From Natronospira proteinivora (GTDB taxonomy: Bacteria; Pseudomonadota; Gammaproteobacteria; Natronospirales; Natronospiraceae): a DNA stretch of 64,000 bases. The notes under the pieces are model-generated. The model was not told the origin of the DNA and did no database searches. It saw only the letters and a program-made list of their open reading frames with translations. Positions 1 through 64,000 of this stretch are shown here, piece after piece. A program made the position numbers and the translations under genes. Location of the stretch: positions 62,001 through 126,000 of the forward strand of contig NZ_JALJYF010000002.1 of NCBI RefSeq assembly GCF_024170465.1, in the 5' to 3' direction. Numbering within the stretch: the stretch's first letter is position 1; each line of letters begins with the position of its first letter.

Positions 1-2
1 TA

Positions 3-515
3 TCCAGTTCGGACGCCAGCACGGACAGGATGCGGAAACTGGGTATTGAGATCCTGGATCTCAACAGTACCGGTGATCTGGACTTGTATGTGGATGGGGC
101 GGACGAAAGCAATCGCCTGCTACAGCTGATCAAGGGGGGCGGTGGCGCCCTGACCCGGGAAAAGATCGTGGCCGGGGCTTCCAAGCGTTTCATTTGCATC
201 GCCGATCACAGCAAGCTCGTGCGCGCTCTGGGGGAGTTTCCATTACCCGTCGAAGTTATTCCCATGGCCCGCAGTTTTGTCGCCCGCCAGCTCAAGGGGC
301 TGGGCGGTGTGCCCCACTGGCGGGAAGGTGTCACCACGGATAACGGAAATCAAATCATCGATGTGGCCGGACTGACCATTTCTGAGCCCATTAAGCTGGA
401 AGATCGCATCAATGCCATTCCCGGGGTGGTCACGGTGGGCCTGTTTGCTCGCCGGGGCGCGGATGTTCTGCTGCTGGGGGATGAAAACGGCGTCGAACGC
501 CTGGATCGGCGGTGA
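3..515 (+). CDS. rpiA: ribose-5-phosphate isomerase A, 5' part missing
   Basis: Interconverts ribose 5-phosphate and ribulose 5-phosphate in the cytosolic non-oxidative pentose phosphate pathway. The reading frame is already open at the window edge, where SSSDAST matches the interior of RpiA, so about 50 N-terminal residues lie outside. The visible part contains the family signatures YVDGADE and [12 protein letters not shown] (substrate and catalytic loop), then [12 protein letters not shown] and a C-terminal [19 protein letters not shown] block. The stop is at 513-515. The first in-frame Met (position 30) is internal and not the start. No key residue is missing in the visible part. Identity is firm. 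Confidence 0.95.
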
Positions 516-549
516 ACCTTTCTGAATAGGCCTCACGCCAATTCCTGCA

Positions 550-620
550 GTGGGAGCGGCATTCTTGCCGCGATGAATTCGTCCTGCCAAGCTCTGTCGC
601 GGCAGGAATGCCGCTCCCAC
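550..620. repeat. REP-like inverted pair (BIME-like)
   Basis: Two 24-base units at 550-573 and 597-620 are inverted copies differing at one base, separated by 23 bases. Each begins GTGGGAGCGGCATTC and is itself a small hairpin (GCGGCA with TGCCGC). This is the layout of REP/BIME elements as known in Pseudomonas and enterics. It sits in the gap after rpiA and could act as an mRNA 3' end stabiliser. Related units beginning GTAGGAGCG occur near 20.7 and 28.8 kb. Confidence 0.75.
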
Positions 621-690
621 AGCAAGAAAGCAATCTAAGAAACCCTCCGTGATCTCCGTGTTAATCCCAAATACTCATCAGGCACGCCCA

Positions 691-733
691 GCCATAAAAA
701 AACCCCGCCTGTTCGGCGGGGTTTTTTTATGGC
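691..733. terminator. perfect bidirectional Rho-independent terminator
   Basis: A perfect 19-bp inverted repeat (691-709 with 715-733) with a 5-base loop. The GC-rich core CCCCGCC/GGCGGGG is flanked by seven A on one side and seven T on the other, so it can stop transcription from both strands. It would end the minus-strand tRNA-Gln transcript and plus-strand reading from rpiA. Its right arm includes the last four bases of the tRNA (GCCA). Confidence 0.9.
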
Positions 734-803
734 TGGGGGACCAGGATTCGAACCTGGATTGACGGAGTCAGAGTCCGCTGTCCTACCGTTAGACGATCCC
801 CCA
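730..803 (-). tRNA. tRNA-Gln (anticodon CTG)
   Basis: Read on the minus strand the 74-base gene starts TGGGGGATCG and ends in an encoded CCA. The acceptor stem TGGGGGA pairs with TCCCCCA. The anticodon arm GCGGA-CTCTGAC-TCCGT puts CTG at the anticodon. The T arm has GGTTCGAATCC. The layout matches glnV-type tRNAs of gammaproteobacteria. It stands alone between the terminator and rpsI. Confidence 0.95.
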
Positions 804-860
804 ATAATGCCGGGTCGCGTTGGCGGATTACCCGTGAGGAATCCGATCTTTTCCCAGAAA

Positions 861-1253
861 TTAACGCTTGGAAAACTGGGGAGCGCGACGGGCCTTGCGG
901 AGACCGATCTTCTTCCGTTCCACCTGACGGGGATCACGAGTGACCCAGCCGGCTTGGCGAAGCGGCGAACGCAGGCCTTCATCGTAATCCATCAGCGCCC
1001 GGCTGAGACCGTGACGGATGGCGCCAGCCTGGCCGGTGCTACCACCGCCAGCGACGGTGACCATCAGGTCAAAATTCTTTTCCATCTCCAGCTTTTCCAG
1101 CGGCTGACGGACGATCATCTGAGCCGTCTTGCGCCCAAAATACTCATCCAGCGGTTTACCGTTAATCACGATATTGCCGCTACCCGGACGCAGGAAAACG
1201 CGGGCGGTGGAGGTCTTGCGTCGGCCGGTGCCGTAATACTGTTCCTGTGCCAT
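861..1253 (-). CDS. rpsI: 30S ribosomal protein S9
   Basis: Small-subunit ribosomal protein of 130 residues, the usual length. N-terminal [18 protein letters not shown], a central [19 protein letters not shown] and the basic C-terminal tail ending SKR (the tail that reaches the tRNA in the P site) are all present. It lies 30 bases downstream of rplM on the same strand, the conserved rplM-rpsI operon order. A poly-purine ribosome site lies just upstream of the ATG. Confidence 0.98.
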
Positions 1254-1283
1254 GATTTCTCGCTACCGATTTGATCGGGAATT

Positions 1284-1712
1284 TCAGACTTCCAGCGGCT
1301 GGGGCTGCTGGGCGGCGTGATCATGATCGGAGCCGGCATAGACCTTGAGCTTCCGATACATCTGGCGACCCAGGGGGCCCTTGGGCAACATACCCTTGAC
1401 CGCCAGCTCGATCACACGCTCCGGATGAAGATCAATCATCTCGGAGAAAGAACGGCTCTTCATGTGGCCAATATAGCCGGTGTGCCAGAAGTATTGCTTG
1501 TCTTCGGCCTTGCGACCGCTGACACGCACCTTCTCGGCGTTGACCACTACGATGTAATCACCGGTGTCCACATGAGGTGTGTATTCCGGCTTGTGCTTGC
1601 CGCGGAGACGGCGGGCGATCTCGGTGCAGAGACGGCCGAGGGTTTTGCCTTCGGCGTCAACCACGAACCAGTCACGCTTCACGGTCTCCGGCTTGGCGGA
1701 AAAGGTCTTCAT
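1284..1712 (-). CDS. rplM: 50S ribosomal protein L13
   Basis: Large-subunit early-assembly protein. The start at 1712 gives [20 protein letters not shown] and 142 residues, the exact family length. A GGAG ribosome-binding site lies about nine bases upstream, so the longer in-frame opening beyond it is rejected as leader. The signature around [21 protein letters not shown] is intact. The C-terminus ends with a slightly extended [13 protein letters not shown] tail. First gene of the rplM-rpsI operon. Confidence 0.97.
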
Positions 1713-1821
1713 CTGAGTCCGCTCCAAAACCTTGAAAATTACGGGATTCATTGTACGGAGCCTGTAGGGCACCGTACGGCTTAACGGCGGCAGGCCATTC
1801 AGCTCCCGCTAAAAGGCGGCA

Positions 1822-1850
1822 ATTGTACAGGGGAAAACCCCATGCCGCAA
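1822..1850 (-). promoter_or_regulatory. sigma-70 promoter of rplM-rpsI
   Basis: On the minus strand TTGCGG (1845-1850) and TACAAT (1822-1827) are separated by exactly 17 bases, and TG directly precedes the -10 box. The start of transcription would fall near 1815, giving a leader of about 100 bases before rplM. The spacer contains the small palindrome GGGGTTTTCCCC. Confidence 0.7.
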
Positions 1851-1869
1851 GCGCGGCCAGGGGAGCGAT

Positions 1870-2181
1870 TCAGATCCGCAGATCCTCCACGATATGGCCG
1901 CCGATCAGGTGCTCATCCACGATGCGGTCCACATCGTCCTGGGAGAGATAGGTATACCAGACACCCTCCGGGTAGACCACCAGCACCGGCCCCTCGGAGC
2001 AGCGATCCAGACAACCGGCGGCATTGGCCCGGACGCCACCGGGCCCGTTAACGGCGGCCTCTCGGAGCCGTTTCTGGGCATATTTTCTCAGTTCCATGGC
2101 GCCATGGTCCTGGCAACAGGCCCGACCATCCTGGCGCTGATTGGTGCAAAAGAAGGCGTGTCGCTGAAACATACCGCTCAT
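1870..2181 (-). CDS. thioredoxin-like [2Fe-2S] ferredoxin
   Basis: A 103-residue soluble redox protein of the thioredoxin-fold 2Fe-2S family (NuoE-like/Shethna type). The expected cysteines are visible: HAFFC near residue 12, the GRACC pair at 22-23, and the C-terminal AAGCLDRCSEGP. Next comes the LVVYPEGVWY segment typical of these small ferredoxins. The redox partner is unknown. It lies 13 bases downstream of the DUF481 gene on the same strand, so the two may share a transcript. The ribosome site is weak, and Met4 is an alternative start. Confidence 0.85.
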   Translation of the reverse strand: MSGMFQRHAFFCTNQRQDGRACCQDHGAMELRKYAQKRLREAAVNGPGGVRANAAGCLDRCSEGPVLVVYPEGVWYTYLSQDDVDRIVDEHLIGGHIVEDLRI

Positions 2182-2194
2182 GGAATCCGGCCCT

Positions 2195-2998
2195 TTAGAA
2201 CTTGTAATTGAGACCGACGCTGGTGATGGTATCGGTGCGAGTGGCTAGATCCAGGGCCGGATCATCCACATAACGGACGGTATAGGACAGATTCAGCGCC
2301 AACTCACCCACCAAAGCGGCCGAGAAGGAGGTAATGGATTCACCAAAGGTTCGATCACCATCACCGAGACCCGACTCAATACGAATATCTTGACTCAGAC
2401 TGGCTTTGCTATTGATATCCCAACTAAAATCCGACGCCAATCGGATAATGCGATCACTGTCATTGGGGGTGCCATCACGAAACCTCACCTGACGGGCACC
2501 CAGACCTACTTCCGCGTCCAGGCGCGTATTCTCTGTAGCCACTAAACGACGACCGTAACCAAGGGCCTCGGTGGTCTGACGATCGATGTTCCGGATTCGA
2601 TCCTTTTCACCGTTGACGGCACCGAAGAAGTAATCCCGTTCGGAAACGTCGTACTCGCTTTTGGTGGCGAGGTAATAGCGTTCTTCCGCAGTTTCCTCAT
2701 CGGCGGTGGCCGATACGGCGCGTGCCTCGAAAGAATGGCCCCAGGCCCCTTTCTCTGCTCCCAATATCAATCGGGAATTCAAATCGGTCCGATCCGTGTT
2801 GCCACTCCGCGCCTGATACCCCACCTCGATGCGTCCCCCATAGCCCCACTCCATGAACTGCTCTTCCATATCCACATCGGAACGGTCCGGGGCATCATCG
2901 ACGACACTGCCGAAAATACTGTGGTCGTCCGAGGAAAAGCTGTCGGCCAACAGGGGGGAGGAACAGGCAAGGAGAATGCAGGCTGAAAGGTAGCGCAA
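2195..2998 (-). CDS. DUF481 family outer-membrane beta-barrel protein
   Basis: Exported protein of about 267 residues. I choose a TTG start at 2998: the sequence CTGGAG sits six bases upstream and the product then begins LRYLSACILLACSSPLLADS, a clear signal peptide. The mature part has alternating-polarity strands (RIEVGYQARSGNTDRTDLNSR, KSEYDVSERDYFFGAVNGE) and ends in an aromatic residue (LNYKF), typical of an outer-membrane barrel. The DUF481/YdiY family is found in many gammaproteobacteria and has no assigned transport role. The long frame upstream of the TTG overlaps glcF antisense and is not coding. Confidence 0.8.
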   Translation of the reverse strand: MRYLSACILLACSSPLLADSFSSDDHSIFGSVVDDAPDRSDVDMEEQFMEWGYGGRIEVGYQARSGNTDRTDLNSRLILGAEKGAWGHSFEARAVSATADEETAEERYYLATKSEYDVSERDYFFGAVNGEKDRIRNIDRQTTEALGYGRRLVATENTRLDAEVGLGARQVRFRDGTPNDSDRIIRLASDFSWDINSKASLSQDIRIESGLGDGDRTFGESITSFSAALVGELALNLSYTVRYVDDPALDLATRTDTITSVGLNYKF

Positions 2999-3085
2999 CG
3001 GGCACTCCAGATGATGATTGGACAAATTATCCCGGCCTCCCGGACGAGAGAGACAGGGCCTTGTTTTTACGCGTATTATAGCGGC

Positions 3086-4369
3086 ATGACCATGGTAAAA
3101 CCCAACCCGGATGGAAATACACCCAGTCACCGGCCACCAGAAGCGGATAAACGGTGGGAATTCCCGCTGGCCGACGCCGATCAATGCGTCAAATGCGCAC
3201 TTTGCCTGCCCCACTGCCCCACTTATCGGGAAACCCGCGATGAAAACGAGTCTCCCCGGGGCCGTATTGCCCTGATGCAGGGCCTGGCGCGTGATGAACT
3301 GACCGCCAGCGACCGCTTGGCGACCCACCTGGACCGCTGTCTCGGTTGTCGTAATTGTGAGCCTGTTTGTCCGGCCAATGTTCCCTACGGACGCCTGATC
3401 GATTCCGGCCGACGGCTTCTGGCCGAGAAGGGACGCCGGATCCGCCCCACGGAACGAATGGCCAATGTGGTACTGACCCGCCCTAGTCTGCTCTGGATGG
3501 TCAGCCGCCTGGGCTGGATTTATCAAGCTTCGGGCATGAAATGGCTGGCGGAGCGGTCGATCTTGCACTTCTTTCCAAAACTGAACCGCCTGAGTCGCCT
3601 GCTGCCGCCGACCCGCTGGCGGAGACAAGGGGTTCCCAAGACGGCCGGCCGCCAGGACAGAGGGTCGGTACAACTCTTTCTCGGCTGCGTGGCCGATGAA
3701 CTGGATCCCGGTGTCAGCCGCTCCGCCAAACAGCTACTGGAGGCTGCAGGCTACGCCGTCTCAATTCCCTCGGCCCAGGGCTGCTGTGGTGCCCCCGCCC
3801 AGCATGGCGGACAAGCCAGCCAGTCCCGCCGGCTGGCCCAGCGGAACCTGGCTGCCTTCAATGACAAACTGCCGGTGATTGCCACGGCCTCGGGCTGTAC
3901 CGCCACCTTGCAGGAGTACGCCGAAATTGAGGGCAGTGAAGATCATCACCGCTTTCAACAACAGGTCTGGGATATCTGTCAGTTTCTGGATGGTCGAGTG
4001 GATGGCCTCTCGTTTGAGGCACTGCCCTCACGTGCCGTACTGTATCTGCCCTGTAGCCAGAGAAATGTGGTTGGCGGCAGTTCGGCCATAATCCATTTAC
4101 TGAAACGAATCCCTGAGCTGGACATCATCACGCCTGAGACCAAGGGAGAATGCTGCGGTGCGGCCGGCAGCTATCTGGTCCGCCAGCCCGAACTCTCCGA
4201 TCAACTGGGCCGGCGTGCAGCCGAGGGGATAGAGGCGCAGAAACCGGATCTCCTGCTGACCACCAATATCGGCTGCAAACTCCAATTGCGCGCCCAACTG
4301 AAGGTACGGGGCCTGGATTGTGAAATCCTTCATCCCGTGGAACTCCTTGCCCGACAGCTTGCGATATAA
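3086..4369 (+). CDS. glcF: glycolate oxidase iron-sulfur subunit-like protein
   Basis: About 427 residues. Two 4Fe-4S motifs lie near the N-terminus ([12 protein letters not shown] and [12 protein letters not shown]), followed by two CCG domains ([11 protein letters not shown] and [10 protein letters not shown]) that bind a further Fe-S centre. This is the GlcF architecture, which passes electrons from the flavoprotein GlcD/E to the quinone pool. No glcD or glcE is in the window, so its partner must lie elsewhere, or it serves another CCG-type dehydrogenase. The start is the ATG at 3086; ATG at 3092 is an alternative. coq7 begins seven bases after its stop. Confidence 0.85.
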
Positions 4370-4376
4370 TCAAGCC

Positions 4377-5021
4377 ATGACACAACGACAGCTCACCCCT
4401 CTCGACCAATGGATCAGCGGCATGGACCGGGGCCTGCGGACCCTGTTCTCCGGACAAACTCGCAGCGCCCGCCCCAGTCCTGCCGACGATCACCCGGACA
4501 ACGACCTCAGCGATGAGGAACAACGCCATGTGGCCGGTCTCATGCGGGTCAATCATGCCGGTGAGGTGGCCGCCCAGGCCCTTTACCAGTCACAGGCACT
4601 GACGGCCCGCAACCCGGCGGTGACAGAACGCATGCAGGAAGCGGCCGACGAGGAAATCGATCATCTGGCCTGGTGCGCAGCTCGACTGGAAGAGCTGGGG
4701 GATGGCCCCAGCCATCTCACCCCTTTCTGGTATGCCGGGGCCTTCACCATCGGCACCGTGGCCGGCACCTTTGGTGATCGCTGGAATCTGGGTTTCGTGG
4801 CTGAAACCGAGGCACAGGTCTGCCATCACCTGGAAGACCATCTGGGCCGGCTGCCAGCCCATGACCAGCGCAGCCGCGCGGTACTGACCCAGATGCAGCA
4901 GGAAGAAGAGGAACATCGTCAAAACGCCCTGGAGGAAGGCGGCAGCGAGCTGCCCGCGCCGGTCAAGGGCATGATGTGGGCCGTATCCCGAGTGATGACC
5001 ACCCTGGCCTACCGAATCTGA
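4377..5021 (+). CDS. coq7: demethoxyubiquinone hydroxylase
   Basis: Di-iron monooxygenase that hydroxylates demethoxyubiquinol in ubiquinone synthesis, membrane-associated. The 214-residue product has the di-iron ligands in [15 protein letters not shown] (E and helix), EEIDHLAWC (ExxH), [13 protein letters not shown] and the C-terminal EEEEHR. Start at 4377 ([12 protein letters not shown]) rather than an upstream Met that would overlap glcF by 50 bases. It follows glcF by seven bases and converges on speD. The nearby speD/vfr/trp order parallels Pseudomonas. Confidence 0.95.
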
Positions 5022-5041
5022 AGCACGGACGCGGGTAAAAC

Positions 5042-5836
5042 CTACTTCATGCTCCGCCCGTAGAAGATCTCCTGCATTTCCCGATCCACCCGTTCCTCGA
5101 TACGCCCGGCCTCGTTGGGACTGAGTTCGCGCTTGCCCATGCCAAACAGATAATCATTGAGCTCGAAATCCTTGAGCATCATCTTGGTGTGGAACATGTT
5201 CTCCTGATACACATTCACGTCCACCATCTGGTAGCGGTCCTGTGTATCGTTCGACAGGAAATTCTGGATGGAGGTGATGTCATGATCAATGAAGTGCTTT
5301 TCACCATCCACATCCCGGGTAAAGCCCCGCACCCGATAATCACACATAACGATGTCTGATTCGAAGGAATGTATAAGGTAGTTAAGCGCCTTTAGTGGAC
5401 TGATACGACCGCATGTGGAGACATCGATGTCCGCCCTGAAGGTACTGATCCCTTCATGGGGATGGCTTTCGGGATAGGTATGGACGGTAATATGGCTCTT
5501 GTCCAGATGCCCCACCACGGCCTCCGGCAATGGCCCCGGCTCTTCCCGGGAAAGTGCTTCAGCCTCGGCTTCGGTCACTGGTTCCTCTGAGATGAGAATG
5601 GTCACCGAGGCCCCCTCGGGCTCATAATCCTGGCGGGCAATGTTCAGGATATTGGCGCCGATGATGTCAGAGACATCCGTGAGAATCTGGGTCAGGCGTT
5701 CGGCGTTATAGGCTTCGTCGATATAAGCAATATACTCCTGACGGTGCTTTTCCGTCCGGGCATAACAGATATCGTAGATATTGAAGCTCAAGGTCTTGGT
5801 GAGATTATTAAAGCCGTGCAGCCGCAGCTTTTCCAT
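5042..5836 (-). CDS. speD: S-adenosylmethionine decarboxylase proenzyme
   Basis: Makes decarboxylated SAM, the aminopropyl donor for spermidine. The product is 264 residues, the length of E. coli SpeD, and matches it from [14 protein letters not shown] onwards. The self-cleavage site [16 protein letters not shown] puts the pyruvoyl-forming Ser at residue 114. The catalytic Cys lies in [19 protein letters not shown]. Start at 5836 rather than 5869, because the conserved N-terminus begins there and a GGAGG-like site precedes it. No adjacent speE. Divergent from vfr. Confidence 0.96.
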
Positions 5837-5920
5837 TCCGGCCTCCTTCTGGGGCAGGGAGCGCATCAAGGACCGTATTATCCTGATTGCATACCCTCGG
5901 CGAAAGGGTGTGCGCTTGTC

Positions 5921-5990
5921 ATCGCCAGCTTTTTTCGGTCATAGTTACCATTCTTGTGCCGGTTTCCCTGATAGCCCACAAGCTGGCGAT
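5921..5990. repeat. 11-bp inverted repeat in the speD-vfr divergent promoter region
   Basis: ATCGCCAGCTT (5921-5931) and AAGCTGGCGAT (5980-5990) are perfect inverted copies 48 bases apart, within the 174-base gap between the divergent genes. It could be a paired operator or an mRNA structure in the vfr leader. I see no consensus CRP site here. Function unknown. Confidence 0.5.
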
Positions 5991-6010
5991 TCACCCTGGA
6001 GTAGAACCGC

Positions 6011-6694
6011 ATGAGCAGAGACAACGCGCCTTTGCTGGAACCGGAGGATATGGACTGGTTTTTGTCCCATTGCCATGTCCGGCGCCTCCCTGCGCGCAAG
6101 CTGATCATTCATGCAGGTGCCTCCCCGGATTCCCTCTATCTGATCGTGGAGGGGTCGGTCACCGTACTCATTGAAGATGAGGATGGTAATGAGGCCGTGA
6201 TCGCCTATCTTCATGAAAAGGAATTTTTAGGCGAGATGGGGCTGTTTGACGCGGAAGCAACACGCAGTGCCTTTGTCCGAACCCGAACCGAGTGCCAGAT
6301 TGCGGAAATCAGTTATGCCCGCTTCCAGCGCCTGTGTGAGGAAAAACCGGATATCCTGTTCGCGGTGGGACGACAACTGGCACGCCGCCTGCAAAAGACC
6401 ACGCGCCGCCTGGGTGATCTGGTATTTCTGGATGTCACTGGCCGGGTAGCAGCGGCATTGCTGGAGATGAGCCGCGAACCGGATGCCCTGACCCACCCGG
6501 ACGGCATTCAGATCCAGCTAAGCCGTCAGGAATTGGGGCGACTGGTGGGCTGCTCCCGTGAAATGGCAGGGCGCGTACTCAAGTCCCTGGAAGAACAGGG
6601 CCTGATCCAGGCCCACGGCAAAAAGATCGTTGTGTTGGGCGCCGGCCCTGACCGGGAAGCGGAAGGGCTGGCTTCGGAATGTGGTCGCCCCTGA
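6011..6694 (+). CDS. vfr: CRP/Vfr-type cyclic-AMP receptor transcription factor
   Basis: 227-residue global regulator. The N-terminal cyclic-nucleotide domain carries GEMGLFDAEATRSAFVRT, which retains the Arg-Ser pair that contacts cAMP in CRP. A dimerisation helix follows, and the C-terminal winged helix has LSRQELGRLVGCSREMAGRVLKSLEEQGLI, the CRP recognition helix with the key Arg and Glu. It extends about 18 residues beyond the CRP end. Placement between trpC and speD is that of Pseudomonas vfr. It converges on trpC with a three-base gap and no terminator between them. Confidence 0.9.
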   Translation: MSRDNAPLLEPEDMDWFLSHCHVRRLPARKLIIHAGASPDSLYLIVEGSVTVLIEDEDGNEAVIAYLHEKEFLGEMGLFDAEATRSAFVRTRTECQIAEISYARFQRLCEEKPDILFAVGRQLARRLQKTTRRLGDLVFLDVTGRVAAALLEMSREPDALTHPDGIQIQLSRQELGRLVGCSREMAGRVLKSLEEQGLIQAHGKKIVVLGAGPDREAEGLASECGRP

Positions 6695-6697
6695 CAA

Positions 6698-7513
6698 TCA
6701 GCCAAGCGTTGAATCTGGCCTGCGAATCAGTTCCGCCAGCGCCCGCCCTGGGAATTCAGCTCGCATGAAGGCCTCTCCCACCAGGTAGGCCAATACACCG
6801 GCTTCCCTGAGCCGGGCCACATCCGAAGTGGCATGGATGCCTGATTCGCTCACCACTAGACGCCCCTCGGGAATTAGTGGTAATAGATCAAGGGTGGTCT
6901 CCAGGTGGGTCTCGAAGTGCCGCAGGTCGCGGTTATTGATCCCCAGCAGGGTCGTATCCAGGGCCAGAGCGCGATCCAGTTCTTCCCCATTATGCACTTC
7001 CACCAGCACGTCCAGGCCGTAATCCTGCGCTGCCCTGCTCAGCTCGGCCATTTGCCCATCATCCAAAATCGCGGCTATCAATAGAATGCAATCGGCCCCC
7101 ATGGCCCGGCTCTCCACGATCTGCCAGGGATCAATCATGAAATCCTTGCGCAGTACCGGAAGGTCACAAGCCTGCCGGGCTTGTCTCAGGTATTTGGGAT
7201 CACCCTGGAAAAAATCCTTATCCGTGAGCACGGACAGGGAGGTCGCACCATGCTCAGCATAATCACGGGCAATCGCGGCCGGCTCAAAAACCTCCCGTAA
7301 TACCCCCTTGCTGGGTGAGGCCTTCTTGATTTCGGCAATCACGGCCGCCTCACCAGCGGCCACCCGTGCCTGCATGGCCCTTGCAAACCCTCTCGGGGGT
7401 GTTTGCTCCGCTGCCATGGCTTCAAGCGCCGGGATCGTGAACTGCTGCTTGCTCTCGGCAATCTCTTCCCGCTTTCGGGCCACGATGCGCTGCAAGATAT
7501 CCGAGCGACTCAT
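6698..7513 (-). CDS. trpC: indole-3-glycerol phosphate synthase
   Basis: Closes the indole ring in tryptophan synthesis. 271 residues; start at 7513 ([18 protein letters not shown]), overlapping the trpD stop in ATGA. The TIM-barrel landmarks [45 protein letters not shown] and VSESGIHA are all present, including the catalytic Lys residues. Last gene of trpGDC. Monofunctional: no TrpF domain is attached. Confidence 0.97.
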
Positions 7514-8523
7514 GAACGGCTCCTTGCTTGCAAGGCCGTCAGTACTTGATGGGCACAACCGTCCGCCAGAAGCTGTCGGGCCCGTGCCACCCCGTCCGCC
7601 AGACTCTGAGCCTGACCACAGACGTAGATACCGGCGCCGGCGTTAAGAGCGACCATATCCGCCGCCGCGCCCGCCTCCCCGTTCAAGACGCCGGCAATCA
7701 ATCGGGCGCTCTCCTCCGGCCCGGAGACCGCCAGAGCATCCACCGGCGCCCGCGCCATGCCGAAATCTTCCGGGCTGACCCGTTGTTGACGAACCTCTCC
7801 CTCTTTCAGCTCAGCCAGCATGGTGGGGGCGCCAATACTGATCTCATCCAGGCCATCGTCGGAATGAAACACCAGGACATGGCGACTGCCCAGATCCTTG
7901 AAAACATGGGCGATGGGCTCCACCCACTCCGGGGCATACACCCCCATGATCTGATTGGGCGCAGCCGCCGGATTGGTCAGGGGCCCCAGCAGATTGAACA
8001 GAGTTCGTGTGCCCAATTCCTTGCGGGGCCCGGCGGCATGACGGGTAGCAGCGTGATGGGCTGGTGCAAAGAGAAAGCCGATGCGGATGGCATCAATACA
8101 GGCACCGCTTTCTTCCGGACTCATGTCGATGCGCACCCCCAGGCTTTCCAGTACATCCGCACTGCCGGAGCTGCTGGACAGGGAGCGATTGCCATGTTTC
8201 GCCACCCGGCCCCCGGCTGCGGCAATCACGAAACAGGCGGCAGTGGAAACGTTAAACAAACCACGCCCGTCACCCCCGGTACCGGCGGTATCCACCAGGC
8301 CTGCGGTGTCCACGTCGACCTTGCTGGCGAACTCCCTCATGACCCGGGCGGCACCGGCAATCTCCGGTACCGTCTCGCCCTTGGCCCGCAGGGCCGTGAG
8401 AAAGCCACCGATCTGTGCCGGGGTAGCCTCGCCCTGCATGATCTGGCGCATAACCGCACCCATCTCCTCGCTGGAGAGATCTTCTCCATCAATCACCGCA
8501 GCGATCGCCAGCTTGATATCCAT
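7510..8523 (-). CDS. trpD: anthranilate phosphoribosyltransferase
   Basis: Transfers phosphoribose from PRPP to anthranilate. 337 residues, normal length. The PRPP-binding GTGGDG is at residues 81-86, followed by [18 protein letters not shown] and the anthranilate-site region with [11 protein letters not shown]. Monofunctional form, separate from trpG. It overlaps trpC by four bases (translational coupling) and follows trpG by 17 bases. Confidence 0.97.
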
Positions 8524-8540
8524 GCCATGCCTCGTCGTTT

Positions 8541-9125
8541 TTATTTATAAGCTTCAAGGAAATTCCGCAGCATCTGGTGCCCGTGCTGAGTCAGGATGGA
8601 CTCGGGATGGAACTGCACCCCTTCCACCGCCAGCTCCCGATGACGGAAACCCATGATTTCATCCCGTTCACCGTCTTCGGTCTGGGTCCAGGCCGTCACT
8701 TCCAGGCAGTCCGGCAAATCCTCGCCGGCCACAATCAAGGAGTGATATCGGGTCGCTTCAAAAGGGTTGTCCAGATCACGGAATACGCCCTTGTCGGTGT
8801 GATGCATCATGGAGGTCTTGCCGTGCATCACATCCCGGGCATGGACCACCCGGCCGCCAAAGACCTGGCCGATGGCCTGATGGCCGAGACACACCCCCAG
8901 CACCGGAATCCGGCCTGCAACCCGCTCAATCAGTGCCATGGAAATCCCGGCCTCATTGGGCGTGCAAGGGCCGGGGGAAATCACGATATGGTCCGGCGCC
9001 AGGGCCACGGCTTCTTCCACCGTGATTTCATCATTGCGATACACCACCACCTCCACACCCAGCTCCAACAGGTACTGAACCAGGTTGTAGGTGAAGGAAT
9101 CATAGTTATCGATCATCAAGACCAT
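8541..9125 (-). CDS. trpG: anthranilate synthase glutaminase subunit (TrpG/PabA)
   Basis: Glutamine amidotransferase of 194 residues that feeds ammonia to TrpE, and probably also to PabB, as in many gammaproteobacteria. The class I triad is visible: Cys79 in GVCLGHQ, and His/Glu in [10 protein letters not shown]. The oxyanion motif [11 protein letters not shown] is also present. First gene of trpGDC. It is separated from trpE by 185 bases that carry dispersed repeats. Confidence 0.96.
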
Positions 9126-9149
9126 CAGTTAATCCTTCGGATTAATTGA

Positions 9150-9307
9150 GTGAACAGTGAACAGTAAGGCTGTACCCACTGCTCTGCCCCGCTACTTTGA
9201 AAGGACAGCGCCAACCCAATTCAGCTTTTAGCACTTGGTTCTCAGTAAACTGCATGCAGTCAAACGATGCGCCGCCAGCTGTTCACTGGGAACTGCTCAC
9301 TGTTCAC
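9150..9307. repeat. GTGAACAGT inverted/direct repeat cluster between trpE and trpG
   Basis: GTGAACAGTGAACAGT (9150-9165) is repeated inverted at 9292-9307 with one mismatch. A further partial copy lies at 9281-9287, and a perfect 12-base palindrome ACTGCATGCAGT at 9249-9260. The cluster fills the gap between trpG and the end of trpE. No gene or terminator with a T-run was seen inside it. It looks like a degenerate dispersed repeat. Confidence 0.6.
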
Positions 9308-9310
9308 TTC

Positions 9311-10798
9311 CTAAAACAAATCACCGCGATGCAGGCCCTTGCGGGCCAGTTCAGCGGCGCGAATCAGCGCCTTGCCCTTGTTCAGGGTTTCTTCCCATTC
9401 CTTCTCCGGCACCGAATCATGAACAATGCCGGCCCCGGCCTGCACATCCAGCCGACCGTCCTTCAACAGGGCCGTGCGAATGGCGATGGCGGTATCCATA
9501 TCCCCCTGCCAACCCAGATAGCCGATGGCCCCGGAGTAGATGCCCCGCCGTACTGGTTCCAGCTCATCAATGATCTCCATGGCCCGCACCTTGGGCGCAC
9601 CACTCACCGTGCCCGCCGGGAAACAAGCCTTTAAGGCATCCATGGCCCCCAGACCGGATTGCAGCTTGCCGGTAACCGAGGAAACGATATGCATCACATG
9701 GGAATAGCGCTCCACAATCATCCGGTCGGTGAGCCGCACACTGCCCGCCTGGCTGATCCGGCCCAGATCATTGCGCCCCAGGTCAATCAGCATCAGATGC
9801 TCGGCCAACTCCTTGGGATCGGCCAGCAAGGCCTCTTCCAGAGCCGCGTCCTCGGCCAGGGTCTTGCCCCGGGGCCGGGTTCCGGCGATGGGTCGCACGG
9901 TAAGGTATTCATCTTCCAGCCGGACCAGGATTTCCGGGGAAGAGCCGGCGATCTCGGCATCCCCCAGATCCATGTAATACATGTAGGGAGAGGGATTGAA
10001 ACAGCGCAGGGCGCGATAAATATCCAGGGCATCCCCTTCCCAGGGCAGGGACAGGCGCTGGGACAGCACCACCTGCATGGCATCGCCGGCCCGGACATAG
10101 TCCCGCACGGTTTCCACGGCCTTGAGGAAATCGGCTTTCGGGAAACGGGGTTCGGGGGCCGGGAGTGGGCGTCCATTGGGTACGGGCCGGCGGGGGCTAG
10201 GCTGATACAGTTGCTCGCCCAATTCGTCCAGGCGCTGCTGGGCCCGGGACCAGGCATCCACGCTGTCCGGATCCACATTGACGATCAGAAACAGGCGTCC
10301 GCGCAGGTTATCGAAGACCAGCACCTCCTCCGACAACCATAGCTGAATATCCGGCGAACCACTCTCGTCGGGCTGTGTTCGATCCGCCAGCCTGGGCTCG
10401 ATATAGCGGATGGTGTCATAGCCGAAGTAGCCCACCAGGCCGCCTGTGAAACGGGGCAATTGGGACAGGCGCGGGGCGGAGAACCCCGCCTGCCACTGGG
10501 CAATATCGTCCAGGGGATCGGCACTGGCTTCATCACTGAGCAACTGCTGGTCCCGGTAATGGCGCAAGCGACCCTGGTCCACCTCCAGCCGTTCACGGGC
10601 AGGCAAACCGATAATGGAATAACGCCCCCAGCGCTCACCCCCCTGAACGGATTCAAACAGATAGGTTCCCGGCCCCTTGCCATGGGCCAGCTTGAGATAG
10701 GTACTGAGCGGGGTTTCCAGGTCGGCGAGGATCTCCCGGTAGACCGGGATGCGGTTATGACCCTGGCGGGCGAGTACCTGAAATTGTGACTGATCCAT
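9311..10798 (-). CDS. trpE: anthranilate synthase component I
   Basis: Chorismate to anthranilate. 495 residues from the start at 10798 (MDQSQFQVLARQGHNRIPV), chosen because it aligns with Pseudomonas TrpE and AGGA lies nine bases upstream. N-terminal feedback region includes the LLESVQGGEKWGRY-like block (YLFESVQGGERWGRYSIIG). The chorismate site motifs PIAGTRPRG, ELAEHLMLIDLGRNDLGR, FPAGTVSGAPKVRAMEII and the C-terminal QAGAGIVHDSVPEKEWEET are intact. Lies downstream of rpe-gph with a candidate attenuator. Confidence 0.97.
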   Translation of the reverse strand: MDQSQFQVLARQGHNRIPVYREILADLETPLSTYLKLAHGKGPGTYLFESVQGGERWGRYSIIGLPARERLEVDQGRLRHYRDQQLLSDEASADPLDDIAQWQAGFSAPRLSQLPRFTGGLVGYFGYDTIRYIEPRLADRTQPDESGSPDIQLWLSEEVLVFDNLRGRLFLIVNVDPDSVDAWSRAQQRLDELGEQLYQPSPRRPVPNGRPLPAPEPRFPKADFLKAVETVRDYVRAGDAMQVVLSQRLSLPWEGDALDIYRALRCFNPSPYMYYMDLGDAEIAGSSPEILVRLEDEYLTVRPIAGTRPRGKTLAEDAALEEALLADPKELAEHLMLIDLGRNDLGRISQAGSVRLTDRMIVERYSHVMHIVSSVTGKLQSGLGAMDALKACFPAGTVSGAPKVRAMEIIDELEPVRRGIYSGAIGYLGWQGDMDTAIAIRTALLKDGRLDVQAGAGIVHDSVPEKEWEETLNKGKALIRAAELARKGLHRGDLF

Positions 10799-10958
10799 GG
10801 TGTTCGGTCCTGACAGCATTCATCGACAAAAGGCCTGCTTCGGGCAGGGCACTGCGGCTGGCGTGCATGGCGCTTGGCCACCACCAGCCGTCCGCAGCCA
10901 GCCACCAATGATGGCAGCGGCAGGAGGACCCAACAGGCTGTTCAATGCGATGAATCAA
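10755..10958 (-). CDS. trpL: candidate trp leader peptide (tryptophan-rich)
   Basis: A minus-strand frame opening with TTG at 10958 overlaps the gph stop; GGAG lies eight bases upstream of the TTG. Residues 16-28 read HHWWLAADGWWWP, with five Trp codons among ten (18, 19, 25-27). The frame remains open through the hairpin at 10834-10848 and ends inside trpE at 10755, 67 codons in all. Classical leaders stop much earlier, which is the main doubt. The Trp run directly before trpE is unlikely to be chance, but translation is unproven. Confidence 0.4.
   Translation of the reverse strand: MIHRIEQPVGSSCRCHHWWLAADGWWWPSAMHASRSALPEAGLLSMNAVRTEHHGSVTISGTRPPGS
10828..10907 (-). promoter_or_regulatory. 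candidate trpE transcription attenuator
   Basis: On the minus strand the Trp codon cluster (10878-10907) is followed by a CTGCGG...GCTGG segment able to pair with GCCAGCCGCAG. Then comes a GC-rich hairpin CCTGC-CCGAA-GCAGG (10834-10848), with a run of four T at 10828-10831. The terminator hairpin and its alternative partners overlap in the way attenuators do. The stem is only five pairs and two C intervene before the T-run, so it may be weak. Attenuation of trpE is established in Pseudomonas; here it is inferred. Confidence 0.45.
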
Positions 10959-11671
10959 AAATCCGACTCCATGGTCGTCTCGTCCAAGGTCAGCTCGGAA
11001 AGATCATTCAGGAAGGCATCCGGCTGCACATCCGAACCGACGAAGCCCTGATTATAACCATACTTCACGACCAAAACGGAACACCCCGCCGCCCGGGCCG
11101 CGCCCACATCCGCTTCCGAATCCCCCAACAACACGCTATTGGCAGCGGGAACGCCGGCCTGCTCCATCACCGCCCAGAGCGGTTCAGGGGCCGGTTTGCG
11201 CTGGGCCAGACTGTCGCCACCCAGCACCCAGGAGAAGAATCCATCCAGTGACAGGCCCTGGAGCACCCCATGGGTCAGGGCCTCGGGCTTGTTGCTGACA
11301 CAGGCCATGGGGATTCGGTGCTCAGCCAGGGACTCAAGCAGGGGCAATACCCCCGGATACAGCCGGCTGTCCTGGACCAGGCGTGAACCATAAGCCGCCA
11401 GAAACAGCTCATGGGCATCATCCAGTTCCGCCTTTTCGGGCGGCCTGTCAAAGCCGGCCTGCAACAGGCGCTCAATAAGCTTGCGCGAGCCATTGCCCAC
11501 CCACTGGCGAACCTGACTCTCCCCGGGTGGGGAGAGATCGGCCGCAATGGCGGTGGCATCCACCGCCGCGGCAATATCCGGCACGCTATCCACCAGCGTG
11601 CCGTCCAGATCAAAGATCACCAGGTCCGCCGGGTAGCTGTGCCCGGCGGCATCGAGACACCAGCGGCTCAC
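10955..11671 (-). CDS. gph: phosphoglycolate phosphatase (HAD family)
   Basis: HAD hydrolase of 238 residues. Motif I is [12 protein letters not shown], motif II CVSNKP, and Lys plus motif III lie in [10 protein letters not shown]...[17 protein letters not shown] cap domain lies between motifs I and II, as in Gph. Overlaps rpe by four bases, the conserved rpe-gph pair. The N-terminus ([16 protein letters not shown]) is slightly longer than usual. Probably removes 2-phosphoglycolate, although HAD substrate assignment rests on context. Confidence 0.9.
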
Positions 11672-12342
11672 GAGCGGGCCTGCTCGATTTCCTCCCGCAT
11701 ACCGGCAATCACCTGGCCATAGTCATCGGCGCCGAAGATGGCCGAGCCCGCCACGAAGGTATCCGCGCCGGCGGCGGCCACCGAGCCGATATTATCGGCC
11801 TTGATGCCACCATCCACCTCCAGGCGGATATCCCGGCCGCTGGCATCGATCCGCTTGCGCGCCTCGCGCAGCTTATCCAGGGTGGCAGGAATGAACTTCT
11901 GACCACCAAAGCCCGGGTTCACCGACATCAGCAGCACCAGGTCCACCTCATTGATCAACCAGTCCAGATGATTCAGAGCGGTGCCGGGATTGAACACCAG
12001 TCCCGGCTTGCAACCGGCATCCCGAATGGATTGAATGGTCCGATGGGGATGCTCGCTGGCTTCCGGATGGAAGCTGATGGTGGTCGCGCCCGCCTGGGCG
12101 AAATCGGGAATGATCCGATCCACCGGCTGAATCATTAGATGAACATCAATGGGCGCGGTCACACCATGCTTGCGCAGGGCCTCACAGACCATGGGTCCGA
12201 TGGTGAGGTTGGGCACATAGTGATTGTCCATCACATCGAAATGCACCCAGTCGGCACCGGCGGCGAGCACATTGTCCACTTCCTCGCCCAAACGGGCGAA
12301 ATCGGCGGAAAGGATCGAAGGCGCTATTACAGGTTTGGCCAT
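11668..12342 (-). CDS. rpe: ribulose-phosphate 3-epimerase
   Basis: Interconverts ribulose 5-phosphate and xylulose 5-phosphate. 224-residue TIM barrel. Begins [21 protein letters not shown]; metal and catalytic residues lie in [15 protein letters not shown] (His, Asp), [17 protein letters not shown] and [11 protein letters not shown]. The phosphate-binding VAGSAIF is near the C-terminus. First gene of rpe-gph-(trpE). Confidence 0.97.
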
Positions 12343-12411
12343 GGGTTGACTCCGATTAAGTTTGCAGGGTCATTCAGGTTATTGGGCGGTGGCGGGTAGC
12401 GCCAGCTACAA

Positions 12412-12558
12412 GCTACAAGCCACAAGCTGCAAGCTGGCCGTGCCCGAGTCATACGAATTCATCCTTGTCGAGCCTCGAGCGACACCGTGAACCGCTACAG
12501 GCACCGCGCCCGAAGCAAATACCCGCCTGCTTGTAGCTTGCAGCTTGAGGCTTGTAGC
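12412..12558. repeat. GCTTGTAGC-type inverted repeat between rpe and djlA
   Basis: GCTACAAGCCACAAGCTGC and following bases (12412-12435) recur inverted at 12535-12558 over 24 bases with one mismatch. Both arms are internally made of CTTG(T/C)AGC-like words. A related array (GCTTGAAGCTTGGCGCTTG) lies at 17424-17454. The rest of the 238-base gap between rpe and djlA shows no gene. Confidence 0.65.
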
Positions 12559-12587
12559 GCGCTAAGGATGCAATGCATCCTTAGCGC
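12559..12587. terminator. 14-bp perfect palindrome over the djlA stop codon
   Basis: GCGCTAAGGATGCA (12559-12572) and its exact inverse (12574-12587) are separated by one base. The djlA stop TAA lies inside the right arm. The symmetry suggests an mRNA 3'-end hairpin, but there is no T-run, so intrinsic termination is uncertain. A protein-binding or dispersed-repeat role is equally possible. Confidence 0.45.
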
Positions 12588-13396
12588 ATGCCGCGTGCTT
12601 CGCGGATGCGGTCGTAGGCGGCACGAATCTCCACGGTCTTTTCCTCGGCCAGCTTGAGCATCTCATCAGACAGGCCGCGAGCCGCCAGCTTGTCGGGATG
12701 GTGCTGACTCATCAGGCGTCGATAGGCCTTTTTTACTGCTTCATCATTACTTGTTTTGCTGATGCCCAATACCGCATAAGCTGCCGCCACATCATTCACC
12801 GGCGGCGGACGACGGGGCTGCCAGTTGCTGCTGGAGCGGCTTTGCTGGGCGGAAATGATGGCGATGACCTGATTGAGCTCGGGCCGTTTGAAACCCAGGT
12901 GATAGCAGGCCTTCTCCAGCACCCGCTGCTCGGCAGCCCGCACATGCCCATCGGCCAGGGCAATCTGGGCCAACAACTCCACGAATATGCGGGCACGATC
13001 AGTCCGACGACCGCAGATGGTTCGGGCACGGCGCAGGGCCGCTTCCAGGGGGAAGCCCTTCTGCTTGCCCTCGTTAAAACATTGTTTGACTCGCTCGGCA
13101 CCGGCTTCGTCCAGGCCCAGCTGCCCAATAGCCTGACGCGCGGCCCCGATCTCGGCTTCGGACACCCGGCCATCGATCTTGGCCAGATGCCCCATCACCT
13201 GAAAGACAGTATCCGGGAAGCGGGCAGGATCGCTGCCCTGGCGACGGAATCGGGTAATCCCCGCCTGGCGGCGATCAAAGGCATGCCCAACCAGCAGGCC
13301 CACCAGCACACCCCAGGGGCCGCCGGCTACCCAGCCCAGGCCGCTCCCCAGGAGCTTGCCCCACCAATTATTGATATTCGCCTGCGACTCGGCCAT
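12581..13396 (-). CDS. djlA: membrane-anchored J-domain co-chaperone DjlA
   Basis: 271 residues. The N-terminal glycine-rich membrane segment (WGKLLGSGLGWVAGGPWGVLVGLLVGHAFD, about 12-41) is followed by a TerB-like helical domain (about 60-190). A C-terminal J domain (about 205-271) holds the HPD tripeptide in MSQHHPDKLAARG. Stimulates DnaK at the inner membrane and in E. coli affects capsule and envelope stress signalling. Order and length are as in the family. Confidence 0.93.
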   Translation of the reverse strand: MAESQANINNWWGKLLGSGLGWVAGGPWGVLVGLLVGHAFDRRQAGITRFRRQGSDPARFPDTVFQVMGHLAKIDGRVSEAEIGAARQAIGQLGLDEAGAERVKQCFNEGKQKGFPLEAALRRARTICGRRTDRARIFVELLAQIALADGHVRAAEQRVLEKACYHLGFKRPELNQVIAIISAQQSRSSSNWQPRRPPPVNDVAAAYAVLGISKTSNDEAVKKAYRRLMSQHHPDKLAARGLSDEMLKLAEEKTVEIRAAYDRIREARGMR

Positions 13397-13491
13397 GGAG
13401 AATGTACGGCAATGGAAAAGGACTATTGTCCGTCACTCGTGGCAAGAAAGAAACCGGGACAACACGAGTGCGGCGCCCATGGGCCACGCAG

Positions 13492-14418
13492 CTATGGACT
13501 CTCCCTCCCCGTCCCGGTCACATCAATCTCTGCCACCTCGGACTCATCAAGCTCTGACAATTCCAGCTGCAGGGTGGAAAAATAGATTGAAAATCGCTCT
13601 CCCAGCGCGGTCTTGGCCCGTTTCAACAAAGCATCCAGCTGATCAAGGTTTAGTGACTCATCCACTCTAAGGTGGGCAGAAAAAATAGGTTTTCCGGATG
13701 TCAGCAGCCACAGATGCGGGTGATGCACATGACGAACACCATCCAATGCATTCAGGTATTCACAAATTTCAGAAACCGATGGCTCTTCAGGCGCATGTTC
13801 CATGAGCACGGACAGAGATTCCCGCAAAATGCTCCACGCCGCATACAAGACCATAAGCCCGAAAAGCATGCCCAGAATGGGATCGATCAACATAAAACCG
13901 GTGAAGTGGATCACTCCGGCGGCGAAGATGATGCCGAAGCTGCCCAGAAAAGTCTGAACCACATGCCAGAAGGCACCACGGGTATTGATGTCTTCCTTTT
14001 GGCTGCGGAACATGAGCGCAATCAACCAAATTTCGGTCAACATACCAACAAGCGCCACGATAAACATGGGCGCTGCCGGAATTTCGATGGGCGACATCAG
14101 ACGCATGCCCCCCATAATCATGGCCACCAAGGCCATGACCAGTAGCGCAGCCCCATTCATCAGGGCCCCCACGATCTCGGCGCGCTGCCCACCAAAGGTC
14201 TGTGACAGGGAAGCCGGCCGCCGGGCAATCCTTCGGGCCACCAGGGCCAGGACCACACCGCCCACTGCCGAAAAGGTGTGAGCGGCGTCCACCAGGACCA
14301 TGACTGACCCCGTATAGAGCCCGACCGCCAATTCAAAGAAGAAATACGCCCCCGTAACCACGGCAGCAATCTTCAGCTGGCGGCCGTGCCCCATCCCATG
14401 ATGCTGATGTCCCGACAT
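13492..14418 (-). CDS. CDF-family cation transporter with altered metal site
   Basis: 308-residue inner-membrane protein with six predicted helices and a short His-rich N-terminus (MSGHQHHGMGHG). It aligns with ZitB/CzcD from VDAAHTF through the C-terminal cytoplasmic domain. Canonical CDF proteins carry HxxxD in helix 2 and HxxxD in helix 5. Here helix 2 reads His47-TFS-Ala51 and helix 5 His151-VVQ-Thr155, so both Asp ligands of the transport site are lost while both His remain. It may use another metal, or be a non-transporting partner. It is 26 bases downstream of the copper ATPase gene on the same strand. Confidence 0.85.
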   Translation of the reverse strand: MSGHQHHGMGHGRQLKIAAVVTGAYFFFELAVGLYTGSVMVLVDAAHTFSAVGGVVLALVARRIARRPASLSQTFGGQRAEIVGALMNGAALLVMALVAMIMGGMRLMSPIEIPAAPMFIVALVGMLTEIWLIALMFRSQKEDINTRGAFWHVVQTFLGSFGIIFAAGVIHFTGFMLIDPILGMLFGLMVLYAAWSILRESLSVLMEHAPEEPSVSEICEYLNALDGVRHVHHPHLWLLTSGKPIFSAHLRVDESLNLDQLDALLKRAKTALGERFSIYFSTLQLELSELDESEVAEIDVTGTGRESP

Positions 14419-14444
14419 GTATCTTCTCCCGAGATAACCTTAAA

Positions 14445-16691
14445 TCAGTCTGCTCGCTTACCCAGGCCCAGGCGAGTCCATTTCAATAACATGGAGTTAC
14501 CCACCACCGAGAGGGAGCTCAGGGTCATGGCGATTACGCCAATCATGGGGTGAAGCAGGCCAACGGCCGCGATGGGAATCGCCACAATATTGTAGAAAAA
14601 AGCCCAGAAGAGATTCTGGACGATCTTGGCAAAGGTGGCGCGGGATAGGCGAATGGCCTCCACGGCGGCGGAGAGTTCGCCCCGAACCAGGGTGACATCG
14701 GCCGCTTCAATGGCAATGTCCGCACCGGCACCGATGGCAATACCCACATTGGCTTGTTTGAGGGCCGGCGCATCATTGATGCCGTCACCCACCATGGCCA
14801 CTCGATCACCATAACGGGATTGCAGCTCACGGATTGCTTCCACCTTGCCGTCGGGAAGCACCCCCGCCTGGATTTCGTCGATGCCCACTTGCTTGCCCAC
14901 ATGCTGGGCCGTGCGCTCATTGTCACCCGTCACCATGACCGTGCGAATGCCCAAGCCATGCAAGGCCTCAATGGCTCGCTTGGAATCCTCCTTGACGGTA
15001 TCGGCCACCGCCACAATGCCGGCCGCCCGGCCACCAATCGACACCAGCATGGCAGTGCGGCCGGTTTTCTCAAGGGCCTGCATGTCCGAATCGGCGTGAC
15101 CGGGCAAGTCCACGTTCTTTTCCTGCATCAGACGCCGGCTGCCCACCAGCACGGTCTCGCCGTCCACGCTGGCCTGCATGCCCCGGGCCGTGATGCTCTT
15201 GAAATCCCGGGCTTCGGGCTTCTCCACGCCTCGATCCCGGGCACCGTCGACAATGGCCTGGGCCAGGGGATGTTCCGAGCCGGCTTCCACCCCGGCGGCC
15301 GCGGCCAGCAAACGATCCTCGTCGAAGCCCTCGAAAGCCTGCACGTCAGTTAGCTCTGGCTCGCCCTTGGTGATGGTACCGGTCTTGTCCAATACCACTA
15401 CCCGGACATGGCGCAGGGTCTGAATGGCACTGCCGGAGCGCAGCAGCACGCCGCGCTCGGCACCCATGCCGGAACCCACCATAAGCGCTGTGGGCGTGGC
15501 CAAGCCCAGGGCGCAGGGGCAGGAAATAACCAGCACGGCAATGGCTGCCAGTACCGCCAACAACAATGGCGATTGATCCGGATTCACCCAGGGCAGGAAA
15601 GTCTCCCCCCAGTGGAGGATAGGCGTCAGGGCCTCGGCAAAGAACAGCCAGACCAAAAAGCTGAGCAGGGCCGCCGCGATCACGACAGGCACGAAACGAC
15701 CGGTGATTCGATCGGCCAGTTCCTGAACGGGGACCCGGGAACTCTGGGCCTCTTCCACCAGCTTGATCACCTGGGACAGGAAGGTTTCCTTGCCGACCTT
15801 CGTTGCCCTGACCCGCAGACGACCCTCCTTATTGATGGTCGCCCCGATCACCGTATCGCCACTGCTCTTCTCCACCGGGACCGATTCCCCCGTGGCGATG
15901 GACTCATCCAGATGGCTGTTGCCGTCGAGAATCTCACCATCGGTGGGAATCTTTTCACCCGGACGCACGATCATCACATCCCCGGGCGCCAGCTCATCCA
16001 CGGCCACTTCCACCTCGTCACCGTCCCGCTCTACCCGGGCCGTCTTGGCGCCCAGGGTGAGTAGCTTCTGGATGGCGCTGGAGGCACGGCCCTTGGCCCG
16101 GTCTTCGAGATAACGACCCAGCAGGTGAAAGGCCATGATGGTGGCCGCCATCTCGATAAAGGACGTCATGGGAAAGACAAAACCAACCAGGCCGATGAAA
16201 TACGGCGGCAGACTGCCCATGCTGATCAGCACATCCATGTTGGGCGATAAGCTCTTCGCCGATCGCCAGGCGGAACGGTGCGTGGAGGCACCGGCGATAA
16301 AGACCACAGGAAAGGCGAGCACGGCGATAATGGCCAAATAACCCGGGATCGGTTGCCAGAACATATGCGGCATCATCAAAATCATGATGAGCACCGTCGG
16401 CACCATGGCCAGCCAGAGATTGCGGCGTGCCCGCTTTACATAGGCCTGTTCTCCCGCCTCGCCGTCATCGTCATCCGACACCGAGGTCACATCGTAACCG
16501 GCGCCCTCCACCCGCGCCTTGAGCGTCTCCCCGCTGACCGAATCGGGAACCGTGACCAGCACCCGGTGCCGGGCAATATAGGTCTGCACCGAGCGTACAT
16601 TGCTGTCCCGTTCCAGGGCCTTGCGGACAATCCCGGCGCAGTGGTCACTGCCCATGCCGGGGACGATCAGTTCGATTTCCTTGTCACTCAT
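14445..16691 (-). CDS. P1B-type copper-translocating ATPase (single degenerate HMA)
   Basis: 748 residues. The N-terminal HMA-like domain reads GMGSDHC, so the usual CxxC is reduced to Ser15-x-x-Cys18. After two helices and [16 protein letters not shown] comes the actuator TGES. Helix 6 has [12 protein letters not shown] (CPC metal site). Further landmarks are the phosphorylation site DKTGTITKG, nucleotide-domain SEHPLA and [18 protein letters not shown]. The C-terminal helix signature NSMLLKW fits Cu(I) ATPases. It probably exports Cu+/Ag+ from the cytosol. Followed by the CDF gene and preceded by the His/Asp-tailed membrane protein, probably one operon. Confidence 0.9.
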
Positions 16692-16734
16692 AAGGCCACC
16701 TCTCAGCCAGGGAGAAAAACCAACAACGGCTCAC

Positions 16735-17334
<600 letters not shown>

Positions 17335-17423
17335 GGGGCCTCCTTCGTCGGCAAGCTGCCGATTGTGAGTTAATTAAACTTATATACGTTCAACTTCCTA
17401 TAAGCCATGAAAAGCCACAAAGC

Positions 17424-17454
17424 CGCTTGAAGCTTGGCGCTTGTGGCTTGAAGC
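17424..17454. repeat. GCTTGAAGC/GCTTGTGGC-type dispersed repeat
   Basis: GCTTGAAGCTTGGCGCTTG followed by TGGCTTGAAGCT, in the 126-base gap between cusA and the DUF2231-like gene; same word family as the repeat at 12.4-12.56 kb. The remaining gap is AT-rich (TTAATTAAACTTATATAC) and may hold the promoter of the downstream minus-strand genes. Confidence 0.5.
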
Positions 17455-17460
17455 TCTCTT

Positions 17461-20400
17461 TCATTCCCGCAACCCCCGGGCATGCCAGAGGTAGTACAAG
17501 ACCGGCAGTACCACCAGGGCGGCAATCCAGACGCTGAACACCCCGCCCACCATGGGCGCGGCGATGCGCTGCATGACTTCGGCCCCCGTGCCGGTGCCGA
17601 TCATGATGGGCAGCAAGCCGAGGAAGACCGTGGTCTCGGTCATGGTGATGGGCCTGACGCGTCGGAGCGCCCCACCCATGACCGCTTCGCGCAGATTGGC
17701 CCGGGTCATATTCTCACCCACCGAATCACGCCAATCACGATAGGCCTGATTGAGATAAACCTGCATGATTACGCCCGTCTCCACCGCCAGGCCGCCCAGA
17801 GCGATGAACCCCACCGCCACGGCAATGGACATATCAAAACCCAACCCCCACAGCAGCCAGAAGCCGCCCACCAAGGACAGGGGGACGGTGGCCAGCACCA
17901 TGGCCACATCGGAGAAGCGGTTGAAGGTCATCATCAGCAATACCAGGATGATGGCCAGCACAATGGGAATCAGTACCGACAGCCGCTCCATGGCTCGTTC
18001 CATGTACTGATACTGGCCGCCCCAGCTCAGTGAATAACCCGCAGGCAGGTCTACCTGCTCGGACACCCGTTGACGGGCTTCGCTCACATAGTCACCCAGG
18101 GAGCGATCACCGATTTCCACGAAGACAAAGCCCGTCGGCCGGGTGTTCTCGGTGCGGATCATGGCCGGGCCATCGGAGACACCGATATGGGCCACCTGCC
18201 CCAGGCTCAGCGCCTGACCGTTGGGGGCCACGAAAGGCAGCTGCTCCAGCTTCTCGGGGGAATCCCGCCAGTCATGGGGATAGCGGATATTGATGGGGAA
18301 GCGCTCCAACCCTTCCACCGTCTCACCCACATTGGTCCCGCCGACGGCATAACGAACCACCTCGTGCACATCATCGATATTCAGTCCATGGCGGGCCGCT
18401 GCCTGGCGATCCACATGGATATCCAGGTACCGACCTGAGGCGGTACGATCGGCCAGGGCCGAGCGGGTCCCCGAAATCTCATTGACCACCGCTTCGATTT
18501 CTTGGCCGATTTCTTCAATGACACTCAGATCCGGCCCGCTGATGCCGATACCCAGATCGGTCCGGATACCGGTGGCCAGCATGTCGATGCGGGTCTGGAT
18601 GGGAAAGACCCAGGCATTGGTCAGGCCCGGAAACTGAACCAGGGCATCCAGTTCGTCCTTGATGTCCTGGGTGGTGACCCCGTCCCGCCACTCGCTGCGG
18701 GGTTTGAGCATGATGAAGGTTTCAATCATGGTCATGGGGGCGGGATCCGTGGCGGTTTCGGCCCGACCCACCTTACCGAAAACCCGTTTCACTTCAGGCA
18801 CCTGCTTGATCAGCGCATCAGTCTGCTGCAGAAGTTCACGGGCCTTGTCGGGAGACACCCCCGGCAAGGTGGTGGGCATATACATAAGATCGCCCTCATC
18901 CAGCTCGGGCATGAACTCCGTGCCCACCCGATCCATGGGCCACCAGGTGGTGGCAGCGACGATCAGGGTCGCACCCAGCACCCAGACCGGGTATCGCAAT
19001 ACACCCCGGATCACCGGCTGGTAGACCGCCTTCACGCCGCGACTGATGGGGTTCTCATCCTGACTGCGTATCCGGCCGCGAATGAAATAGCCCATCAACA
19101 CCGGCACCAGCGTCACCGCAATCCCGGCCGCTGCGGCCATGGCATAGGTCTTGGTGAAAGCCAAGGGCGCGAACAGCCGCCCTTCCTGGGCTTCCAGCGC
19201 GAATACCGGCAAAAAGCTCAATGCCACCACCAGCAAGCTAAAGAAGATGGGCCGGCCCACCTCCAGGGTGGCTTCTTCGATGGCCGCCCAGTGTTTTTCC
19301 GGTGGTGGCGGATCTTTTTCAAATCGTCGGTGGACGTTCTCGATCAACACGATGGCAGCATCCACCATCACGCCGATGGAGATAGCAATCCCGCCCAGGG
19401 ACATGATGTTGGCGTTAATCCCCTGGAAGTACATCACGATGTAGGCCACCAGCACGCCCAGGGGCAGACTGATCAAAACCACCAGGGATGAGCGCATATG
19501 CCAGAGGAAGAGCCCAATGATGAGCACCACCACCGCGAACTCCAGGGCCAGCTTTTCCCACAGGGTGGCAATGGCATTGCCGATCAACTCGGAGCGATCA
19601 TAGGTCTCGACAATCTCCACGCCTTCCGGCAGACCGGCCTTCAGCTCATCCAGCCGGGATCGCACCGCACGAATGGTCTCGCGGGCATTCTCGCCATCAC
19701 GCATCACCACAATGCCGCCGGTAACCTCCCCCTCGCCGTCCAGCTCGGCAATGCCGCGCCGGGGCGCTGGACCCCGACGAATGTCTGCCACCTGATCCAG
19801 CATCACCGGCACCCCACCGGCATCCACGCCCACCGGAATCAGCCGCAAATCATCCAGATTCTGGATGTAGCCGGAGGCCCGCACCATGTACTCGGCTTCC
19901 GCCATCTCCAGGGTGGAACCACCCGTCTCGGCGTTGGCCCGCTGGATGGCACGGCGGACTTGATCGATGGGCAGGTTATAGGCCCGTAGTCGATCCGGGT
20001 CCATGACCACCTGGTACTGGCGGACCATGCCGCCCACGGTGGCCACTTCCGATACCCCCGGCACCGACTGGAGTTCGAACTTGAGGTACCAGTCCTGTAG
20101 AGCCCGCAGTTGAGATAAATCATGATTGCCGGAACGATCCACCAGGGCGTACTTGTAGATCCAGCCCACGCCGGTGGCATCCGGCCCCAGGGACACCGTC
20201 ACCCCCTCCGGCATCTGCCCTTCCACCTGGCTCAGGTATTCCTGGACCCGGCTGCGGGCCCAATAGAGATCGGTGTCGTCATCGAACAGCACATTGATGA
20301 AGGCATCGCCGTACATGGAAAAGCCACGCACGGTCTCGGCCCCCGGCACCGCCATCAGCGCCGTGGTCAGGGGATAGGTCACCTGATCTTCCACCACCTC

Positions 20401-20574
20401 CGGCGCCAGACCCGGTGCCTCGGCACGGACAATGACCTGGGTATCGGACAGATCCGGAATGGCATCCACCGGGGTATGCTTGACCGCATACAGACCCACC
20501 GCCGCGGTCACCAGTGCCAGAATCAGCACCAGGACACGGTTGACAATGGACCAATGAATCAGTTTTTCAATCAT
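17461..20574 (-). CDS. cusA: heavy-metal RND efflux pump, CusA type
   Basis: 1037-residue inner-membrane proton antiporter. Typical HME-RND features: N-terminal helix then the periplasmic domain with TPVDAIPDLSDTQVIV, TM4 with GVMVDAAIVLIENVHRR (proton-relay Asp), a second periplasmic loop and 12 helices in total. The three methionines that hold Cu/Ag in CusA have equivalents in MYMPTTLPG, PMTMIETF and RIDMLATG, so Cu(I)/Ag(I) specificity is favoured over zinc/cobalt. It forms the tripartite pump with CusB and CusC encoded upstream. It ends the cus operon; the gap to cusB (172 bases) holds a REP-like composite repeat. Confidence 0.93.
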   Translation of the reverse strand: MIEKLIHWSIVNRVLVLILALVTAAVGLYAVKHTPVDAIPDLSDTQVIVRAEAPGLAPEVVEDQVTYPLTTALMAVPGAETVRGFSMYGDAFINVLFDDDTDLYWARSRVQEYLSQVEGQMPEGVTVSLGPDATGVGWIYKYALVDRSGNHDLSQLRALQDWYLKFELQSVPGVSEVATVGGMVRQYQVVMDPDRLRAYNLPIDQVRRAIQRANAETGGSTLEMAEAEYMVRASGYIQNLDDLRLIPVGVDAGGVPVMLDQVADIRRGPAPRRGIAELDGEGEVTGGIVVMRDGENARETIRAVRSRLDELKAGLPEGVEIVETYDRSELIGNAIATLWEKLALEFAVVVLIIGLFLWHMRSSLVVLISLPLGVLVAYIVMYFQGINANIMSLGGIAISIGVMVDAAIVLIENVHRRFEKDPPPPEKHWAAIEEATLEVGRPIFFSLLVVALSFLPVFALEAQEGRLFAPLAFTKTYAMAAAAGIAVTLVPVLMGYFIRGRIRSQDENPISRGVKAVYQPVIRGVLRYPVWVLGATLIVAATTWWPMDRVGTEFMPELDEGDLMYMPTTLPGVSPDKARELLQQTDALIKQVPEVKRVFGKVGRAETATDPAPMTMIETFIMLKPRSEWRDGVTTQDIKDELDALVQFPGLTNAWVFPIQTRIDMLATGIRTDLGIGISGPDLSVIEEIGQEIEAVVNEISGTRSALADRTASGRYLDIHVDRQAAARHGLNIDDVHEVVRYAVGGTNVGETVEGLERFPINIRYPHDWRDSPEKLEQLPFVAPNGQALSLGQVAHIGVSDGPAMIRTENTRPTGFVFVEIGDRSLGDYVSEARQRVSEQVDLPAGYSLSWGGQYQYMERAMERLSVLIPIVLAIILVLLMMTFNRFSDVAMVLATVPLSLVGGFWLLWGLGFDMSIAVAVGFIALGGLAVETGVIMQVYLNQAYRDWRDSVGENMTRANLREAVMGGALRRVRPITMTETTVFLGLLPIMIGTGTGAEVMQRIAAPMVGGVFSVWIAALVVLPVLYYLWHARGLRE

Positions 20575-20640
20575 GGATTACTCCAGAGCATGATTGTTCT
20601 CCCGCAGAGGCGCGGAGGCGCAGAGGTGCGTTAAATCTCC

Positions 20641-20745
20641 GATCGCATGTAGAGGAAACCTAGGCATCGGATGGTTATCGCGAATGAATTCGCTCCTACG
20701 GTGTTGCGGTTTCTCGGCGCCTTTGCGCCTCTGCGCGAGATATTC
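20641..20745. repeat. REP-like composite repeat between cusB and cusA
   Basis: ATCGCGAATGAATTCGCTCC at 20677-20696, continuing TAC, is the inverse of a GTAGGAGCG-type REP unit. The surrounding sequence from GATCGCATGTAGA (20642) to the TTGCGGTTTCTC stretch near 20716 recurs inverted at 28.73-28.80 kb with few differences. An adjacent word CGCCTTTGCGCCTCTGCGCG is mirrored by CGCAGAGGCGCGGAGGCGCA near 20604. No gene is present in the gap. It may reduce cusA relative to cusB expression. Confidence 0.7.
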
Positions 20746-20746
20746 A

Positions 20747-22156
20747 TTAATGATCCGAGTGATCTTCCACACGGCCGTGGCCACCCTGAATGCTGGCTTC
20801 GGAATCGATCAGGAAGTGTCCTGACAGAACCACTTCGTCACCCGCCTCAATGCCATCCAGGATCACAATCTGATCACCACTGACCATGCCGGGAGTAATC
20901 TCCCGCACCCGGAAATGGTTTTCATCTTCTCGGATCACCACGCGATTACCGCGCCCGGTCCAAATCACCGCTTCCCGAGGGATGATCACGGCTTCCTCGG
21001 AGGGCTCGGCATGGATGGTGACGGCATTCCACATGCCGGGACGCAGGCCGGTATCCACGTTCTCCACCGGCAGACGAACACGGACCGAGCGTGTTACCGG
21101 ATCCAGGGTGGGATAGATATGACTGATCTCACTCTCCAGCTGACGGCCCGGCGCGTAAGGCAGGCCAATCTGGGCATGCTGCCCTTGGCTAATCCAGTCC
21201 GCCTGGTTTTCAAACACATCGGCGATCACCCATAGCTGGCTGAGATCCGCCAGCTCCATGATTTCGCTGCCGGGTTCCACATACATGCCGTGACGAACCC
21301 CAAGTTGGGTCACATAGGCATCCTGATGCGCGTACCAGGGAACGAACTGGATGACACGGCGTTCCCGCTCCAGGCGTTCGATCACCTCTTCATTCACATC
21401 CAATGCCCGGAGTCGGTCGCGGGCCGCTTCAACCACACGACCCTCTCCTCGACGCAAGGCCTGCAACAGCTCTTCCTGGGCATTGATCAGTTCCGGGGAA
21501 TACAGGGTGAAAAGCCGATCTCCCTGGGAGACGTGATCCCCTTCGGCATCCACATCCAGTTCATGGATCCACCCCTCAACGCGCGGATGGATGTGGTGCA
21601 GGCGGGACTGGTCATATTCGACCCGACCCACGGTTTCAATGCGGCGCATCAGCCGGCCATGCTCGGCCGTGGTGGTGCGTATATTCATGGCCTGTTGCAT
21701 GCCTGCGGGCACATGCACCTGATCCACTTCCATGTCGTGGCCTTCCCGCTGGACAAGATCCATGCCACAAATGGGGCAGCGGCCCGGCTCATCTTCTTCG
21801 ATCTGGGGATGCATGGGGCAGGTCCAGACACCATCGCCATTACCATCTTCATGTTCATGGTCATGGTCATGGTCATGGTCGTGGTGATCATGATCGCCAT
21901 TGTCCTCATCATCATCACTCACCAGATCCATCCCACAGATGGGACAGCTACCCGGTTCATCATCCGTGACCTCGGGATGCATGGGGCAGTAATAAGCATC
22001 GTCCCCATGATCATGATCGTGATCATGCACCTCTTCACCATGATCATGGCTCTCGTGCTCCGCGTGGTCATGGTGGTCTTCGCCATTCCCGCAGGCCATC
22101 AGCAGACCCAAAAGAGAGATGGCCATCAAACGTCGAATCAGGGTCAGGGCATTCAT
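20747..22156 (-). CDS. cusB: CusB-type periplasmic adaptor with two heavy-metal-binding domains
   Basis: 469 residues. Lipoprotein signal with lipobox LLMAC (Cys22). His/Asp-rich stretches then alternate with two copies of the heavy-metal-binding motif: YYCPMHPEVTDDEPGSCPIC plus GMDL, and WTCPMHPQIEEDEPGRCPIC plus GMDL. The membrane-fusion part follows (EHGRLMRRIETVGRV, HPRVEGWIHELDVDAEGDHV, hairpin about 220-270, barrel and membrane-proximal domains). Links CusA to CusC and probably collects periplasmic copper. Overlaps cusC by four bases. The doubled metal domain and the long His linkers are unusual. Confidence 0.92.
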   Translation of the reverse strand: MNALTLIRRLMAISLLGLLMACGNGEDHHDHAEHESHDHGEEVHDHDHDHGDDAYYCPMHPEVTDDEPGSCPICGMDLVSDDDEDNGDHDHHDHDHDHDHEHEDGNGDGVWTCPMHPQIEEDEPGRCPICGMDLVQREGHDMEVDQVHVPAGMQQAMNIRTTTAEHGRLMRRIETVGRVEYDQSRLHHIHPRVEGWIHELDVDAEGDHVSQGDRLFTLYSPELINAQEELLQALRRGEGRVVEAARDRLRALDVNEEVIERLERERRVIQFVPWYAHQDAYVTQLGVRHGMYVEPGSEIMELADLSQLWVIADVFENQADWISQGQHAQIGLPYAPGRQLESEISHIYPTLDPVTRSVRVRLPVENVDTGLRPGMWNAVTIHAEPSEEAVIIPREAVIWTGRGNRVVIREDENHFRVREITPGMVSGDQIVILDGIEAGDEVVLSGHFLIDSEASIQGGHGRVEDHSDH

Positions 22157-23412
22157 CGCGACTCTCCAGCCAGGTAATCCAGCTCAATTCGGCTCTCATC
22201 AATCTGTTGCTGCACATTCAGCAAGCGCAGCCGGTAATCCAGTTCATCCACCCGTGCCCGAATCACATCCCGGAAATCGCCTCGGTCGGCACGATAGGCC
22301 GAGAACTCCAACTCAAGGTTTTCCGCCGCCTCGGCCAGCAAGCTGGACTCATACAAGTCAGCCAGCTCCAGTCGACGCTGGTAGCGTGCATACTCGGATT
22401 CCAACTCCCCCTGGAGGACATGAATCTGATCCATTCGCCGATAGTGAACCGCCTGAGCCTCCGAGCGGGAAGCGGACAAGACCCGATCCTGTCGATCCCG
22501 GGTGAACAGGGGCAGGGAAAAACCCACCATCAGGGAGGCCATGTCGGAGGCCCGCCCACCATCCATGTCCGAAGCCCGACGATGGCCGTAGCTACCTTCC
22601 ATCATCCACTCCGGCCGGTAGCTCTGGCGGGCCAGATCCACCTCCGTCTCGGCGGCTTTCAGGCGATGGGCTTCGGCTTGCAGGCTGGGATGCTCCAGCA
22701 GGCGTTCGTTCATCACGGTCAATGATTTGGGCATCGGCAAATCGGCCTGCCCCGGCTCGGTTCCGGACGCCAGAGAACCGACCCAGCGAGCAAGCTCGGC
22801 GCGAGCGGCCGCCTGCTCGGATTCCAGGGTCAGAATTCGCTCCTCCACTGCGGCCAGCTCCAGACGGGAACGGGACAAGTCACGCTGACTGCCCAAGCCA
22901 CTCCGGTAACGGCTGCGGGTAACTTCCACCAGCGCTTCAAAATCCGCAGATTCCTCCCGGGCCAGCATTAACTGCTGACGGGTATAGGCCCAGGCCACCC
23001 AGGCACGCCGAACTTGACGCAGCACTTCCCGCTCACGGGCACTGACCTCGGCTTCCAGGGCCTCGGCGGCCCGCATGCCACGCTCACGAGACAGAGTCCG
23101 GCTCTCTCCGGCCGGAAAACGCTGGCGAGCGCCGATCATCAAAGAGGACATCCGGTCTTCATTGAGATTGAAGCTATCCACGGGCAGATTCTGCAGCCCC
23201 ACGGTGATTTCCGGATCCGGCAAGGCCGACTGGGCCACGGCCGAATCCCGCGTAGCCTCGACCCGGGCCCGCAGCTCATCCAGGCCGGCATCCCGGGCCA
23301 GGGCCCGTTCTTCCGCCTCGGCCATATCCAGCACCGAATTTTGAGCCGCCAGCGTTGGCGGCAAGAGAACAGCCACTGCCATTAGCAGGGCCATCAAAAA
23401 TGGGAGTTTCAT
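22153..23412 (-). CDS. cusC: TolC-family outer-membrane channel of the Cus pump
   Basis: 419-residue outer-membrane efflux protein. Signal peptide MKLPFLMALLMAVAVLLPPTLAA, then two long coiled-coil repeats rich in Ala/Arg/Glu, with short barrel segments (SYGHRRASDMDG, MVGFSLPLFTRDR). LPLFTRDR corresponds to the conserved periplasmic-turn region of metal-type TolC proteins. No Cys after the signal, so it is not obviously lipidated like E. coli CusC. Its stop overlaps the cusB start. Preceded by a small Cys-rich gene. Confidence 0.88.
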   Translation of the reverse strand: MKLPFLMALLMAVAVLLPPTLAAQNSVLDMAEAEERALARDAGLDELRARVEATRDSAVAQSALPDPEITVGLQNLPVDSFNLNEDRMSSLMIGARQRFPAGESRTLSRERGMRAAEALEAEVSAREREVLRQVRRAWVAWAYTRQQLMLAREESADFEALVEVTRSRYRSGLGSQRDLSRSRLELAAVEERILTLESEQAAARAELARWVGSLASGTEPGQADLPMPKSLTVMNERLLEHPSLQAEAHRLKAAETEVDLARQSYRPEWMMEGSYGHRRASDMDGGRASDMASLMVGFSLPLFTRDRQDRVLSASRSEAQAVHYRRMDQIHVLQGELESEYARYQRRLELADLYESSLLAEAAENLELEFSAYRADRGDFRDVIRARVDELDYRLRLLNVQQQIDESRIELDYLAGESR

Positions 23413-23499
23413 GGGAACGACACCCTCAGCGACTGAAACAGACTAAAGACACACCACCGGTCAATCTGATCGCCGGCAGCAATCCGTTCAGTGAGGGGC

Positions 23500-23880
23500 T
23501 TATTCCAGGAAGCGGCAGCAGTGCAGATAGCACCGCCTGTCATTACTTTGGTAGGTGTATAAGGTTGCAGGGAGGCGGGCGGGTTGGGACGCTGGTGGTG
23601 GTCCGGTGGCCGGAACAGTCAACAGCGGGTCCGGCTCGGCATCCCGGTCCTGCTTGCGCTCACCCGCCGGCACCGCCTGCTCGGCCTGGCCACAATCCGC
23701 CGCCGACATACAGGCTTGATCCGCCATGTGATGACCGCAGTCGCTCATGACCGTCTCGTGACAGTCATCGCCATTGGCCGGCATCTCGGCCAAGCAGTCC
23801 GCCAGCACCTGGGTGCTGAAGGCCATCAGCGTCAGCAGGCACAGTGCGAGAGCGGCAAGTTGTCGGGCCACCTGGGTCAC
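23500..23880 (-). CDS. small exported Cys/His-rich protein heading the cus operon
   Basis: About 126 residues. I choose GTG at 23880, preceded by GGAGAG; an upstream TTG is also possible. Signal peptide QLAALALCLLTLMAFSTQVLADC, then a Cys/His/Met-rich segment (DCLAEMPANGDDCHETVMSDCGHHMADQACMSAADCG), a Pro-rich linker and a C-terminal RRCYLHCCRF. No named family recognised. The residues and position suggest a periplasmic copper-binding protein, in the place where other operons have CusF-like chaperones, but it has no CusF fold signature. Confidence 0.7.
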   Translation of the reverse strand: MTQVARQLAALALCLLTLMAFSTQVLADCLAEMPANGDDCHETVMSDCGHHMADQACMSAADCGQAEQAVPAGERKQDRDAEPDPLLTVPATGPPPASQPARLPATLYTYQSNDRRCYLHCCRFLE

Positions 23881-24060
23881 GGGTCCGGTCTCTCCAGTCA
23901 ACTTGAATTCAATCTAGCATAGCCTGGCTGCCGCCACCATGCCCCTCACAAGCAGTTTTCAGCTGGATTTCATGGCAATTTCAAGCTTCTCACATGGGAA
24001 ACACCCCCGCCCTGCCCCACACTTGGTCTCGACAGTACCCAACGGAACCAGGAGGTTGCC

Positions 24061-24582
24061 ATGAGAACACTACAGCAAAACCTGCTTATCCTAATCGCCA
24101 TTCTGACCCTAATCCTGCCTACAATGGGCATCGCGGATTCCCTCAGTGACTACACTGTATCCCCACGGGACGAGCACGGCCGTATATTGGGAACAATGGG
24201 CAGAGAGGGTCATGACGTATTCCCGGTCTATTTCACGGAAATAAATGGGCATAGAGTGACCGGCCAGAGAGATGTACTCTGGCTCAAACCCGGAGAGTAC
24301 GAAATCAAGGCGGCCATCATGCCCTCTGCCTTCCAGCGTAAGATTGTGGGCGCAACCCGCCCAGGCAATCGGATCGAAGTGGAACCCTTGCAGCTCGTTG
24401 TGGAAGAAGGCAAGGATTACCGCATTGGTGGCCTCCACCTGCATCGCCAGGAAGGCAGCCAGCGGCGTGCCTTTCGCCTCGTGCTCTGGAAGGTGGACGA
24501 TGGCGAGGGTGACAGCCATTATCCAGATCTGCCCGCCATGGACAGTTCGGATGACGGCAATGGTGAGGACGAAGACAGCTAA
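24061..24582 (+). CDS. exported protein of unknown function
   Basis: 173 residues preceded by a strong AGGAGG ribosome site. Signal peptide LLILIAILTLILPTMGIAD. The mature part has a beta-rich stretch with LKPGEYEIKAAIMP and VEEGKDYRIGGLHLHRQ, reminiscent of PEGA-like surface or stress-associated domains, and a very acidic C-terminus (DDGEGDSHYPD...DDGNGEDEDS). It faces the cus operon divergently across 180 bases and precedes the CadC-like regulator. No function can be assigned. Confidence 0.75.
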   Translation: MRTLQQNLLILIAILTLILPTMGIADSLSDYTVSPRDEHGRILGTMGREGHDVFPVYFTEINGHRVTGQRDVLWLKPGEYEIKAAIMPSAFQRKIVGATRPGNRIEVEPLQLVVEEGKDYRIGGLHLHRQEGSQRRAFRLVLWKVDDGEGDSHYPDLPAMDSSDDGNGEDEDS

Positions 24583-24683
24583 AGCATTCATTGTCGGCCC
24601 CGGCCAATGAGCCTGGGCCGACAACTTCCTCACTCGCCGTGAGATAATCGCCATCATCGCCCGGAACTGGACACGGAACCACC

Positions 24684-25622
24684 ATGCCAGCGCGACAGGA
24701 AGAGACAAGCAGGCTGCAGTTCAAGGGCTTTGTCTATGAACCGGACAGCGGTCGCCTGAGCGGGCCCACCGGCACCCAGACCCTGCGTCCCCAGGCCGCC
24801 CGGCTCCTCGAGGCCTTGCTGGCCCGGCCCGGCGTGGTCATTGACCGGCAAACCCTGGTCGAATCTGTCTGGGGCGAGGGCCGGGTAGTGGAATTCGATG
24901 CCGGTCTCTCGGCCCTGATCAAGGAACTCAGAGCGGCGCTGGGCGACCAGGCCGGTTCGCCCACCTTCATCGAAACCATCCCCCGACGCGGAGTCCGTTT
25001 CCTGGTCCAGCCAGACACCACAGATCAAGCCGGAAACGCCCCATCCAGCGCCGCTTTGCCGCGCCCCATCCGCTTGATCGTCACGACCATACTCGCCTTG
25101 TTGCTGGGCGGGCTGGTGCTGCTGATGGCCTGGGACCTAGTCCCATTTGGCGGCGACCCGGAAGCAGCAGATCGGCCGCCCCGCGTGGCGGTCCTGCCCT
25201 TTCTGTCGGTGGATGATGCCGACCGGGAACAACGCGCCTCCATGCTGCTGGCCGACAGCCTGATCGCCGCCTTGGGCCAAGTGGTCAGCCGGGCCGATAC
25301 CGAACAGGGAAGCCCACCCTACGCCGTGATTGGCCGCACCTCGGTAGTGGACTATCCGGCCGGCGAGGAGCTCTTGCCCCGTTTGGGTCGAGAACTGCGG
25401 GTGGACCTGGTAATCGAAGGCAGTTATCGACAGGAAGGCGAACAGGACTGGCTGATTAACATCAGTGCAGTGAAGGTGGAGGAGCAAACCATTCTCCTCT
25501 CCCGCAGCTTTGTCAGCGATGCCCTCTCCTCCCAGGCGGTGAGAGAACAGATGCAGAGCTTTGCCCTGGAGCTGGAACAAGCCGCAAGACGTTGCGGCCA
25601 GGATTGCCTGGCCACTCAATAA
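24684..25622 (+). CDS. CadC/ToxR-like membrane-bound winged-helix regulator
   Basis: 312 residues. The N-terminal OmpR-type winged helix (about 10-105) has the pattern LRPQAARLLEALLARPGVVI...LVESVWGEGRVVEFDAGLSA..I.ELRAALGD...FIETIPRRGVRF. A single membrane helix follows (about 130-150, LIVTTILALLLGGLVLLMAW). The periplasmic part begins PPRVAVLPFLSVDDADRE, as in CadC-like proteins with a FlgO/TolB-like sensory domain. Senses an envelope signal and activates nearby genes directly. Possible targets are the upstream secreted gene or the copper genes; this is context only. The periplasmic end has two Cys (CGQDC). Confidence 0.8.
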   Translation: MPARQEETSRLQFKGFVYEPDSGRLSGPTGTQTLRPQAARLLEALLARPGVVIDRQTLVESVWGEGRVVEFDAGLSALIKELRAALGDQAGSPTFIETIPRRGVRFLVQPDTTDQAGNAPSSAALPRPIRLIVTTILALLLGGLVLLMAWDLVPFGGDPEAADRPPRVAVLPFLSVDDADREQRASMLLADSLIAALGQVVSRADTEQGSPPYAVIGRTSVVDYPAGEELLPRLGRELRVDLVIEGSYRQEGEQDWLINISAVKVEEQTILLSRSFVSDALSSQAVREQMQSFALELEQAARRCGQDCLATQ

Positions 25623-25686
25623 GCCCCCGAACACGGATTCCTTTCCGACGGATTGCTCCAAAACCTTCTGCCCCGGCAAACAAGAC

Positions 25687-25717
25687 TTGACCTTCCAATG
25701 ATTGGAAGGTTTATCTT
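25687..25717 (+). promoter_or_regulatory. CueR-type promoter/operator with 19-bp spacer
   Basis: TTGACC (25687-25692) and TATCTT (25712-25717) are 19 bases apart, the over-long spacing typical of MerR-family promoters. Between and across them lies the dyad ACCTTCC-N7-GGAAGGT, the known CueR operator form. It sits 40 bases upstream of cueR and would give copper-induced transcription of cueR-copA. Confidence 0.88.
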
Positions 25718-25757
25718 GATGTTGAATCCAAGCCAGTACACAGCGAAGGGAGCGGGC

Positions 25758-26191
25758 ATGGAACAGGGTGCTTACCAGATCGCTGATGCCGCCCGGGCCT
25801 CCGGGGTATCGGCCCGCCTGATCCGGCATTACGAATCACGGGGGCTGATCCCCGCCCCTCACCGGGGTGCCAACGGCTACCGCTATTACCAGCCTCGGGA
25901 TATCGAACGCCTTCGCTTCGTTCATCGGGCTCGAAACCTGGGCTTTTCCCTGGCCCAGATCCGGCAATTGCTGGATCTTTGGCAAAACCGGCAGCGCAGC
26001 AGCCAGGAGGTCAAACGCCTGGCCCTGTCCCATATTGCCGAGCTGGAAGCGAAAATCCGCGAACTCGAAGACATGCGCAACACCCTCAGGCACCTGGCCG
26101 ACCACTGCCAGGGCAATGATCGCCCAGACTGCCCCATCCTGGATGATCTGGCCGGGCAGGCCGAGCCGCATGCCGCATCGAATAAGGGACA

Positions 26192-26195
<4 letters not shown>
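25758..26195 (+). CDS. cueR: CueR-type copper-sensing MerR regulator
   Basis: 145 residues. N-terminal MerR helix-turn-helix ([20 protein letters not shown]...GYRYY), dimerisation helix, and the metal loop with Cys117 and Cys125 in [12 protein letters not shown], the spacing used for Cu(I)/Ag(I) by CueR. Start at 25758, after AAGGGAG; an upstream in-frame Met would run over the promoter dyad. Its stop overlaps the copA start, so the two are translationally coupled. It activates by untwisting the 19-bp promoter. Confidence 0.92.
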
Positions 26196-28663
<2,468 letters not shown>

Positions 28664-28728
28664 GAAATAGCTTGGTCTCACGCAAAGTCGCCAAAACACC
28701 GAGGGTCGAAAGAGGATATCTTGCGCGG

Positions 28729-28822
28729 AGAAACCGCAACACCGTAGGAGCGAATTTATTCGCGATAACCATCCGATGCCGAGACGGCATCTACATGCGA
28801 TCGCGGATAAATCCGCTCCTAC
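28729..28822. repeat. REP-like inverted pair downstream of copA
   Basis: GTAGGAGCGAATTTATTCGC (28744 onward) and its inverse-type copy ending GGATAAATCCGCTCCTAC (28805-28822) form a pair with compensated differences in the small stems. Between them GATGCC/GGCATC can pair. The left flank AGAAACCGCAACACC matches the copy at 20.7 kb in the opposite orientation. The preceding bases (GTCTCACGCAAAGTCGCC, 28675 on) belong to another dispersed word family (compare 31.52-31.55 kb). Confidence 0.75.
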
Positions 28823-28850
28823 GGTTTCTGGAGCCCACCGCATATGGTTC

Positions 28851-28859
28851 TGTTATGAT
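28851..28859 (+). promoter_or_regulatory. extended -10 element before the fused membrane/aminopropyltransferase-like gene
   Basis: TGTTATGAT fits TG-n-TATGAT, an extended -10 box 35 bases before the ATG at 28894. No convincing -35 box is seen 17 bases upstream. It lies just after the REP-like repeat. Confidence 0.35.
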
Positions 28860-28893
28860 GTAACGCCTTTTTCTCAGCCCAGCCCCACAACTC

Positions 28894-31479
28894 ATGACTG
28901 TTGATTCCCCCGCCAAGGCCGACATTCACCAGGCAAGACTGCTGGTTGCAGCTGCCCTCATACTGCTTTTTGTTTCAGGTTTTGCCGCCCTGGTGTATCA
29001 GGTGTTGTGGCTGCGGGAGCTGGGGCTGCTGTTTGGGGCCACCGCCCAGGCGGCGGCCACCACCATTGCCGTGTTCTTTGCCGGCATCGCCGCCGGGGGC
29101 TGGTTCTGGGGGCGGCTGGCGTCACGCTTTGAGCGCCCGCTTTTGGTCTTCGGGCTGCTGGAGCTGGGGGTGGCGGCCACCGCGCTTTTGCATTTCGTGC
29201 TGGTGGATGCCTACCACGCCCTCTACCCGGCCATTTACGCCATTGCCGGGGATCACCTGGGGCTCAACACCTTATTTAAGGGCATGCTGGCCTTTACCGT
29301 GCTGTTTCCGCCCGCCTTTTTGATGGGCGGGACCCTGCCCATGATGGGCCAGCACCTGATCCGCCAACCCCAGGACCTGGGCCGGACCGGTTCGCTCCTC
29401 TATGCCCTCAACACTCTGGGCGGGGCCAGCGGGGCCTTTGCCGCGGCCTTTGTCCTGCCCCTGGCGCTGGGCTTTGTGGGGGCCTATCTGCTGGCCATCG
29501 GCCTGGACCTACTGGTGGGGGTGGCGGCCATTGCCCTGGTGCTCAGCTTGGGACAGCTGCCGGCGCCTGCCTCCACCCAGGCCCCGACTGACAGTAGCAA
29601 GACCGCCCCCTCCGCAAGCGCCGCATTGGCGCCAATAAAAAGCGGTTTCCGGCGGGGGCTGGTGTGGTGGCTGGCCTTCCTTTCCGGCTTTCTCACCCTG
29701 GCGGTGGAAGTGCTGTGGACGCGGATGTTCGCCCAGGTACTGCAGAACTCCGTCTATACCTATGCGGTGGTGTTGATCCTGTTTTTGGGGGCCCTGGCGA
29801 TCGGGGCGTCTGTCGCCAACCGCTTGGCGGCCCGGCGCCTGAACCCGGTGGCGGTCACCGCCGGGCTGCTGGCACTGTCGGGGGTAGCACTGGCCACCAC
29901 GCCGTTCAGCTTCCACGCCGTTACCGGCGGACTGGCCTATATGGGTCAGGACGGGGGCTTTGTTCGCTACATCATCAGCGTGTTTGCCCATGCCGGGGCG
30001 GTGATGCTCATCCCCGCCATCCTGCTGGGTGCGCTTTTCCCCTTCCTGCTGCGGGCCCTGGAGCGGGATGACGTGGTGCCGGGCAAGGCCATCGGGCGCC
30101 TGGTGGCGGCCAATACCGTGGGCGCCATCCTGGGTTCCCTGGTAGCCGGCTTCGGCCTGCTGAGCCTGATCGGGCTATGGCCGAGCATTCTTTTGATGGC
30201 CGGCGGATACCTGGTTTTGGCGGTGGTCACCATTGGCCTGCATCCGCTACGTCATCGCCTGGCCTGGGCGGTTGCCTGTGCCAGCCTCATGGTGCCCTTG
30301 CTGGTACTGGATACCGGCCAGCTCAACCGCCTGCAGCTGGCCCCCGGCGAGCGGGTCATTGAGCTGGTGGAAGGGGCCCATGCCACGGCGGCCGCCACGG
30401 AGCGGGACGGCCACCGACTGATCCGGGTGAATAATTTCTACCGCCTGGGCGGCACCGGGGCCCTGGACTCAGAGCGAAACCAGGCCCGCATCCCCCTGCT
30501 GGTGCATCCCGACCCCGAATCGGTCTTCTTCCTTGGTCTGGGCACCGGGATTACCGCCGGGGCGGCGGGAGATTTCCCGGTGGAAGTGATCACCATTTGC
30601 GAACTGCTGCCGGAAGTGATTCAACTGGCAGAGCGCCACTTCAATGAACCGGCCCGGGGCCTGTTTGACGACGAGCGGGTACGGATCCGGGCCGAGGACG
30701 GTCGAAACTGCCTGGCCGGCAGCCGCCGGCAACACGATGTGATCATCAGCGACCTGTTCACCCCCTGGCGGGCCGGCACCGGCAATCTCTACACCGTCGA
30801 GCACTATGAGATCGTCAAGTCGCGACTGGCCGAGAACGGGGTCTTCGCTCAGTGGCTACCCCTTTATCAACTGTCACGGGAAGAGTTCGAAACCATTGCC
30901 CGCACGATCAACTCGGTTTTCCCGCAAGTCGTGCTCTGGCGGGGCGATATGTACCCCAAGGGGCCCATCGTGGCACTCATTGCCTATGGCGAAGAGACCA
31001 CCTTGCCCTTGGAGGCAGTCCAGGCCAATACCCAGGCCATGGCTGCCCCCGGCACCGACCCGGACGCCACCCTGGCCGCGCTGTTGCGCTTTTATATCGG
31101 CAATATCGGGGAAAGCGGATTGATGGAGGACGGCCCCGTCAATACCGACAACCGGCCGATCATTGAGTACGGCGCTCCCCGGACCCAGCGAGGCGAGGAT
31201 GAATGGTTCGTGGGCATGGAACTGGCCCGTTTCTACGAGGCCCTCGCCAATGCCCTGCCACCGGCGCAAGACCCCTACCTGAACGGCTTAAACGAGGCCC
31301 AGCGGGGTTATGTCACCGCCGGACTCAGCTATTACCGCTACATGGTGTTGCTGAGCGAGGGCCATGAACAGGCCGCCCAGGTTTTCCTGGAAGACTTCCT
31401 GGAACGCACCCCCTTCGATTTCGCTCCCGACCCGGCCAGTGACGATAACGCACCCACCGGTTGGGAGGCTGGGCGTTAG
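28894..31479 (+). CDS. polytopic membrane protein fused to a spermidine-synthase-like domain
   Basis: 861 residues. The first 480 or so carry many hydrophobic helices (LLVAAALILLFVSGFAALVYQVLWLREL, GTLPMMGQHLI, LYALNTLGGASGAFAAAF). The part from about 495 to 720 is a Rossmann methyltransferase-like fold of the SpeE type: FFLGLGTGITAGAAGDFPVEVITICELLPEV, then RIRAEDGRNCL and DVIISDLFTPWRAGTGNLYTVEHYE. This is the fused MFS/spermidine-synthase family. Whether it makes polyamines is not established. A C-terminal 130-residue tail is helical. It lies between copA and purC and is probably a separate unit. Confidence 0.85.
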   Translation: MTVDSPAKADIHQARLLVAAALILLFVSGFAALVYQVLWLRELGLLFGATAQAAATTIAVFFAGIAAGGWFWGRLASRFERPLLVFGLLELGVAATALLHFVLVDAYHALYPAIYAIAGDHLGLNTLFKGMLAFTVLFPPAFLMGGTLPMMGQHLIRQPQDLGRTGSLLYALNTLGGASGAFAAAFVLPLALGFVGAYLLAIGLDLLVGVAAIALVLSLGQLPAPASTQAPTDSSKTAPSASAALAPIKSGFRRGLVWWLAFLSGFLTLAVEVLWTRMFAQVLQNSVYTYAVVLILFLGALAIGASVANRLAARRLNPVAVTAGLLALSGVALATTPFSFHAVTGGLAYMGQDGGFVRYIISVFAHAGAVMLIPAILLGALFPFLLRALERDDVVPGKAIGRLVAANTVGAILGSLVAGFGLLSLIGLWPSILLMAGGYLVLAVVTIGLHPLRHRLAWAVACASLMVPLLVLDTGQLNRLQLAPGERVIELVEGAHATAAATERDGHRLIRVNNFYRLGGTGALDSERNQARIPLLVHPDPESVFFLGLGTGITAGAAGDFPVEVITICELLPEVIQLAERHFNEPARGLFDDERVRIRAEDGRNCLAGSRRQHDVIISDLFTPWRAGTGNLYTVEHYEIVKSRLAENGVFAQWLPLYQLSREEFETIARTINSVFPQVVLWRGDMYPKGPIVALIAYGEETTLPLEAVQANTQAMAAPGTDPDATLAALLRFYIGNIGESGLMEDGPVNTDNRPIIEYGAPRTQRGEDEWFVGMELARFYEALANALPPAQDPYLNGLNEAQRGYVTAGLSYYRYMVLLSEGHEQAAQVFLEDFLERTPFDFAPDPASDDNAPTGWEAGR

Positions 31480-31638
31480 TTAGTTTCAGACTGGATGCCC
31501 AAAGACATCAAGACATTGCGCTGCGCCTCAGCCCCTTTGCGAGAGCACATTCGCGCGGGGCTCGACTGGACAGAATCCGGCGGCTCCCCCAAGATACGCC
31601 CCTTGCCAAGGCATTCATTCAATCAGCGAGGAAGGGCC

Positions 31639-32532
31639 ATGAGCAGCGGGGACAATGCGCTGTATTCCGCCGACATCAAGAGTCTCGAGAAGATCCACAG
31701 CGGCAAGGTCCGGGACCTGTATGCCGTGGATGAGCACCACCTGCTGGTGGTGGCCTCGGATCGCCTGTCGGCCTTTGACGTGGTCCTGCCCGACCCCATT
31801 CCGGGCAAGGGCGAGGTGCTGACCGCCATCTCCAACTTCTGGTTTGCCCGCACCACCGGCATCGTGCCCAATCATATTGCCGATATGACCCTGGAACAGG
31901 CCCTTCCCGACGAGGTCGAACGGGCCCGGGTAGCCAGCCGGGCCATGGTGGTCAAGCGCCTTAAACCGCTGCCCATTGAGGCCATTGTCCGGGGCTATTT
32001 GATCGGTTCAGGCTGGAAGGACTATCAGCAAAGCGGCAGCGTCTGCGGCATCAGCCTGCCCCAGGGCCTCAAACAGGCCGATATCCTGCCCCAGCCCCTG
32101 TTCACCCCTTCCACCAAGGCGGCCGTGGGCGACCATGATGAAAACATCGGCTTTGATGAAGTCGAGCGTCTGCTGGGTGAAAAACTGGCCCAAGAAGTGA
32201 AGGAAGTCAGCATCGCCCTTTACACCTATGCGGTCAAACATGCCGAATCCCGGGGCCTGATTATCGCCGATACCAAATTCGAATTCGGCCTGGACGAAAA
32301 TAACCGACTGCACCTGATCGATGAGGCTCTGACACCGGACTCGTCCCGTTTCTGGCCCGCCAGTGAATATGCCCCGGGCATGAGCCCGCCCAGCTTCGAC
32401 AAGCAGTTCGTACGGGATTACCTGGAAACCCTGGACTGGGACAAGACAGACCCGGGCCCCAAACTGCCGGCGGATATTATCCGCAAGACCGCGGAAAAGT
32501 ACCGCGAAGCCCAGAGATTATTAACAGAATAA
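31639..32532 (+). CDS. purC: phosphoribosylaminoimidazole-succinocarboxamide synthase
   Basis: SAICAR synthetase of purine synthesis, 297 residues, the long (fungal/proteobacterial) form. Landmarks: [13 protein letters not shown] near the N-terminus, [62 protein letters not shown] and [13 protein letters not shown]. Start at 31639, behind GAGGAAGG; the longer opening upstream lies over dispersed repeat sequence and is rejected. Confidence 0.96.
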
Positions 32533-32598
32533 TCATCCCCCTTTCCCACGGCTGAGGGGCGCAGCAACCGACATCTTGATCCGCCCGGGGAGACGATC

Positions 32599-33333
32599 TT
32601 GAATAATGCCGGCAAGGGCATTCTGGGCAGTTTGCTGAGCAGCACCCGCGATTTGCTGCCCATTGTCGCGGTGGTGGCCTTTTTTCAGCTGATTGTCATC
32701 GGTAGCCCCCTGCCCGATTTGCTGGCCCTCCTCCAGGGCATGTTGTTCGTCATCATTGGACTGACTCTCTTCGTGCATGGCCTGGAAACCGGCCTCTTTC
32801 CCATCGGCGAATCCATGGCCAAAGCCTTTGCCAGCAAAGGCAGCGCATTTTGGCTGCTGGTGTTTGGTTTCTCCCTGGGTTTCGCAACCACGATTGCGGA
32901 GCCCGCATTGATTGCCATCGCCGGCGAGGCCGCCACGGTCGCCGCCGCAGAAGGCCGCATCGCTTCGGATCAAGCCGCCCAGGATGCCTGGGCGCTTGGA
33001 TTGCGCATCACGGTGGGGCTGGCAGTGGGATGTGCCATCCTGCTTGGGGTGCTGCGCATTCTGCTGGGTTGGCCACTGCATTATCTGATCATCGGTGGTT
33101 ACGGCCTGGTCATGGCCATGACCGGTTTCGCCCCGGAGGAAATCGTCGGCATTGCCTATGACGCGGGGGGTGTCACTACATCCACCATCACCGTGCCCCT
33201 GGTCACTGCTCTGGGGGTGGGACTCTCCATGGCCATTCGGGGACGAAATCCGGCCATCGACGGCTTCGGCCTGATCGCCTTTGCTTCCCTGACGCCGATG
33301 ATCTTCGTGATGATCTATGGGGTGCTTAGCTGA
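32599..33333 (+). CDS. DUF1538 membrane protein A
   Basis: 244 residues; TTG start at 32599 with GGGAG six bases upstream. About seven membrane helices; hallmark DUF1538 motifs [18 protein letters not shown] (glutamate in the membrane) and [20 protein letters not shown]. The family is thought to be a transporter, but the substrate is unknown. First gene of a four-gene run with overlapping ends (next start shares one base with its stop). Confidence 0.82.
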
Positions 33334-34166
33334 TGGATACCACCCTGGCGGATTTCACACAGGCCTTTCAGCTCACCCTGTGGAGCACACTCAAGGATGT
33401 GGCCCCCATTCTGGCCGTTATCCTGGTGTTTCAATTCCTGGTGCTGCGCCGCCGCATCCCCAACCCCTGGCGAATGATCAAGGGCGGGCTGTACGTAATT
33501 GCCGGCCTGGTCTTCTTTCTCATGGGTCTGGAACAGGCCCTGTTCCCCTTGGGCCGCTCCATGGCGGAACAACTGACGGCACCTGAGTTTATTCAGGGGA
33601 GCGATGCACCCACCGACGTTATTGCCCATTGGAGTGATTACTACGCCGTCTACCTCTTCGCCTTCAGCATAGGGGCGGCGGCGGTCATGGTGGAGCCTGC
33701 CGTCATTGCGGTCGCCATGAAGGCCCATCAACTTTCCGGTGGCGCCATCCACGCGAATCGACTGAGAATCGCAATTGCCGTCGGGGTAGGTGTGGGCATT
33801 GCCATTGGCTCATTCCGCATCGTCACGGGCGGCTCCCTGCACTATTTCATTCTTGGCGCCTACTGCATTGTCATCATTCAGACCCTGTTTGCACCACGCC
33901 ACATGATTCCGCTGGCCTATGATTCTGGCGGGGTTTCCACTTCCACGGTCACGGTGCCCATCGTGGCCGCCCTGGGCCTGGGGCTTGCCAGCAGCCTGCC
34001 AGGCCGTAGCCCCTTGATCGATGGCTTTGGCATGATTGCCTTTGCCGTGATCTTCCCGGTTATCTCCGTTCTCGCTTTTGCCCAGATTGCCCATTGGCGG
34101 GGACGCTCACATGCGAAGGGAGACAGTCACGATGAAACTGAAACTAATCATCGCACTGGTGAATGA
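33333..34166 (+). CDS. DUF1538 membrane protein B
   Basis: 277 residues, paralogous to the preceding gene: SIGAAAVMVEPAVIAVAMKA and AYDSGGVSTSTVTVPIVAALG match the same motifs. Has an inserted hydrophilic loop (about 80-105) and a charged C-terminus with HAKGDSHDETETNH. The two halves probably form a heterodimeric membrane complex, because other organisms carry the two units fused (family knowledge, not shown here). Overlaps the PII-like gene by 35 bases. Confidence 0.82.
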   Translation: MDTTLADFTQAFQLTLWSTLKDVAPILAVILVFQFLVLRRRIPNPWRMIKGGLYVIAGLVFFLMGLEQALFPLGRSMAEQLTAPEFIQGSDAPTDVIAHWSDYYAVYLFAFSIGAAAVMVEPAVIAVAMKAHQLSGGAIHANRLRIAIAVGVGVGIAIGSFRIVTGGSLHYFILGAYCIVIIQTLFAPRHMIPLAYDSGGVSTSTVTVPIVAALGLGLASSLPGRSPLIDGFGMIAFAVIFPVISVLAFAQIAHWRGRSHAKGDSHDETETNHRTGE

Positions 34167-34497
34167 CAACCATACCGACCAGGTTTTGAACGCCGCCCGT
34201 GAAGCCGGTGCCACCGGCAGCACCGTTATTAATAATGCACGTGGCGAAGGACGACATCCTCGCAAGACCTTCTTCGGCCTGGAACTGACCGCCCAATGCG
34301 ATGTGCTGCTGTTTCTGGTGGAAGAGGGACTGGCCGAGAAGGTCATGAAAGCCGTTAATCGGGCCGGTCAGTTCGATACCCAGTCCGGGACCGGCATGGC
34401 CATCCAACTGGCCGTGGAACATGCCACGGGCCTGGACGGCCAATTGGAAGCCATGATGGCCCAACAGCACACACAGCAAAGGGATGATGCGCAATGA
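34132..34497 (+). CDS. PII-like signalling protein linked to DUF1538 transporters
   Basis: 121 residues beginning MKLKLIIALVNDNHTDQVLNAAREAGATGSTVI. Ferredoxin-like PII fold, with the T-loop region NNARGEGRHPRKTFFGLELTAQCDVLLFLVEE. It lacks the Tyr that is uridylylated in GlnB/GlnK, so it is unlikely to answer GlnD. By analogy to GlnK-AmtB it may gate the two DUF1538 proteins. Met at 34111 is an alternative start. Translationally coupled to both neighbours (35- and 4-base overlaps). Confidence 0.8.
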   Translation: MKLKLIIALVNDNHTDQVLNAAREAGATGSTVINNARGEGRHPRKTFFGLELTAQCDVLLFLVEEGLAEKVMKAVNRAGQFDTQSGTGMAIQLAVEHATGLDGQLEAMMAQQHTQQRDDAQ

Positions 34498-35552
34498 CGG
34501 CACTTGAACTGCGAGCAGGGTCCAAAGCCCTTGCCCGTGTTCGTGAGCATGGACTGAGGCCGGAGCAAGTAAAGTCGGTAACCGCCGCATCGGGCGGTCC
34601 CAAGTGGCTGATTCTCTCCGAATTCGACCGCTATTTCTTCGGCCAGTGGCTGGCCGATGCCCAGCAACCCATCACTCTGACGGGTTCTTCCATCGGCGCC
34701 TGGCGCATGGCCATTCAGGCCCAGGCCGATCCCCAGATGGCACTGGATCGTTTCCTGCACAGCTATGTGTATGAGCAACGCTATCCCCGGCGGCCCGGGC
34801 CGGCGGTCATCTCCGCCGAATGCCGACGCCTGCTGGACCTGGCCCTGGGGGATAACGGGGCCCGGGAGGCGGTGACCAATCCCCGCCGTCCCTTGCGCAT
34901 CATCACCTGCCGAATGAAGCCGGAGAAGCGGCTGTCCGGACCCGGACTGTATTCAAGATTGCTGGGCGCGGCACTGGCCAACCGACGGGATCGACGGCGC
35001 CTGGGGCGCTGGGTCCGCCGCAGCCTGTTCGAGACCCAAGCGGCGGCCGCCACCCTGGCCGCCCCCGATGATCTGCCCACGGAACGCTTTGAACTCACGG
35101 CCGAGAACCTGCGTCCCGCCCTGCTGGCCAGCGGTGCCATTCCCGGCATCATGGAAGTCATGCACGATATCCCCGGCGCCAAGGCCGGCACCTATCTGGA
35201 CGGCGGGATCACGGACTACCACCCGGCCCTGCCGGATGCGGTGGGCGACGGCATTCGCGTCTTTCCCCATTTCTATCCCGCCGCCATCCCCGGCTGGTTT
35301 GATAAATCCAGATGCGAGCGCCACAACCAACTGCCTGGCCTGGACAACACATTGATCATCGCCCCTTCACGGGAACTCGTGGCCAGCCTGCCCCACGGAA
35401 AGATCCCCGACCGCAAGGACTTTTACCGCTTCCATGACGCGGAACGCATAGCCTATTGGGAGCAAGTGGTCGATGCTTCCCGGCAAATGGGGGAAGCCTT
35501 CCTGGCGCTGGCCGAATCCGGCCAGGTGGCGGAACAGGTCAAGCCCCTCTGA
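34494..35552 (+). CDS. patatin-like phospholipase
   Basis: 352-residue cytosolic-looking protein. The patatin dyad is visible: nucleophile Ser66 in GSSIGAW and Asp in LDGGITDYHPALP (about 228). The N-terminal AASGGPKWLILSEFD is the oxyanion-type glycine segment. No signal peptide. Start overlaps the PII-like stop in ATGA, placing a lipid acyl hydrolase in the DUF1538 operon. Role there is unknown; it could be an unrelated rider or remodel lipid around the transporter. Confidence 0.85.
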   Translation: MTALELRAGSKALARVREHGLRPEQVKSVTAASGGPKWLILSEFDRYFFGQWLADAQQPITLTGSSIGAWRMAIQAQADPQMALDRFLHSYVYEQRYPRRPGPAVISAECRRLLDLALGDNGAREAVTNPRRPLRIITCRMKPEKRLSGPGLYSRLLGAALANRRDRRRLGRWVRRSLFETQAAAATLAAPDDLPTERFELTAENLRPALLASGAIPGIMEVMHDIPGAKAGTYLDGGITDYHPALPDAVGDGIRVFPHFYPAAIPGWFDKSRCERHNQLPGLDNTLIIAPSRELVASLPHGKIPDRKDFYRFHDAERIAYWEQVVDASRQMGEAFLALAESGQVAEQVKPL

Positions 35553-35594
35553 ACGGCTGCACGGGGACATGGCGCCGTCCATGGGCCCTCTCAT

Positions 35595-35942
35595 TTAGTG
35601 GGACTTGGATTTGTCAAAGTGGCGTTCCATGAGGGAGATGATGCCCATCTCGTCCAGGCTGTCCAGACGGGCTTCGCCAATGAACTCAAGATCCTCACCG
35701 CCGGGGGTACCGATGCCGATGCCTACACTGTCCGGCATGGAGTCCTTGAGGATGAACATCAAGCGTTGATTGGAACGCCGATCATCAATGCTCACCGCAT
35801 CCACGTCATCTCCCAGGCGACGCAGACTTTCATTGCTGGCACCCACCACCGTGAAGGCGTCCGAATGCTTGGCATTGAAGGCCTCGTTGGCGGCGGTGGC
35901 CTTGTCCACCAGGCTTTGCAAGCGTTCGCCGAACATACTCAT
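35595..35942 (-). CDS. small conserved-looking protein of unknown function
   Basis: 115 residues, acidic, no signal or membrane segment. Sequence MSMFGERLQSLVDKATAANE then VVGASNESLRRLGDDVDAVSIDD suggests a helix plus a small alpha/beta domain. It shares one base with the stop of the upstream S41 protease gene, so the two are translationally coupled. No family recognised. Converges on the patatin gene across 42 bases. Confidence 0.7.
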   Translation of the reverse strand: MSMFGERLQSLVDKATAANEAFNAKHSDAFTVVGASNESLRRLGDDVDAVSIDDRRSNQRLMFILKDSMPDSVGIGIGTPGGEDLEFIGEARLDSLDEMGIISLMERHFDKSKSH

Positions 35943-38900
35943 TATTCAAACCTCCGTTCCACACCCCGCCCCGGAGTACCCAGGGGCGGGATGGATTCGG
36001 CTTCGGGTTGCGTCACGGGTTGTTCTTCCAGGGTCTGGAGCAGTTCCTCAACCGCCCTTTGCAGCTGGGCATCCTCTCCCCGCCAAGTGGCGTGAGGCTT
36101 GTTCTCCACTTCGATGTCGGGGGCAATGCCGCGGCCCTCCACGATCCAGCGGCCATCCGGATCGAACACCGGCAGGGAGGCAGCGCGCATCAGACCCCGG
36201 TCCACCAGGCGGTTCTGGTCACTTAACCAGACACCGGCCCCGGCGGTTTGCTGGCCGATAAGCGGCCCGAGACCGAGGGATTTCACCCCGGCGGAGAAGG
36301 TCTCGCCATCGGAGTAGGTGAGCGGATCGATCAAGACCGCCAAGTGCCCACGGAAGGCGTTCTGCATGTTCCAGAACGGGGCCTGACCCGGCGGCTGCCA
36401 GAAGGACCAGGCCCGGCCCAGCAGCTTTTCAATGATCCAGGAATCGATATTGCCGCCCCGGTTGCGGCGCACATCGATAATGAGCCCGTCGCGGTCGATA
36501 TTGGCGTAGAACTCCCGGGCAAAATCGGCAATGTCGTTGGGGCCCATGGCGCGCAGATGCAGATAACCGATACGGCCGTCAGACATTTCCTCCACCGCAT
36601 TACGACGGCTTGTCACCCAGTCCCGGTAACGCAGGGCATCGTTCTCCCAGCCATGGACCGGCTTGACGATCACCGAGCCGGTCTCGCGGCCACGACGATA
36701 ATCCAGGCGAGTCTGCTCCCCCGCCTGCCAGGCCAGCAGCTGATGGATATGATCCACCTCCGTCACGGCACGGCCATTCACATGGGTGACCACATCGCCT
36801 TCACGTAAATTCACACCGGGCCGGGCCAGGGGAGAGCCCTGGCTGGGCAGTTCAGGATCGGTCTGGTAGATACGGCTGATCCGGGCACCCTCTTCCACGG
36901 GCTCAAAATCCGCCCCCAGGAAGGCCGGACGGGCGGACTCCGGATCATCCCGGTAATCACCGCCCCGTACCTGGGAATGCAGCACGCCCAGCTCGGCCAC
37001 CATCTGGCCCATTAGATCGTCCAGCTCGCGGCGATCGGCAATGCGGTCCACGAAGGGCTCGTATTTCTCCCGCACCGCTTCCCAATCGACGCCCCGCATC
37101 TCGGGATCAAAGAGAAAATCTCGCTGCATGCGCCAGGCATCGGCGAACATCTGCCGCCATTCCACGGCCGGTTGAACGGGCAGACGCCAGTTGCCGATAC
37201 GCACCCGGGCCTCTTCCAGATCACCCGGCATCTCACCACCGGCCGGCACGATAAAGAGCTCGCCATTGCGACGCACCATCAGTCGGTCCCGTTCCGCCGA
37301 GACCTGCAAAAGATCCAGATTCTCGCCAAAGGTCTCCAGGCGCGGGCGGTCCTTGCCGAAATCAATGGTATGAACCAGCGGACTACCCTCGGTGGGCCGG
37401 TCAATTAGAAAGAGTCGGTCGGCCCCCACCACCAGGTTGTCATAGTTACCGGGGTCCACCGGTACCTGGAACAGGCGCTCGGCCAGGCCATCCCAATCGA
37501 TGCCCGGAATATCATCGGTCTCGCCATGATCGGGACGCTCCTCGATCAGCTCATTGCGCGGCTGCAGAGGAAAGACGTTGCCCTCCTGCAGGCTGATGGC
37601 AAAGAGCTGGGCCCGGCGATCGAACATGGGGCCCATGTTGCGATCCCCCCAGGGAGAACCCGGCGTGGCTCGGAAGTGACGGTTGGAGAGGAAGTACAGC
37701 CAGCGACCATCGGGGCTGAAGGCTGGTGCATAACTTTCATAGCGATCACTGGTGAGGGTATGCAGCCCGCCCCGGCGGGTCTCATAAAGCAGGACCTGCA
37801 CCCGCTGCTGTTCACTGTCCGGCCGTACCAGTGCCAGGCCACTACCGTCCGGTGACCAGACCAGGTCCCGATAGCCCTGTCCTTCAGAATCATCAATCTG
37901 TTGATTACGGCCCCGGCGGGTGTCATAGAGGAACAGTCGTCCGTCCATGTCCTGGTGCGCCACGTAACGACCATCCGGGGAAATGCTCAGACCGGTACGC
38001 TGGGTCTGGGCATCGTCGGTGAGCTGCTCACCGTCACCACGGCCATCGGCCGGAAAACGCCAGAGTTCCACTTCATCACTGGCATCCACAAAGGCATAGA
38101 CCCACTGGCCGTCCGGGCCCAGCACCGCTTCCCGGGCACGGCTGGCCTCAGGCAGTTCGATTTCAATACGGCGCAACTCGCCGGTACCGACAATGGCCAG
38201 CCTGCCCCGGGCCGTCAGCGCCACCCGATCCCCCTCGGGGGCGAAATGGATCGAGTCCAGGTAATCCATGGGGCTGTCCAGCCAGCGTTCCCGGGCATGG
38301 GCGCGATCCGTGGACAAGCGAATATCAACTTTCAGGTCCTCGCCACTGACCGTGTCCAGCAGTCGAATGTCAGCGCCGTGTTGATAAACAATGCGTCCCT
38401 CATCTCCCATACTGGGGCGACGCACCTCAAAATTCTCATGTTCAGTCAGCGCCGTGAATTCACCGGACTCCGGATCCAGTCGGCCCAGGTTGTAGAGGCC
38501 ACTGACATCACTCAGCACAAAGAGATTCTCACCATCGCTCATGGGATGATTCAGGTTAGCATCGTGATCCAGTCCGATACGGTGGGCCTCTTCGTCGCCT
38601 TCAAGATTGAATGCCCAGAGCTGGGCCATGGCGCCACCTCGGTATTCGCGGGCATTGTCCGCCGTCACTGCCAGACCAAATCGGGTAAACACCAGTTGGG
38701 AGTCTTTCAGGAAAGCGCCTTCACGGGCATCTGCCAAGGGCAGCTCGCTGATCTCGAGGCTCTCAGGGTCAACCTGGTTCAACAGCCAGTACCAACTGGG
38801 CCCCACCCGATTGTTACTGGCGAAAAGAACCTTCCCTTCCGGCGTCCAGCCCTCCACCTGGACATGTCCCCCTTCCCAAGTAATCCGTTGCGGCTCCCCG

Positions 38901-39184
38901 CCACTGGCCGGCATGACATAGACATCGGCATTGCTCTCATATCGGCCAGTAAACGCTATCCACTCTCCATCCGGCGAAAAATGTGGCGCGCTGGCCTCTG
39001 AAGCGTGACTGGTGAGGCGGCTGGCGGTTCCACCATCTACGGAGACGGACCACAGATCACCTTCCGCAGCAAAAACCAGGGTGTCCTCGTGCAAAGTGGG
39101 TGATTGATAGTAGCCAAGCGTCCCGGCCAGGACTGGCGCGGTCACGAGGGACAAAGTGGTCAGCAAAAGGGCGCGAAAGAGCAT
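35942..39184 (-). CDS. tricorn-type S41 family serine protease
   Basis: 1080 residues, exported (signal LFRALLLTTLSLVTAPVLAG). A beta-propeller region (about 30-650) carries repeated WD40/TolB-like blades with SPDGEWIAFTGR, SPDGRYVAHQD, SPDGSGLALVRP and SPDGRWLYFLSNR. Then come the tricorn core C1 domain, a PDZ segment (GVNLREGDVVTHVNGRAV) and the S41 catalytic domain. The latter shows the His in ELGVLHSQVRGGDY, LIIDVRRNRGGNID, and the nucleophile Ser958 in LTYSDGETFSAG. Probably degrades peptides in the periplasm. Confidence 0.9.
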   Translation of the reverse strand: MLFRALLLTTLSLVTAPVLAGTLGYYQSPTLHEDTLVFAAEGDLWSVSVDGGTASRLTSHASEASAPHFSPDGEWIAFTGRYESNADVYVMPASGGEPQRITWEGGHVQVEGWTPEGKVLFASNNRVGPSWYWLLNQVDPESLEISELPLADAREGAFLKDSQLVFTRFGLAVTADNAREYRGGAMAQLWAFNLEGDEEAHRIGLDHDANLNHPMSDGENLFVLSDVSGLYNLGRLDPESGEFTALTEHENFEVRRPSMGDEGRIVYQHGADIRLLDTVSGEDLKVDIRLSTDRAHARERWLDSPMDYLDSIHFAPEGDRVALTARGRLAIVGTGELRRIEIELPEASRAREAVLGPDGQWVYAFVDASDEVELWRFPADGRGDGEQLTDDAQTQRTGLSISPDGRYVAHQDMDGRLFLYDTRRGRNQQIDDSEGQGYRDLVWSPDGSGLALVRPDSEQQRVQVLLYETRRGGLHTLTSDRYESYAPAFSPDGRWLYFLSNRHFRATPGSPWGDRNMGPMFDRRAQLFAISLQEGNVFPLQPRNELIEERPDHGETDDIPGIDWDGLAERLFQVPVDPGNYDNLVVGADRLFLIDRPTEGSPLVHTIDFGKDRPRLETFGENLDLLQVSAERDRLMVRRNGELFIVPAGGEMPGDLEEARVRIGNWRLPVQPAVEWRQMFADAWRMQRDFLFDPEMRGVDWEAVREKYEPFVDRIADRRELDDLMGQMVAELGVLHSQVRGGDYRDDPESARPAFLGADFEPVEEGARISRIYQTDPELPSQGSPLARPGVNLREGDVVTHVNGRAVTEVDHIHQLLAWQAGEQTRLDYRRGRETGSVIVKPVHGWENDALRYRDWVTSRRNAVEEMSDGRIGYLHLRAMGPNDIADFAREFYANIDRDGLIIDVRRNRGGNIDSWIIEKLLGRAWSFWQPPGQAPFWNMQNAFRGHLAVLIDPLTYSDGETFSAGVKSLGLGPLIGQQTAGAGVWLSDQNRLVDRGLMRAASLPVFDPDGRWIVEGRGIAPDIEVENKPHATWRGEDAQLQRAVEELLQTLEEQPVTQPEAESIPPLGTPGRGVERRFE

Positions 39185-39387
39185 TCTTCACTCCTGAACA
39201 GGCTAGGACAATTGGGGCGTCATTCCAATAGAATGTCATTTATACCGAAAACAAGAGGAAAATTCACTCGACTTCCGGTGAGACAAATGATGAGCAGCTC
39301 GGACCGAGAAAGGGCCCAGGGCTGTTTTTTCGGCCTACAAAGTTAATTATGCAGCCGCCAGACAAAAGTCCTGGCCGTGTCAATGCC

Positions 39388-40251
39388 CTAACAAGGCTTA
39401 GATTTATCTTTCAGGCGCGATCGAAAGAAAAGGAATGCTGTAAATATAATACCGCCGATTAGAACGCTGAAAAGCCAGATATTGATCGCCACATATTCTC
39501 CGGCTGTGACAGGCTCAGCAGTAGCACCCGGGAACCTCCCCCCGACAAAAAGCTGAACCAGGCCCTGGAACACCATATGAAAACCGATAGAGGCCCAAAC
39601 AGAGCCTGCGACAATTCGCGCAAGGGCAAGCACAATGCCGAAACTGAGGAAAAGCACGACCCGGTCCCAGTTAATTGACCATTCAGGTGTTATACCAAAG
39701 ATGCTCTGTAGCCCGATAAGTGAAAAAGCCATCCCCATGAACAGAAATGCCTGGATAATAACTGAAGCCCAAAGTCTGAAACCCACTGCGAGCGAATTCA
39801 GCACCAGCTTTCGAAAGACGAACTCCTCGGGTATCGCTTCAGCGATCAGCACTATGATCATATGAACCAGCAGAGCGGACAGGCCAGCTGCCGTCAAAGG
39901 GCTCAAGATTAATTGGTAATCGCCAATCAAGACACCAAAACTGAGCCCCAATACGGCCAAAACGCCACATGAGCCTGCACCGACAAGAAACGCAATGACT
40001 GGTCGCCCCTTCCACCCTACCCGGGAATCGGAAAGGTAATCGGGTTTCCAAAGCAAGACCACCGCTACCAACGCCAGACCTGACAGCGCGAAACTCACAG
40101 CGCGGACGAGCATTGGTGCATCCATAAAGTCTGTAGCGACCAAGACGCAAAAGAATATGACTGAAAAAACCGCTGTGACCCCGACAGCAAATACCAGAGA
40201 GGCCAACTTGCTTTTCTCGTATAGAGAGTCTGTATGATTATTTGCGATCAT
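39388..40251 (-). CDS. CPBP/CAAX-type intramembrane metalloprotease-like protein
   Basis: About 287 residues, seven or eight membrane helices. Motif 1 is present as PEEFVFRK (EExxxR) and motif 3 as SIGFHMVFQG. The usual FxxxH of motif 2 reads FLFMGMAF, so one of the two motif His residues is missing. It may be inactive or use another ligand. Start: ATG at 40251; a TTG at 40263 would overlap the cupin stop. Follows the cupin gene on the same strand. Function in bacteria is usually unknown (bacteriocin immunity or membrane proteolysis). Confidence 0.75.
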   Translation of the reverse strand: MIANNHTDSLYEKSKLASLVFAVGVTAVFSVIFFCVLVATDFMDAPMLVRAVSFALSGLALVAVVLLWKPDYLSDSRVGWKGRPVIAFLVGAGSCGVLAVLGLSFGVLIGDYQLILSPLTAAGLSALLVHMIIVLIAEAIPEEFVFRKLVLNSLAVGFRLWASVIIQAFLFMGMAFSLIGLQSIFGITPEWSINWDRVVLFLSFGIVLALARIVAGSVWASIGFHMVFQGLVQLFVGGRFPGATAEPVTAGEYVAINIWLFSVLIGGIIFTAFLFFRSRLKDKSKPC

Positions 40252-40255
40252 AATA

Positions 40256-40585
40256 TCAATCAACTATGCCGCCTTCCGGACCAAAGAAGAAGACCCATGT
40301 AGCAAAGTCATCAGTGAAATTTTCAAATCGATGCTCGGCGCCCGCGGGAACAAACAGCACTTCACCCGCCTCGAATGGCTGCTTGTCGGCACCATTGATA
40401 AATTGGCCCGAACCGGAAATTATCACATAGACCTCATCCCTTGCGTGAGGCTTCTGATAATCCACACCATCTGGCTTATAGATCTCAACCTGAAGGGTTC
40501 CGTGCCGAAAAACCTCAGCAAATGGCATGTCCTTGTTGTCTGAAATCATTCCCAGAGCATTCGACCGAGTGAGTCGTTTTGTCAT
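40256..40585 (-). CDS. small cupin-domain protein
   Basis: 109 residues; start at 40585 behind GGAGGG. Single cupin barrel with HARDEVYVIISGSGQFINGA (metal His/Glu) and GEVLFVPAGAEHRFENF (second His). Metal-dependent small-molecule binding or isomerase/dioxygenase activity is possible; substrate unknown. Part of the lower-GC segment. Confidence 0.8.
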   Translation of the reverse strand: MTKRLTRSNALGMISDNKDMPFAEVFRHGTLQVEIYKPDGVDYQKPHARDEVYVIISGSGQFINGADKQPFEAGEVLFVPAGAEHRFENFTDDFATWVFFFGPEGGIVD

Positions 40586-40833
40586 ATACCCTCCGTGTGA
40601 ATTCAATATGGGCAATAGCAAATAACCCCGTCTACCAACAACGTTTCGCTCTATTCTGAGAACGCGCCATGGTAGACCACCTCTCCCTGGGGAACTCTGG
40701 AATCGAAGGGCAAGGCCTGGAAATACTCTTTTGGCGCACTCGAAAATACCAAGCCATCAAAAGCCCTAAACCCAAATCGACAAGCACGCTTGGATTATGG
40801 CAATAACCGGAACAACAAGCTGGCGTCACATTA

Positions 40834-41247
40834 TCAAGCACTGTCACCCTCAACATGCTTCTTGAAATTCAGCAGAATGCTTTGCCAACCATCTCGTTGT
40901 TGCTCTGCCGACATCTCATCTTCTGCCTCGAATGTCTCTACCACTTGAACATTGTCTCCAATCTCATGGAAGGAGACCTTAACAACCCTCTCATCACCAA
41001 GCGTGAATTCAATGCGATAAGGGCTATCGATAGCAGTGAATTCGCCTTCAAAATCGAATCCCATTGATCCATCCTTAGATTCCATTCGGTAGTTGAATTT
41101 CCCACCGACCTTCAGGTCCAGGGTAGCGTCAGGACAGCACCAATCATCTGATGCAAAATTCCAACACTTGATCTCCTCCGGCGTCGTCCATGCCTGCCAA
41201 ACTCGTTCGATCGGCGCATTGACGGTAGTTTCGATCGATATTTCCAT
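40834..41247 (-). CDS. AHSA1/SRPBCC-domain protein
   Basis: 137 residues; start at 41247 preceded by AAGGAG. MEISIETTVNAPIERVWQAWTTPEEIKCWNF is the standard opening of the Activator-of-Hsp90-like START domain, followed by DLKVGGKFNYRME and the C-terminal GWQSILLNFKKHVE. Binds hydrophobic ligands in a helix-grip fold; ligand unknown. Part of the lower-GC segment. The 173 bases upstream contain no gene. Confidence 0.85.
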   Translation of the reverse strand: MEISIETTVNAPIERVWQAWTTPEEIKCWNFASDDWCCPDATLDLKVGGKFNYRMESKDGSMGFDFEGEFTAIDSPYRIEFTLGDERVVKVSFHEIGDNVQVVETFEAEDEMSAEQQRDGWQSILLNFKKHVEGDSA

Positions 41248-41420
41248 AATTACTCCTTGCGTGAAGCGTAAAACCATTAAAAACAAAATCCACCAATGCC
41301 GCTGAGGAATAGACAAAGATGGTGCCTATCACTCCTCCGTTTCCCCGTTCGTCGAATGAAAGAGCTGCCATTCGACAGGAATTTTTGGGCATTTAAAACC
41401 AGTCGGAACTGGCACCGAGG

Positions 41421-42107
41421 TCAACTCTCCATTCCATCACGCGACGCCTTGTACTGCCCTCCTTCCTTCAGCCGACTGGCATTCAGGCGATAACTGGAAA
41501 TGTAGTAAGGTATTTTCCCCGGATTCTGCTCTGCTCTGACCGGACCACACTGGGTCGAGATCGGAATCACACCGGTCCAGACATCCTTCGGATCGCCGGG
41601 TTCGGGACTCCCAGCCGGACCCGAACGTTGCTTGACCGAAAAAGTTTCAATGGGAAGCCTAAGCACCGTGGTGGCCGCCGCTTCCTTGCGGTTGGCGGGC
41701 CGGGCTTCCTGGGAGCGGCCCGGTATCATGAAGTCAACCAGGTGATCGAAGGCCCGGGCCTTCTCTGCCGGATCCTCAATGGTCCTTGCCTGGCCAAAAA
41801 TGACGGCGGAACGATAGTTGGCCGAATGATCAAAGACCGAGGCCGCCAGTACCAGTCCATCCAAGTGCGTCACGGTGACGCAGACCGAGATGCCCGTGGA
41901 CAGCTCACGCAACAGTCTTGAGGCAACCGATCCGTGCAGCAACAAGTCCCGCCCCTCACGGGCATACAACATGGGAATGACCACCGGTGCTTTGTCCTGC
42001 ACGAATCCCACATGGCAAACGATCCCATCATCGAGGACGCCCCGGACCGCCTCGAAATCGTATTTTCCTCGGTTACGTTTCCTTTGCACGATATGCCCTT
42101 CCGTCAT
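41421..42107 (-). CDS. pyridoxamine-phosphate-oxidase-like flavin protein
   Basis: 228 residues of the PPOX split-barrel family: RGVLDDGIVCHVGFVQDKAPVVIPMLYAREGRDLLLHGS is the usual N-terminal block of the group that lies opposite MocR regulators, and SRLLRELSTGISVCVTVTHLDGLVLA follows. Likely binds FMN or F420-like cofactor; substrate unknown. GGAGG precedes the ATG at 42107. Divergent from the MocR gene across 104 bases with a palindrome. Confidence 0.82.
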   Translation of the reverse strand: MTEGHIVQRKRNRGKYDFEAVRGVLDDGIVCHVGFVQDKAPVVIPMLYAREGRDLLLHGSVASRLLRELSTGISVCVTVTHLDGLVLAASVFDHSANYRSAVIFGQARTIEDPAEKARAFDHLVDFMIPGRSQEARPANRKEAAATTVLRLPIETFSVKQRSGPAGSPEPGDPKDVWTGVIPISTQCGPVRAEQNPGKIPYYISSYRLNASRLKEGGQYKASRDGMES

Positions 42108-42147
42108 GGGACCTCCTTAAATGTTGTGTCATCAGAGCAGTTAAGCC

Positions 42148-42158
42148 GCTAGACTAGC
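42148..42158. promoter_or_regulatory. palindrome in the PPOX-MocR divergent promoter
   Basis: GCTAGACTAGC is an 11-base perfect palindrome about midway between the divergent genes, flanked by CCGCT and AAAGCGG. It is a reasonable operator for the MocR regulator, which typically controls the opposite gene; no binding data. Confidence 0.4.
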
Positions 42159-42211
42159 CACAAAGCGGTTTCATCCATAGATCCAATCTGTTGATTCTGA
42201 TAGGTCCAAAC

Positions 42212-43672
42212 ATGTTTATTCGGCTTGATGGTGAAGGCCCGATCTATCGCCAAATCTATCGCCAAGTACGGGACGCCATCCTTGCCGGGCAACTGCCGCC
42301 GGGCAGCCGGCTGCCTGCCACCCGACCGCTGGCTAGGAAGCTGGGTGTGGCAAGAATCACGGTGATACAAGCGTACGAGCAGCTCGACGCCGAAGGCTAT
42401 CTGGATTCGCGTCGCGGTGCCGGCACCCGGGTAGCGGCAGCCCTGGAAGGACTGTTGGAGGCGCGATTCACCGGGCACGATGCACCAATACCTCGCTTGT
42501 CCAGCCTGGCTCGCTACGCAGCCGATAACCGCCCAGGCAGACCTGTCGGTCGGAACACCCCGATACTGGACTGGGATTTCCAGTATGGCCGGCCGGCAGT
42601 GAGCCGGGAAATGCTGTCAGACTGGCGTCGTTCCCTGCGACAGGCGGCAATCTCCCCGCGCATCGGCTACCCGGATCCCATGGGCGAACCGGATCTGCGG
42701 GAAAGCCTGGCCGCACACCTGCGCGAACATCGAGGCCTGTTGGCCGATCCAGCTCGGATCATGGTGGTGAGTGGCACCCAGCAAGCCTTGGACCTGATCG
42801 GCCGCTGTATTCTGAACCCGGGTGACGGAGTGGTACTGGAAGAACCGCAATATCAGGGAACGCGTCACGCCTTCAGCGCCATCGGCGCCCGCCTGTTGGG
42901 CCTACCGGTGGATGGCGATGGCTTGCGTACCGCGACCCTGCCCGATGACCCCGGCCACTACGAAGCACCGATTAAGCTGGCCTGTGTGACACCCTCGCAC
43001 CAGTTCCCTCTGGGCGGCGTCCTGCCGGTATCCAGACGCTTGGCATTACTGCAATGGGCGTCTCGACAGGATGCCTGGATCATCGAGGATGACTACGACA
43101 GCGACTACCGCCATGAAGGCGGGACTCTCCAGTCACTGTACAGTCTCGACCGTAGCCGCCGGGTGATCTACATCGGCACTTTCTCCAAGGTCTTGTTTCC
43201 CGGCCTGCGCCTGGGCTACCTGGTCCTGCCCAGCACTTGGGTAGAACCCATGCGGCAACTGAAATGGCTCAATGATCGCGGCAGCCCTGCCCTGGAACAG
43301 CGGGCGCTGGCCGAGCTGTTCCGCAGCGGTGCCTTTCGCCGTCACCTGGAACGCAACGCCCGTCAGCTTTCTGAACGCCGCGAAGCCCTGGTGGCCGCAC
43401 TACGGGAGCACTTTGGGCAGGCAGTGGAAATCCTTGGCGCCCGGGCCGGTATGCACCTGGTGGCCCGCTGGCCGGACCATCCTCCCGAACAGAGCACTGC
43501 ACTGATCCAGACCGCCGCAAAACACGGCATCGGCATCTACGCCACCAGCCCCTACTATCTGCACAGCCACCCCACCAGTCTGGAACTGTTACTAGGCTAT
43601 GCCACCCTGGAACCGGAGCAGATTCGTGAAGGCATAAAGCGCTTGAAAAAACTTTGGTCGGTTTTGCACTGA
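42212..43672 (+). CDS. MocR-family (GntR-aminotransferase) regulator
   Basis: 486 residues. N-terminal GntR winged helix (IYRQIYRQVRDAILAGQLPPGSRLPATRPLARKLGVARITVIQAY) joined to an aminotransferase fold I domain. The PLP Lys lies in IGTFSKVLFPGLRLGY and the PLP Asp in IIEDDYDSDYRHEG. Likely PLP-responsive control of the divergent PPOX-like gene. Start at 42212 (MFIRLDGEGPIY); the upstream TTG is rejected because it has no ribosome site. Confidence 0.88.
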   Translation: MFIRLDGEGPIYRQIYRQVRDAILAGQLPPGSRLPATRPLARKLGVARITVIQAYEQLDAEGYLDSRRGAGTRVAAALEGLLEARFTGHDAPIPRLSSLARYAADNRPGRPVGRNTPILDWDFQYGRPAVSREMLSDWRRSLRQAAISPRIGYPDPMGEPDLRESLAAHLREHRGLLADPARIMVVSGTQQALDLIGRCILNPGDGVVLEEPQYQGTRHAFSAIGARLLGLPVDGDGLRTATLPDDPGHYEAPIKLACVTPSHQFPLGGVLPVSRRLALLQWASRQDAWIIEDDYDSDYRHEGGTLQSLYSLDRSRRVIYIGTFSKVLFPGLRLGYLVLPSTWVEPMRQLKWLNDRGSPALEQRALAELFRSGAFRRHLERNARQLSERREALVAALREHFGQAVEILGARAGMHLVARWPDHPPEQSTALIQTAAKHGIGIYATSPYYLHSHPTSLELLLGYATLEPEQIREGIKRLKKLWSVLH

Positions 43673-43703
43673 TCCTATTGACCGGCCACCCATGCCTTTT
43701 CAC

Positions 43704-45632
43704 TCAGAAATCCATGGTCGCTCTCAACGTAACTTGACGCGGGGAGTTATAGGCGAACGCGCTATCCCCCCTGACCTCCCAGGAAAAATCGTCAAATGCA
43801 TTGCTTAGTCGCAAACGCAGAAAGCCGCTCTTGTCATTCCACCGGAAACGGTAACGTGCCCCTAGATTGACGACCGTCGTGCCAGAGACCTTCAGGGTAT
43901 TCTCCAGGTTAGCCATACGCCGTCCTGAGTACTCAGCGGAAACATCCAATGAAAGAGCCGGTAAGGAACGCAAACGGTAGTTCAAGTCGGCGATGACCTG
44001 GTGGCGCGCAGTCCCCACAGGACGTTCGCCGATGGTCTCCGCTTCAAAGGTATCTGTGGTTACTACGGGGTCCATGAGGGTCGCCCCTGTGACCAGAGTC
44101 AACCCTGGCAACGGCTCGCCGGAAAGTGACAGCTCTACCCCTTCATGTCGCTGCTTGCCAAGTTGCCTGAAGATATCCTCGGCATCCATGGCGAAATAGG
44201 GCTTGTCAATCTGAAACACACCGGCAATCAACTGCAGCCCCCTCTCCGTCTGCCAATGTAAGCCAAAGTCGGTTTGTTCGGTACGCAGGGCCGGTGGCGC
44301 CTCGTCCCGATTGGCTGCGACCTCCGGTGCAACCGGGCTCTCTTCCAAGCCCCGGGAATAGTTGGCATACAGCGCCAGAGAAGAATCGATTTCCAGGATG
44401 CCGCTGGCATTATAGAGCCAAGGCGTTTCTATCGATGACGGCAATGCACCTTCCGGTGGTACCACCTGTTTGCGATAATCAGCCCGTTGTAGGCCAACAC
44501 TGACTTCCGCCACCCCGGGCCAGTGCCCCTGGTACGCCACACCGGCAGTCCACTGTTGAACCTCATCAAGCGTCTGATCACCAAATTGGAGCTGAGGCTC
44601 CGGAACGGGCGCCTCACTGCCGATCTGCCCTGGGCCCAGATTGACTTGATCGGATCCGCCGTACCGACGAGATTGTTCGCGGCCACGAAGTGACAGATGC
44701 AGTTGGTGATTGGCATCAGCCGCTTCAAATCCGCGCGACAAGCGAATCTCCCCGGATGTAGAGCCGAAGCGCTGAGACGGGTTGGCGATTACCGTCCTTT
44801 CAGCGCGACCTTCGGAGTCAGTCTCCCGGAACTGAACGGAGAAGCTTCTCAGTGGCTTTTCAATGGAACGAAACAGGCCGCTTCGCAATGTCCAGCGACC
44901 TACAGAAGCGCCCGCCAGCACGCCGTAATTGGCGCGGGTTCTGTCGGTCGTTGCCCAGCGTTGACTGGCATAACGATGCCGGGAAATTTCCGGCGGAAGA
45001 TGGTCGTCATCCACGTGGATTGTCAGGCTGACATCCATATCCCGGGTATCGGTATAACTCCAGAAAGGCATCACTTCCACCCCTTCCGCAGGTTGCCAAT
45101 GGGGAATGACCGCGATCGATGTCACAGAGGAATCTCCCCCTTCGGAATAACGGTGTTCATACTGGCCTATACCAAGACCGACATTCAGCCTGTCATCCTC
45201 AAGGGGAAGTTGGGCATCCAGCTCAATCTGCCGCCCTCCATTGCTGTTGACCTGGGGCGCTATGCGAAAATCAGGCTGTTGTTCCGGGGTCCGGATCCTC
45301 ACGTCGGCGATACCAGTCGGTGCAGAAAAGGGATCAGCAAGCGTCGTCGGCCCCACGCGAATGGTCGTTCCACTGACCAGTCGCCCAGTAAAGGCAGAAA
45401 GCTGATCGAAATAGAGGCCGCCAACACGTACATTGCCCGCATCCACGGGACTGAATCCTCGTACATTGCCAGCCTGATAGAGGCCGATGCTTTCACCGCC
45501 AATGCTAGTCCCAAAGGCGTCCCCGGCAGTTGTCACGGGGTTTTCTTCAGCAGGGTCCGACTGACCTGCCTGCACCGAATCAGAAAAGGAAACGAGGTGA
45601 ACAACAAATAGAACAGCGAATATCTGACGCAT
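43704..45632 (-). CDS. TonB-dependent receptor-like outer-membrane protein, short plug
   Basis: 642 residues. Signal peptide MRQIFAVLFVVHLVSFSDSVQA. The plug is recognisable at NVRGFSPVDAGNVRVGGLYFDQL and GIADVRIRTPE, but the segment before it is short and no TonB box is apparent. The barrel runs to a C-terminal VTLRATMDF with final Phe. Similar receptors are found with LysR or other local regulators in xanthomonad-like bacteria. Ligand unknown; no Fur box was seen upstream. Divergent from a LysR gene. Confidence 0.8.
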   Translation of the reverse strand: MRQIFAVLFVVHLVSFSDSVQAGQSDPAEENPVTTAGDAFGTSIGGESIGLYQAGNVRGFSPVDAGNVRVGGLYFDQLSAFTGRLVSGTTIRVGPTTLADPFSAPTGIADVRIRTPEQQPDFRIAPQVNSNGGRQIELDAQLPLEDDRLNVGLGIGQYEHRYSEGGDSSVTSIAVIPHWQPAEGVEVMPFWSYTDTRDMDVSLTIHVDDDHLPPEISRHRYASQRWATTDRTRANYGVLAGASVGRWTLRSGLFRSIEKPLRSFSVQFRETDSEGRAERTVIANPSQRFGSTSGEIRLSRGFEAADANHQLHLSLRGREQSRRYGGSDQVNLGPGQIGSEAPVPEPQLQFGDQTLDEVQQWTAGVAYQGHWPGVAEVSVGLQRADYRKQVVPPEGALPSSIETPWLYNASGILEIDSSLALYANYSRGLEESPVAPEVAANRDEAPPALRTEQTDFGLHWQTERGLQLIAGVFQIDKPYFAMDAEDIFRQLGKQRHEGVELSLSGEPLPGLTLVTGATLMDPVVTTDTFEAETIGERPVGTARHQVIADLNYRLRSLPALSLDVSAEYSGRRMANLENTLKVSGTTVVNLGARYRFRWNDKSGFLRLRLSNAFDDFSWEVRGDSAFAYNSPRQVTLRATMDF

Positions 45633-45732
45633 GACACGAGCCCTTATTGCTATATTAATTTCTCGCCAGGCGAGGCGGCCCGATCAGGCTATGAAGATAG
45701 CTGTTCATGCACCAATGAGGAGGGATTCATAC

Positions 45733-46644
45733 ATGGGAATGAAAAAAATGGTTTCCGATACCCAGCTACAGGCCCTGGTCGCGGTGGCGGATGAAGGCAG
45801 CTTCACACGCGCGGCAAGCGTTCTGGCATTGAGCCAGTCCGCAATAAGCCATGCCGTTACGGCGCTTGAAGATTCCTTGGGAGTTCGTCTGTTGGAAAGG
45901 GATAACCAGGGAGTGAGATTGACAAAGCTTGGCGAAAGTATCGTCTCGAATGCACGGGAGAGCCTGCGGCAAAAGACCTTGATTTTTCAACAAGCTAAAT
46001 CAGCACGGGATCTTCGGCAAGGGCTGGTACGTGTTGGCTCCTTCGGGCCAACCTCTTCTCGCCACCTCCTCCCGCCAGTGCTGGACCTCTTCACTCATCG
46101 TCACCCGGAGTTGGAGATCCAGATAATGGAAGGCAGTGATCAAGAGGTAGACCAATGGCTGCATGACAACCATATCGATGCCGGTTTTGTGACCCTGCCG
46201 ACCAATCATGCAAACTATGTCCATATCGCGCGGGACGAACTATTGGTGATCCTGCCTGCTGATAGTGAATTGGCTCAGCAGGAAAAGGTTCACACCAATC
46301 GCCTTTCAGAACACGCTTTCATTATGTCGACGGGGGGATGCGAACCCGAGATTGAGGCATTGGTAGCCAAAGGGTGTCTGGACGTGCAATACCGTATCCG
46401 AGAGGTTCAGACCATCATCGAGATGGTCGCCCGCGGAAGCGGCATCTCAATCAAGCCAGCCCTGTCTTTGCCTGACCCACTTCCAGAAGGTGTCATCGTT
46501 CGCCCTCTGACCCCTCGCTGCGAAAGAGAGGTTGGCCTTGCCCAAACCGCATCTGGCGGCGAATCGCCAGCCATCAATGCCTTCTTTCGAACCGTTTCAG
46601 CCGTCGCCAAAACGCGAGCGAAAGCCTGGGGACGCGCCGGATAA
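45733..46644 (+). CDS. LysR-family transcriptional regulator
   Basis: 303 residues from ATG 45733, with AGGAGG eight bases upstream. The N-terminal winged helix is LQALVAVADEGSFTRAASVLALSQSAISHAVTALEDSLGVRLLER; the effector domain follows (VGSFGPTSSRHLLPPVLDLF). Divergent from the TonB-type receptor across about 100 bases, so it probably controls that gene. Effector unknown. Confidence 0.88.
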   Translation: MGMKKMVSDTQLQALVAVADEGSFTRAASVLALSQSAISHAVTALEDSLGVRLLERDNQGVRLTKLGESIVSNARESLRQKTLIFQQAKSARDLRQGLVRVGSFGPTSSRHLLPPVLDLFTHRHPELEIQIMEGSDQEVDQWLHDNHIDAGFVTLPTNHANYVHIARDELLVILPADSELAQQEKVHTNRLSEHAFIMSTGGCEPEIEALVAKGCLDVQYRIREVQTIIEMVARGSGISIKPALSLPDPLPEGVIVRPLTPRCEREVGLAQTASGGESPAINAFFRTVSAVAKTRAKAWGRAG

Positions 46645-46782
46645 AGAGACACCATGCGACCCTGGGAGGCGACACAAATGCCAAAATCACGGTCAGGCAC
46701 TCGAAAAGTGAGAGAGCCTGTCGAATACCTAGCTCATAGTTCGACTACTTGGCAGTGCTTCAATCCAGATCAAGGAGGCGTC

Positions 46783-47166
46783 ATGAAATATTTATGCCTG
46801 TGCTACTACGACCAAGAAGCCTTGAACACACTGGAACCATCCCAGCAATCGGAAATCGGGGCCGCGTGCCAGCCGCACGATGTCGCCCTTCGCGACACTG
46901 GCAAACTCGTTCTGCAGGGATCACTATCGCTACCGAATACATGGACACACTTCATTCCGAAAGATGGGAAGCCGCAACAATTCAATGGGCCCTATTTGGA
47001 AGGAAAGGATCAAGCGGGCGCTTTCTTTCTTGTAGAAGCTGCTAGCGACGAAGAAGCTCGCCAAGTGGCTGCCAAACATGCAGCAGCAAACTACGGCGAA
47101 CATATCGGATTCGCAGTGGAGGTCCGAGCATGCGAGTTATTCGAGTCGTATCAAGGCTCTTCCTAG
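46783..47166 (+). CDS. YCII-family protein
   Basis: 127 residues; start at 46783 behind AAGGAGG. MKYLCLCYYDQEALNTLEP opens like the YCII/DGPF group often located next to ECF sigma factors, and ends with the usual VRACELFE-type strand. No sigma gene lies beside it. Ferredoxin-like fold; function unknown. The 138 bases between the LysR gene and this start hold no gene. Confidence 0.82.
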   Translation: MKYLCLCYYDQEALNTLEPSQQSEIGAACQPHDVALRDTGKLVLQGSLSLPNTWTHFIPKDGKPQQFNGPYLEGKDQAGAFFLVEAASDEEARQVAAKHAAANYGEHIGFAVEVRACELFESYQGSS

Positions 47167-47232
47167 CCATGGTTTCTACCCGGTGCCCCTTAGCTGTGTA
47201 CAGCGGGGCACCACCCAAGCGGATGAGAGACA

Positions 47233-47595
47233 TCATTTGGTGATGGTGCCGCGTAGAATCTTCTCCATGGCCTTGCCCTTGGCGAGCTCATCCACCAGCT
47301 TGTCCAGATAGCGGATCTTTTGCATCAGGGGATCTTCAACCTCTTCCACTCGGACCCCGCAAACCACACCCTTGATCAGCGAGGCATTGGGGTTCAAGGC
47401 CGGGGCCTGGGAAAAAAAGGTGTCGAAACTGTTTTCCGCCCCAATCTGCTTCTGCAGACCCGACTGGTCGTAGCCGGTCAGCCAGCAGATGACCTGATCC
47501 ACTTCTTGCTGGGTGCGTCCTTTTTTCTCTGCCTTTTGCACATACATGGGATAGACCTTGGCAAAGGCCATATCGAATATGGGATGTCTGGACAT
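47233..47595 (-). CDS. DUF2200 family protein
   Basis: 120 residues beginning [28 protein letters not shown], followed by [20 protein letters not shown] and the C-terminal [21 protein letters not shown]. These are the invariant blocks of the DUF2200 family. The ATG at 47595 is preceded by GGAGGA. No function known. The 170 bases to the divergent AraC gene contain no other gene. Confidence 0.85.
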
Positions 47596-47765
47596 CGTCA
47601 TTCCTCCTGCGAAGCGCATAGGGACCGTCTTGGTGATCGTAGACGGATTCTGGTCCAACTTGAAGCTTAATACTGGCTGGATAAACATGGAAACATGGCC
47701 TAACCTTCCCTTATCCTCTGGTAGCAGCGATTGGCATTGCCGCTTGAAACGCGGCGGGGGGCCCG

Positions 47766-48650
47766 ATGGGTGGCGCGGTTGAAGGTATCTGTGCCCTGGC
47801 GCCGGGGCGGGCCAGCATTGAGGTGCTGGAAGCCCAGCGCCAGGCTACGCCACTGGCGCTGAATATGGTGGAGAGCGCCGGGCCACCCGGCCATGTGCCT
47901 GCCCCGCCTTTGCCGCAGCTGGTGATCAGCGTGGCCCTGCACCATTCCTTTCATTACCGCTGTGATTTGGGGGCCGGGCCCTTCTCGGGCCAGGGCATCC
48001 CCCTGGATTTTGTCCTGGTGCGACCGAACTCGCCCACTTGGTGCCAGATTGACGAATGGCATCGGCTGCGCTTTCTCGGTATGCCCCTGAGTCTGGCCCG
48101 GACCCTGCTGGGCCGGAATCATGATGATCCCCTTGATTTCGGCCGCCTCCATCGGCAGCAAAACCGGGATGCCTTCATCGCCCAGGCCCTTGAGGCCATC
48201 TGGCAGGAACTGGGGCAAGGTGATGACACTTCCCGGCTGTTTCTTGAAACCACCATCGCCAGCCTCCTGGCCCGGCTGGAAAGGCTCGCGGCCCGTCAAA
48301 CAACACCTGTTCCTAACCACGGCGGCTTGACGGCTTGGCAGTCCAAGCAGGTTATGGATTACATGCGGGCCCATCTGGATCGACCGCTCTCGCTTCGGGA
48401 ACTGGCGGGGGTGGTGAATCTGTCGCCCTGGCATTTCGCCCGCACTTTTCGAGAAAGCCATGGCCTGCCGCCCCACCGTTGCCTGACTCACCTACGCCTG
48501 GAAATGGCGCGGGAGCTGTTAAGTCAGAGCCAACAATCCGTGACCGAGATCGCCAATGCCGTCGGCTACTCCTCCCAGCATCTGGCCCGCCACTTCCGAC
48601 GCCACCTGCGCTGCTCACCCAGCGAATACCGTCGCCAACACCGACACTAA
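47766..48650 (+). CDS. AraC-family transcriptional regulator
   Basis: 294 residues. The unassigned N-terminal half includes [21 protein letters not shown]. Two helix-turn-helix motifs lie in the last 100 residues ([35 protein letters not shown] and [24 protein letters not shown]). Ends with a basic RRQHRH tail. Targets unknown; it lies upstream of the iron/heme region but has no direct link to it. Confidence 0.85.
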
Positions 48651-48761
48651 ACCGCCGACCCGCACCGCAAAACCGATTCAGCCAGCGCAAGATTGAACAA
48701 GCGCCAATGGCCACACCGGGCCTAGACTCCCGGAGTTGTCCATCAAGGGAAGGAGGTTGTC

Positions 48762-50294
48762 ATGCCAAAGATGATTAAGGAATTGTTGATTATACTCATC
48801 ATGAGCGGCACGGCGTTGGCGCTGCCGCTACAGGCGGGAGAACGGCAAGTGGAAGATGCTGAGGCGCTCGGTGAGGTACATTTCCAGCCCGCTTGCCGGG
48901 AAGACTCGGCCGAGACTTTTGATCAGGGCCTGGCCCTGAAACACCACATGATGTATCAGCAGGCCCGCAGTACCTTCAGGGACTTGGCCGAAGACGATCC
49001 GGACTGTGCCATGGCCCACTGGGGGGAAGCGGCGACCTGGTTTCAGCCATTGTGGCCGGAGCGCCCGGATGAGGCGGCCCTGTCCGCGGGCCGCGAGGCC
49101 ATCGATCGGGCCCGGGAGGCCGGACCGGGCAGTGAGCGGGAAGCGGCGTTGATCGAAGCGGTCGCCGCCTTCTTCTCACCCGAAGAGAAGAGCTATGGGG
49201 AGCGCATCAGGGCCTGGGCCGAAGGCATGGAGGCCGCCTATGCCGAGCATTCCCAGGACCTGGATGTGGCCGCCCTGTACAGCCTGTCACGCCTGGCCCT
49301 GGCCATGGGCGAGGAGAGCGAGGAACGCCATCGCCTGCATGATGAAGCCGAGGCTATCCTGGCTGATATCTGGGCCGAGGAGAAACACCATCCCGGTGCC
49401 ATCCATTACGCCATCCATGCCACCGATGTGGATGGGCGGGCCGAGAATGCCCTGGAGATGATGGAGGCCTATTCCGACATCGCCCCCAGCGTGCCTCATG
49501 CCCTGCATATGCCTTCGCATATCTATGTCCGCCTGGGCGAGTGGGACGAGGTCATCGAATGGAACCGCCGCTCAGCGGATGCCGCCCGGGAACATTCAGT
49601 CAACGGGGGCATTTCCTTTCATTACATTCATGCCCTGGACTACCTGGTCTACGGCTATATGCAGCAAGGCGAGGTGGACAAGGCCCAAGCCGTCAAAGAA
49701 GAGGCTCGGGAAGTGGAACGCCACCAGCCCGGTTTCGTCTCCGCCTTTCATGCCGCGGCCATCCCGGCCCGTATAGCCGTGGAACAGAGAGACTGGGAAG
49801 CGGCCAAGGCCATCACACCCCGGGAACCGGATTACCTCCCCTGGGATGACAGCTACTGGTCCGAGGGCCTGAGCTGGTACGCCCGGGGCCTGGGTGGCGT
49901 TCACAGCGGCGAGCTTGAAGTGGCCGCCGAAGCCGAATCCCAACTCGCAACCCTGCGCGATGAAGCTGAAGCCGCCGGCGAGGAACGCTTTGCCACCTAC
50001 ATCGAGGTGGACCGAAAGATTCTGGCCGCTTGGCTGGAACATGAACAAGGCCAGGCCGAAACCGCAGTAGATCTGATGGAAGCGGCCGCCGAACTGGAAG
50101 CCACCGTGGAGAAGGACCCGGTCACCCCGGGGGCCCTCTACCCGCCCAACGAAGCCCTGGGGGACCTGCTGTTGGCAATGGATCGGCCCCGGCAGGCCCT
50201 GAATGCCTACCAGGCCTCCGAAGACATCTGGCCCGGGCGGCGCAATACCCGGGCCGGAATGGAAGAAGCACAAGAGGCATTTGCCCGCCGCTAA
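48762..50294 (+). CDS. exported TPR-repeat protein
   Basis: 510 residues, strongly acidic, with signal peptide LLIILIMSGTALALPLQA and AGGAGG before the ATG. Helical repeats start at QGLALKHHMMYQQARSTFRDLAEDDPDCAMAHWGEAAT, a pattern typical of periplasmic TPR proteins. His-rich segments (IHYAIHATD, HALHMPSHIYVRLG) recur. The binding partner is unknown. It ends before the perfect terminator hairpin at 50302 and just precedes the Fur box and TonB-receptor operon. Confidence 0.8.
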   Translation: MPKMIKELLIILIMSGTALALPLQAGERQVEDAEALGEVHFQPACREDSAETFDQGLALKHHMMYQQARSTFRDLAEDDPDCAMAHWGEAATWFQPLWPERPDEAALSAGREAIDRAREAGPGSEREAALIEAVAAFFSPEEKSYGERIRAWAEGMEAAYAEHSQDLDVAALYSLSRLALAMGEESEERHRLHDEAEAILADIWAEEKHHPGAIHYAIHATDVDGRAENALEMMEAYSDIAPSVPHALHMPSHIYVRLGEWDEVIEWNRRSADAAREHSVNGGISFHYIHALDYLVYGYMQQGEVDKAQAVKEEAREVERHQPGFVSAFHAAAIPARIAVEQRDWEAAKAITPREPDYLPWDDSYWSEGLSWYARGLGGVHSGELEVAAEAESQLATLRDEAEAAGEERFATYIEVDRKILAAWLEHEQGQAETAVDLMEAAAELEATVEKDPVTPGALYPPNEALGDLLLAMDRPRQALNAYQASEDIWPGRRNTRAGMEEAQEAFARR

Positions 50295-50301
50295 GACGCT
50301 C

Positions 50302-50338
50302 GGTGCATCACCCGGCAACACGCGCCGGGTGATGCACC
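50302..50338 (+). terminator. 15-bp perfect hairpin after the TPR gene
   Basis: GGTGCATCACCCGGC (50302-50316) and its exact inverse (50324-50338) with a seven-base loop. No long T-run follows (CTCTCGTTTC), but position eight bases after the stop and the perfect stem support an mRNA 3' end. Confidence 0.65.
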
Positions 50339-50404
50339 CTCTCGTTTCACATCGACACCCTGCTTATAAGCCCCATTTCCCCATCAAGACTTGACTTACA
50401 AATA

Positions 50405-50421
50405 GGAATGATTATCATTCC
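50405..50421 (+). promoter_or_regulatory. Fur box upstream of the heme-type TonB receptor
   Basis: GGAATGATTATCATTCC is a perfect 17-base palindrome and matches the classic Fur site (GATAATGATTATCATT-like). TTGACT at 50391 and TATCAT at 50413 could be -35 and -10, 16 bases apart, so Fur-Fe binding would block the -10. The ATG of the receptor is about 105 bases further on. Confidence 0.85.
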
Positions 50422-50526
50422 CACTCATTCGCCCAAGCCAACCCGGGACCCTTCCCGTGCGGCCAGCCAGGGTGTGAGCACGCGGCGATCGCCGCCCCAC
50501 TCCACACCGAACATGCTGGCTGAACC

Positions 50527-52548
50527 ATGGCGAAATACCCTCTCAATCCAAGGACGCTGGTCTGCGTCACCCCTTTGCTTGTCGGCCTGGCCATGCCCCT
50601 TAGCAGCGGGGCGGAAACCAAAGACGACGCCGCACTGACCCCTTTCAAGCTGGATGAAATCACCGTCACCAGCACCCGCACGCCGCGCATCATGCGCGAA
50701 GTGCCCATCCGCACGGACATCGTCGACCGCGAGACCCTGGATCGCCAGATGAGCCGGGACCTGGCCGATGCCCTGCGGCTGCTGCCCGGGGTGCGTCTTA
50801 CCGAGATTCACGGCAAACAAGGCGAGGCGGTCTCCATTCAGGGCCTGGATGGGGACCGGGTGCTGGTGCTGGTGGATGGATTCCCGGCTGCCGCCTCCAC
50901 CGGCAGCACGGTGGACGTCACCCAGATCGCGGTGGCGGATATTGAAAGGATCGAAGTAATCCGGGGGGCGCAATCGGCCCTGTATGGCTCGGAAGCCATG
51001 GGCGGGGTCATCAATGTGATCACCCGCCACCCCACCCATAACCGGGCGCGACTCGAAGCCCGCGCCGGCAGTCGAGGCAGCGTGGGCGAAGATGATGCCC
51101 CTCATAGCGGCCAGCTTCAAGGCAATGTCACGCTCGGCGGGCAGCGCCTGTCCGGGGAGCTCACCGGCGACTGGCGCCGGGACGACGGCTTTTCCATGGA
51201 TCCATCAAGCTACGCCCAGGACCGCCACCAACTGGAGCATCGCAACCTTTCAGGCCGCTTCGATTGGGATCTCAACACCGGCACCACCCTTACCGCCCGA
51301 CCGGCCCATTTCCATGAAGACAAGCGCCAACGTCTCGCGGTCAACCTGCCCGGTGGACGGGAAGGCCAGCGGATTCGCTACGAGACGGTGGATCAGCCCA
51401 GTCTGCAGACGGGTATCCAGAACCGAGGCATTGAAGGCGGATGGGGGCTGCGCAGTCATTGGTCCGATTTCGAGAACCAGGTGGATGAACGCCGCCCGGA
51501 CGGCACGCTGATCAGCCGCCGGGAGTCACGCATTGAGTCCGGCCGGGTGGAAGGGCAATGGAACCGTTGGGTGGGAGATCAGCAGGAGTGGACCGTAGGT
51601 GGTCTGGTCCGCCAGCAACGGCTTTCGCAGCAAATCGACGGCACCGATGAAATCCCCCCCGGCACCCGCCACGACAATCAGGAGCTGTTTGCCCAAAGCA
51701 GCCTGTTTCTGAGTGAAAACCTGGAGCTATTGCCCGGCGTGCGGCTTCAGAACGACAGTGATTTCGGCGGATTCACCAGTCCCAGCTTCAACGTCCTCTG
51801 GGCCCGCCCGGGGGATCGCGGCCTGCTCAACCTGCGAACCGGGGTGGGCCGGGGCTACCGGGTACCCAACCTCAAGGAACGCTACTTCGCCTTCGACCAG
51901 AGCGACCGGGGCTACATGGTCATGGGCAATCCCGAGCTGTCGCCGGAACGTTCCACCAGTGTGCAGCTCGGTCTGGAATGGCTGCCCGATGCCCCCCGGG
52001 CGCCCCAGCTGGACATCAACCTCTACCACAACCGCATCCGCAATCTGATCGCCACCGAATTCAATCCGGCGCGCTCCGCCGAAGAAGGACTGCAGGTGTT
52101 TGATTACCAGAACGTGGGCCAGGCCTCGACTCGGGGCGTGGAGAGCAGCCTGCGCTGGTCGCCATGGGAGCGCTGGCAGCTGGCCTTCGGCTACACCTGG
52201 CTGGACGCCGAGGACGGGGAAACCGGTAATCGCTTGGTGCAGCGGCCCCGCCACCATGCCACCTCCGAAGTGAGCTATCACCATGGCGCCTTCCAAACCT
52301 CGCTGAGCGCGCGCTACCAGTCCCGTGTCTTCATCGACAGCGCCAATGAAGACAGCTCACCGGCCTGGACCCGCCTGCGCCTGCGGGCCCAGTGGACCAC
52401 CGAGGCCCTGGCCACCCCACTGACGCTCTTGATGGGCGTGGACAACCTGCTCGACGACACCCGCGACTTCCAGGACCCCAGCGATATCCGCCCCGATGGG
52501 GGGCGGCATATCTTTTTGGGGCTGCGCCTGGACTGGCGTGATTTCTAA
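50527..52548 (+). CDS. TonB-dependent receptor (heme/iron type)
   Basis: 673 residues. Signal MAKYPLNPRTLVCVTPLLVGLAMPLSSGA; TonB box DEITVTSTRT; plug DALRLLPGVRLTEIHGKQGEAVSIQGLDGDRVLVLVDGFP and IEVIRGAQSALYGSEAMGGVINVIT; 22-strand barrel ending LGLRLDWRDF. Near GYRVPNLKERYFAFDQS, the FRAP/NPNL-like region of heme receptors is recognisable (VPNLKERYF...MGNPELSPERS). Fur-controlled and directly followed by an HmuY-type lipoprotein, so heme is the likely cargo. Confidence 0.88.
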   Translation: MAKYPLNPRTLVCVTPLLVGLAMPLSSGAETKDDAALTPFKLDEITVTSTRTPRIMREVPIRTDIVDRETLDRQMSRDLADALRLLPGVRLTEIHGKQGEAVSIQGLDGDRVLVLVDGFPAAASTGSTVDVTQIAVADIERIEVIRGAQSALYGSEAMGGVINVITRHPTHNRARLEARAGSRGSVGEDDAPHSGQLQGNVTLGGQRLSGELTGDWRRDDGFSMDPSSYAQDRHQLEHRNLSGRFDWDLNTGTTLTARPAHFHEDKRQRLAVNLPGGREGQRIRYETVDQPSLQTGIQNRGIEGGWGLRSHWSDFENQVDERRPDGTLISRRESRIESGRVEGQWNRWVGDQQEWTVGGLVRQQRLSQQIDGTDEIPPGTRHDNQELFAQSSLFLSENLELLPGVRLQNDSDFGGFTSPSFNVLWARPGDRGLLNLRTGVGRGYRVPNLKERYFAFDQSDRGYMVMGNPELSPERSTSVQLGLEWLPDAPRAPQLDINLYHNRIRNLIATEFNPARSAEEGLQVFDYQNVGQASTRGVESSLRWSPWERWQLAFGYTWLDAEDGETGNRLVQRPRHHATSEVSYHHGAFQTSLSARYQSRVFIDSANEDSSPAWTRLRLRAQWTTEALATPLTLLMGVDNLLDDTRDFQDPSDIRPDGGRHIFLGLRLDWRDF

Positions 52549-52577
52549 GCAAGCACCACAGCAACGGAGACAAGACC

Positions 52578-53771
52578 ATGCGACAGACCAAAAGCCAACA
52601 GTCACTGATGAACAAACCGGGGAACCGTCTGGCCCTGTGCCTGACCCTGGCCTTGAGTGGATCGCTGGCCGGCTGCTTTAGCAGCAGCGACAGCGATTCA
52701 CCCGGCAACGGCAGTGATAACGGCGACAACGATACCGAATACCAGGCCATCACCCTTGATGCCACTGACTCGGATCAATGGACCCACCTGAATCTGGACA
52801 ATGGTGAGGTGGTAAGCGCCGAACAAGACTGGCATATCGCGGCCCGCCGCACCGACCTCAAGCTCAACGGCGGTGCCTCCGGCGAGGCGGATGTGGTGGG
52901 TGCTCTGATCCAGGCCCAGGAAGACTATTACGACGATGAGGGCAATCCCGATCCCAACATCTTCTTGAACCGACAGGCCGACGATGAACTGGACACCCTG
53001 CTGGCCGAGTTTGACGAACCCGATGACCAGGACTGGTACCGGGAGCATATTACCAACGCCTTCGATGACGACTGGTATCTCTACGACCCGGCCAGCGGCA
53101 ACATGGAGGCCAACAGCAACCTCGGCTGGCTGGTACGTGGCCATGATGGCGAAAGCTACGCCGCCCTGGTGGTGGAGGATTTCCTCTTCCGCACCCGGGC
53201 CGGGGAAGGGGTTGAAGCCATCGAATTCGACCTCCGGGTCCAGCCGGCCGGGGCTTCCGGCTTTGAACAAACCTTCAGCCTGCGGGAAGACGATGGCATC
53301 ATCCCCGCCAGCGGGGGCGTGGTCTGCTTCCACTTTGCCGACAACGGTGGAAGCAGCGACTGCAGCAGCGACGATTGGGACGTTCAACTGGGCTTTGAAG
53401 GACGCGACGTCTTTCTGCGCAGCAACAGCGGCCCCAGCGGACCCGGCCAGGGTGGCCTGTTCGGTCCCATGGATCGTGACGATCTGGATGAATACCAGGA
53501 AGCCACCTATACCCCGGGTGGACAAAGCATTGCCCATCACTACAGTGCTGACACCACCGGCGGGGTCTTCGCTGAACACAGCTGGTACGCCTACAACCTG
53601 GAAGGCCGTCACCAACTCTGGCCCAACTACCGCGTCTATCTCATCGACAGCGATGAAAACCAGGACGATGCCCCCCGCTATGCCCTGCAAGTCACCGACT
53701 ACTACGACGACGCTGGCGAGTCCGGCCATGTAAGCCTGCGTTATCGGGAAGCACCCGGGGAAGATGAGTAA
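52578..53771 (+). CDS. HmuY-family heme-binding lipoprotein
   Basis: 397 residues, lipobox SLAGC (Cys33), then a Ser/Asp/Gly linker. Two HmuY-like segments are visible: WHIAARRTDLKLNGG near 80-95, and CFHFADNGGSSDCSSDDWDVQLGF near 255. The C-terminal HSWYAYNLEGRHQLWPNYRVYLI completes the family pattern. Likely surface or periplasmic heme acquisition for the receptor 29 bases upstream. Highly acidic. His/Met in IAHHYS and HSWYAY are possible iron ligands, not proven. Confidence 0.88.
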   Translation: MRQTKSQQSLMNKPGNRLALCLTLALSGSLAGCFSSSDSDSPGNGSDNGDNDTEYQAITLDATDSDQWTHLNLDNGEVVSAEQDWHIAARRTDLKLNGGASGEADVVGALIQAQEDYYDDEGNPDPNIFLNRQADDELDTLLAEFDEPDDQDWYREHITNAFDDDWYLYDPASGNMEANSNLGWLVRGHDGESYAALVVEDFLFRTRAGEGVEAIEFDLRVQPAGASGFEQTFSLREDDGIIPASGGVVCFHFADNGGSSDCSSDDWDVQLGFEGRDVFLRSNSGPSGPGQGGLFGPMDRDDLDEYQEATYTPGGQSIAHHYSADTTGGVFAEHSWYAYNLEGRHQLWPNYRVYLIDSDENQDDAPRYALQVTDYYDDAGESGHVSLRYREAPGEDE

Positions 53772-53785
53772 AGCAGGCAGGACCA

Positions 53786-54436
53786 ATGAGCATGGATAAC
53801 AAGGCATTGGCCTCGCAATTGCGCTGTCCCGGCGGCAGGAATGCCGTCGGGGTGGCCCAGGCCATGAATGAAGCCAATCAGGCCATCAATCGACGTTGCA
53901 TTCGGGCCCTGTCGCCACAAGCCGGGGAACGGGTACTGGAAATCGGCCAGGGCAATGGGGCCTTTGCCGATTTCATTACTGGCTCGGCCCCGGGGGTGGA
54001 TTACACCGGGGTCGACTGGTCACCCACCATGGTGGCCGAAGCCGCACGACTCAATCGCCACTTGTTAATGCATCATCGGGCGCGCTTTCTCCACGCCAGC
54101 GTACAGCAACTGCCCCTGGCCGATGGCCAGTTCGACAGCATCCTGAGCGTTCATTGTCTTTATTTCTGGGACCCTCTGAATCAGGCACTGGACGAAATTC
54201 GCCGTGTCATGGCACCGGGTGCCCGGCTCTGCCTGGCCTTCGGTGAACGGGCCTTCATGGAATCCCTTGCCTTTACCGCCCATGGTTTTAATCTGCCCGA
54301 CCTGCAGGCCGTTTGTGATCAGCTGACCCGGCGGGGCTTGCAGATCCAGCGTGTGGATGATCATTGGGAAACCGGGCTGAGCAATAATGGCCAAATGGTG
54401 GAAAAACATAGCCATATCCTGCTGGCCCGAGTCTGA
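53786..54436 (+). CDS. class I SAM-dependent methyltransferase
   Basis: 216 residues. Motif I is VLEIGQGNGAFADFI, the acidic loop GVDWSP, and motif II/post II lies in FDSILSVHCLYFWDPLNQALDEIRRVMAPGARLCLAFGE. Ubie-like fold, no membrane segment. Fifteen bases after the HmuY gene on the same strand, so probably part of the Fur-controlled operon. Substrate unknown. Confidence 0.83.
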   Translation: MSMDNKALASQLRCPGGRNAVGVAQAMNEANQAINRRCIRALSPQAGERVLEIGQGNGAFADFITGSAPGVDYTGVDWSPTMVAEAARLNRHLLMHHRARFLHASVQQLPLADGQFDSILSVHCLYFWDPLNQALDEIRRVMAPGARLCLAFGERAFMESLAFTAHGFNLPDLQAVCDQLTRRGLQIQRVDDHWETGLSNNGQMVEKHSHILLARV

Positions 54437-54533
54437 TCATTGTCAGATCAATTGGAGGGCGCCCGGCCCGACCGGAGAGGGCCTTGCAGACCTTTTCCGG
54501 GCGAGCCTGGGCCACGTCATGGCAGGCGCCCTG

Positions 54534-55523
54534 TCACTCTCCCCAAGCCGCATTGCGACAAGCGGCGGGTTCGGTTTCAAGGCGTTCGCCCAGGGTTTCC
54601 CGGATGGCGGCGCTGGTGTTGTCGATTTCCCCTGACTGCCAGCGGGATTCCAGATCGAACATGGATCGCCAGATGGGGCCGTTGTCATCAGGCGTGACCC
54701 GAATCTGCTCACATTCCTGCTTCAAGCTATCCCAGGCGGCCACCACCGAATCCCAGAAGGCCTGGTTTTCCTGCCAGTAGTCGGCCGCCTGCTCAAAGGC
54801 CGCGGCATCGCTGTCCACGACACGATACTCATTCAGACCAATCTCGCGGACCAGGACCCTGTCACTGTCACTTGTCAGTTCAATCTTTCGGTTGTCCTGT
54901 TCATGCCACCAGCCGGTCTCGGTCACAGTGTGGCGATTGACCGCGCCCAGCACATCGTAGTCATCTCGGCTGGTGTGTTCCCGTCGCGGCAATGGCCGCC
55001 AGGTACGATGGCCGGTCCACTCCGAGAAGTTGGCGTGGTGTTCCCAATGACCCAGGCTTTCGTAGCGGGGACTGTCATCCACCTGGGTCACAGATTGCAG
55101 CCATTGGCCCCGAACGGCCTCCGGTGACAATGTCTCCCGTTCCCACTGACCGTTGCCTGCATATTCAAAGATGGCCTCCGGCTGGTAGATCCATTCCTGG
55201 CGCCAATGCTTGAGTGGTCGGTCGTGGTCTTCACCCACCATCAGAATATGCTGAAGGACGATGCGATCCGGCTCGTCCACAATCACCTTGACCCGTTCCA
55301 GACCGCTGGATTGCTGATCGTCCCGCAGCTCGTAATCGGCCAACAGGGGCAGCGATTCAAAGAAGTTGAAATGAACCCGGTAGTCACCGGTCATGGCCCG
55401 GATGGCCGAGCGATCCTGTTCCAGTGTCTGGATCTGCTGTTCATCGGATGACTGCCCCGTTGAGGCACAGCCTGTGATTGCCAGCCCCATCGCCGACAAG
55501 AAAATAACAGTCTCGCGTTGCAT
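54534..55523 (-). CDS. DUF6607-like lipoprotein
   Basis: 329 residues; signal FLSAMGLAITGC with lipobox ITGC (Cys19). Mature part rich in Trp/His/Asp: HWRQEWIYQPEAIFEYAGNGQWERETLSPEAVRGQWLQSV and WTGHRTWRPLPRREHTSRDDYDVL are family-typical. The group is often found beside iron-uptake genes; biochemical role unknown. Converges on the methyltransferase (97-base gap, no gene, no clear terminator) and is divergent from the Irr-like operon with Fur-box-like sites between. Confidence 0.78.
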   Translation of the reverse strand: MQRETVIFLSAMGLAITGCASTGQSSDEQQIQTLEQDRSAIRAMTGDYRVHFNFFESLPLLADYELRDDQQSSGLERVKVIVDEPDRIVLQHILMVGEDHDRPLKHWRQEWIYQPEAIFEYAGNGQWERETLSPEAVRGQWLQSVTQVDDSPRYESLGHWEHHANFSEWTGHRTWRPLPRREHTSRDDYDVLGAVNRHTVTETGWWHEQDNRKIELTSDSDRVLVREIGLNEYRVVDSDAAAFEQAADYWQENQAFWDSVVAAWDSLKQECEQIRVTPDDNGPIWRSMFDLESRWQSGEIDNTSAAIRETLGERLETEPAACRNAAWGE

Positions 55524-55702
55524 TCACTCTCTCCTGATATGACTTCATTCCGGCCGGGCGAAACGCACGGCCGATTCTGAATATGAGATTGGGAACGCCG
55601 GCTGGCTGGCCCCGGGCGGGGCATCTGGCTGGCTGTGGCGTATGGGTCAAAAGCACGCCTGGCTGGCTAGGGGCTGGCTTGGCGAGATCAAACACCATTC
55701 TA

Positions 55703-55722
55703 AATGAGAACAATTCTCGATT
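55703..55722 (-). promoter_or_regulatory. Fur-box-like site facing the DUF6607 gene
   Basis: AATGAGAACAATTCTCGATT contains GAGAA-CAA-TTCTC, a near-perfect dyad of the Fur type, about 180 bases upstream of the DUF6607 start. The bases between it and that gene contain only GC-rich direct words (GGCTGGCTGG near 55600-55680) and no gene. Confidence 0.6.
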
Positions 55723-55805
55723 CCATAAAATAAACGCCACCCCAGCCGGAATGCTGGCGTCGGTGTTCACTCTGGATTCGGTCCAATCTTCCCAGTGACT
55801 CTACC

Positions 55806-55826
55806 AATGCGAATGATTCTCGTTTA
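55806..55826 (+). promoter_or_regulatory. Fur-box-like site before the Irr-like/hemP operon
   Basis: AATGCGAATGATTCTCGTTT (55806-55825) resembles experimentally known gammaproteobacterial Fur sites of the form AATGCGAATTATTCTCATTT. It lies 35 bases upstream of the ATG at 55861. Confidence 0.75.
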
Positions 55827-55860
55827 CATTGATACCCATCGCAAACATCGGTGAGGCGTC

Positions 55861-56100
55861 ATGGCTCGTCCGTCGTACTGGACAGTGGAGGTTCGTGACC
55901 GGCCGCGGAGCGGGACGCAGGTCAGGCTGTACCAGGCGGCAGGCTACCGTCGTTACTGGGACGGCGAGATGGCCCGTTCCCTGTGCCGCAACTGCCGGCT
56001 GCGGCCGGGTGCCTGGAGCGTCCCCAAGCGAAAGGTCCATGCCCTGTTCCTGGCGGCAGCCCGAATCGCCTCACAACTGGAATCACAAAAGGAGTTACCC
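55861..56100 (+). CDS. in-frame upstream extension or separate small CxxC reading frame
   Basis: An ATG at 55861 with GAGG upstream opens 80 codons that run without stop into the Irr-like gene. The peptide begins MARPSYWTVEVRDRP and contains LCRNCRLRPG, a single CxxC, and an amphipathic helix KVHALFLAAARIASQLE. Third codon positions are G/C-rich like real genes here. If read it yields a 238-residue fused regulator; if not it is a leader. A strong AGGAG before 56101 argues that the regulator also has its own start. Confidence 0.45.
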
Positions 56101-56577
56101 ATGTCCCAACTAGCCATCGCCGCCGAAGACACCGAGTCATTACCCGACCGATCGCGTGAGCCCTGGCGGAGCCTGGCCCAGCGTCTGCGGGACCACGGGC
56201 TGATCCCCACCCGACCCCGGCTGCTGATTGCCGAGCGGGTTTATTCCGGGCCCAATCATTTCACCGCCGAGGACCTGTTCACTCATCTGCGATCCGGCCG
56301 TTGCCGCTGCGCCCGGGCCACCATCTACAACACCCTGTCGGAATTCGCCGAGCAAAAGCTGGTGCAGGTGCTTTACGTGGACAACGGTCCGGCCATCTAC
56401 GACCGTACCACCGCCCCCCATGCTCATGTTTACAACATGGATACGGGGGAAATTCGGGACGCCGATCCCCAGGAATTCCATCTCACCGAACCCCGCCTGC
56501 CGGAGGGCATCATGCTGGAGGACATGCAGATCGTGCTTCGGGTCCGGGACAAGAACAAGGAGAAGGGGCATGTCTGA
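56101..56577 (+). CDS. Fur-family regulator, Irr-like
   Basis: 158 residues. Winged helix LAQRLRDHGLIPTRPRLLIAERVYSGPNHFTAEDLFTHLRSGRCRCARATIYNTLSEFAEQKLV, then the metal/heme-binding region TTAPHAHVYNMDTGEIRD, with His-x-His as in Irr and Fur. The paired CxxC structural zinc motifs of Fur are absent; a CRC lies in the DNA-binding domain instead. Irr-type proteins respond to heme, which suits the neighbouring hemP. Start chosen at 56101 (AGGAG seven bases upstream). Confidence 0.82.
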   Translation: MSQLAIAAEDTESLPDRSREPWRSLAQRLRDHGLIPTRPRLLIAERVYSGPNHFTAEDLFTHLRSGRCRCARATIYNTLSEFAEQKLVQVLYVDNGPAIYDRTTAPHAHVYNMDTGEIRDADPQEFHLTEPRLPEGIMLEDMQIVLRVRDKNKEKGHV

Positions 56578-56755
56578 GGAGAGCAAGGAAGCGGAGCGCC
56601 CAGCGGGGCCATCTCCCAAATCGACGGATCGGCATCCACCCAGAAGAATCAACAGCGAATGGCTCTTGGGGCAAAGCCGGGAAGTGATCATCCGCCACCG
56701 GGGCCGGGAATATCACCTGCGCATGACTCGCAGTGGCAAGTTGATCCTCAATTAG
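56570..56755 (+). CDS. hemP: hemin uptake protein HemP
   Basis: 61 residues. The C-terminal RINSEWLLGQSREVIIRHRG and REYHLRMTRSGKLILN form the complete HemP signature; the N-terminal 25 residues are Pro/Ser-rich. ATG at 56570 (AAGGAGAAGGGGC upstream) overlaps the Irr-like stop by eight bases, so the two are coupled. In Burkholderia and others HemP is required for hemin use under Fur control and may act as a regulator. Confidence 0.88.
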   Translation: MSEESKEAERPAGPSPKSTDRHPPRRINSEWLLGQSREVIIRHRGREYHLRMTRSGKLILN

Positions 56756-57048
56756 CCCGCGTCATGGCGAGCCAGTTCCCAGGCTTGCACCAGCTTCTTG
56801 CGAGGACTGCCCCAGCAATAGCCGCCCAGCGCCCCGCTCTGCTGAATGACCCGGTGACAGGGGATCAGCAGGGCCACCGGATTGGCCCCCACGGCATTGC
56901 CCACCGCCCGGGAGGCTCCGGGCTTGCCCACCGCCTCGGCGATCTGCGAATAGCTGGCCAGGCGGCCCGGGGGGATGCGCAGCAAGCGCTTGCCCCGCGC
57001 CACCGTCAGGGCCTGTTCGATCCGCTTGAAATCCGACATGGCAGCCAT
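56752..57048 (-). CDS. short MGMT-type alkyltransferase domain protein
   Basis: About 98 residues. RIPPGRLASYSQIAEAVGKPGASRAVGNAVGANPVALLIPCHRVIQQSGALGGY is the C-terminal DNA-binding and active-site domain of O6-alkylguanine-DNA alkyltransferase, with the acceptor Cys in PCHRV. The usual N-terminal domain of Ogt/Ada is missing. Either a single-domain enzyme of the Atl/short-MGMT class that retains the Cys, or a truncated remnant. Shares four bases with the 3' end of hemP (convergent). Confidence 0.82.
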   Translation of the reverse strand: MAAMSDFKRIEQALTVARGKRLLRIPPGRLASYSQIAEAVGKPGASRAVGNAVGANPVALLIPCHRVIQQSGALGGYCWGSPRKKLVQAWELARHDAG

Positions 57049-57259
57049 ACCGTTCAAAACCTGCAGTCAGCTTACTTCAAGCCCGGGCGGCAGCCGACCC
57101 GGATCTTGCGGTGTTGCCGAGCCAAACGATGATAAAGGGGGAATAAAGTCGCCATTTGTCGTGGCCGCCGCACCACTGGCCCCGAAAGCCGCAAGGGACA
57201 CCCCATTCCTTATAGCGATCATCGTAAACTGAGCGGGAAACCAACAGCTCGAGGGCATC

Positions 57260-59347
57260 ATGACGGCACAGCACGAAACGCCTCTGTCTTTTTCCATAAT
57301 GCAGATAATTGCCCGCATTCCCTTGCTGATCCTTGCCTTGCAGGCAGGCCTGGCACTGGCCGAAGCGCCGGAAGTCGATCCCGAGCTGGAACGTCAGCTG
57401 GATGATTACATCACCGATTTCTCCGCCCCCGAGGATGAGCGTGCAGAGACGCTGGAAAGCATCGTCGAAGCACTGAGTGCCGACACCCCGGCCGCCACAC
57501 GCCTCCGGGCTTTGGGCTATCAGATGGTGGATTTCCTCCACGAGGAAGACGAGGCCGCCGCCCTGGCCCGGAGCCAGGAACTACTGAATCTGGCCAAAGC
57601 CAGCGGGCATACCGACATCCAGGCCGAGGCCCTGGCCTTCCGGATCGACCTCCTCTGGCGCCTGGATGATCGTGAGGAAGCGATGATGTACGTCCCTCGC
57701 CTGGAGGCCATTCTGCCGTCGGTACAGGCGCCCCGGGTTCGCTACTACGGCCATAACCTGACCGCCCGCCTGTTGCGCGCCCACAGTCAGTACGAAGAAG
57801 CCCTCTCCCATTTTCTGGAAGCCTATGATGCGGTTCAGGAAACCGACGACGATCGAACCCAGCCGCGGCGCCAGTTCCTCAACTACAACATTGCCCAGAT
57901 GCAGGCGGAACTGAATAACCATGACCAGGCCCTGGAGATAGTGCAGCGTGGCATCCGCGAGATCCGGGAACTGGAATACCGCGTTTACCTACCAGAATTT
58001 TTTCTACTCAAGGGCTATATCTTCGCCCAGATGGAAGAACACGAGGACTCCATCCAGGCCCATGAGGAAGCCATCGAGTGGGCCGAGCGGCTGGAACGGC
58101 CCGATATCATCATCACCAGCCTGAACAACATCGGCTCGGCCCGAATTCAGATGGAAGATTATACGGCCGCCACCGAGATTCTGGAGCGGGCACTGGAGAT
58201 GGCGCTGGAAGTGGACGATGAACACACCCGGCCCTTGCTGGAGTTCAACCTGGCCTATCTGGCCATCATGCAGGGCGGCGGGGACGAGGCCGTCACAGTA
58301 ATGGAAGCCGCAATTGAAGAACTGGTAGCCTTCTACAGCAAGGCCAATATGGCCGATCTGCTGCGCTATGTTGCCGAGGCCTATCGGGAAGCCGGTCACC
58401 TGGATCGTGCCATCGAGACCCTGATCGAGCAGCGGGAGATGAACGACGAGCTCTTCCAGTCCGAACGCGAAGAAAGCCTCAATGAGTTACAGACCCGATA
58501 CGAAACCCGGGAACAGGCCGCCCAGATCGAGTTGCTGGAACAGCGCAATGAGCTACAGGAACGAACCATTGAAAACAGCCGTCTGCAACAGCAGATAACT
58601 ATTCTTTTCATCATGGTGGTGGTGTTGAGCCTGGTCCTGCTTTGGCTGGCCTATCGCAGTGCGCGCCGGGCCAACCTGCGCCTGACCGCTGCCAATGAGC
58701 AGCTGGAATATCAATCAGTACACGATGTCCTCACAGGCTTGCTTAACCGGCGCTCCTTCCAGGAGGAAATGCAACAACGTGGCCAGGACGGTGTCGAACG
58801 TCGGGCCCAGACCCATCCGGACACGCTACTGCTGCTGGATATCGACTTCTTCAAGAAGATCAATGATCGCTACGGCCATTCCGGTGGTGATGCGGTGCTC
58901 AAGGAATTGTCCCGGCGCATCAAGGCCGTCTCCCGTTCCTCGGATATGGTGATTCGCTGGGGCGGGGAAGAACTGCTGCTGTTGCTCCGGAACATGGACC
59001 CGTCAGTCCAGCAGGACTACGTCACCCGCATCCTCAACACCATTGCCGAAGAACCCATCGAATACCGGGGCGAGTCCATTCCCGTCACCGCCACGGGGGG
59101 CTTTATTCAGCTTCCTTTCGACGGGGTACCGGAAGATGAAATCGACTGGGAAAGGGCCCTGCACATTGCCGACATGGCCCTCTACATTGGCAAGACCCAT
59201 GGCCGCAATCGGGCCATAGGCGTCCTCGGACTCAACCAGCCCTACGAGCAAGTTAAAGATACCCTGAGCAATGACCTGGCCCAAGCGGTGGAAAAAGATC
59301 TGGTAAAACACGTCACCATTCCCGGGCCCGAACAAGGTCAGCAATAA
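57260..59347 (+). CDS. exported TPR-GGDEF diguanylate cyclase
   Basis: 695 residues. Signal peptide IARIPLLILALQAGLALAEA, then periplasmic TPR repeats (about 60-400, for example YEEALSHFLEAYDAVQE and DSIQAHEEAIEWAERLERPD) and a coiled coil (YETREQAAQIELLEQRNELQERTIE). One membrane helix follows (ITILFIMVVVLSLVLLWLAY, about 450-470), then a cytosolic GGDEF domain. The active site reads WGGEELLLLL (GGEEL instead of GG(D/E)EF) and DIDFFKKINDRYGHSGGD holds the metal Asp. Probably makes c-di-GMP in response to a periplasmic protein or peptide signal. Confidence 0.87.
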   Translation: MTAQHETPLSFSIMQIIARIPLLILALQAGLALAEAPEVDPELERQLDDYITDFSAPEDERAETLESIVEALSADTPAATRLRALGYQMVDFLHEEDEAAALARSQELLNLAKASGHTDIQAEALAFRIDLLWRLDDREEAMMYVPRLEAILPSVQAPRVRYYGHNLTARLLRAHSQYEEALSHFLEAYDAVQETDDDRTQPRRQFLNYNIAQMQAELNNHDQALEIVQRGIREIRELEYRVYLPEFFLLKGYIFAQMEEHEDSIQAHEEAIEWAERLERPDIIITSLNNIGSARIQMEDYTAATEILERALEMALEVDDEHTRPLLEFNLAYLAIMQGGGDEAVTVMEAAIEELVAFYSKANMADLLRYVAEAYREAGHLDRAIETLIEQREMNDELFQSEREESLNELQTRYETREQAAQIELLEQRNELQERTIENSRLQQQITILFIMVVVLSLVLLWLAYRSARRANLRLTAANEQLEYQSVHDVLTGLLNRRSFQEEMQQRGQDGVERRAQTHPDTLLLLDIDFFKKINDRYGHSGGDAVLKELSRRIKAVSRSSDMVIRWGGEELLLLLRNMDPSVQQDYVTRILNTIAEEPIEYRGESIPVTATGGFIQLPFDGVPEDEIDWERALHIADMALYIGKTHGRNRAIGVLGLNQPYEQVKDTLSNDLAQAVEKDLVKHVTIPGPEQGQQ

Positions 59348-59471
59348 ACCACTTTCGATTCGAATTCCGGCTATGAACACAACCCTCCCACCCCGGTGTG
59401 CGACTGAATTTCACCGATAAAGTCCGGGCTGATACGATCAGACACCCAGACACCATGACGGGGAAGCAACA

Positions 59472-60107
59472 ATGAGCAAAAAAAACCAACGCTTTGGCCC
59501 AAGATCGAATAACGACTTCAGACGTCTTGTCGATGAACAGCCTGTGGCCTGGATTGTTTCAGGCAATGGCAAAGACTTTCGCGCCAGCTTGCTCCCGGTT
59601 CGTCCCTATAGAACGGAAGGCAACTGCATTACCGAACTCGTCGGCCACTTTCCACGCTCCAATGACCAAGTGGACCTTCTTCGCGAAGACCCCGAAGCCC
59701 GTGTTCTTTTTCTTGGCCCCAACGCCTACATCTCTCCATCGTGGATGAAAGACCGGAGCTGGGCTCCGACCTGGAATTTCGCCAGTGCCCAGTGCCGTGT
59801 CCGTATAAAGTTCTTCGAAGATGAAAACCGACTCAGGGCGCACCTGGAAGAACTGGTTAACTGCATGGAGGAAGGCAGGGAAAATCAGTGGCGCCTGGAG
59901 GACATCGGCGATCGTTACGCCACGCTGGCCCGACACATTATTGGATTCACGGCCCAGATCGAATATCGAGAGGAGCGATACAAATTGGCCCAGGACGAGA
60001 ACGACGAGGTGTTTACTAAGATTGTCGAGGGGCTGGCGAAAGGAGAGCACCAGGCCCTGCTGGAGTGGGTCAAACGATTCAACCCCGACCGTCCGAAGAC
60101 AGGCTGA
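59472..60107 (+). CDS. PaiB-like FMN-binding protein
   Basis: 211 residues of the FMN-binding negative-regulator (PaiB) family. Conserved blocks: EQPVAWIVSGNGKDFRASLLPVR, GHFPRSNDQ, RVLFLGPNAYISPSWM, WAPTWNFASAQCRVRI. Split-barrel flavin fold; whether it regulates transcription here is unknown. Behind GGGGAAGC. Converges on the AraC gene with no gap. Confidence 0.85.
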   Translation: MSKKNQRFGPRSNNDFRRLVDEQPVAWIVSGNGKDFRASLLPVRPYRTEGNCITELVGHFPRSNDQVDLLREDPEARVLFLGPNAYISPSWMKDRSWAPTWNFASAQCRVRIKFFEDENRLRAHLEELVNCMEEGRENQWRLEDIGDRYATLARHIIGFTAQIEYREERYKLAQDENDEVFTKIVEGLAKGEHQALLEWVKRFNPDRPKTG

Positions 60108-60896
60108 TCATGCCTCTTCACGCTCCTTTCGATTGAAGTAATGTAAGGGTGGCGCACCGAAGGTGCGATGAAACATGGCGGTGAAGGCACTGGCGCTTTT
60201 GTAGCCAACATCGAAGGCCACCTGGGTCACTTGCTCGCCATTTGCCAATTTCGAGAGGGCATCCATGAGACGCACATGCTGTTGCCACTCGGAGAAACTC
60301 ATGCCGGTTTCCTTCCGGAAATGACGGGTAAAAGTACGCCGACTCATCCGCGCCATCTCCGCCCACTCGTCCACCGTCCCCCAGTAACCTGGGTCAGTAA
60401 TAATGCTCCGGCAAACGGCCAGTAGCCGTTCGTGCCGCGGCATGGGGATGTGAAGTGGTGCCACTGGCGTGGAGGCAATTTCGTCGAGCAACAATGCCAT
60501 CACACGGCCATCCCGGCCATCCTCATCATATTCCACCGGAACCACCGTTGCCTCGATGATCAATTCCCGCAACAGGGTGGAGACCTCAAGTACGCGACAA
60601 GACGCAGGCAAGTCAGGGTGGGCTGATGAATCCACATAAACCGTGCGCACCGACACCGCACTTTGGCAACGAACCTCGTGATATACCCCGCCGGGCACCC
60701 AGACAGCACGATAGGGGGGCACCACTGCACTGATCTCGTCGGTAGTCACTGACATCACCCCAGCCGACGCATAGATCAACTGAGCCCTGCTGTGCTTGTG
60801 TCTTGGATCCAGGAAGCCGGCAGAGTACTCGTCCGAAAGTGCGGCCACCGGTCTCGGCACGTCCTGATAGTCAATACCACGCTTGCTTCTGATCAT
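60108..60896 (-). CDS. AraC-family regulator with cupin sensor domain
   Basis: 262 residues. N-terminal cupin-like domain (HKHSRAQLIYASAGVMSVTT, VPPYRAVWVPGGVYHEV), then an AraC pair of helix-turn-helix motifs (TVDEWAEMARMSRRTFTRHFRKETGMSFSEWQQHVRL, VTQVAFDVGYKSASAFTAMFHRTFG). Divergent across 94 bases from the alpha/beta hydrolase gene and probably regulates it, perhaps with the siderophore receptor. Confidence 0.86.
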   Translation of the reverse strand: MIRSKRGIDYQDVPRPVAALSDEYSAGFLDPRHKHSRAQLIYASAGVMSVTTDEISAVVPPYRAVWVPGGVYHEVRCQSAVSVRTVYVDSSAHPDLPASCRVLEVSTLLRELIIEATVVPVEYDEDGRDGRVMALLLDEIASTPVAPLHIPMPRHERLLAVCRSIITDPGYWGTVDEWAEMARMSRRTFTRHFRKETGMSFSEWQQHVRLMDALSKLANGEQVTQVAFDVGYKSASAFTAMFHRTFGAPPLHYFNRKEREEA

Positions 60897-60990
60897 TGGC
60901 CCAGTCTAGATGGTTTTCGTTCCCCGTACGACAGCAGATTGCTCCCAATTGGCCCATGGTTATGGGTACTGAGCCAGCGAAAGGATTCCC

Positions 60991-61980
60991 ATGATCGATA
61001 AAAACCATCAAAAAAAGCCTGCTACCGACGGTCTGGACGCCGAAATTCGGGAGTTCATGGACATCATGATCAAGGATGCGGCGGGGCACCCCCCCTTGGA
61101 TGAGCTGCCCCTTCCGGAAGCGCGGAATCTGGCAGAAAAGCTTCGGACACCCTGGAGAAAAGGCGGGCCGGAGATGACCAGGGCCCTCGATTGCCATGCC
61201 CCGACCCGTCATGGGCCAATCAGACTGCGGGTGCACTATCCTCACGAGGTAAGCAACGCACCTGCTTTGGTCTATCTTCATGGCGGAGGCTGGACGCTGT
61301 TCAGCCTGGAAACCCACGACCGCCTGATGCGCGAATACGCCCACCGGACCGGCATCACTGTCATCGGGGTCGATTACTCCCTTTCCCCCGAATCCAAATA
61401 CCCCACGGCCCTTCACCAGATCTGCGACGTCCTGGCGTGGCTTCCCGATCAGGCGAATTCGCTTGGGATTGATATCCGGAAACTAGCAATTGGAGGCGAT
61501 TCCGCCGGTGCCAATCTGGCGCTGTCCAGCTGCCTGATGCTTCGAGACAATCCGAAAGGGCCCTTAATTCGCGGCATGGTGCTCAACTACGGGGCATTTG
61601 ATTATGAGATATCCCGACAGGCCGAGCAGGCTTATGGCCAGCAAAACCACATGTTGGGTGCCGATGAGATGCGCCAGTACTGGCGCAATTACATTCGGGA
61701 CATCAACGATCTGAAGGATCCGCTGGTTTGCCCCCTCCATGCCGACCTGCATGATCTGCCACCAGCTTTTCTCGTGATTCCCGAATGTGACGTACTGACC
61801 GAGCAGAACCTGCGCATGGCTGAGCGACTGCGTGCCGCCGGCGTGGATGCCATAGACCGAGTTTATCCGGGTACCACCCACAGCTTCCTGGAAGCCATCT
61901 CCATCGCCCCAGTCAGTGACCGTGCCCTTTACGACACCGCCAATTGGCTCAAACAGGCCCTGAAGCAGGACATGGCCTGA
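60991..61980 (+). CDS. alpha/beta hydrolase of the HSL (acetyl-esterase) family
   Basis: 329 residues. HGGG oxyanion motif at 97-100, nucleophile Ser171 in GGDSAGANLA, the acid in PECDVLTEQN and the His in YPGTTHSFLEA: a complete HSL-type triad. No signal peptide, so cytosolic. Placed between an AraC regulator and a TonB siderophore receptor, a role in hydrolysing an imported siderophore ester is possible but unproven. Confidence 0.85.
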   Translation: MIDKNHQKKPATDGLDAEIREFMDIMIKDAAGHPPLDELPLPEARNLAEKLRTPWRKGGPEMTRALDCHAPTRHGPIRLRVHYPHEVSNAPALVYLHGGGWTLFSLETHDRLMREYAHRTGITVIGVDYSLSPESKYPTALHQICDVLAWLPDQANSLGIDIRKLAIGGDSAGANLALSSCLMLRDNPKGPLIRGMVLNYGAFDYEISRQAEQAYGQQNHMLGADEMRQYWRNYIRDINDLKDPLVCPLHADLHDLPPAFLVIPECDVLTEQNLRMAERLRAAGVDAIDRVYPGTTHSFLEAISIAPVSDRALYDTANWLKQALKQDMA

Positions 61981-62086
61981 TCTCGACAGTATGCGTCCTG
62001 TACTCGAATGCGATGTTTCCCCGGAGAACTAGAGTTGGGAAATTGGTAACGCCAAATCGCAACAACTCCATAGAGAGGGAGCGACC

Positions 62087-64000
62087 ATGATGAAAATTCA
62101 CACACCCGATTCCGGACGGTTTTCGCAATTGGCAACCACCGGACCACACGTCCTCGGCAAGACCACCGTCCTGCTCATCGCCTTCAGCTTGTGTACAAGC
62201 GCACTCGCCCAGGAAGGTGATGAAGAAGACGACTACGCCGAACTCGACATCATCCAGGTCCAGGCCCAGGACTACGTTTCCACCGCCAGCCAGACCGCCA
62301 CCAAGACCAACGCACCCCTCATCGAAATCCCCCAGTCCGTCACCGTCATTTCCCGTGACCAGATCGACCAGCTTCACTGGACCAGTCTTGATCAATCCGT
62401 GCGCTACACGGCAGGTGCCACCGGGGAAAACTTCGGGCCTGACGAACGCTATGACTGGCTAACCATTCGTGGCTTCAACCCGGTTCAGTACATTGACGGG
62501 CTGCAGGCACCGGTTGGCTCAGTCAACAACATCGGCACCGACCTGTACGGCTTCCAGGCCGTGGATGTGCTCAAGGGGCCGGCTTCCGTTCTCTACGGCC
62601 AGTCCCCTCCCGGCGGGATCGTCAACATGACCAGTCGCCGCCCGGAAAGCTCTTATGCTGCGGAGATCGGCCTGCAGGCTGGAAGCCATGACCACAAGCA
62701 GATCAATGCGGATGTCACCGGTTCCGTCGGCAATGATGTCTCGGGTCGCTTTACCGCTCTCTTCCGTGACCGGGAAACCCAGACGGATTTCACCGAATCC
62801 CAGAGAATCTATATTGCACCCGCCCTGACATTCGATATCTCCGCTGATACCGAACTGACGCTGCTCAGCTACTATCAACAGGACAATATCGACAACCAGA
62901 GCACCGGCTTCCTGCCCGCTCAGGGCACCTTGCTGCCCAACCCCCACGGCCAGATTCCTGTCAGCCGGAACATCGGGGAACCGGGACTCAATTTCTTTGA
63001 CCGGACCCAGTATGGTGTCGGCTACGAATTCACTCATCGCTTCAGTGACAACTTCACGATGCAGCAGAACGTGAAGTATTTCGATCAAGAAGTGGAATCA
63101 CGGGAAATTTACGGCACCGGTTTCGAGGACATGGATGGCGATGGAGTACCGGATGATTTCCGGACCGTCACCCGCTCCGATTTCCCTTTCAATGAGGAAG
63201 TCGACTCATTCAATATCGATACCCGGGGCTATTTCGAACTCAGCGCAGGTGATGTGGACCATACTTTGATGGTCGGCCTGGATCATCGTCAGTACAGCAA
63301 TCAGTCGGAATCAGGCTTCGACGCCGCACCGTCTATCGACATCTTCGATCCCGAATACGGACAAGCCATTGACGACCCGGCCCTGTTTCCCTTTGCCGAC
63401 CAGGAGCAGGACCAGACTGGGCTCTACATCCAGGACCAGATCCGTACCGGCAACATGATCATCACCCTTGGTGGTCGACAGGACTGGCTCTCTTCCGAAA
63501 ATGAAGGCGTATCCACCAGTGAAAGCAAGCTCACCTACCGTGCCGGTATCAACTACCTGTTCGACAACGGCTTCGCTCCCTACGCCCAGACCGCCACGTC
63601 CTTCCAGCCGGTCCCAGGCGTGGATGTGTCGGGAAATGCCTTCGACCCCTCCACGGGAACCCAGTACGAGATCGGTCTCAAGCACGATGGTGCCCGGATG
63701 GGGGACAACTGGCGCTTCTTCGGTTCGGCCGCGATGTACCAGATCGTCCAGGAGAATGTCCTCACCCCTGACCCTGACAATCCGCTCTTCAGCGTCCAGG
63801 CCGGCGAAGTCGAAGTCAGTGGCTTCGAACTGGAAGCCGTCGCCCGCTACCAGCAGCGTCTCAGCTTCAATGCCTCCTACAGCCGGACCGATTCCGAAGT
63901 CACCGAGAGCACCGGACCGGACCTGGGCCAACGACTGCCCATGGTACCCAAGCACAAGTTCTCGCTGCTGACCGACTACACCATCCAGGATGGCCCTCTG
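62087..64000 (+). CDS. TonB-dependent siderophore receptor, 3' end beyond window
   Basis: 638 codons with no stop before the window edge. ATG 62087 follows GAGAGGGAG. A hydrophobic signal stretch ends TSALAQ, after an extended Thr/Gly-rich N-terminus. TonB box LDIIQVQAQDY; plug IEIPQSVTVISRDQIDQLHW, TIRGFNPVQYIDGL, GFQAVDVLKGPASVLYGQS, GGIVNMTSRRP. These are the hallmarks of the FhuA/FpvA-type siderophore subfamily. Barrel strands follow with Asp-rich loops. About 80-120 residues of the C-terminal barrel should be missing. No Fur box was seen in the 106 bases before the ATG. Confidence 0.9.
   Translation, partial: MMKIHTPDSGRFSQLATTGPHVLGKTTVLLIAFSLCTSALAQEGDEEDDYAELDIIQVQAQDYVSTASQTATKTNAPLIEIPQSVTVISRDQIDQLHWTSLDQSVRYTAGATGENFGPDERYDWLTIRGFNPVQYIDGLQAPVGSVNNIGTDLYGFQAVDVLKGPASVLYGQSPPGGIVNMTSRRPESSYAAEIGLQAGSHDHKQINADVTGSVGNDVSGRFTALFRDRETQTDFTESQRIYIAPALTFDISADTELTLLSYYQQDNIDNQSTGFLPAQGTLLPNPHGQIPVSRNIGEPGLNFFDRTQYGVGYEFTHRFSDNFTMQQNVKYFDQEVESREIYGTGFEDMDGDGVPDDFRTVTRSDFPFNEEVDSFNIDTRGYFELSAGDVDHTLMVGLDHRQYSNQSESGFDAAPSIDIFDPEYGQAIDDPALFPFADQEQDQTGLYIQDQIRTGNMIITLGGRQDWLSSENEGVSTSESKLTYRAGINYLFDNGFAPYAQTATSFQPVPGVDVSGNAFDPSTGTQYEIGLKHDGARMGDNWRFFGSAAMYQIVQENVLTPDPDNPLFSVQAGEVEVSGFELEAVARYQQRLSFNASYSRTDSEVTESTGPDLGQRLPMVPKHKFSLLTDYTIQDGPL

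Follow-up and report, generated by a model that had tools for sequence, protein, structure and literature searches.

The window, that is, the whole stretch of 64,000 nucleotides that was analysed, encodes a cation diffusion facilitator (CDF) belonging to a conserved subfamily in which both transport-site aspartates are replaced and which shows copper/silver linkage. In existing descriptions, CDF proteins export divalent metals and cannot do without their two site aspartates. Our best explanation, which we put forward tentatively, is that this subfamily was re-purposed for copper/silver, most likely as a still-transporting inner-membrane Cu(I)/Ag(I) exporter. As for the window protein itself, copper or silver, and not zinc, is probably the metal that it handles.

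An intact CDF with an altered transport site

The gene lies on the minus strand, with an undisrupted reading frame and both domains complete. We refer to the subfamily of its product as HA-HT, after the four residues found at the site.

13492..14418, minus strand: HA-HT CDF protein, 308 aa, six-helix transmembrane domain and C-terminal domain
14278..14280, minus strand: His47 codon, TM2 site residue, kept (ZitB H53)
14266..14268, minus strand: Ala51 codon (ZitB D57)
14134..14136, minus strand: Met95 codon, TM3, clade-invariant (ZitB I101)
14113..14115, minus strand: Met102 codon, TM3, clade-invariant (ZitB E108)
14032..14034, minus strand: Glu129 codon, TM4, clade-invariant carboxylate (ZitB Asn135)
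13966..13968, minus strand: Trp151 codon, clade-invariant (ZitB L158)
13963..13965, minus strand: His152 codon, TM5 site residue, kept (ZitB H159)
13954..13956, minus strand: Gln155 codon, clade-invariant (ZitB G162)
13951..13953, minus strand: Thr156 codon (ZitB D163)

The predicted helices run from about 8-36 (TM1), 39-65 (TM2), 76-108 (TM3), 115-136 (TM4), 144-173 (TM5) and 178-206 (TM6), and are followed by a C-terminal domain at about 208-288. The protein belongs to the CDF superfamily, with a TIGR01297 score of 208.4 against a cut-off of 82.35 bits, and Pfam Cation_efflux and ZT_dimer were both above their cut-offs (E 1e-34 and 3e-13). It fell short of the ZitB equivalog NF002923 (170 bits vs a cut-off of 408). 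The AlphaFold2 model (pLDDT 77) has the YiiP/ZnT fold, that is, six helices and a cytoplasmic alpha-beta domain, and was best matched by YiiP, ZnT10, ZnT7, ZnT1 and ZnT3, with Z up to 22.8 but a high rmsd of 8-12 A. A canonical HD-HD CDF is also encoded in the same genome, on a different contig.

Alignment with E. coli K-12 ZitB (b0752; sequence from the genome record) gave about 30% identity over 303 columns, and the site residues corresponded as H47=H53, A51=D57, H152=H159 and T156=D163. At the position four residues after the TM2 His, where both the CDF signature [HDN]-X3-D and the HD-HD quartet of Zn-CDFs have Asp, the window protein and 25 of 25 clade members have Ala51. Four residues after the TM5 His, where HD-HD again has Asp, Thr156 was found in 25/25. 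An earlier note on this DNA had proposed that both site aspartates were replaced and that no frameshift was involved. The replacement stood, as H47-x3-A51 and H152-x3-T156, but the TM5 numbering given (151/155) was one too low; the intact 308-aa ORF, the alignment to ZitB and the presence of both domains bear out the second point. A neighbouring Asp filling the site was ruled out, since D44 and D179 correspond in the alignment to the conserved ZitB residues D50 and D186 and are thus no substitute for the missing aspartates. A one-strain error was likewise ruled out by the occurrence of H/A/H/T in every one of the 25 clade members.

Conservation of the clade and remodelling of its site

The HA-HT quartet was present in all 25 relatives examined, which come from gamma- and alphaproteobacteria, many of them on marine plasmids. 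The searches covered the class, the phylum, Alphaproteobacteria and a plasmid collection, and the relatives that they returned were at 45-68% identity. The 52 other CDFs in the same alignment were HD-HD (47) or HD-ED (5), with no intermediates, and the H-x3-A / H-x3-T pattern, for which the earlier note had proposed a survey of homologues, was seen in 0/52 of them. In a maximum-likelihood tree, HA-HT proteins formed one side of a single branch (support 100/99, stem 0.81). Pairwise dN/dS (NG86) was about 0.09-0.32 for pairs with estimable dS, and values so well below 1 indicate that the HA-HT proteins are under purifying selection.

Exact TM2-motif searches showed the clade to be rare, with 4/398 genomes of the phylum and 4/385 of Alphaproteobacteria. 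A protein search (E 1e-45) found it on 50 plasmid records, mostly from Roseobacter-group genera, 31 of which were typed conjugative; 13 of the 50 loci were read. No clade member was found on viral contigs (IMG/VR), only nine canonical CDFs, which were used in the structure alignment. The IMG/VR contigs (L142-L150, 23-437 kb) carry HD-HD or HD-ED proteins, which may be encoded by viruses or by host DNA assigned in error. A pattern scan of genome contigs returned only a pair of distant CDFs; it missed the clade because the peptide patterns had been placed on variable parts. At one locus, L099 (G541), the C-terminal domain of the CDF gene, which starts from about 9829, appears frameshifted, through either pseudogene formation or an assembly error.

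Comparison of the 25 clade members with the 52 other CDFs identified residues spread over TM1-TM6 that never vary within the clade and are seldom or never found in the others, namely F26, V41, T48, V52, G53, G54, G84, M95, M102, T128, E129, W151, Q155, F157, F175, G183 and F186. Mutagenesis of ZitB and other CDFs has shown ZitB D57, N135 and D163 to be each essential (PMC1868760, Table 1), and in the clade these three are replaced by the single invariant alternatives A51, E129 and T156. All other residues that ZitB needs (E35, D50, H53, H159, S167 and D186) are kept; the transport-path residues H47, H152, E29, D44, S160 and D179 are invariant. The net change is of two carboxylates lost and one gained, in TM4. 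As TM4 belongs, with TM1, TM2 and TM5, to the bundle of helices in which site A lies (PMC6440370), E129 may lie near H47 and H152. Judged from these residues, the HA-HT site is remodelled, not merely lost. The idea of a His-only site, put forward in the earlier note, has to be given up, for Glu129 and Gln155 are clade-invariant and Glu129 replaces the very Asn135 that ZitB needs. Conservation extends to the C-terminal dimerisation domain, including the histidines H232, H233, H235 and H249. Cys and Met are frequent ligands of Cu(I) sites; no Cys was gained in the transmembrane helices of the clade.

Copper genes around HA-HT genes

In the window, the CDF gene is the last of a CusC-CusB-CusA-DUF2231-CopA-CDF operon, all genes of which run in one direction with gaps of -4 to 172 bp.

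14445..16691, minus strand: CopA-type Cu(I) P1B ATPase with CPC, YN and MxxSS motifs, 26 bp upstream of the CDF gene
16735..17334, minus strand: DUF2231 membrane protein with a His/Asp-rich tail
17461..20574, minus strand: CusA-type RND pump with the E. coli CusA methionines M573, M623 and M672 all retained
20747..22156, minus strand: CusB-type adaptor with two HMBD heavy-metal-binding domains
22153..23412, minus strand: outer-membrane efflux protein (CusC-like), 4-bp overlap with cusB

Both CusA, with its Met triad, and CopA, with CPC/YN/MxxSS, retain Cu(I)/Ag(I) motifs. We noticed that the N-terminal metal-binding domain of CopA reads GMGSDHC, the first Cys of the usual CxxC being gone, and that the long His/Asp tail (HDHDHD) of the DUF2231 protein stems from a simple repeat near 16790-16830. 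The plus-strand gene at 24684-25622, not far from the cus operon, encodes 312 aa with a winged-helix Trans_reg_C domain at the N-terminus; its product may be a CadC-like regulator bound to the membrane.

Copper linkage was then assessed across the clade, using as copper-specific markers CopA with MxxSS, multicopper oxidase, CopB, DUF411, CopC and CopD within about 10 kb. Such markers were found near 15/18 non-redundant clade genes versus 0/31 canonical CDF genes, many of the latter being from the same genomes as the clade genes (p 5e-10). The markers for this first set had been picked after some plasmid loci had been seen, and therefore a later set was taken, in which they lay near 2/3 clade loci and 1/9 control CDFs. 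The sole marker-positive control is a canonical CDF that shares its contig with a clade gene (L184). Pooling both sets gave 17/21 non-redundant clade genes against 1/40 canonical CDFs (p about 2e-10), so that the association with copper genes suspected in the earlier note proved strong across the clade. The co-occurrence it had suggested looking for was also found with CopA as the only marker (6/18 clade genes vs 0/31 canonical, p 0.001). The CopA gene directly adjoins the CDF gene both in gammaproteobacteria (the window, L092 and L093) and on alphaproteobacterial plasmids (L062, L132 and L137). Locus L095 is without copper-specific markers; its neighbours are DsbD-like, cytochrome c, Rieske, lgt and ion-channel genes, which resemble those in Roseobacter plasmid islands.

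A module DUF6010 - VTT - HA-HT CDF - DUF411 recurs on plasmids of several Roseobacter genera (L064, L134, L135, L136, L138 and L188), where it adjoins a two-component system and a Crp/Fnr regulator and sometimes comes with a sterol desaturase-like gene. A paper on Alteromonas copper resistance was without CDF content.

Dinoroseobacter shibae provides a phenotypic lead. Cells with pDSHI06 were slightly more tolerant to AgNO3, and their tolerance to Cu, Co and Zn was unchanged (PMC9426580). On this 102-kb plasmid, a clade member sits beside DUF411, VTT and DUF6010 genes, and a multicopper oxidase is encoded about 5 kb from it. The lead is weak, because the effect belongs to pDSHI06 as a whole and related copies are also found on the 126- and 191-kb plasmids of D. 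shibae.

Possible functions and relation to known CDFs

That the protein still transports is an inference, and it is genomic context and the plasmid-level silver effect that point to Cu(I)/Ag(I) as its probable substrate. A possible scenario, held with less assurance than the exporter reading itself, is that a Zn2+/H+ antiporter turned into a transporter dedicated to Cu(I)/Ag(I) through replacement of both site aspartates and placement of one carboxylate in TM4, and then spread on marine plasmids. H47 and H152, together with Glu129 and the polar or sulphur residues T48, Q155, T156, M95 and M102, would form a site of lower negative charge, which would suit a monovalent soft ion instead of Zn2+. 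The protein would act beside CopA, from cytoplasm to periplasm, and the outer membrane would then be crossed with the help of CusCBA. The protons that YiiP exchanges are borne by its own site residues, the TM5 His among them (PMC10617992), and this is why we guess, by analogy, that the kept histidines and Glu129 could provide proton coupling. Against a copper/silver exporter stand the fact that D-to-A changes in TM2 or TM5 of ZitB abolish function (PMC1868760), the absence of a Cys gain in the transmembrane helices, the slightness of a silver effect that belongs to pDSHI06 as a whole and to no single gene so far, and a copper tolerance that did not change with this plasmid.

The main alternative, which we regard as less likely, is a non-transporting partner or regulator that would dimerise with a canonical CDF or with itself and, under copper stress, serve as a protomer with an auxiliary or metal-sensing role. 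Such a role would agree with the known loss of site residues in auxiliary CDFs (ZnT6, which works with ZnT5, and Zrg17-like proteins with TxxxS/T in TM5), with the kept dimerisation domain and its four histidines, and with the presence of another CDF in 13/13 clade-bearing genomes checked. However, of the first 23 neighbourhoods only two (L098 and L135) contain a second CDF gene, so a partner is not generally linked in cis, and a passive partner would need neither the six invariant transport-path residues nor the newly fixed membrane residues. More doubtful still is the transport of another cation, be it a divalent metal via a shifted Glu129 site or an alkali cation as in MceT. Glu129 could indeed supply a carboxylate for the lost aspartates, MceT is an altered-site CDF carrying Na+/Li+/K+ (PMC6440370), and many HA-HT carriers are marine; yet the neighbourhood is specific to copper, not to zinc, cobalt or sodium, and MceT retains the TM5 Asp and has Tyr/Gln where the HA-HT clade keeps both His. 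As to whether a ZitB-like gene has decayed or been mis-sequenced, decay typically shows itself in lost catalytic residues and the C-terminal domain at L099 does appear frameshifted, but fixation of the same two replacements in 25/25 relatives from two classes, dN/dS well below 1 and an intact frame with both domains leave this explanation next to no probability, and the conservation data refute it.

If the copper/silver exporter reading is true, there exists a CDF branch for monovalent coinage-metal ions on marine plasmids. The HA-HT CDF may be an unrecognised component of copper/silver resistance on these plasmids, where its genes are currently annotated as ordinary "cation diffusion facilitator" or CzcD. 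A conserved, Asp-less branch tied to copper/silver also offers a natural experiment on metal choice and proton coupling in CDFs.

Each of the 18 CDF clades of Cubillas and Barber-Zucker belongs to the same family and has its own A-site signature; the quartets named for them are HD-HD, ND-DD, DD-DD, DD-HD, EN-HD, HH-DH and HD-(E/H)D, and HA-HT is absent among these (PMC5703985). Neither HA-HT nor a copper-dedicated bacterial CDF was reported in the literature searched, which was mostly open-access, so this is not proof of absence. With ZitB and the ZitB/CzcD/ZnT-like Zn-CDFs, the clade shares the fold, the two-domain layout, about 30% identity and the C-terminal histidines, as well as E35, D50, H53, H159, S167 and D186 (ZitB numbering), but it differs from ZitB by D57 to Ala, D163 to Thr, N135 to Glu, E108 to Met and M54 to Thr. 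The eukaryotic ZnT6 and Zrg17-like auxiliary CDFs also have replaced site residues, ZnT6 being an auxiliary protomer without them (PMC7949119) and Zrg17-like proteins having TxxxS/T in TM5 (PMC1868760). Unlike these, the HA-HT clade is bacterial, keeps both His and generally has no linked transporting partner. MceT, the Na-CDF of Planococcus dechangensis, has lost three of four site residues and switched substrate class to monovalent (PMC6440370); its quartet is YS-QD, not HA-HT, it loses both His and keeps the TM5 Asp, and no copper neighbourhood has been described for it. The earlier note had seen a departure from described CDF chemistry whether the protein transports or not, a view that the precedents of ZnT6, Zrg17-like proteins and MceT do not support. 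Other CDFs are already known that lost site residues or switched to monovalent ions, so HA-HT is not a wholly new kind of CDF.
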